From a virus: a stretch of 26,975 bases of DNA. The notes under the pieces were generated by a model, which saw nothing but the letters and a program-made list of their open reading frames with translations, had not been told where the DNA came from and searched no databases. Shown here one piece after another: positions 1 through 26,975 of this stretch. The stretch spans positions 1 to 26,975 of IMG/VR virus record IMGVR_UViG_3300037041_000528; one strand, written 5' to 3'. The first letter of the stretch is position 1; every line of letters starts with the position of its first letter. A program made the position numbers and the translations under genes.

Positions 1-326
1 AAGTAAGTACAAGAAATTGGACTGCATACAGAAAAAAGTTTGGCAATAGGGAAAACATCCAATACAATGCTACCATAGATGGGGTTGAATTAATTGACGA
101 AGAGTATGAAGAAAATGAATTAGACCCATACAAAGTAGTAAAAATAATTGAACAAGATATGCTTGACCAAAATAATAAATACTTTTATCATTCAAGATTA
201 TTAAATGAACTTATAATAACTGGTGTAAACATTAAACAACTAAGCAGGGAAATTGGGATACCATATACTTCAGTTATACATGCAATAAAAGAATATAGAC
301 AACACTTAAAGCAATGCCTAAAATAG
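1..326 (+). CDS. Helix-turn-helix protein, sigma-70-like, C-terminal part
   Basis: This is the 3' end of a gene that begins before the window; the reading frame is open from base 3 to a TAG at 324-326 (107 visible codons). The last 45 residues resemble a region-4-type helix-turn-helix: a helix containing HSRLLNEL, then LSREIGIPYTSVIHAIKEYR, which has the spacing of a DNA-recognition HTH. Small sigma-like HTH proteins are common just upstream of packaging genes in Bacteroidota phages, where they may control late transcription; that role is inferred here. The middle of the protein is acidic (EEYEEN). The stop lies 13 bases inside the next gene, so the two are probably co-transcribed. It could equally be an ordinary phage HTH regulator with no sigma function. 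Confidence 0.6.
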   Translation, partial: VSTRNWTAYRKKFGNRENIQYNATIDGVELIDEEYEENELDPYKVVKIIEQDMLDQNNKYFYHSRLLNELIITGVNIKQLSREIGIPYTSVIHAIKEYRQHLKQCLK

Positions 327-1333
327 TATACATAAACGAAAGAGATAGTGGTGTAGGTTACCATAGACTGCAGGTACCATTTGCAAACTTAGATGAGGAT
401 TACAAAGACCTAGAAATTAAAGGTACCAATGGTTTTACTTTAGACTTCCACCCTGCACAATTTGACATTGTAGTTTTAAACAGGATGTATAAACACGATG
501 AAGACTATTTACTTAAGGCTAAACAAAGTGGGTGTAAGATTATTTTAGACCTTGATGACTGGATATACCTGCCTGACTACCATTATAAAGATGGTGTTAA
601 AGATAGCATAGTTTTAAAAAGGGTATTAGATGCCATAAGTTATGCCGATGTAATTTGGACTGCAAGTGAATATCTAAAACAATGTTTACAACCATATCAT
701 AATAATATAATTTATGTGCCAAATGGAATTGACTTTGCACAACCTCAGTTCGTGCCACAAAAAAAACAACAAGATAAATATACCATTGGGTGGATAGGTG
801 CCAATAACCACCAATTAGACCTTAAAAAATTAAAGGAACCTTTTACTAAGTTACTTAAAAATAAGAACCATAAGTTATTACTTGGGGGTTACAATGACAC
901 AAGTAAACAATACTACCAACTACTTGAGCAAATTTTTACCTCAGACTTTACAAGGCCAACCAACCAGTACATAAGGGTAGAATGGATGGACATAATGAAT
1001 TATGCAGTAATGTACAATTTAATGGATTGTGCCTTGGCTCCTTTATGCGATGATACCTTTAGTTTATGCAAAAGTAATTTAAAGGTATTAGAAGCAGGTG
1101 CATTTAGTTTACCAATTATCTGCAGTAATGTTGAGCCTTATAAAGAGTTTATAGAGCAAGGCTTAGTACTTACCCCTAAAGGTGATTGGGATGGCGTAAT
1201 GAGAGGGTTAATAAGTAACCCAAAAAAAGGTATAGAACTTGGTGCAAGGTTGCACGATTATGTAAAACAAAAGTATAACATTAAAAAAATAAATAAAATA
1301 AGATATGAGTCTATTATTAGCATTATGGGTTAG
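314..1333 (+). CDS. Glycosyltransferase family 4-like protein
   Basis: A 339-residue protein with the hallmarks of a GT-B fold glycosyltransferase of the GT4 type. Visible marks are the start-of-domain motif YVPNGIDF near residue 136, TIGWIGANNHQLDL near residue 157 at the beginning of the second Rossmann-like domain, and an E-x7-E-like donor site in the stretch LKVLEAGAFSLPIICSNVEP near residue 256. Such enzymes transfer a sugar from a nucleotide-sugar donor; the acceptor cannot be read from the sequence. The length is slightly short for GT4 enzymes but both domains appear present. It overlaps its neighbours on both sides and lies in a cluster with a second glycosyltransferase-like gene and two methyltransferases. 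In phages such enzymes modify DNA, virion proteins or host surface glycans. Confidence 0.75.
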   Translation: MPKIVYINERDSGVGYHRLQVPFANLDEDYKDLEIKGTNGFTLDFHPAQFDIVVLNRMYKHDEDYLLKAKQSGCKIILDLDDWIYLPDYHYKDGVKDSIVLKRVLDAISYADVIWTASEYLKQCLQPYHNNIIYVPNGIDFAQPQFVPQKKQQDKYTIGWIGANNHQLDLKKLKEPFTKLLKNKNHKLLLGGYNDTSKQYYQLLEQIFTSDFTRPTNQYIRVEWMDIMNYAVMYNLMDCALAPLCDDTFSLCKSNLKVLEAGAFSLPIICSNVEPYKEFIEQGLVLTPKGDWDGVMRGLISNPKKGIELGARLHDYVKQKYNIKKINKIRYESIISIMG

Positions 1334-1535
1334 TAGTTTCGCCCTTGGCTTCCATGAATTTTTAACATACATGGTTACAAAGTTTCCTAATAGAAAACTT
1401 AAGAAGCCATTTAGTTGTCCAACTTGTTTATCATTTTGGGCAGGGTTAGGTGCCTCATTAGTAATGCTTGACCCTTTACTTATCTTCTTGCCATTTGTTA
1501 TAACAAAAGTAATTAATAAATATTTATGGAGTTAA
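1305..1535 (+). CDS. Small membrane protein with CxxC motif (DUF1360-like)
   Basis: A 76-residue protein with a hydrophobic N-terminal segment (about residues 3-24) and a second C-terminal hydrophobic segment (about 44-68). Between them lies PFSCPTCLSFWAG, in which Cys38 and Cys41 form a CxxC pair followed by an aromatic pair. That pattern resembles the small DUF1360 family of phage and bacterial membrane proteins, whose function is not known. The start overlaps the glycosyltransferase gene by 29 bases and the end overlaps the next gene by 10 bases, so it is translated as part of the same tight unit. A role in anchoring or assisting a membrane-associated sugar reaction is possible but only inferred from position. 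Confidence 0.6.
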   Translation: MSLLLALWVSSFALGFHEFLTYMVTKFPNRKLKKPFSCPTCLSFWAGLGASLVMLDPLLIFLPFVITKVINKYLWS

Positions 1536-1768
1536 CTAAAATTCAATACGAATTATTACTTGAACCAATAGGCAGGTATAGGTTAACAATGGAGCATAGG
1601 TTTATGGTATATAATGATAACGATATACACATAGCAAATGTATTAAGGGCAGACCTTGGTATAAATACACCATTGCCCAATTGTTCATCTTGTGATGGCT
1701 TAAGGTATAGTGAAGCATTATTTGGGGAATTAAATCAATTAGTAATTAATTATGAGCAAGTACATTAA
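1526..1768 (+). CDS. Hypothetical small protein with CxxC
   Basis: An 80-residue protein that I do not recognise. It contains NCSSCDG near residues 52-58, a CxxC pair that could bind metal, and a mostly helical-looking C-terminal end. No signal peptide or membrane segment is visible. It overlaps the upstream membrane-protein gene by 10 bases and the downstream glycosyltransferase-like gene by 17 bases. This tiling in three different frames, with no gaps, supports it as a real coding sequence. No function can be assigned. Confidence 0.5.
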   Translation: MELTKIQYELLLEPIGRYRLTMEHRFMVYNDNDIHIANVLRADLGINTPLPNCSSCDGLRYSEALFGELNQLVINYEQVH

Positions 1769-2525
1769 AGTTAAGCATTCTGGAAATGCAGGTGACATTA
1801 TCTATAGCCTTAGTAGTATGTACCAATACTGCGAAGAAAATAAGTGTAAGATAGTTTACTATATAAAGATAGGGGTGCCAAGTGGTTTTACAAATGAAAG
1901 CCACCCAGTTGGAGATGTAATGATGAACGATGCAATGTATGACTTTATTGCTCCTTTATTAAAAGCTCAACCATACATTCACGAAGTAATCAAATTAGGC
2001 AAGGATGAAAACATTTTAGTAGACTTTGACTTAGACTTATTTCGCAGAGACTACAAGAATCTAAGTGCAGGTAACATCCAAAACTGGATAGCAAACACAT
2101 ACCACGAATTTAGACCGAACTTAAGTAAGCAATGTTTATTCTTACCTGAGAACATCGGCAACAATTACATCATAGTTAATAGGACTACCCGTTACAATAA
2201 CTTCTTTATAGATTACACCGTCTTAGATAAGTATGATAATGTTTATTTTGTAGGCACTGAGAAGGAGTTTAAGAGACTTTCTATTCACAGTGATAAGATA
2301 ACTCATTTAAAAGTTTCAAACGCTTTAGAGATGGCTCAATACATTGCAGGGTGTAAACTATTCATAGGCGGTCAGAGTTTAGCGTTTAGCATAGCGGAGC
2401 AAATGAAAGTCAAAAGGATTTTAGAGCAATATGTCTACGCTCCGAATGTCATCCCTCAAGGTGGCGAATGGTATACTTTTCACACTGATGAACAATTTAA
2501 AAACATATTAAACAAAGTATTATGA
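1752..2525 (+). CDS. Glycosyltransferase family 9-like protein
   Basis: A 257-residue protein that looks like a reduced GT-B fold enzyme of the heptosyltransferase (GT9) kind. The N-terminus has HSGNAGDIIYSLSSM, matching the GT9 opening in which a GD pair precedes a helix. Near residues 165-220 the protein has DNVYFVGTEKEFKRL followed by LEMAQYIAGCKLFIGGQS and SIAEQMKVKR, resembling the donor-binding half where a conserved glycine-rich loop precedes the HlA-type helix. The canonical D-S-G-x-x-H stretch is replaced by GGQSLAFSIAE, so catalysis or donor choice may differ from the family. It overlaps the upstream gene by 17 bases and the next by 4 (ATGA). A surface-glycan or virion-modifying role is inferred from the neighbouring glycosyltransferase. 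Confidence 0.6.
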   Translation: MSKYIKVKHSGNAGDIIYSLSSMYQYCEENKCKIVYYIKIGVPSGFTNESHPVGDVMMNDAMYDFIAPLLKAQPYIHEVIKLGKDENILVDFDLDLFRRDYKNLSAGNIQNWIANTYHEFRPNLSKQCLFLPENIGNNYIIVNRTTRYNNFFIDYTVLDKYDNVYFVGTEKEFKRLSIHSDKITHLKVSNALEMAQYIAGCKLFIGGQSLAFSIAEQMKVKRILEQYVYAPNVIPQGGEWYTFHTDEQFKNILNKVL

Positions 2526-2740
2526 ACGCAAAAGAAAAAGCATTAGAATTAATTCTTTTTTTTGATAAAATTCAAATTGACTCTGATAAAAATATTGCAT
2601 ATACATTTTACCATTTAGGGATAGATGATAGGAAAAAAATGGCATTAAAAGTTATAGATGAAATATTGGAGGAAATGGGGCGATTAAATATTGTAAATAG
2701 GTTTTGGGAACAAGTAAAAAAAGAAATAGAATTATTATGA
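2522..2740 (+). CDS. Hypothetical small helical phage protein
   Basis: A 72-residue protein. The opening NAKEKALELILFF and the stretch KKMALKVIDEILEEM resemble small proteins often found in Bacteroidota phages, which have an AKEKA..L start and an xxAxxxVDEIL helix; these have no assigned function. It looks almost entirely alpha-helical, and the C-terminus is charged. The start codon overlaps the preceding stop (ATGA at 2522-2525) and its own stop overlaps the start of the methyltransferase gene at 2737, so translation is probably coupled across all three. Confidence 0.55.
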   Translation: MNAKEKALELILFFDKIQIDSDKNIAYTFYHLGIDDRKKMALKVIDEILEEMGRLNIVNRFWEQVKKEIELL

Positions 2741-3387
2741 TAGACGAATACGAAAAAATAGGGAACTCATACAAGAGTAAAGTCTTTGGCAACCCTCAAG
2801 ATATTTACACTGACAACTACTGGAGTACACCGATAAGGTCATCCATTGACGAACAGGTAGGCAATGTAACTGAAAAGAATAAATTAGTTATTGACAATTT
2901 AACCCACATTGAACCCCGAATGTCATTAGAGATAGCATGTAGTCCAGGGATATTACTTGGCGAAATGTCAAACCTTAACTATAAATGTACTGGCATAGAG
3001 GTAGATGAGAAGTATAAACATCAAATTCAAAAGTATAGTAATGGTGCAGAGTTGCACTTTGGATTCTTCCCAGAAGTAACTAAATATTGGGATGCTGAAA
3101 CATTTACAAATATAATAGGGTTAGATGTATTTGAACACATTGAGGATAGTACTGCATTCTTAGAGGAATGCAATAGGCTAATGGTACAAGGTGGCCACCT
3201 TATAATTCAGAGTCCTATTATCCTTGAGGATGGGCAAATGGATGACAAGATGTTTAATGGCCATGAACACATTTGGATATACGGCATAGAAGATTTTAAA
3301 GATTTATTGTTTATAAATGGGTTTAGGTTTTTAAATGTGCAAAGGCATCGAATAGGGCATGAACAAGTAACTGCAATAAAAATATAA
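2737..3387 (+). CDS. Class I SAM-dependent methyltransferase-like protein
   Basis: A 216-residue protein with a Rossmann-type methyltransferase core. SAM-binding motif I is seen in SLEIACSPGILLGEM (about residue 63), followed by an acidic residue ending the second strand in CTGIEVDEKY. The motif IIGLDVFEHIEDSTAFLEE (about residue 127) matches the post-motif region of small-molecule and sugar methyltransferases, and GGHLIIQSP marks strand 5. I start it at the ATG at 2737 because it overlaps the upstream stop as ATGA; an in-frame TTG at 2704 would add 11 residues with no support. The GxGxG loop is degenerate (ACSPG). The substrate is unknown; in this cluster it could methylate a sugar or another small acceptor. 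Confidence 0.65.
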   Translation: MIDEYEKIGNSYKSKVFGNPQDIYTDNYWSTPIRSSIDEQVGNVTEKNKLVIDNLTHIEPRMSLEIACSPGILLGEMSNLNYKCTGIEVDEKYKHQIQKYSNGAELHFGFFPEVTKYWDAETFTNIIGLDVFEHIEDSTAFLEECNRLMVQGGHLIIQSPIILEDGQMDDKMFNGHEHIWIYGIEDFKDLLFINGFRFLNVQRHRIGHEQVTAIKI

Positions 3388-3391
3388 TAAT

Positions 3392-3955
3392 ATGGCTGAA
3401 ACAAGTAAAAGTAGACCAAGGCGAGAGGCCTCAGGTTTTTTTGAAAAGTATGTACAAGGTAAGGTAATTGACATTGGTGTTGGCAGAATAGACACACACG
3501 ATGGTGCCGATGCACTTACCGATTGGTGTGATACTTGGGACAAAGATAACGGCAATGCAGAACTAATGGAAACAGTTCCTGACAATACCTATGACTTAGT
3601 ATATAACTCACACCTGCTTGAGCATTTAGATAGGCCAGAGTTAGCCATTATGAATTGGATGCGTATAACTAAACAAGGTGGCCATTTAATTATGGCAGTT
3701 CCACACCGAGACTTGTATGAGAGAAAGACCAAGATGCCGAGCAAATGGAATTTAGACCATAAGTTTTTTATAATGCCCGACGAACAAACTTTGCCAGATA
3801 CCAGAAGCCTTAAGCATTTAATTGAAGTTGGGTGCAGGAATTTTGATTATGAAATAATTAGCATAGAAACAAATGACACCAGTAATAATAAGCATTTACC
3901 AGAAGAACATGGCAATGGCGAATACCAGATTGAAGCAATTGTAAGGAAGTTATAA
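3392..3955 (+). CDS. Class I SAM-dependent methyltransferase-like protein
   Basis: A 187-residue protein with the core of a methyltransferase of the type found in glycan clusters. VIDIGVGRIDTHDGAD near residue 26 is the SAM-binding strand and loop, and DLVYNSHLLEHLDRPELAI near residue 68 is the strand-4 region with the LEH triad common in type-11 methyltransferases. TKQGGHLIMAVPH near residue 93 is strand 5. It is shorter than full-length enzymes and has little substrate-binding cap. It follows the previous methyltransferase by 4 bases. The two are not close copies but share the H/L-x-x-LEH and GGHL patterns, so they probably act on related acceptors. A function in glycan or nucleotide modification is inferred. 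Confidence 0.65.
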   Translation: MAETSKSRPRREASGFFEKYVQGKVIDIGVGRIDTHDGADALTDWCDTWDKDNGNAELMETVPDNTYDLVYNSHLLEHLDRPELAIMNWMRITKQGGHLIMAVPHRDLYERKTKMPSKWNLDHKFFIMPDEQTLPDTRSLKHLIEVGCRNFDYEIISIETNDTSNNKHLPEEHGNGEYQIEAIVRKL

Positions 3956-3990
3956 ATATTATTTGGCAAAAACAATATAATGTAAGTAAC

Positions 3991-4740
3991 ATGACTACAC
4001 CAAAAAGGTTATTCTTTGACATTGAAACAAGCCCTAACATTGGATTGTTTTGGTCTGCAGGGTTTAAACTAAACATTGCACCCGAAAACATTATAAAAGA
4101 AAGGGCTATAATTTGTATCTGTTACAAATGGCAAGGGCAAGACAAAGTGTATAGTCTGCAATGGGATGCAAAGCAGGATGATAAACGAATGCTAATTGAG
4201 TTCATTAAGATAGCCAATGAATCCGATGAAATGGTAGGACACAATGGAGATAAGTATGATTTGGCATTTATACGAACAAGGTGTTTATTTCATGGCATAG
4301 AAATGTTTCCTTCTTACGATACAATAGACACCCTCAAAAACTCTCGCAGTAAGTTTAGGTTCAACAGTAATAAGTTGGATTACATAGCCCAGTATTTAGG
4401 AGTAGGTCAAAAAATTAAAACTACTTATAATCTTTGGAAGGACATAGTACTTGAAAAGGATAAGGAAGCAATGGCCAATATGGTTGAGTACTGCAAGGTA
4501 GATGTAGAGATATTAGAAAAGGTATACCTTAAAATGCAAGGACACTTTGTACCTAAGTTACATCATGGTATGTTAAATGGTGGTAAGAAGCATTCATGCC
4601 CTGAGTGTGGTGGCACAACCTTATACGTTCATCGTAAAAGGGTAAGTGTAAGTGGGTACCCTAAGTTCCAAATGAAATGTATAACCTGCAATAAATACCA
4701 CACAGTATCAGGCAACAACTTAAAATATTATATTGAATAA
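3991..4740 (+). CDS. DEDDy 3'-5' exonuclease with C-terminal zinc ribbon
   Basis: A 249-residue protein with the three motifs of an RNase H-like 3'-5' exonuclease of the DNA polymerase proofreading type. Exo I is FFDIETSP with Asp10 and Glu12. Exo II is HNGDKYD with Asp90 as the likely ligand. Exo III is YCKVDVE with Tyr167 and Asp171, which places it in the DEDDy class. After the nuclease domain comes an apparent zinc ribbon, with Cys203/Cys206 (CPEC) and Cys230/Cys233 (CITC). No polymerase domain follows, so this is a stand-alone exonuclease. The ribbon probably helps bind nucleic acid. It could act in phage recombination, replication or degradation of host DNA; the sequence does not distinguish these. 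It stands 35 bases after the methyltransferase gene, with nothing recognisable between them. Confidence 0.8.
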   Translation: MTTPKRLFFDIETSPNIGLFWSAGFKLNIAPENIIKERAIICICYKWQGQDKVYSLQWDAKQDDKRMLIEFIKIANESDEMVGHNGDKYDLAFIRTRCLFHGIEMFPSYDTIDTLKNSRSKFRFNSNKLDYIAQYLGVGQKIKTTYNLWKDIVLEKDKEAMANMVEYCKVDVEILEKVYLKMQGHFVPKLHHGMLNGGKKHSCPECGGTTLYVHRKRVSVSGYPKFQMKCITCNKYHTVSGNNLKYYIE

Positions 4741-4742
4741 CT

Positions 4743-4988
4743 ATGTGGATAGAAGTATTTGAACTAACTGCCAGACAAGAAGAAGAAGATTGGTACAACC
4801 TAATTGAATGTAACATAGTTTCAAGGTTCTTTTTTAATATAGATAACTTTGCCAAGTATATAGACTATGATGGTTTTGAATACACCAGTTTTTATAGTTC
4901 TGGCGTAGAATGGATAAGTATATTGAAGTTGGATGAGTTTATTAAACTACATATGAATAAACCAATAGGCGATGAAACAGAGGCCTAA
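4743..4988 (+). CDS. Hypothetical acidic protein
   Basis: An 81-residue acidic protein that I do not recognise. It starts 2 bases after the exonuclease stop, at ATG 4743, and overlaps the following small gene by 17 bases. It is rich in aromatic residues (YDGFEYTSFYSSGVEW) and has a likely alpha/beta make-up without membrane segments. The tight packing supports translation; no function can be proposed. Confidence 0.5.
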   Translation: MWIEVFELTARQEEEDWYNLIECNIVSRFFFNIDNFAKYIDYDGFEYTSFYSSGVEWISILKLDEFIKLHMNKPIGDETEA

Positions 4989-5124
4989 ACATATTACAGA
5001 CCATGACCTATTATGTAGGCAAGAGGAAGGCAAACTACCTGCACCAAAGAAATTACACATACCACAATTTGAATTAGACAACAAACTATTTTTACTATAC
5101 TTAGATATAATTAAACAGAAATAA
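4972..5124 (+). CDS. Hypothetical 50-residue protein
   Basis: A short gene of 50 codons starting at ATG 4972 inside the end of the previous gene and stopping at TAA 5122-5124, one base before the terminase small subunit start. The product begins MKQRPKHITDHDLLCRQEEG and has a proline-containing middle followed by a hydrophobic, probably helical, C-terminus ending DIIKQK. The fit between both neighbours, leaving no gap, is the main evidence. I do not recognise it. Confidence 0.5.
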   Translation: MKQRPKHITDHDLLCRQEEGKLPAPKKLHIPQFELDNKLFLLYLDIIKQK

Positions 5125-5125
5125 A

Positions 5126-5536
5126 ATGGGCAACCTAAGAAACATTAAAAGCGAAGACCATATGCTTCAATTATTTGATTCATATGTAGACACAACCAAA
5201 CATAACCCTATACTTGTACATGACTATGTAGGTGGGGTGGCAAAGGAAGTTCGCATAGAAAAACAAAGGCCTTTAACATTAGAGGGATTCTTTAACTATG
5301 CCTATAATAGAGTGGGTTACATACACCAGTACTTTGATAATAGTGGTAATGCCTATGATGAATATTTGGGCATCTGTTCGCATATTAAAAGAATCATTCG
5401 TCAAGACCAGATTGAGGGTGGCATGGCAGGTATCTATAACCCAAGCATAACCCAAAGGCTAAACAACTTGGTAGAAAGGCAAGAGATGGCCATTAAAGAA
5501 CAACCATTATTCCCTGACGAACCTGCAAAAGATTAA
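5126..5536 (+). CDS. Terminase small subunit (gp3-like DNA-packaging protein)
   Basis: A 136-residue, probably mainly helical protein immediately upstream of the large terminase. The stretch RPLTLEGFFNYAYNRVGYIH and the later EGGMAGIYNPSITQRLNNLV resemble the gp3-type DNA-packaging proteins found in many phages. In those, a helical N-terminal region is followed by the GGmaG.YNp.i..rlngLv signature. The family recognises the packaging start site and loads the large subunit; here the identification rests on this signature and on gene position. The final residues are proline-rich (PLFPDEPAKD) and could contact the large subunit. It is one base downstream of the preceding small gene and 82 bases before terL. 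Confidence 0.7.
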   Translation: MGNLRNIKSEDHMLQLFDSYVDTTKHNPILVHDYVGGVAKEVRIEKQRPLTLEGFFNYAYNRVGYIHQYFDNSGNAYDEYLGICSHIKRIIRQDQIEGGMAGIYNPSITQRLNNLVERQEMAIKEQPLFPDEPAKD

Positions 5537-5618
5537 ACAAAACATAGGATAAGTAATTGATATTCATTAAACGGATGCCAACTGCCCACGGGGTGGAGCC
5601 AAATAAAAGTTAAACAAA
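5537..5618 (+). other. Intergenic segment between terminase subunits with a GC-rich core
   Basis: This 82-base gap holds no convincing gene. Positions about 5572-5602 are clearly richer in G and C than the surroundings and include CCCACGGGGTGG, which can form a short hairpin (CCAC/GTGG). A 12-codon reading frame beginning at ATG 5575 exists but is too short to support. The location between terS and terL is where some phages carry a cos or pac site, so a packaging-signal role is possible but unproven. Confidence 0.3.
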
Positions 5619-6779
5619 ATGTTCAAACGCACAACTGCCATAAACAAATTACTTAAATTATCCAAACGCAAACGGATAGTGCAGGGTGGCACAAGTGCAG
5701 GAAAGACATTTGGTATATTGCCGATACTTGTTGACTATGCAACTAAGAACGCCAAGAGTGAGATAAGTGTAGTAAGTGAAACCATTCCACATTTAAGAAG
5801 GGGTGCCATTAAAGACTTTCTTAAGATAATGGATTGGACTGGCAGGTATATAGATGCCAATTGGAACAAGACTTTACTTACTTACACCTTTGCCAATGGT
5901 TCCTTTATTGAGTTCTTTAGTGCAGACCAAGAGGCAAAGTTAAGGGGGGCAAGAAGGCACATCCTATATATTAATGAGGCCAACAACTTAACCTTTGAAG
6001 CCTACCATCAATTAGCCATAAGAACAAGTAAGCACATCTGGTTGGACTATAACCCAAGCCAAGAGTTCTGGGTGCATAGTGAAGTGCTAAAGGAAGATGA
6101 TGCCGAGTTAATTATTTTAACCTATAAAGACAATGAAAGTTTAAGTGACACCATTATAAAGGACATTGAATCTGCACAAGAAAAGGCTAAGACAAGTACA
6201 TACTGGGATAACTGGTGGAAAGTTTATGGCCTTGGCCAAGTAGGTAGTGTGCAGGGTACAATCTTTAGTAACTGGCAAACCATAGACACCATACCTACCG
6301 AGGCAAGGTTATTAGGCCTTGGCTTAGACTTTGGTTATAGTGTAGACCCAAGTGCTTGTATAGGCATTTACAAGTACAATGATAGTTATATACTGCATGA
6401 GTTAATTTACCAAAAGGAATTAAGTAATAAGAATATCTATGACCTGATACGCAAAGAGCCGACCATGGTCATATGTGATAGTGCAGAACCGAAGTCAATA
6501 GCAGAACTACAAAGTTATGGCCTTAAGTGTATGGGTGCATTGAAAGGAAAGGATTCAATACTACATGGCATACAACTAATTCAACAACAAAACCTTTTAG
6601 TTACCAAGCATAGTACTAACCTTATTAAAGAACTTAGGGGTTATGTGTGGGCAACAGACAAAGACAACAAACCAACTGGCAACCCAGTTGATATAAACAA
6701 CCACCTTATGGATGCCATGCGTTATGGCTTCACCCATATTATACAAGTCCCAGGAATGGGAAAGTACAGAATACGATAA
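5619..6779 (+). CDS. terL: Terminase large subunit
   Basis: A 386-residue two-domain packaging motor. The ATPase domain has Walker A GGTSAGKT at residues 23-30 and Walker B with catalytic glutamate in HILYINEANN near residues 114-123. An adenine- or coupling-type stretch follows, with LDYNPSQEFW near residue 146. The nuclease domain begins near residue 232 with LGLDFGYSVDPSA (first acidic ligand), continues with VICDSAEPKSI near residue 285 and ends with NNHLMDAMRYG near residue 361 (last acidic ligand). All three acidic positions of an RNase H-like terminase nuclease appear present. The length is compact for the family but complete. The stop overlaps the following start as TAATG. Confidence 0.93.
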   Translation: MFKRTTAINKLLKLSKRKRIVQGGTSAGKTFGILPILVDYATKNAKSEISVVSETIPHLRRGAIKDFLKIMDWTGRYIDANWNKTLLTYTFANGSFIEFFSADQEAKLRGARRHILYINEANNLTFEAYHQLAIRTSKHIWLDYNPSQEFWVHSEVLKEDDAELIILTYKDNESLSDTIIKDIESAQEKAKTSTYWDNWWKVYGLGQVGSVQGTIFSNWQTIDTIPTEARLLGLGLDFGYSVDPSACIGIYKYNDSYILHELIYQKELSNKNIYDLIRKEPTMVICDSAEPKSIAELQSYGLKCMGALKGKDSILHGIQLIQQQNLLVTKHSTNLIKELRGYVWATDKDNKPTGNPVDINNHLMDAMRYGFTHIIQVPGMGKYRIR

Positions 6780-7482
6780 TGATTACAATACAAAAATACC
6801 AAGACCTTTACAATGCCATTAAATTAGGTGGCGACAATGATGTACGAACTGCATACAATGTGATGTCAGTAATTACTGGTAAGCCTATAAGCGAATACAA
6901 ACGCATGAAGTGGGTAGACTTTTTAAAAGAGCAGGAAGGCATAACCATCCCTGACATTAGTAGTTTCCCTGACCAATGGGTAACACAATTTGAAGTGCAG
7001 GGTGAAACTTACTTTGTCAATCAGTATATAACCGATTGGAACACTGAGCAGTTTATATCCATGTCAAGCCTTACCAAACAAAAGGAAGCCATTGTAGATA
7101 ACCTGCATTTAATACTTGCTACCTTGTGTTATAAAAAGAAGCATGAAGATATAACAATGACTGAGTTTAATCGCAGGGCAGAAATGTTTAGGGTATACTT
7201 AAATGTAGACATTGCATATCCTATCGGGTTTTTTTTTGCACTTCTTTTACTGAAATTGTCCAAGCCTACCCAATCCTTTTTAACAAAGAAAAAGAAACAG
7301 AAGAAGAAGAAACAGACTTGGATTGGTTCAGTTCTAAATGGGGTTGGTATGCAACGATTGATAAGGTATTTGCAAAAGAAGATAGGTCTAAGTACAACTA
7401 CTACTTCAAAATGAATGCATATGATTTCCTTAACCACCTTTGCTACCTAAAAGACAAGGCAGATAACACACCAAAGAAATGA
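6779..7482 (+). CDS. Conserved phage protein read through a -1 frameshift (possible tail assembly chaperone)
   Basis: The start overlaps the terL stop (TAATG). In frame zero the reading frame runs to 7414 (211 residues), but after residue about 153 it becomes a lysine-rich, low-complexity tail. A -1 shift on the T run at 7229-7237 instead joins it to a frame that ends at 7482. That gives about 234 residues ending with an acidic stretch and DWFSSKWGWYATIDK ... NHLCYLKDK, which looks like a genuine folded C-terminus. The stop of the shifted frame overlaps the next start as ATGA (7479-7482), as elsewhere in this genome. The N-terminal part (FPDQWVTQFEVQG..Y, then NLHLILATLCY) resembles a family seen in Bacteroidota phages next to tail genes. 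A tail assembly chaperone role, where -1 shifting is known in other phages, is inferred. A miscounted homopolymer is the other explanation. Confidence 0.6.
7229..7237 (+). promoter_or_regulatory. Candidate -1 slippery site (nine T)
   Basis: Nine consecutive T residues follow GGG and precede GCA. In frame zero they are read as TTT TTT TTT, so they contain the slippery heptamer T TTT TTT. A -1 slip gives the frame that ends in ATGA overlap with the next gene. Transcriptional slippage on the T run could have the same result. I saw no obvious downstream hairpin or pseudoknot. Confidence 0.5.
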
Positions 7483-8084
7483 CACTAAGTGAAGAAATAT
7501 TAGAAAGTATTGCAAGTGCGTTAAAGTTATGGGGGAATGCGAATGCCGAAAGTATGCGACAACTACTAAGGCAAAGATTAAAACAAACTCAAACCGAAAG
7601 TGGCCTTGCCCAAAGTATTAAACCAAACAACCCAACTATTAAAGGTGGGGTGGTTAGTATGGCCATAGACTTGAATGATTACTGGATGTATGTTGACCTT
7701 GGTGTAAAAGGCAAACGCAATACATCTGCAGTTTCAACTGGCAGTATACCAACTAAGACCTACACAAATAAGGATTTTCCACAAGGGTTTAAATTTAAAA
7801 CAATGGGCTACCCTGCACAAATGATTACCAACCTGCAGGATTACATTGCCATGAAAGGTATACCTGCAAGGGTAAGCAAAGACCAAAATGGGAATAATGT
7901 AATACAGACAAGTTTTCAAATGGCAGAGTCTATGGCCATAGCAATTAAACTAAAGGGTATTGATGGCACCAAGTTTTATACCGATACCTTTACTAATGAA
8001 GCCTATGCCGAACTAACCACAATGCTAAGTGATATTATAGGCCAAGATGTAGAATTTAAGTTGGTAACTGAACTTAAAAAATAA
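7479..8084 (+). CDS. HK97 gp10-like minor structural protein
   Basis: A 201-residue protein resembling the HK97 gp10 or head-tail joining family. It starts with a helix, MTLSEEILESIASALKLWGN, then has LRQRLKQT and S..LAQSIKP, a beta-rich core with DYWMYVDLGVKGK near residue 66, where gp10 proteins carry a Y.v..G.. turn, and a long C-terminal helical tail. Family members act in head-tail joining or as minor tail proteins. The start codon lies within the stop of the frameshifted upstream gene (ATGA), suggesting translational coupling. About 120 bases of non-coding sequence follow, holding the promoter of the next gene. Confidence is in the general structural role rather than the exact position in the particle. 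Confidence 0.6.
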   Translation: MTLSEEILESIASALKLWGNANAESMRQLLRQRLKQTQTESGLAQSIKPNNPTIKGGVVSMAIDLNDYWMYVDLGVKGKRNTSAVSTGSIPTKTYTNKDFPQGFKFKTMGYPAQMITNLQDYIAMKGIPARVSKDQNGNNVIQTSFQMAESMAIAIKLKGIDGTKFYTDTFTNEAYAELTTMLSDIIGQDVEFKLVTELKK

Positions 8085-8149
8085 TTGCGTTGATTATCAG
8101 CACATTATAAATTACTTGTAAAATATCTTTACTATTTACAATTTAAAAC

Positions 8150-8179
8150 TTGCAAGTATGATTAATAGCATTATCTTTG
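8150..8179 (+). promoter_or_regulatory. Bacteroidota-type promoter
   Basis: TTG at 8150-8152 and TATCTTTG at 8172-8179 are separated by 19 bases. The second element is a full match to the TAnnTTTG -7 consensus of Bacteroidota primary sigma factors, and the spacing is the expected one. Transcription would begin about 5-7 bases after 8179, leaving a leader of roughly 20 bases before ATG 8204. This is the best promoter match in the window. Confidence 0.7.
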
Positions 8180-8203
8180 TACCATACAATTAGGAAATAT
8201 ATT

Positions 8204-8518
8204 ATGACAACAATCGAAGCAATGCAAATGACACATCAAGAAGTAATGTTATTAAGCAAAGAGGAAAAGCAAATTTTTGCTGATGCAGTAAATTTAGACT
8301 TTCACAATAAAGTTCAAATAGCAATTGATAATGGATTCACACATATTCAAATAGGATATGCAGGGTGCATTAAAGTAAGAAAAAATAAGAATGGAATTTT
8401 TTATTCAGTTAGAAATGGTAAAGGTACGGGCATTGATTGTGGTCAATTTACTGATTTAAGAGATTGCACAAAACATTTACAAGGCAATGGTTGGGGCAAT
8501 GATATAACTTGGAGATAA
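8204..8518 (+). CDS. Orphan 104-residue protein in a moron-like cassette
   Basis: I start this gene at ATG 8204, because an in-frame TTG at 8177 lies inside the promoter. The product begins MTTIEAMQMTHQEVMLLSKE and has an N-terminal helical region with KEEKQIFADAV, then a beta-rich half with three cysteines (GYAGCIKV, GIDCGQF, RDCTKHL). No membrane segment or signal peptide is visible and I do not recognise the family. It has its own promoter directly upstream and its own terminator directly downstream, unlike all flanking structural genes. That arrangement is typical of morons, accessory genes expressed independently of the lytic programme. Functions of morons include superinfection exclusion, host fitness and anti-defence roles, but nothing in the sequence chooses among these. 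Confidence 0.75.
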   Translation: MTTIEAMQMTHQEVMLLSKEEKQIFADAVNLDFHNKVQIAIDNGFTHIQIGYAGCIKVRKNKNGIFYSVRNGKGTGIDCGQFTDLRDCTKHLQGNGWGNDITWR

Positions 8519-8538
8519 AAGACATTAAGTGTTAATTG

Positions 8539-8572
8539 TAAAAAGGGTAGGCAGAAATGTCTACCTTTTTTT
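8539..8572 (+). terminator. Rho-independent terminator after the moron-like gene
   Basis: The hairpin GGTAGGC (8546-8552), loop AGAAAT, GTCTACC (8559-8565) has seven base pairs including one G-U. It is preceded by an A run (8539-8544) and followed by seven T (8566-8572). The A and T runs can extend the stem. It lies 20 bases after the stop of the 104-residue gene and upstream of the next gene's promoter motif. Confidence 0.85.
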
Positions 8573-8594
8573 ATGTGTGTATTTTTGCCATCAA

Positions 8595-8612
8595 TTAATA
8601 TATTGTAATTGT
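8595..8612 (+). promoter_or_regulatory. Start-proximal promoter-like motif (copy 1)
   Basis: TTAATATATTGTAATTGT directly abuts ATG 8613. It matches the sequence before ATG 21275 at 15 of 18 positions and at the same distance, and resembles that before ATG 18553. TATATTGT (8599-8606) approximates the TAnnTTTG -7 element, which would put the transcript start at or within a base or two of the ATG. No clear -33 TTTG is present at the usual 19-21 base spacing; the nearest TTG (8585-8587) gives only 11. It follows a terminator by 22 bases. Confidence 0.45.
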
Positions 8613-9845
8613 ATGGCAGTAACTTTTATTCAACAACCTGATTTATTTGTAAGTGGGTTTGACCCAATTATTTATTTGGCCAGTTCTAACCAAACCACGC
8701 AACCTAATTTTAGGTATCGTATACAAATTAAAGATGCCTCGGGTAATGTAGTTACTGAACTAAGGAAACCACCTTACTATGCCGATGGCACCTGCGACTT
8801 AGATGCACATAGAATTATAGAGAATTACCTAAGTTATGATGTAACAAACCTTATAGCAGGTTCTGTTGGTTTTAAAACTGGTGTTAATGTATACGAAAAG
8901 TTTAAGGTTAACATCAGAGAAGAATATGGCACCCCAATAATTAACCCATCGGCAAGTGTAGAAAGTAGTTACATTTATGCAATCAATTCTGCACAGAGTT
9001 ATTTAAAACAAATTAACAACCCAATAAATGCATTGGTGTATAAAGGTATACCTTTAACCTATGGCACATTCCTAACCAACCAACCAAGTACTATTGACAT
9101 TAGGGTAGGGGATAGTTATGAGTTAGGATTCTTAAACTATGCAACCAATGGTACAAACCACATGCGTGTTAAGACCTATGATGAAAGTGGCACCCTGCTA
9201 AAAAGTAGTACATTTAATAATGTATGGGTTGCCGATAGCACAGACAAGGAACACTTCTTATCGGTTCTTTGTGGTGCAGGTAACCTTAACTCATGGGTAG
9301 TAAGTAGTGGTTCGGCACAACCTTTAATTGCAGATAGTGTGGCCAAGTATGAAGTGATGTTTGAAAATAGCAGTAATACTTTGGTAAGTAATACCCTTAC
9401 TTTTAAAATAGATAGAGACTGCACAAGGGATGGTAATTATAATAGGTTATACTGGTTAAATCCTTTGGGTCGCATAGATGCGTTTAACTTCACCCAAATT
9501 GCAGACGATAACATAAGTGTACAGAGTTCTAATTATAATCGTTTACAAGGGGCAAGAACAAGTTTAGGCATTACATTTAAAACTTATTCACATGAGCGAA
9601 GTAACTTTTATAATAGTAGCCGACAAAAGTATACCCTTAATAGTGGTTATGTAAACTCTGAAACAAGTCTTTGGTTAAAAGAGTTAATGCAAAGCCCATT
9701 AATTTACATGATTATCGGTGGCCAATTTGTTGCAGTTAATTTATTGACTACAGATTACCAAGCCAAGTCAACTATTAAAGACAAGTTAATTAATTTAACT
9801 ATTGAAGTAGAATTAAGTGCAGACACAAAAAGACAAAGACTATAA
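8613..9845 (+). CDS. Tail structural protein, 410 residues
   Basis: I start this at ATG 8613, giving 410 residues, rather than at the upstream TTG 8529 that lies within the terminator. The opening AVTFIQQPDLFVSGFDPIIY and the domain RYRIQIKDASGNVVTELRKPP (about residues 35-55) look like immunoglobulin- or fibronectin-type beta domains. The rest is beta-rich with regular short strands. Large proteins of this kind sit before the big tail-fibre gene in Bacteroidota phages and are usually annotated as hypothetical or tail proteins; I assign it by position and composition. The stop overlaps the next start as TAATG. Whether it forms part of the distal tail or the baseplate cannot be told. Confidence 0.5.
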   Translation: MAVTFIQQPDLFVSGFDPIIYLASSNQTTQPNFRYRIQIKDASGNVVTELRKPPYYADGTCDLDAHRIIENYLSYDVTNLIAGSVGFKTGVNVYEKFKVNIREEYGTPIINPSASVESSYIYAINSAQSYLKQINNPINALVYKGIPLTYGTFLTNQPSTIDIRVGDSYELGFLNYATNGTNHMRVKTYDESGTLLKSSTFNNVWVADSTDKEHFLSVLCGAGNLNSWVVSSGSAQPLIADSVAKYEVMFENSSNTLVSNTLTFKIDRDCTRDGNYNRLYWLNPLGRIDAFNFTQIADDNISVQSSNYNRLQGARTSLGITFKTYSHERSNFYNSSRQKYTLNSGYVNSETSLWLKELMQSPLIYMIIGGQFVAVNLLTTDYQAKSTIKDKLINLTIEVELSADTKRQRL

Positions 9846-12800
9846 TGCGAAATGAATTAATAATTGGTGGGTATAGCATAGACACCATTCAGGACTTGGA
9901 TATAAACATAACCAAGGAGATATACAACATTGTTGACCCAAGTAAACGCCAAAGTGATTTTACTAAATCGGTAGAAATCCCAGGGAGCAAGGCCAATGAC
10001 TTTGTTTTTAAATCTTTGTTTGATGTTAACTTTAGCATAAGGAATACTGACCAACTTAACCCAGATTTTAACCCAAGTAAAAAGGCTTCATGTATTTATT
10101 ATCAAGACACCCTGCAACAGATTACTGGTTATTGCCAACTTGATGAAATTAAGGTTTTAAATAATGACCAAGTAATTTATAGCATAACTATTTATGGTAA
10201 GAACATAGACATATTTAGCAAGTTAGCAGACAAGACATTAAATGACCTAACCAGTTTAGGGACTGCGACTTGGAATGATACCGAGATAGTTAATAGTTGG
10301 ACTGCAACTTATAACCCAACCATTAAACTAACTTACCCTGCCTTAGATAGGGGATTAAGTAAGTATGGAGCAAATGGGGATGCAAGGTCAAACTTAAGTT
10401 ACAACTATAATGCGTTCAAACCTTTTCTGTATATAGGCCATATTTTTAATGCAATATTCGCTGAGGCAGGGGTGTCTATAGAGGTATCATCTTTTTTTAA
10501 TACTGCACAATGGCAGAAGTTAATTTTAGAATGCGATGTAACTAAATTCCAACTAAACCAAGCATCAGTAGATGCAAGTCTTGTGGATGGGCAAATTACA
10601 ACTGGGGTAAATGTTTACCCAGTTGCAAATGCAAATGTCGGTAATTTAAGTACTATTTTTAATTCGAGCCAAATAAAGTATAGTGAAGTATTAGACCCAA
10701 GTGGCCAATACAATCCTACAACGGGAACATTTACTAAGTTAGGCAATGGTCCAACAAACTTTGAAGTACAATTATTTGGGTCATTATACAATGGCAGTTT
10801 AACTGCAGGGGAAGTTTACTTTTCCCTAATTAGAAAGTCTGGAAGTAAATATAGTGTAATAGATTCTGCAAGGCATAATGTTAGTGCAGGTGGCACTGGA
10901 TATAACACATTTTTTACCCCAATAACTATTAAGGTAGATTCTTTTCAATTATTAGATGGCGATGAAGTAAGGGTGTGTTTGTCGCACAAAATACTAACAT
11001 CTAATGGTGCAATAGATAACACAAATATTGAATACTACCCTGCTATATTTGGGGGCGATAATTTAAAAGTTTATAAAGATGGGCAAATTGATTACAATGT
11101 AACGTTCCCAATTTGTGATATATTACCACCCATGAAACAGACTGAGTTCCTTATGGGTATATTCAAAATGTTTAATTTGTATATGTCCCCTATTTACGAG
11201 ACTGGTGTAGTAATAGAGCCAAGGGATATATACTTCACAAATGACATAGTAGATTGGACTGACTTATTAGATACAAGCAAAGACTTTACTATAAAGCCTC
11301 AAGGCTTACTTGAAAATAAAGAATTAGTCTTTACTTATGCTGAAAATGGCGATGACCTTAACAAAGCATTTAAACAAAGTACTTCTTTTAATTTTGGATA
11401 TAGGGATTTAATATTTGACAATGAGTTTGTAAAAGAAACCAAGAAAGTTGAAATACCTTTTTGTTTAATTCCGTTACAAAAGGATGACGATAAAAATGTA
11501 TTCATGCGTACCAGATTTGGTGGCATGTCTATAGAAAAATCACCTAAACCAATAATTGCATATTTTGGTGGAATGAAGGCAGGTAGATTAAGATATTGGA
11601 ACTTCAATAACACAATTGCAACTAATTACACAACTTACCCATTTGCTGGACACATCGATGATTTAATTGCACCAAATTATGACCTTGCATTTGATGTTCA
11701 AGATTATTATTTTTACACAACCCCAAATACTTCAGGAGTTACCACAACAAACAATAACCTATACAATCAATTTCACAAATCACAATGGGAACAAATTGGC
11801 AACAAGGATAGTAAGTTAATTGAGGCCTACTTTAAGTTAAGGCCAAACGATATTGCAAACATTGACTTTAGAAAAACATACTGGGTTAAGGACAACCCTT
11901 ATAGATTACTAACTGTTGAAGATTATAACCCTAATGGTGATACTACAACCTTATGTAAACTTTTAAAATTTGCATACCAAGAGGCATTCTACCCAACCAT
12001 AACTGAAAAAATTGGAGGCAACGGACAAGGCGAAAAGGATGGGGGTTACAATACAACTACTAACACAATTAAAAAGGGCATCCTTGCAACTGGTGGCAAT
12101 GTCTTAAACGATAACACTAATGGTATAGTAGTAACGGGCAATGGTAATAATATAGGGGGCGACAATGCTAACATAGTTATATTAGGCGATAACAATACTA
12201 TACTTTCAGGATTAACAGATATTGTTTTAATCAATACAAGTAATGTAACAATAACTGAAAGTGGTGTTCAATACATTGATAACATTAAAGTAGACTTTGG
12301 TACACCAGTAAATGGTTATGTAGTATCTTATGATTCAGTAACTAATTCTGTAAAGTTTACTGCACCAACTATTGGTGGTGATATGTTTAAGTCGGTATAC
12401 GATACGGATGATGATGGAATTGTAGACAACGCAGAAACAATAAATGTAATTGTTAGAAATAGTACTGGTGCCACATTACATAGGGGTAAAATAGTATACC
12501 TAAGTGGTTCAACTGGCAATAGGCCAAATGCGATTCTTGCCCAAGCAAACTCGGAGGCCACAAGTTCAGGAACCTTTGGTGTAGTAATGGATAACATTGC
12601 TAATAACTCCGATGGTAAAGTTTGTGCAGTTGGGACTTTACATAATTTAGATACCCGAACAACTGCTCCAAATCCATTTACTTCTTTTGTTCTTAACGAT
12701 GGTGATATAGTATGGTTAGACCCTGCAACTGCAGGATACATTACTAATATCAAACCATCTGCACCGAATCATGCAGTCAAGATAGGTTATGTCGCAAGAA

Positions 12801-15800
12801 CACACCCAACACTTGGCCGAATAATATATTCAATTCAAAACGGATTTGAACTTCAAGAGTTACACAACGTATCAATCAATAGTGTTACAAATGACCAAGT
12901 CTTAGCGTATGAAACTGCAACAAGTCTTTGGAAAAATAAAACAATCACAACACTACCAAGTGGCATTGCAGGTGCAGTACAATTTAGTAATGGTTCTGCA
13001 TTTAGTTCTGATGCAAGTAATTTCTTTTGGGATGATACCAATAATCGGTTAGGAATAGGTACAAATGCACCTACTGGAAGTTTACACATAAAAGGAATTA
13101 GTGCATTAAATACAGATTTAGCATTAAGGGTTGAGTCAAATGTTGCAAGAATGCTTTTACAAGTTGATAATGGGGGAACTACAAGAATATCTGGAGCAAC
13201 TGCAAAGTTTTTAGTTGGAGTAGAAACTGGTGGAATTGGGGGGCATAGGCTTGTTATAGCAGGTACTTCTCATTTTTCACCAAGTGGAATTGGAAATGCA
13301 GGGGCATTTTCAATTGACCAAAGTGGTACATCAAGTTCTTCAAGGACACTTTATTATGACGGGTCTGGTGCTATTAAAAATTTAATACAAGGCAATGGAA
13401 CTTCTTATATAACATCAGGCAGTTTAGGTATAGGAACAACAACTGCTACATCAATATTACAAGTCCAAGGCTCTGGAACAACAAGTGCGACTACTTCTTT
13501 GTCAATTCAAAATAGTGCATTGACTCAATTGGTAACTGTTCGTGATGATGGCAACGTCGGAATAGGTACTGCAACCCCTCAATCAATACTTGATGTAATA
13601 ACACCAATAAATGGTTATTCAAGTTTTGCAACTAGTATGAGTGTAACTCAATATTCAGGTATTCATTTTGGGTATAGAGAAAACAATACCCTTTACAGAA
13701 AATCTGCAATAGTATTTCAAAGGACAGATTTAACTAGTGGTAATGCTCAAGGTAAAATTCATATATTAAATGGACCTCAAGCAGGGTCTGGGAGTGCAAC
13801 CTTATCAGATTCTAAATTAACAATAAATGAAATAGGGAATATAGGTATTGGAACAACAAGCCCAACTGCAAGGCTACAAGTCCAAGGCTCTGGAACAACA
13901 AGTGCTACAACATCTCTATCAATTCAAAATAGTGCATTAGCAAATTTGTTAACAGTAAAGGATGATGGAAGTATACAAGGTTTATATAGTTTAGGAATAG
14001 GAATAGGAGTTGCTAGTTGGATGGGTGCAGGTACAATTAGTACATTAAATCAATATTTAAAAAGTTCTTTTAATTTAGGCACAAATTATGGATTTAAAAT
14101 TATAAATAATGGAAGTTCAACAAGCATATATAGTGGTGGAGATGGTTCGTATGACTCTAAAGTTCCATTATATATAGGCAGTTACAATGGTGGGGCAACT
14201 TGGATGACATTAAACACTAGTGGTAATGTAGGAATAGGAACAATATCACCTACTGCAAGACTACAAGTTAAAGGAAGTGGAGCGACAAGTGCTACAACAT
14301 CTTTATTGGTAGAGAATAGTGCATTAACAAATTTATTAACAGTTCGTGATGACGGAAAAGTTGGAATTGGTACTAATACATTTGTTGGTTCAATTAAACT
14401 AGCAGTTAATGGTATAATAGGTGGACCTACTTATAGTGGCACTTATTTAGATGTTACTGGAGCAATTTCTGAACTTCGTGGCAATAGTGGAATAGCCTAC
14501 TATTCAACTGCAGGAAATCATACATTTTATGGTGGAAGTAGTGTTGAATATATGAGATTAACTACTGCAGGATTACTAGGCATAGGTACTACAAGTCCTG
14601 GGACAAGACTTGATGTAGTAGGGGTATATGACTCATTACCTGCAAGAATATTACGTCAGGCAACTTATGGTGAAATACTTAGAATTGGTAGAAATGGAGT
14701 TTCTGAAACGGCCAGTATAAATTATCCTGCTGACGGAGTTTTTGCTATAAATACAATATCAACAGAAAGATTACGTGTGGATGCATCGGGCAACGTAGGG
14801 ATAGGAACAACAAGTCCAAGTGAGAAGTTGCACGTTACTGGGAGAATTATGTCCTCAGGGTCTAGTTATACATTAAACCCAACTGCACCAATTTTTGGTC
14901 AATACAGTTCAACCCGTGGATATATTCAGGTGCCAACTAATGGTCAATTTGAAATATGGACTGGTGGTACTGCTGAAATCGCTACTTTTTATGAAAACCA
15001 AAATGCATCATTTTTTGGTAAAGTAGGCATAGGAACTACAACCCCAACTGCAAAACTTGACATTGTAGATACCACATTATCGGGTTCAGGTTCATTAGCA
15101 GGTTCAGTTTTAAAATTAACTCAAACTTGGAATACAACTGGCAATCCAACTGCGATATTTGCAAACATTACAAATACTGCAAGTGGTGGAAGTTCAAAGT
15201 TAATGGATTTACAAGTTGGGACTGTTTCTCAATTAGAATTATTTAAAGACGGAAGGTTACAATTAAAAAATGGAACTATTAATGCAGTAGGAAATAATTT
15301 AAATTTCCGCTCAGCAATAGCAGGTGGAGTAGGTTATGTTATAGACGTACAATCTTATAATACATTAAATGGAAGTAATAATGAGCAAGGGTTAGGTTCA
15401 TTTATTGGAACATATGCCCCAACAACTTTAAGTGGTGTTCCTTCTTTTAATGCTTTAAAACTTACCCCTACTATTAATCAAACGGGTACTGCGACTGGAG
15501 TGACAAGAGGTTTGTATATAAACCCAACACTAACATCTGCACCTAATTTTATAGCGATTGAGACCACAGTAGGTAATATTGTATTGGGTTCTACATCAGG
15601 TAACCTAAGTATTGGGACAACATCGGCAACTGCTAAAGTAAATATTAAGGGCAACGGCACAACAAGTGCTACAAAAATTTTAGAAATTACAGATAATTCT
15701 GGAAGTAACCGATTAATTTTAGAAGATGGTGGGGACTTATATGTTCATGCCAATACAATGTCATGGGACAACCAAGGTGTTAACGTGTATCAAGTTGCAA

Positions 15801-16114
15801 GTACTAATGGTAGTTCAAGATTAGATTTGAATGCAGGGGCATTTGATATATATGATGGGGGCAATGTATTGTCAGGGAGTTTTGCTTCAAGTCATACGGG
15901 TATAGTTAAGGCAACGGCAATAGGTCAAAGTACCCCACCCGTACCATCTGCAATTTTGGAAATGGTAAGTACAACCCAAGGTTTATTACCACCAAGAATG
16001 ACCACAATTGAAATGAATGCCATACCTTTGCCTTCTGCTGGATTGATAGTTTATGATTTATTAAGAAATAAACTATGTTGCTATGATGGAACAATTTGGA
16101 ATGACCTTTTTTAA
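9845..16114 (+). CDS. Giant tail protein fused to a repeat-rich fibre
   Basis: A 2089-residue protein. Residues 1 to about 735 are a beta-rich tail domain that opens with IIGGYSIDTIQDLDINITKE and ends near ITEKIGGNGQGEKDGG. Residues about 740-830 are Asn/Gly-rich with short repeats (GNGNNIGGDNANIVILGDNN) that look like a parallel beta-helix. Near 848 lies SVYDTDDDGIVDNAE, an acidic loop that may bind calcium, and near 868 RNSTGATLHRGKIVYLSG, a module common in Bacteroidota phage tail proteins. From about 1066 to 1930 there are at least ten copies of a GIGTxSPTxxLxVxG motif separated by variable inserts, typical of trimeric fibre shafts. The C-terminus, after about 2047, has the LLPPRMTTIEMNAI motif and a YDGTIWNDLF tip. 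No S74-type self-cleaving chaperone is seen. The variable inserts probably carry receptor-binding diversity. Confidence 0.8.
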   Translation: MRNELIIGGYSIDTIQDLDINITKEIYNIVDPSKRQSDFTKSVEIPGSKANDFVFKSLFDVNFSIRNTDQLNPDFNPSKKASCIYYQDTLQQITGYCQLDEIKVLNNDQVIYSITIYGKNIDIFSKLADKTLNDLTSLGTATWNDTEIVNSWTATYNPTIKLTYPALDRGLSKYGANGDARSNLSYNYNAFKPFLYIGHIFNAIFAEAGVSIEVSSFFNTAQWQKLILECDVTKFQLNQASVDASLVDGQITTGVNVYPVANANVGNLSTIFNSSQIKYSEVLDPSGQYNPTTGTFTKLGNGPTNFEVQLFGSLYNGSLTAGEVYFSLIRKSGSKYSVIDSARHNVSAGGTGYNTFFTPITIKVDSFQLLDGDEVRVCLSHKILTSNGAIDNTNIEYYPAIFGGDNLKVYKDGQIDYNVTFPICDILPPMKQTEFLMGIFKMFNLYMSPIYETGVVIEPRDIYFTNDIVDWTDLLDTSKDFTIKPQGLLENKELVFTYAENGDDLNKAFKQSTSFNFGYRDLIFDNEFVKETKKVEIPFCLIPLQKDDDKNVFMRTRFGGMSIEKSPKPIIAYFGGMKAGRLRYWNFNNTIATNYTTYPFAGHIDDLIAPNYDLAFDVQDYYFYTTPNTSGVTTTNNNLYNQFHKSQWEQIGNKDSKLIEAYFKLRPNDIANIDFRKTYWVKDNPYRLLTVEDYNPNGDTTTLCKLLKFAYQEAFYPTITEKIGGNGQGEKDGGYNTTTNTIKKGILATGGNVLNDNTNGIVVTGNGNNIGGDNANIVILGDNNTILSGLTDIVLINTSNVTITESGVQYIDNIKVDFGTPVNGYVVSYDSVTNSVKFTAPTIGGDMFKSVYDTDDDGIVDNAETINVIVRNSTGATLHRGKIVYLSGSTGNRPNAILAQANSEATSSGTFGVVMDNIANNSDGKVCAVGTLHNLDTRTTAPNPFTSFVLNDGDIVWLDPATAGYITNIKPSAPNHAVKIGYVARTHPTLGRIIYSIQNGFELQELHNVSINSVTNDQVLAYETATSLWKNKTITTLPSGIAGAVQFSNGSAFSSDASNFFWDDTNNRLGIGTNAPTGSLHIKGISALNTDLALRVESNVARMLLQVDNGGTTRISGATAKFLVGVETGGIGGHRLVIAGTSHFSPSGIGNAGAFSIDQSGTSSSSRTLYYDGSGAIKNLIQGNGTSYITSGSLGIGTTTATSILQVQGSGTTSATTSLSIQNSALTQLVTVRDDGNVGIGTATPQSILDVITPINGYSSFATSMSVTQYSGIHFGYRENNTLYRKSAIVFQRTDLTSGNAQGKIHILNGPQAGSGSATLSDSKLTINEIGNIGIGTTSPTARLQVQGSGTTSATTSLSIQNSALANLLTVKDDGSIQGLYSLGIGIGVASWMGAGTISTLNQYLKSSFNLGTNYGFKIINNGSSTSIYSGGDGSYDSKVPLYIGSYNGGATWMTLNTSGNVGIGTISPTARLQVKGSGATSATTSLLVENSALTNLLTVRDDGKVGIGTNTFVGSIKLAVNGIIGGPTYSGTYLDVTGAISELRGNSGIAYYSTAGNHTFYGGSSVEYMRLTTAGLLGIGTTSPGTRLDVVGVYDSLPARILRQATYGEILRIGRNGVSETASINYPADGVFAINTISTERLRVDASGNVGIGTTSPSEKLHVTGRIMSSGSSYTLNPTAPIFGQYSSTRGYIQVPTNGQFEIWTGGTAEIATFYENQNASFFGKVGIGTTTPTAKLDIVDTTLSGSGSLAGSVLKLTQTWNTTGNPTAIFANITNTASGGSSKLMDLQVGTVSQLELFKDGRLQLKNGTINAVGNNLNFRSAIAGGVGYVIDVQSYNTLNGSNNEQGLGSFIGTYAPTTLSGVPSFNALKLTPTINQTGTATGVTRGLYINPTLTSAPNFIAIETTVGNIVLGSTSGNLSIGTTSATAKVNIKGNGTTSATKILEITDNSGSNRLILEDGGDLYVHANTMSWDNQGVNVYQVASTNGSSRLDLNAGAFDIYDGGNVLSGSFASSHTGIVKATAIGQSTPPVPSAILEMVSTTQGLLPPRMTTIEMNAIPLPSAGLIVYDLLRNKLCCYDGTIWNDLF
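13458..14356 (+). repeat. Triplicated DNA segment in the fibre gene
   Basis: Three related in-frame segments of about 95 bases lie at roughly 13458-13552, 13875-13969 and 14262-14356. Copies 1 and 2 share an identical 31-base run (13458-13488 and 13875-13905) and an identical 20-base run (13502-13521 and 13919-13938), 417 bases apart. Copy 3 is more diverged. They encode LQVQGSGTTSATTSLSIQNS and similar, followed by the VRDDG linker that leads into the next GIGT motif. Confidence 0.8.
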
Positions 16115-16134
16115 ACAATAAATAAATAAGTAAT

Positions 16135-16482
16135 ATGAAATATATAAAAATAAACACAGAAGTAAATTTAACCAGCGGAATCCAAATTCCAAGTGGTTCA
16201 GTAGTAATTGTTGCAGAGGGTTATGCCGACATCAAAAATACTACAACAGAGGGTATCCCATCACAGATTGCAGTTTTCGTTTTTGCATCCTTAGAGGCTA
16301 TGCAAGAAGGCAAATCACCTATTATGGGTATCGGTGATTTTGAGACTACCTTTAGTTCATTAAAGTTATCGATTGAAGATTACCAAACAGAAAGTGCAGA
16401 TACATTATTAATTAATGCAGTTGCAAATGAACTTGGCAAAATCTATGACCCTACAAATATTGAAATTGTAACTACAATGTAA
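16135..16482 (+). CDS. Small structural-region protein, 115 residues
   Basis: A 115-residue protein of unknown function between the fibre and the tape measure genes. It is beta-rich at the N-terminus (MKYIKINTEVNLTSGIQIPS) and ends with a helical region and NIEIVTTM. There is no signal peptide or membrane segment. Small proteins with this kind of opening are found beside tail genes in Bacteroidota phages, but I cannot name the family. It starts 20 bases after the fibre stop in an A-rich context. A minor structural or assembly role is inferred from position only. Confidence 0.55.
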   Translation: MKYIKINTEVNLTSGIQIPSGSVVIVAEGYADIKNTTTEGIPSQIAVFVFASLEAMQEGKSPIMGIGDFETTFSSLKLSIEDYQTESADTLLINAVANELGKIYDPTNIEIVTTM

Positions 16483-16506
16483 TAACAATTATAGAACTTA
16501 TAAACA

Positions 16507-18510
16507 ATGGCAAAAACTAAAATTGAAATTGACCTAGTCATTAAAGGTGGCGAAAGTGTAGCACAAGTAGAAAATAAAACCAAAAGCCTTAAGGCTCAAC
16601 TTAAGGAAATGAAGGCTTTACTAATGTCTGGTACCTTAGACAACCAAGCATTTAATAAACTATCAAAAGAAGCAGGTGAACTTGAAGACCGAATTGGTGA
16701 TGTAAGTACAAGGGTTAAAAACTTGGCCTCAGATAGTAAAGGTTTAGATGGTGTAATTAGTTTGGCTCAAGGTTTAGTGGGTGGGTTTAGTGCCGTTCAA
16801 GGTGTAACTGCAATGCTTGGTGACGAAAATGAAGACCTGCAAAAGACCATGGTTAAGTTGCAGGGTTCTATGTCAGCATTGGCAGGGATTCAGGCAGTTG
16901 TCGCTACCCTTAACAAAGAATCTGCTTTTTCCACTAACTTACTTGGTGGTGCATGGACTAAGATGAACAATGCGATGAAGGCCTCTGTTATAGGTGGCAT
17001 TGCAATTTTAGTTACTGCTTTAATTTATGGATTGGAAAAACTTTCCAAGGTAACAAGTGGTGTAAGTTCTGACCAAGAAAAGTATAACAAAGTAATGAAG
17101 GAAGGCCTTGGCGATATGGCTGAGGTCACTAAAAGTATATCCGTAATGTCAAATAGTTTTGACCTTGCAAGGAAAGGTGTAATTAGTAAAAAGGAAGCCT
17201 TGTATGAATACAATAAAAACTTTGGCGAAACTTTAGGAGTTGCCCGTAATGTAAACGAAGCAGAAAAAATATTTAGGGAAAAAACTGAAGCATTCATTAA
17301 GTCAAGTTTACTAAGGGCTGAGGCAACTGCATTATTAAATGAAGCCAGTAAAAAAGGTGTAGAACAAGTAACTGCATCTATGGAAGATAATATTTCTTTT
17401 GGTGCCAAAACATTAAATGTTATAGGTGGTTTACGGAATGGTTTTATATCTTTTCAGGCAGACCAAAGTATTGCACAAGCAGAAGGAACTGCAGAAAGGA
17501 AAAAAATATTACAAGAGGATATAAAATCATTTACTGAAATTGCTAACCAAAAAATAGAAGAGGCAAGAAAAATTGAAAGTGAAAACCAAATAATAAGTAA
17601 GGATGAACAAGAAAGAAAAAAAGATGAAAAGAAAGGTAATGAAGAGGCCTTAAAAAACAAACAAGCATTACTAGAAAAGGAGAAAAAAGCAAGGGAAGAA
17701 TTTGATGCAGATAAACTAAAAAAACAACAAGAATTAAATGAAGTTATTAACCAGTTAAGTAAACAACAAGCCTTAAATAATTTATCTGCATTAGATAAAG
17801 AAATACAAGAATTAAATTGGTCATACGATGAAAAGTTAAAACTTGTGAAAAGTGGTTCTGATTTAGAAAAGGAATTGTTAGCACAAAAAACTTTTGATGC
17901 AACTCAAATTGCAGATAAGTATAGAAAAGATGAAGCAGATAAAACTTTAGCCAATGATAAAAAAATAGCAGATGAAAAAAAGAAAATAAACGAACAAGCA
18001 TTAGCCGACCAAAAAGTTATTGAAGAAGCAAGGATGTCAATTATGAACGATAGTTATATGGTAATAAATAACTTGGGTGAATTAGCAATTGGCCAACAAT
18101 TTAAAAATACTGCAGTTGGTAAATCTTTAGCCTTAACCCAGATTGCAATTGATACGGCAATGGCTATTTCATCTTTGACTAAAAACTCACAAGCCAACCC
18201 AACAAACGCAGTTACTAGTGGGTTATCAGGTATCGCCCAATTTGCTTCAGGTATGATACAAATTACTGGCAATATGTTAAAGGCTAAATCTATTTTAAGT
18301 GGTGGTGGTTCTGCAAGTGGTGGTGGTACAAGTAGTTCAAGTTCTGCAATGGGTGGCGGAAATGTTTCAAGTCAACCACCTAAGTTAGAAACTTTTGAAA
18401 GTAATCGCCCTGCAATGAATCCAAACCAAAGAGTGTATGTTCTTGAAAAAGACATTACAGATAGCCAAGGCAGGGTGGCAAGGATTAGGCATAATGCTAC
18501 TTTAATATAA
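16507..18510 (+). CDS. Tape measure protein
   Basis: A 667-residue protein. The N-terminus (MAKTKIEIDLVIKGGESVAQ, then SLKAQLKEMKALL) is characteristic of Bacteroidota phage tape measures, with long helices and a repeated LSKEAGELEDRIGD pattern. A hydrophobic stretch KASVIGGIAILVTALIYGLE lies at about residues 158-177, as in tape measures that insert into the host membrane. Residues about 330-510 are a long charged coiled coil rich in Lys, Glu and Gln, and residues about 598-620 are a Gly/Ser-rich linker before a short C-terminal tail. At about 0.15 nm per residue the length predicts a tail near 100 nm, which fits a siphovirus-type tail. No lysozyme or peptidase domain is visible. The gene lies after the fibre gene, the reverse of the usual order. 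Confidence 0.85.
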   Translation: MAKTKIEIDLVIKGGESVAQVENKTKSLKAQLKEMKALLMSGTLDNQAFNKLSKEAGELEDRIGDVSTRVKNLASDSKGLDGVISLAQGLVGGFSAVQGVTAMLGDENEDLQKTMVKLQGSMSALAGIQAVVATLNKESAFSTNLLGGAWTKMNNAMKASVIGGIAILVTALIYGLEKLSKVTSGVSSDQEKYNKVMKEGLGDMAEVTKSISVMSNSFDLARKGVISKKEALYEYNKNFGETLGVARNVNEAEKIFREKTEAFIKSSLLRAEATALLNEASKKGVEQVTASMEDNISFGAKTLNVIGGLRNGFISFQADQSIAQAEGTAERKKILQEDIKSFTEIANQKIEEARKIESENQIISKDEQERKKDEKKGNEEALKNKQALLEKEKKAREEFDADKLKKQQELNEVINQLSKQQALNNLSALDKEIQELNWSYDEKLKLVKSGSDLEKELLAQKTFDATQIADKYRKDEADKTLANDKKIADEKKKINEQALADQKVIEEARMSIMNDSYMVINNLGELAIGQQFKNTAVGKSLALTQIAIDTAMAISSLTKNSQANPTNAVTSGLSGIAQFASGMIQITGNMLKAKSILSGGGSASGGGTSSSSSAMGGGNVSSQPPKLETFESNRPAMNPNQRVYVLEKDITDSQGRVARIRHNATLI

Positions 18511-18517
18511 GCCTATA

Positions 18518-18552
18518 TTGTACCACAATGCCCTTTTAATATTATATGTGTA
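18518..18552 (+). promoter_or_regulatory. Start-proximal promoter-like motif (copy 2)
   Basis: TTG at 18518-18520 is followed after 19 bases by TATTATAT (18540-18547), a weak match to TAnnTTTG. The stretch TTAATATTATATGTGTA (18536-18552) directly precedes ATG 18553 and resembles the motifs before 8613 and 21275, with two bases fewer in the AT block. The transcript start would fall at or next to the ATG. Confidence 0.4.
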
Positions 18553-19710
18553 ATGAAGTTACCTTTGTATGTTTTAGATATTGATGAAAGTTTGGAAGAT
18601 GGTACATCTGTTTTCGCAGTTGGCCTTGTCTTGCAACCTGCTATTGAACGCAATTGGCACACCTTTTCAGCCGAAGAACCTATAATTGAACACAAATTTA
18701 ATGTTATAGATGAAGAGAAACGCATACTTGGTGGCTTTTTAATGGTGGCAGAACAACCTATTTATCGCAGAGATGACGATGGCACCGAATATTATGTAAA
18801 ATTTACCTCTGAAAGCATTGCAAGAATCGTTAATAAACTTGCTAAAAGTGGCAAACCATTGTCATTTAACCTTAACCATGATGATAAACAACCAGTAAAA
18901 GGTGCTTATTTGTTATCTCATTTTATTATAGATAGCAAATTAGGGATAAAAACACCTGATAATTTTACCCCTGCACCCGATGGAAGTTGGTTTGGGTATG
19001 TAAAAATAGAAGATGAATCAGTTTGGCAAAAGGCCAAGGATGGAGACATAAGGGGTTTTAGTGTGGAAGGTTACTTTAATGACATAAAGGTAGGCGAAGC
19101 AGAACAAAATGTATATGAAGAAATAAAAAATAAATTAATAAATAACATGGAATTTAATAAATTAAAAAAAGTCTTAGGTGAAGACTTAACCAACCAACTA
19201 AAGAAAGTCTTTAGTGAGGAGGCACCAGTTCCTGCAATTGAATTTGTAGAAACTAAATTAATTGATGGTAGTGGTTCAATAAAAGGTACCATTGCAGTCG
19301 GTGAGGCAGTTACTTTTGTAATGCCAGATGGCACAGAAGGTGATGTACCTGATGGCGAACACAAACTTGAAGGCGATGTTGTAGTTACTGTTATGGGTGG
19401 TGTAATTGAAGAAGTAAGTTCTGCAGTTGAAGAAAACCCATTGACCGACGAAGCATTAATGTCAAAAGTAAACGAAGCATTGGAAAGCCAAGCAAATGAC
19501 TTTAAGAATCAAATTGCTGAAATTCATTCAAAGTATGCTCAAGAAATTGAAGCATTAAACCAAAAGGCAACTGCATTGTTTTCTGCAATAGGAATCCTTG
19601 CTAAAACCGAAGAAGTTGTAGAAATTAGCAATGATGCAAAAAGAAAATCAGCATCAGTTAGCCAAACAAATTTTAACAGATTACAAGAAATATTAAACAA
19701 ACAAAAATAA
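18553..19710 (+). CDS. Prohead protease fused to a scaffold-like domain (XkdF-type)
   Basis: A 385-residue protein. The N-terminal half has the features of XkdF-type phage serine proteases: KRILGGFLMVAEQPIYRRDD near residue 56, His109 in FNLNHDD and Ser170 in RGFSVEGYF, which are the likely catalytic histidine and serine. The C-terminal half, from about residue 199, is acidic and partly coiled-coil (LESQANDFKNQIAEIHSKYA), like a scaffold. A beta-type insert SGSIKGTIAVGEAV...DGEHKLEGDVV lies between them. It stands directly before the capsid gene, as expected for a protein that assembles and then cleaves the prohead. An internal ATG at 19147 could give the scaffold part alone. Confidence 0.8.
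   Translation: MKLPLYVLDIDESLEDGTSVFAVGLVLQPAIERNWHTFSAEEPIIEHKFNVIDEEKRILGGFLMVAEQPIYRRDDDGTEYYVKFTSESIARIVNKLAKSGKPLSFNLNHDDKQPVKGAYLLSHFIIDSKLGIKTPDNFTPAPDGSWFGYVKIEDESVWQKAKDGDIRGFSVEGYFNDIKVGEAEQNVYEEIKNKLINNMEFNKLKKVLGEDLTNQLKKVFSEEAPVPAIEFVETKLIDGSGSIKGTIAVGEAVTFVMPDGTEGDVPDGEHKLEGDVVVTVMGGVIEEVSSAVEENPLTDEALMSKVNEALESQANDFKNQIAEIHSKYAQEIEALNQKATALFSAIGILAKTEEVVEISNDAKRKSASVSQTNFNRLQEILNKQK
19147..19710 (+). CDS. Possible nested scaffold start within the protease gene
   Basis: ATG 19147 is in frame with the protease gene and would yield a 187-residue protein starting MEFNKLKKVLGEDLTNQLKK, which is the acidic, coiled-coil scaffold half. The start is preceded by a very A/T-rich stretch with several TAA trinucleotides, the usual start context in this genome. 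In other phages a separate scaffold is made by an internal start in the protease gene. There is no direct evidence for use here. Confidence 0.3.
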   Translation: MEFNKLKKVLGEDLTNQLKKVFSEEAPVPAIEFVETKLIDGSGSIKGTIAVGEAVTFVMPDGTEGDVPDGEHKLEGDVVVTVMGGVIEEVSSAVEENPLTDEALMSKVNEALESQANDFKNQIAEIHSKYAQEIEALNQKATALFSAIGILAKTEEVVEISNDAKRKSASVSQTNFNRLQEILNKQK

Positions 19711-19711
19711 G

Positions 19712-20674
19712 ATGAGACTTAAAAAATTCGCATACGATACTACGGGATTACCTGCAGTCGTAAATGACCAATCACTTGAGTTGTTAGTTCGCTCTTTTTA
19801 CGAAGGCAAAACTGGTGCAACTTTCGCAAAACAAACTGGTATCAAATCTACTTCAGATTTGCACTACATTACAACAGAATTATTCTACCAAGCAGACACT
19901 GGATGCTCATTTGATGCTTCAGGTAAAACCAACTTTAGCAAAAGAACTATTGCAGTAGGTAAGATTAAAGTACAACAAGATTTCTGTGCTAAACAATTAG
20001 AAGGTTTTTGGACTGAACGTGCTTTGCGTCCAGGGACTTCTTATGATTACATCGCATTCGAGGCTGACTTTACTAACTTCTTAGTTGGATTGTTAACTGA
20101 AGCAAAAGAAACTGCATTATGGCAATCTGCTATTGGTGGTTCAGGTGGAAGCAACTTAACTCAATTTGATGGCTTTAACAAAATAATTCTAGATGCTTCT
20201 GCAACTACTATTAATGGTAATCCAACATCAATTTCAACTGGTACTGGTATTACATCTGCAAATGTTGTAAGCATATTTGACACAATGTGGACATTGTTAC
20301 CTGCAAAATTGAAGTCTAAACCAGATTTACAATTCATGTGTGGTGGTGATACATTTGACAAATTAGTACTTGCACTTAAAAATGCAAACTTATTCCATTA
20401 CGATGGTGTAAATGGTTCTGCATACCAAACTCAAGAAATCATACTTCCTGGGACTGGAATCAAAGTAGTTGCTTACTTCGGATTGGATGCTACAAATAGA
20501 ATCCACCTTGGTAGAACTGGTAACTTTGTAATTGGTACCGACCTTGAAAGTGATGAAGATATGTTTAACATCCGCGAAAACCCAATCAGTTTAACCATGA
20601 TGTTGGATATACATTTTAAACTTGGTACACAAGTGAAGTTCCCAAATGAGATTGTAACTTTTAAATTAGTATAA
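19712..20674 (+). CDS. Major capsid protein, HK97-like
   Basis: A 320-residue protein directly after the protease gene. It opens MRLKKFAYDTTGLPAVVNDQ with an N-arm, and has a helical region (ELFYQADTGCSF, then KIKVQQDFCAKQLEGFW, residues about 57-106) and a central domain. The end, from FVIGTDLESDEDMFNIRENP onward, matches the end of the P-domain and A-domain region of HK97-fold capsids in Bacteroidota phages, with a final beta strand. Codon choice differs from its neighbours: CGT for arginine and TCT/AGC for serine occur often, where neighbours prefer AGG/AGA and AGT, as expected for a very highly expressed gene. There is one base between the protease stop and this start. Confidence 0.8.
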   Translation: MRLKKFAYDTTGLPAVVNDQSLELLVRSFYEGKTGATFAKQTGIKSTSDLHYITTELFYQADTGCSFDASGKTNFSKRTIAVGKIKVQQDFCAKQLEGFWTERALRPGTSYDYIAFEADFTNFLVGLLTEAKETALWQSAIGGSGGSNLTQFDGFNKIILDASATTINGNPTSISTGTGITSANVVSIFDTMWTLLPAKLKSKPDLQFMCGGDTFDKLVLALKNANLFHYDGVNGSAYQTQEIILPGTGIKVVAYFGLDATNRIHLGRTGNFVIGTDLESDEDMFNIRENPISLTMMLDIHFKLGTQVKFPNEIVTFKLV

Positions 20675-20676
20675 TC

Positions 20677-21192
20677 ATGCCGTGCTTACTATCAACTGGA
20701 TTCGCCCTTGATTGCCGAGATAGTATCGGTGGTGTAGATGAGATTTACATCGGGGAATTGGAATACTTAAACACTGCTACATTCGCGACAAGTGCAGGTG
20801 CAGTTACTACAATGGCCATGACTGGTGGAAAGAAATTCTACAAGTATGAGTTAAGAAGAAATACTGCAGAGGCTAAGTCTGATAATGCAGGTGAAGTTAC
20901 TTCAGGTAGTGGTTATATCATGCACTCGGTAGAAATGCAATTGGATAAGTTCGATGTTGCTAAAAGGAATGAAATTCGTGTACTTGCACAAAAACCATTA
21001 ATCTTTATTGTTAAAGATAAGAATGATTTGTTTAGTGTATATGGTGCATACAATGGATTAGACCTAACAACTGGAACTGCAGGTACTGGGAAAGGTGCAA
21101 GTGACCTTAATGGTTTTGTGCTAACTTTTACTGGCGAAGAAAAGAACTACCCATTGGGTGTATCGTCTGCAATTGTTACTGCTTTGATTTAA
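20677..21192 (+). CDS. Probable major tail (tube) protein
   Basis: A 171-residue beta-rich protein two bases after the capsid gene. It opens MPCLLSTGFALDCRDSIGGV, a cysteine-containing signature that recurs in Bacteroidota phage proteins near capsid genes. The middle has KFYKYELRRNTAEAKS and MQLDKFDVAKRNEIRVLAQK, and the end has a Gly-rich loop before LNGFVLTFTGEEKNYPLGVS. The size, all-beta character and position fit a tail-tube or similar ring-forming protein, but the family is annotated inconsistently and it might be a head decoration protein instead. A strong terminator follows 18 bases later, so it ends the capsid transcription unit. Confidence 0.5.
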   Translation: MPCLLSTGFALDCRDSIGGVDEIYIGELEYLNTATFATSAGAVTTMAMTGGKKFYKYELRRNTAEAKSDNAGEVTSGSGYIMHSVEMQLDKFDVAKRNEIRVLAQKPLIFIVKDKNDLFSVYGAYNGLDLTTGTAGTGKGASDLNGFVLTFTGEEKNYPLGVSSAIVTALI

Positions 21193-21210
21193 TTTTAAAT
21201 CTATAAATTT

Positions 21211-21240
21211 AAAGGGAAGTTTAGGCTTCCCTTTTTTTTT
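21211..21240 (+). terminator. Rho-independent terminator after the capsid unit
   Basis: AAAGGGAAG (21211-21219), loop TTTAGG, CTTCCCTTT (21226-21234) forms nine perfect base pairs. The T run extends from 21232 to 21240. It separates the capsid unit from the portal unit. Confidence 0.9.
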
Positions 21241-21274
21241 GTATTTACATTAAGTTTTAATATATTATAGGTGT
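21238..21274 (+). promoter_or_regulatory. Start-proximal promoter (copy 3), overlapping the terminator
   Basis: TTTG at 21238-21241 is made by the last three bases of the terminator T run plus G. Nineteen bases later comes TATATTAT (21261-21268), a partial TAnnTTTG match. TTAATATATTATAGGTGT (21257-21274) abuts ATG 21275 and matches the motif before ATG 8613 at 15 of 18 positions with the same spacing. The transcript start would be at or next to the ATG. Confidence 0.5.
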
Positions 21275-21673
21275 ATGATTAGACTTAATTTTGGTAGTAA
21301 TGTTGTTGTGGTAACTTTGTCTGAAAAGATAAGCATTGCTTCACCAAATTATTTATTTGAATTTATTAGCAATCAAACACAACAAAAGTATTATTGCATT
21401 GCAAGTGATACGAGCCTTTATGCTGAACGATATAATAAATTTAATGTAGTTGTTAAGTCAACTACACCAACTCCTTTAAATGGAGAAATAAAAATCCCCC
21501 TTGGCGATGAATATACTTACAACATTTATGAGCAATTAAGTAATACTAATTTGAACCCAGTATTATCAGGTGCCATTGTTGAAAATGGATTAATGACATA
21601 CGATAAAACAATTACTTCAAGGGTAGAATTTGTTTCTACCTTAACAGAACGAAAAGCCTATGAGCCAAACTGA
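21275..21673 (+). CDS. Conserved phage protein of unknown function
   Basis: A 132-residue beta-rich protein, first gene of the portal unit. The stretches YLFEFISNQTQQKYYCIASD and TSLYAERYNKFNVV, and NGEIKIPLGDEYTYNIYEQL, resemble a family often seen beside portal or connector genes in Bacteroidota phages, with no assigned function. It looks like a small beta-sandwich. The start immediately follows the promoter motif, suggesting a leaderless or nearly leaderless message. The stop lies 14 bases inside the portal gene. Its position in the head unit suggests a structural or assembly role, which is inferred. Confidence 0.6.
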   Translation: MIRLNFGSNVVVVTLSEKISIASPNYLFEFISNQTQQKYYCIASDTSLYAERYNKFNVVVKSTTPTPLNGEIKIPLGDEYTYNIYEQLSNTNLNPVLSGAIVENGLMTYDKTITSRVEFVSTLTERKAYEPN

Positions 21674-23642
21674 TAATAAAAAGAACTATTCATTTAGTAA
21701 ATTTCCTTTGTACGCAAACGAAACACCCATATTTAGGAAACAGCCTAACATGGTTTATGTGCCTTATGGAAAAGGAAACGATTATACAGATTACCTAAGT
21801 TATCTTTATAATAACTCAGGTATACATGGTGCCATAATAAAAGGTAAGGCCACATACATTTATGGCAAGGGTTTTAAAATTAAAGCCGATTGGAATGGCG
21901 ATAAGGTTGCCCTACAAAAAACTTTAAATAGCATTAATAGTTCACAAACTGCAGATGAACTTACTAAGAAAAAAATATTTGAACGCACACTTTATGGTGG
22001 TTGTGCATACCTTATAGAATGGGATGCCTTTGGTGATGTTAAATCTATCAAATTACAACCATTTAACACGATTAGAACTTGTGTTGACAAGTCAGAATTT
22101 TACATATCTAAGGAATGGACACGAGAACAAAGTGTAAATTCAAAGTGGAAAAAAAGTAATGGTAAATTACCAGATGATGCAGTTACATTACCAGCATTTA
22201 ACCCACTAAAAAGAGAAGGAAAACAAATCCTTTACTTAATAGATGACAATCCTGCCAGTGATATTTATCCACTACCTGAATATAATAGTGGTGCAACTCC
22301 TATAGAAACTGACATTGAATGTAATTTCTTTCAACTAAACAATGTTAAGACTGGGTTTAGTGCAGGTACCATGGTTACATTCTTTAACGGAACGGCCATA
22401 AACGAGGAAGAACAATTAGAAATTGAACATGGTTTTAAAACTAAATCAAGTGGCTCAGATAATGCAGGTGAAATACTTTTAAACTTCCAAAACCCAAACA
22501 CAACTGCACCGACAATCAGTCCTTTGCGTTCTAATGACCTTGACAAACAATACGAACAATTAAGTAAAGATACAATAAATAAAATACTTTATTCACATAG
22601 GGTAAGTAACGGCCTCTTGTTTGGTATCAAGACTCCTGGAGAGTTAGGTGGTGGCAGGTCTGAGTTTGATTTAAGTTGGGAGCATTTTAGCAACACTTAT
22701 GTAAAACCAAAACAACAAGAAGAAGAGGAAGATATGAACTACATTCTTAGTCTTTATGGTTACATGGGTAACCCAGTTGAATTAACTACACTTGACCCAA
22801 TAGGAATTGAGTTAACAAGTGAAATTATAAGTAGAACAATAGATGCAGATTCATTTGCTGATATGGTGTATGAAAGACTTGGTATTGAAAAGCCGAACCT
22901 TGTTAAAAAGGATGACATATTAACTATTATAAATTCCAATCCAATAGTTGCACCGAAGATATTAGAAAGTCTAACGGCTAATGAAATTAGGAGTATTATA
23001 AACTTACCTGCTATAATCGGTGGCGATACTTTAAAAACGAACGCATTTTCAAGCGAAGAAGATTTTATACTTAATAAGTTTTTAGAAATTGGTGAACCTG
23101 CAGAAAATTATGAAATTGTAAAACAATGTTTTGTTTATTCAGATTCTGATAACTTTGCAAAGGAAGATGACCAGAAATTATTAGATGAAATTAAAAAAGG
23201 TAAAACTTATAATATTTTAGACCTTGCAAAAAAATTAAAGATTAGCGAAAGTGAAATTTATAAAAGTTTAGAAAGGTTAAACAAAGCAAATATTTTATTT
23301 GTAGATTATGGGGAGGCTAATGGTGAAATTAATATTACCCCTAAAGAAATACAAGAACCACCAAAACAAGAAATAGGTTTAGAAACCAAGTGGCGTTATA
23401 CAACCAATTTAACCCCACCAATTATTGAGGGAACAAGAAAGTTTTGTAGAGATATGTTAGGTGCAAAACAACTTTACACAAGGCAACAAATAGATGCACT
23501 ACAAAATGAAGCAAATACAAAAGGTTACAATGAAGATGTATGGAAGTACAAGGGTGGATGGCAAACAATTAAAGGTACTATTATTCATATTCCTAGTTGT
23601 CGCCATTTTTGGGAGTCGGTGTTAGTTAAGAAGATAAAATAA
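21660..23642 (+). CDS. Portal protein with unusual C-terminal extension
   Basis: A 660-residue protein. The first part opens SFSKFPLYANETPIFRKQPN and has GIHGAIIKGKATYIYGKGFK near residue 52, then a core with YGGCAYLIEWDAFGDVKSIK near residue 112 and GGRSEFDLSWEHFSNTYVKP near residue 330, which fit portal proteins in Bacteroidota phages. After about residue 495 the sequence has an HTH-like stretch (LDLAKKLKISESEIYKSLER, about residues 519-545). A final domain after about 577 contains TRKFCRDMLGAKQLYTRQQI, then KYKGGW and SCRHFWE. The Cys and His residues in that end could bind metal. Portals form the dodecameric ring for DNA entry at the head vertex. The size is above the usual 450-550 residues because of this extension. 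Confidence 0.75.
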   Translation: MSQTDNKKNYSFSKFPLYANETPIFRKQPNMVYVPYGKGNDYTDYLSYLYNNSGIHGAIIKGKATYIYGKGFKIKADWNGDKVALQKTLNSINSSQTADELTKKKIFERTLYGGCAYLIEWDAFGDVKSIKLQPFNTIRTCVDKSEFYISKEWTREQSVNSKWKKSNGKLPDDAVTLPAFNPLKREGKQILYLIDDNPASDIYPLPEYNSGATPIETDIECNFFQLNNVKTGFSAGTMVTFFNGTAINEEEQLEIEHGFKTKSSGSDNAGEILLNFQNPNTTAPTISPLRSNDLDKQYEQLSKDTINKILYSHRVSNGLLFGIKTPGELGGGRSEFDLSWEHFSNTYVKPKQQEEEEDMNYILSLYGYMGNPVELTTLDPIGIELTSEIISRTIDADSFADMVYERLGIEKPNLVKKDDILTIINSNPIVAPKILESLTANEIRSIINLPAIIGGDTLKTNAFSSEEDFILNKFLEIGEPAENYEIVKQCFVYSDSDNFAKEDDQKLLDEIKKGKTYNILDLAKKLKISESEIYKSLERLNKANILFVDYGEANGEINITPKEIQEPPKQEIGLETKWRYTTNLTPPIIEGTRKFCRDMLGAKQLYTRQQIDALQNEANTKGYNEDVWKYKGGWQTIKGTIIHIPSCRHFWESVLVKKIK

Positions 23643-23644
23643 TT

Positions 23645-24211
23645 ATGAGTTTAAAACCACTATTCGTATCAACTGCAACCATTAAAAAATATGGGGTTAT
23701 AGAAAATAATGTAGACGATAAATTAATTGCACAAACTATAATCATGGTGCAAGATTTACAATTGCAACAAATTTTAGGAAGTGATTTATACAACCAAATT
23801 GCCGACCAAATAAATGCAAGTACTTTAAGTGTATTAAACCAAACTTTATTGGATGAATACATTCGTGATTTTATTATTAATGCAACCATAAGTGATGGTG
23901 CCATTATTTTTAACTATAGGTTTAGTAACAAAGGTGTAGTTACACAAAGTAGCGACAACCAACAACCAGTAAGCCAAAGGGAATTAGAATTGATAGAACA
24001 AAAATGGGGAAGGATGGCTGACTTTTATGCTAAAAGATTAAGTGGGTACCTTGAAGAAAATGGTACCGACTACCCATTGTGGTTGAATGGCAACAATAAG
24101 ATACAAGATGTACAAGGTCGCAGGGCTATGTACCAATCAGGATTTTATTTAGGTAACAAAAGAAGAAATAACGATGAAAGAAAATACTGGCCTTATTGTA
24201 AAGATTGCTAA
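23645..24211 (+). CDS. Head-tail connector-like protein (DUF6712-like)
   Basis: A 188-residue, mostly helical protein two bases after the portal gene. It contains LIAQTIIMVQDLQLQQILGS and DLYNQI near residue 30-52, a pattern seen in Bacteroidota phage proteins of the DUF6712 kind. These resemble the gp6-type connectors, with a bundle of helices and a long central helix. The last third is charged (GNKRRNNDERKYWPYCKDC). The position after the portal supports a connector role. The 3' end overlaps the following 33-codon gene by 38 bases. Confidence 0.6.
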   Translation: MSLKPLFVSTATIKKYGVIENNVDDKLIAQTIIMVQDLQLQQILGSDLYNQIADQINASTLSVLNQTLLDEYIRDFIINATISDGAIIFNYRFSNKGVVTQSSDNQQPVSQRELELIEQKWGRMADFYAKRLSGYLEENGTDYPLWLNGNNKIQDVQGRRAMYQSGFYLGNKRRNNDERKYWPYCKDC

Positions 24212-24275
24212 CAAGAAGATTACCAAAAAGAACTTACAAAAGTTGATGGTATATATTGAAAAGAAAACTAAATGA
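24174..24275 (+). CDS. Very short possible gene, 33 residues
   Basis: A 33-codon frame starting inside the connector gene at ATG 24174 and ending with TGA 24273-24275, which overlaps the next start as ATGA. The product (MKENTGLIVKIANKKITKKN and onward) is strongly basic and possibly helical. Without it there would be 60 empty bases between two otherwise tightly packed genes. The ATGA overlap matches the pattern used elsewhere in this genome. The function is unknown. Confidence 0.45.
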   Translation: MKENTGLIVKIANKKITKKNLQKLMVYIEKKTK

Positions 24276-24700
24276 TAACTAAGAACACTTTATATCAGTA
24301 TTTTAAAGACTTTGCCGATAACCACCTTCAAATTAAAGACTATGGTTATGGTGATTTGTGGGAAATAAGTACAAGTCAGGGTACAACTTACCCATTATTC
24401 TGGGTTAGCCCACAACCATCAACAATAAATGGCAATGAAATTAGTTACAACTTTAACATCTTAATTGGGGATAGGCTTGAAGATGGCGATGCTAACAAAG
24501 TAGAAATAGAATCTGATACTTTTCAAATTGGTTTGGATTTATTTGCAACACTTAATTTACACAACGAATTAGACTTAGACAAGAGTAGTACATTCACTCC
24601 ATTTATTCACGATTTTAAGGATAGAATAGCAGGGCATTTAATTACCTTAAGCGTATCCGCTGATTTCAATTACAATGAATGTGCTATACCACAACTTTAA
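24272..24700 (+). CDS. Connector or tail-terminator-like protein
   Basis: A 142-residue alpha/beta protein. It opens MITKNTLYQYFKDFADNHLQ, has a WVSPQPSTINGNEISYNFNI strand region near residue 44, an acidic GDRLEDGDANK turn and a C-terminal helix (FIHDFKDRIAGHL). The size and order, after portal and connector, fit the minor head-tail completion or tail-terminator proteins of siphoviruses, which are small alpha/beta proteins with a central sheet. The sequence alone does not establish this. The start overlaps the preceding short frame as ATGA, and 30 bases separate it from the next gene. Confidence 0.45.
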   Translation: MITKNTLYQYFKDFADNHLQIKDYGYGDLWEISTSQGTTYPLFWVSPQPSTINGNEISYNFNILIGDRLEDGDANKVEIESDTFQIGLDLFATLNLHNELDLDKSSTFTPFIHDFKDRIAGHLITLSVSADFNYNECAIPQL

Positions 24701-24730
24701 AAATTAAAATAAAATTCAAGGCAAAATGAT

Positions 24731-24910
24731 ATGAAACACATGAACGACAACATTGCAGATTTATTACTGACCACAAGTGTTTTAGGCACAATTGCACATT
24801 ATTCTTCTATGATGCAACCTATAGTGAGTTTACTGGCAGGATTGATTGCAATTGTATCTGGTATATTCGCAATACGTTATTACTATTTAAAATCTAGAAA
24901 CAATGGCTAA
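24731..24910 (+). CDS. Small membrane protein, holin candidate
   Basis: A 59-residue protein with ATG at 24731. The N-terminus is polar (MKHMNDNIAD). One segment near residues 11-28 is weakly hydrophobic, and one near 30-49 (VSLLAGLIAIVSGIFAIRYY) is clearly membrane-spanning. It ends with a short basic tail. The size, hydrophobic make-up and position just before a lysin fit a class II or III holin, but the same features are shared by other small phage membrane proteins. The stop overlaps the start of the next gene by eight bases. Confidence 0.5.
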   Translation: MKHMNDNIADLLLTTSVLGTIAHYSSMMQPIVSLLAGLIAIVSGIFAIRYYYLKSRNNG

Positions 24911-25025
24911 AGCAAAAATAGAATTAAAATCATTTAGAAAAAAAACTAAAAAGAATGGCAAAGGTATACATTCAAAAAATAATAAACCAAGTAAAAAATA
25001 TAGAGGCCAAGGCAAATGCAGATAA
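24903..25025 (+). CDS. Small basic protein, 40 residues
   Basis: A 40-residue, very lysine-rich protein starting at ATG 24903. The middle KNGKGIHSKNNKPSKKYRGQ resembles a conserved end pattern (HSKN..SK..Y.GQG) found in tiny basic proteins encoded near lysis or tail genes in Bacteroidota phages. Their function is unknown; binding to nucleic acid or membrane surfaces is possible because of the charge. It overlaps both neighbours by 8 and 10 bases. Confidence 0.6.
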   Translation: MAKAKIELKSFRKKTKKNGKGIHSKNNKPSKKYRGQGKCR

Positions 25026-25258
25026 ATAAATTCTTTAATACAATGATAGGTAGTTATATTAAGATATTTCTATCTGCCATTATAATATATTATATTGACC
25101 AAGGAAGTGATTTATTTACTTTTGATTTACAAATGGGCAAGAAATTACTTAGTGTTGGTATAGGCTCATTATTGCCAGTTCTTTACAATGCACTAAATCC
25201 ACACGATAATAGATATGGTAAGAAACCTAAACCAGAACCATTTAAACCTTTATTATAA
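25016..25258 (+). CDS. Small membrane protein, second holin candidate
   Basis: An 80-residue protein with two likely membrane segments: SYIKIFLSAIIIYYI (about residues 13-27) and LLSVGIGSLLPVLYNALN (about 44-61). The tail has NPHDNRYGKK followed by a proline- and lysine-rich end. The second segment and tail (LPVLYNALNPHDNRYG) resemble a small conserved family in Bacteroidota phages that lies before the lysin. A holin or antiholin function is inferred from this place. The neighbouring 59-residue protein would be a possible partner. Confidence 0.55.
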   Translation: MQINKFFNTMIGSYIKIFLSAIIIYYIDQGSDLFTFDLQMGKKLLSVGIGSLLPVLYNALNPHDNRYGKKPKPEPFKPLL

Positions 25259-25262
25259 AAAT

Positions 25263-25664
25263 ATGTTTACGGAACAAGACGGAATACAAGCCCTTAAAGA
25301 ACTTGAAAAGTTAAAGGGTTACGATAGGGCTAAGTTAATTGAAAAGATTCTTAGACTTGAAACAAATCATTTTAAATCTAAACAATATGCATTATCAGGT
25401 AGTGCAGGTATGGAAATGGGTGCTTGGGTTGGCATTGATGAAACTAAATTTACCACCTTTAAAATGAATGATAACCACTTAACTGGTGCCAAAAAAGTAA
25501 GAACTTTTATTAAGTGGAATAATGTTCTGGATTTTTGCCTATATTTGTCAGACTATATTGATAGGCATAAGGGAAATTATGCAAGATGGAATAGCATGAA
25601 TCTAGAACGCCAAGAAATGTACAGAACTAAAGTTGCCAGTATAAGTAATAGAATAATAAAATAA
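25263..25664 (+). CDS. Probable lysozyme/muramidase-like endolysin
   Basis: A 133-residue protein starting at ATG 25263; an in-frame TTG at 25215 would reach back into the preceding gene without support. The stretch LIEKILRLETNHFKSKQYAL contains a helix with an E-T-N-H pattern that resembles the catalytic glutamate region of glycoside hydrolases cutting peptidoglycan. SGSAGMEMGAWVGID follows, similar to lysin proteins of Bacteroidota phages. A helical C-terminal half (YLSDYIDRHKGNYARWNS) completes the domain. No signal peptide is visible, so a holin would be needed to release it. It closes the operon, with a strong terminator 21 bases later. It could also be a virion-associated enzyme. Confidence 0.5.
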   Translation: MFTEQDGIQALKELEKLKGYDRAKLIEKILRLETNHFKSKQYALSGSAGMEMGAWVGIDETKFTTFKMNDNHLTGAKKVRTFIKWNNVLDFCLYLSDYIDRHKGNYARWNSMNLERQEMYRTKVASISNRIIK

Positions 25665-25685
25665 TAGTTGTTGTTTTTCATAAGT

Positions 25686-25719
25686 AAAAAAGGCCTCACA
25701 GAAATGTGGGGTTTTTTTT
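25686..25719 (+). terminator. Rho-independent terminator at the end of the lysis unit
   Basis: CCTCACA (25694-25700), loop GAAA, TGTGGGG (25705-25711) forms seven pairs including one T-G. It is preceded by AAAAAAGG and followed by eight T (25712-25719). The GAAA tetraloop adds stability. It ends the long structural and lysis region. Confidence 0.9.
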
Positions 25720-25819
25720 GACACAATATTTTAAATAATTGTGCCATTACTGGTAGTTGATTTGTTGTATATTTCCTACATTAAGGTCTATTTTGTGGGT
25801 TATTGACCACATTATAATA

Positions 25820-25862
25820 CAAATATTTGGTATTGCAATATAAAATATATTTGGTGTTGTAA
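25820..25862 (+). repeat. Palindromes and an 18-base direct repeat in the control region
   Basis: CAAATATTTG (25820-25829) and TATTGCAATA (25831-25840) are perfect 10-base palindromes. In addition 25821-25838 and 25845-25862 form a direct repeat with 15 of 18 identical bases, both containing ATTTGGTxTTG, at a 24-base pitch. This clustering upstream of a likely DNA-binding gene looks like an operator region. Confidence 0.5.
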
Positions 25863-25881
25863 ATTTAAAGTTGTAATATTG
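25850..25881 (+). promoter_or_regulatory. Promoter for the second transcription unit
   Basis: TTTG (25850-25853) and TAATATTG (25874-25881) are 20 bases apart. The second differs from TAnnTTTG by one base. The transcript would start near ATG 25886, so the message could be leaderless. The -33 element lies within the second copy of the direct repeat, so a protein bound there would block or alter transcription. Confidence 0.55.
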
Positions 25882-25885
25882 CCAA

Positions 25886-26020
25886 ATGATAGAAAACTTA
25901 ATAACCATAAGAACCTATGCCCTGCAAAATAATAAGACTACACAATGGGCGTATGACCAAGTAAAAAAGAAAGTAGTAAAATCGGTGGAAATTGATGGCG
26001 TTAAATTTATTGTAAAATGA
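25886..26020 (+). CDS. Small helix-turn-helix (excisionase/MerR-like) protein
   Basis: A 44-residue protein starting at ATG 25886. The sequence ITIRTYALQNNKTTQWAYDQ, then VKKKVVKSVEIDGVKFIVK, resembles small DNA-binding helix-turn-helix proteins with a Y-A-x-x-x-x-x-T-x-x-x-x-Y pattern and an IDG-x-x-F wing, as in excisionase- and MerR-type domains. The family binds DNA and often regulates its own operon. It is the first gene of a new unit, just downstream of an operator-like region, which fits that idea. The stop overlaps the next start as ATGA. Confidence 0.6.
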   Translation: MIENLITIRTYALQNNKTTQWAYDQVKKKVVKSVEIDGVKFIVK

Positions 26021-26223
26021 CAGAACAAGAATACATCAACTTAATAGAAATTGAACTTAAAAAAAAGTATGCAATGGTTAAGGTAGTTGAATATCAATGG
26101 AGGTATACAATTCATTTTGGCCAATCAGAATTAATGTCTTTTGCTAACTTACAGAAGTCTACAATTAGGCCATTAATCAATGATGGCATAATGCCATTAA
26201 CAATAAGAAATTTATTAAAATAA
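26017..26223 (+). CDS. Hypothetical 68-residue protein
   Basis: A 68-residue, probably alpha/beta protein (MTEQEYINLIEIELKKKYAM and onward) that I do not recognise. It has no membrane segment or cysteine. It is coupled to the preceding HTH gene by an ATGA overlap and lies 5 bases before the next gene. Position in this early-type unit suggests a role in replication or regulation, but nothing in the sequence shows it. Confidence 0.5.
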   Translation: MTEQEYINLIEIELKKKYAMVKVVEYQWRYTIHFGQSELMSFANLQKSTIRPLINDGIMPLTIRNLLK

Positions 26224-26228
26224 CAAAT

Positions 26229-26624
26229 ATGAACAAATCATTAGCAAAGTACGAAGCATTTAAAAATGTCATTGAATCAGGCAAGGCCGACACAATGGCA
26301 ACTTTAATCTACAAAGAACTATTAAAACAACCACAAACTATTGTATACTTTAGGTATGTATTACAAATGCCACATCAGTCTTGTACTGGCATTTTATGTG
26401 GTTTGGAAGATAGTGGGTGGGTTTATAAAGAAAGAACCATTACCATTAACAAACAATCATTTACTTTATACAATGCCGAGACTGATTCAGCCAAGGCAAA
26501 AGAAAGGGCATTGCAGGTTGAAATGTATAAGAAACAAGAATGGATTAATAGGGGTTTTAAAAAGGGTTGGTTTGACCAAGTAACTGCACTTAACATTGCA
26601 CAACAATTAAAGTTAGAATTATGA
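26229..26624 (+). CDS. Winged-helix-like protein
   Basis: A 131-residue protein. Residues about 26-75 (TYKELL-like helix, then QMPHQSCTGILCGLEDSGWV and a hairpin with KERTITINKQSFTLY) look like a winged helix-turn-helix domain, with recognition helix followed by a beta wing. The C-terminal half is helical and charged. Such domains bind DNA or act in phage regulation, but no specific family is recognised. It lies in the new unit after the two small genes and its stop overlaps the next start as ATGA. A second frame within it is a shadow and is not listed. Confidence 0.5.
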   Translation: MNKSLAKYEAFKNVIESGKADTMATLIYKELLKQPQTIVYFRYVLQMPHQSCTGILCGLEDSGWVYKERTITINKQSFTLYNAETDSAKAKERALQVEMYKKQEWINRGFKKGWFDQVTALNIAQQLKLEL

Positions 26625-26975
26625 TAGCAATATTTAATTCAAGTTATGTACTTTTGTTAAGCAAAAACCCTTGCGAATTGTTTAGTTATTTCAATGTAAT
26701 AAGCCTACATGGGTTAACCCTTGAAGAGTGTCAGACTTATAATAATACTAATCATGATTCTTACTTTGCTGGGATGTCAAATATCATCCCAAACACTGAC
26801 AAACGATTTGTTTATATAAACCTATCAAGATGTGGCAGTGACATTGAAACAATGGGATTGGTTTTTCACGAGATGATGCACCATTCATTGTGGCTTTATG
26901 ATTATGATGTAAACAAAGAAGAGGAAATAATAACTTGGGCAGAAAATGAAAGTTATGAAATAATAAAAACAATTA
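26621..26975 (+). CDS. HExxH metallopeptidase-like protein, incomplete at the window end
   Basis: The start ATG at 26621 overlaps the preceding stop as ATGA, and the frame stays open to the end of the window (118 codons). It contains VFHEMMHHSLW, with His83, Glu84 and His87 as a zinc-binding HExxH motif, and downstream acidic residues in EEEIITWAENE (about residues 101-112) that could supply the third ligand, as in gluzincin-type enzymes. Whether the protein is catalytic, or a phage regulator with a peptidase-like domain such as ImmA-type proteins, cannot be decided from the incomplete sequence. No signal peptide is visible. Confidence 0.5.
   Translation, partial: MIAIFNSSYVLLLSKNPCELFSYFNVISLHGLTLEECQTYNNTNHDSYFAGMSNIIPNTDKRFVYINLSRCGSDIETMGLVFHEMMHHSLWLYDYDVNKEEEIITWAENESYEIIKTI

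Follow-up and report, generated by a model that had tools for sequence, protein, structure and literature searches.

Control of the ratio of two tail proteins by a ribosomal frameshift is a textbook trait of long-tailed phages. The chaperones of the G/GT type bind the tape measure and tail tube proteins and are absent from virions, and the classic genes typically lie directly upstream of the tape measure gene, although this place is not strictly defining. Some natural -1 frameshift sites have no stimulator, and lambda-type sites can work with little stimulation. Runs of nine A or nine T are used as sites of transcriptional slippage, including those in IS elements, the A9 run of T. thermophilus dnaX slips at about 50%, and in many bacteria nine is the length from which A/T runs are visibly selected against (PMC1088944).

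The DNA analysed here (the window) is a whole stretch of 26,975 nucleotides from a virus (IMG/VR record IMGVR_UViG_3300037041_000528), for which the original prediction had proposed a probable -1 frameshift on nine T in the gene after terL. As judged from the sequences of this gene and its relatives, the gene carries a conserved, apparently programmed recoding site. The layout is as predicted: the T9 run is present, the -1 frame is open to 7482, frame 0 becomes a low-complexity Lys-rich tail past the run, and the expected acidic region and aromatic C-terminus of the -1 frame correspond to an acidic linker and a KWGWY domain which are conserved in relatives. The ATGA overlap with the next start was also found where it had been described. 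The features are as follows.

5619-6779, plus strand: terminase large subunit (TerL) gene, immediately upstream of the T9 gene (phrog_2, E 1.4e-35).
6779-7414, plus strand: frame-0 ORF of 211 aa directly after terL, with an N-terminal domain up to about 7228 and a 61-aa Lys-rich tail.
7229-7237, plus strand: putative T9 slip site, GGG TTT TTT TTT GCA in frame 0, conserved in relatives.
7231-7237, plus strand: U_UUU_UUU heptamer in the sequence, in register for a -1 ribosomal shift.
7237-7482, plus strand: -1 frame extension of 81 codons and a stop, which encodes the acidic linker and, at the C-terminus, the KWGWY domain.
7479-7482, plus strand: ATGA in the sequence, in which the stop of the -1 frame and the next gene's start codon overlap.
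7479-8084, plus strand: next gene, placed by synteny only, by eye like the neck/tail-completion-like genes in loci L111 and L259.
16507-18510, plus strand: probable tape measure protein gene, a weak assignment from length, coiled-coil content and place.

The start ATG of the T9 gene uses the A of the terL TAA stop. Around the run, frame 0 reads CCT ATC GGG TTT TTT TTT GCA (TTTTTTTTT at 7229-7237), and past it the Lys-rich low-complexity tail contains TKKKKQKKKKQTW. When one T is read twice, a 234-aa fusion is obtained, with the C-terminus FSSKWGWYATIDK...NTPKK. The -1 frame stop occupies 7480-7482 and the ATG of the next gene starts at 7479, and in many homologues this junction is TAA-ATG rather than ATGA. 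In most sequences inspected at the family loci, the +1 frame has a stop shortly past the run (e.g. ATCATTTAGG), so products of messages with eight U's would be truncated at once. Other T runs are also present in the window. A second T9 (21232-21240) is intergenic, after ORF 20677-21192, and is preceded by a GGGAAG/CTTCCC hairpin; together they form an intrinsic terminator (21218-21240), unlike the coding T9, and no terminator-like hairpin was found at the T9 of 7229. After ORF 25215-25664, which is possibly a lysis-type gene, an inverted repeat followed by GGGG and T8 (25690-25719) is a probable terminator. A T8 at 2556-2563, in frame within ORF 2522-2740, is among the rare long coding T runs of the window.

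Relatives were gathered with protein sequence taken solely from upstream of the T run. For the close set, IMG/VR was searched with the first 151 residues, which brought up 12 loci and later 35, and in 35 of 35 close homologues, all on independent contigs, GGG-T9-GCA was exactly kept in frame 0. The N-domain is kept in these relatives, and their -1 frame ends in a conserved C-terminus, KW[GS]WY..ID..FAK.D...FLNHL..L.DK (35 loci). In loci L070 and L071 (62-64% identical), frame 0 ends 42 nt earlier and the -1 domain is retained, so the frame-0 tail is not the conserved part. The same T9 layout was found in the isolate genomes of Nonlabens phages P12024S/L, in which gp38 of P12024S follows terL and carries the T9 and the separately annotated gp39 is its -1 frame KWSWY domain, and also in a family member on a 2.6-Mb bacterial contig.

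A scan with the whole gp38 gave 63 loci, all with T9/T10, and it was excluded from the counts since the search peptide FFYHLGND overlaps the slip site. A wide scan, with an alignment ending before the site, gave at least 581 relatives, of which 80 were kept, and seven more in bacterial or metagenome genomes. T9/T10 was present in 84 of the 84 site-covering loci (from the best 80 of at least 581 and the seven), the three others lacking coverage of the site owing to two contig ends and one internal deletion (L207). Among the matches listed, the KWGWY domain was in the -1 frame wherever the motif was readable. Genome searches added three loci (L265, L266 and L268), all with at least nine T, a genome scan with a narrow alignment gave no matches, and a scan of a marine subgroup gave 78 of 78 loci with the run (77 T9 and one T10). 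In total, T9/T10 was found in 200 of 200 site-covering loci among the matches listed (35 + 84 + 3 + 78; T10 in five), some of which are near-identical (111 distinct contexts in 119, and 74 distinct stretches in 80), and protein identity between groups goes down to about 30% or less.

Two findings had been named beforehand as speaking against the frameshift, namely a single-frame homologue without a T run and reads with 8 or 10 T at the site. The former was sought and not found among the matches listed, and none of the 200 loci listed had a run below nine. A homopolymer indel is an easy mutation, and none fusing the two frames was present among the loci listed. Because T9 is held across about 200 related loci, it looks like a deliberate slippage switch and not an error.

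By hhalign, the -1 domain of the window clade is homologous to that of the wide family (probability 98.7%, E 2.9e-16). The N-domains gave no sequence link (hhalign probability 2.6%) and have the same predicted order of secondary structures in both groups (four helices, hairpin, helices), where the window model is of low confidence (pLDDT 56). The window clade and the wide family were linked because the C-domain, the site and synteny agree. Of the 179 family loci whose upstream sequence reaches 600 nt or more, 175 have a TerL ORF there. T9 recoding beside terL is common to hundreds of phages; those of known host are mainly phages of Bacteroidota. A whole-protein MAFFT alignment of both groups placed the N-domains (YGFIPNLDEMSFGEY...) on the -1 C-domain (WGWYxSIYALAxGD...); an ancient internal duplication is a possible explanation of this overlay, which was treated as a misalignment and used for no result.

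Other genes beside terL were also inspected. In L113 (Elizabethkingia phage TCUEAP1), the gene after terL (2164-2706) is a single ORF whose C-part, GGYNVLDQLSGGDILKYDAISKL, is KWGWY-like by eye, and it is possibly a distant single-frame counterpart. The gene after terL in FpV9 looks unrelated by eye. In L269 (Flavobacterium phage 6H; 10000-10927, minus strand), the BFVD match R9VW65 (191 aa) fits the CDS 10352-10927, and past this 191-aa CDS an ORF of about 110 codons, which is not annotated and has no T9, is present in the -1 frame. This phage may use a different frameshift.

We propose that the nine T's make RNA polymerase slip, by which part of the mRNA would carry ten U's. The 10-U mRNAs would be read in the -1 frame past the run and yield the N-domain joined to the KWGWY domain (234 aa), and the unslipped mRNAs would yield a shorter protein with the same N-domain. 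The two proteins would most likely act as tail assembly chaperones like lambda gpG/gpGT, and the T9 would set the ratio of the two forms. Taken as a whole, this explanation, which joins a recoding gene, RNA-polymerase slippage and a G/GT-like chaperone pair, seems to us somewhat better than evenly balanced. For the mechanism itself, we infer slippage by the polymerase rather than by the ribosome and consider it the likelier route on the features of the site. Transcriptional slippage had been listed earlier as an alternative to the ribosomal shift; it holds as a possibility, and its rank has changed, since it now fits better than the ribosomal shift.

The length of the run in relation to codon register carries most of this preference. 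The run occurs in three registers, xTT TTT TTT Tyy (most), TTT TTT TTT, and GGT TTT TTT TTG. Most members have the first T at codon position 2 (GTT TTT TTT TAY/TGG); it is at position 1 in the window clade, L070 and L261, and at position 3 in L266, and independent register changes are few. Runs of 7 or 8 T were absent from every register (200 loci, among the matches listed), although runs this short would still leave the heptamer in register in two of the three cases. The presence of at least nine T across three registers, and never 7 or 8, thus points to selection on length, and because this length is kept in three codon registers, polymerase slippage fits better. For the main register, the residues on either side (V/I/L before, Y/W after) dictate part of the flanking T's, and with the same residues and the codon use of the family, at least nine T would be expected in about 30% (119 loci tested). 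In the position-1 and position-3 registers, the neighbouring residues do not supply the usual flanking T's, and the run still has nine T. Among 419 further ORFs of these phages, T8 was observed once vs 10.5 expected, and T9 or longer was observed 0 times vs 3.4 expected with L111 gp38 set aside, since the one T9 in the count belongs to this very gene.

A programmed -1 ribosomal frameshift, in which the A/P-site tRNA-Phe would slip on U_UUU_UUU as in G/GT genes and the extra T's would stem from the surrounding residues or aid slipping, is the strongest competing explanation, and we give it a substantial but clearly smaller probability. Any T9 holds U_UUU_UUU in register regardless of codon phase, so this route has to be taken seriously, and every homologue among the matches listed has it in register. 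The residues beside the main register favour T's, and in other phages such a shift is used by tail chaperone genes, in some cases with no clear stimulator (PMC5009743). However, no homologue listed has 7-8 T, U_UUU_UUC or another heptamer, though any of these could be used in two of the three registers, and the absence of these sites argues for the polymerase. RNA folding of the upstream and downstream flanks (a scan of pseudoknot-free structures) gave z-scores of about 0 and nothing significant. In consensus folding, pairs were absent in one clade, and the other clade had a helix in which a single pair covaried weakly. By eye, the upstream side showed no Shine-Dalgarno-like stretch rich in purines, and Bacteroidia seldom use Shine-Dalgarno sequences (PMC8710568). 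With no significant flanking structure in these scans, polymerase slippage seems more likely than the ribosomal shift.

Regarding function, the original prediction, by which a programmed shift here would extend tail-chaperone-type frameshifting to a gene after terL in a Bacteroidota phage, is supported: recoding beside terL is present and widespread, and the chaperone role is plausible. The position beside TerL, a weak tail PHROG and a weak HK97 fold match suggest a G/GT-like tail chaperone pair, which is our leading guess from sequence and model comparison. Specifically, phrog_166 (tail protein) was weakly matched by 10 of 35 members (best E 8e-4), and among solved structures VIA-align ranked 2ob9, the tail assembly chaperone of HK97, first for the family model (pLDDT 91), with 68 residues aligned at 10% identity, an rmsd of 3.8 and Z 4.1; this match covers only residues 1-74. 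A Z of 4.1 may reflect a common arrangement only and is too low for proof of homology. A tail assembly chaperone was also matched in BFVD (E 0.078), the family had no match in Pfam, and Foldseek against the PDB with the family model gave nothing convincing.

It is also quite possible, though less likely than not, that the recoding is real and the pair has a role other than that of a tail chaperone, such as a neck factor, a terminase-linked factor or one that joins head and tail. The adjacent terL and the absence of a Pfam family would agree with this, as would the place of the gene, which follows terL and is not beside the tape measure gene as is typical of G/GT; about 9 kb of the same tail block lie between it and the probable tape measure gene downstream. 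The latter has the same place as in L111, L113 and L259, and its PHROG matches (phrog_21917/28412) carry no function. In contrast, the weak matches to a tail protein and to the HK97 tail chaperone speak for a chaperone, and so do the tail genes, which come directly after the T9 gene in these phages. In the genomes read, the order after the T9 gene is neck-like, tail, probable tape measure, protease and capsid genes, and family searches with the next gene of the window (7479-8084) gave no match.

The two remaining explanations concern whether recoding takes place at all, and they were weighed using the selection on the two frames, for which synonymous changes were counted pairwise with kinship ignored. 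In the window clade, between the run and the frame-0 stop, 274 of 490 changes were synonymous in the -1 frame (expected 18%) and 73 of 490 in frame 0 (expected 23%). The -1 synonymous fraction was already 0.63 vs 0.22 expected at 9-60 nt from the run start, and it was 0.63, 0.73, 0.86 and 0.96 in successive segments (expected 0.15-0.22). By these counts, selection acts on the -1 frame right from the run, and the Lys-rich tail that frame 0 encodes in the window clade is an unconserved by-product. Two separate genes without a frameshift, with the -1 ORF translated from its own internal start, are therefore very improbable: candidate starts exist (TTG 7318 in the window, and ATG 23663 of the Nonlabens phage gp39, which is annotated so), but independent translation was rejected because the -1 selection starts at the T run, well before them, and the invariant T9 would be left unexplained. 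In clade L132-175, frame 0 is favoured in the first ~17 codons past the run (0.73 vs 0.24 expected) and the -1 frame dominates further downstream (0.79-1.0), and clade L177-223 has the same, weaker trend in the first ~17 codons (frame 0, 0.43 vs 0.20). The frame-0 helix is thus constrained past the run in these two clades, so both products matter there. In many groups, FFLSFRxR/FFCTSF extend the fold in the -1 frame. The alignment of homologues across the run, which had been suggested as a check, found both frames conserved, with the frame-0 helix kept in the sister clades. Sequencing error, assembly error or a decayed pseudogene deserves almost no credence and was ruled out by the conservation of the run: homopolymers are error-prone, but the T9 is shared by the 35 close homologues, the isolate phages and the 2.6-Mb contig and, overall, by the 200 loci, which derive from numerous metagenomes as well as from isolate phages and bacterial contigs, and purifying selection on both frames speaks against a pseudogene.

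We found no description of this T9 site in the open literature searched, and we know of no tail-chaperone-type gene that has been described as decoded at the level of transcription rather than of the ribosome. The site is probably a new variant of tail-gene frameshifting, at the transcription level. The more specific claim that a large group of phages, mainly of Bacteroidota among those with a known host, sets the ratio of two tail-assembly proteins by polymerase slippage on T9 is put forward tentatively, at somewhat less than even confidence. If it is true, host RNA polymerases slip productively on T9, and the annotation of these genes as truncated or split hypotheticals can be explained. For annotation, a simple rule can be used: terL, followed by a T9 gene with the KWGWY domain in the -1 frame.

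Compared with the known systems, the T9 gene has both shared and distinct features. Its direct family members, phrog_32199 and P12024S gp38 and gp39, are annotated as two unrelated hypothetical proteins, and the frameshift is not noted in the P12024S record. For the N-terminal ~74 residues of the family model, HK97 gp13 (2ob9) is the best match, a weak one; the T9 domain is the larger of the two and has a beta hairpin and additional helices. Like dnaX A9 and the 9A/9T sites of IS elements (PMC1088944), the T9 gene has a coding run of nine A/T, two predicted products and the same threshold length; however, slippage in dnaX leads to a shorter product, while the slipped message of the T9 gene would give a longer one, from a T run and in a phage structural block. 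Like lambda gpG/gpGT and its counterparts in long-tailed phages (PMC5009743), the T9 gene has a shared N-domain, a longer product that would be made by a -1 shift, a shift near the end of the first ORF and a place in the tail-gene block. In contrast, the lambda genes lie beside the tape measure gene and use a heptamer such as G_GGA_AAG, whereas the T9 gene follows terL, has an invariant T9/T10 homopolymer and has no sequence family in common with them. The same two-product layout seems to have been moved to a homopolymer which is kept at nine T's across very divergent phages.
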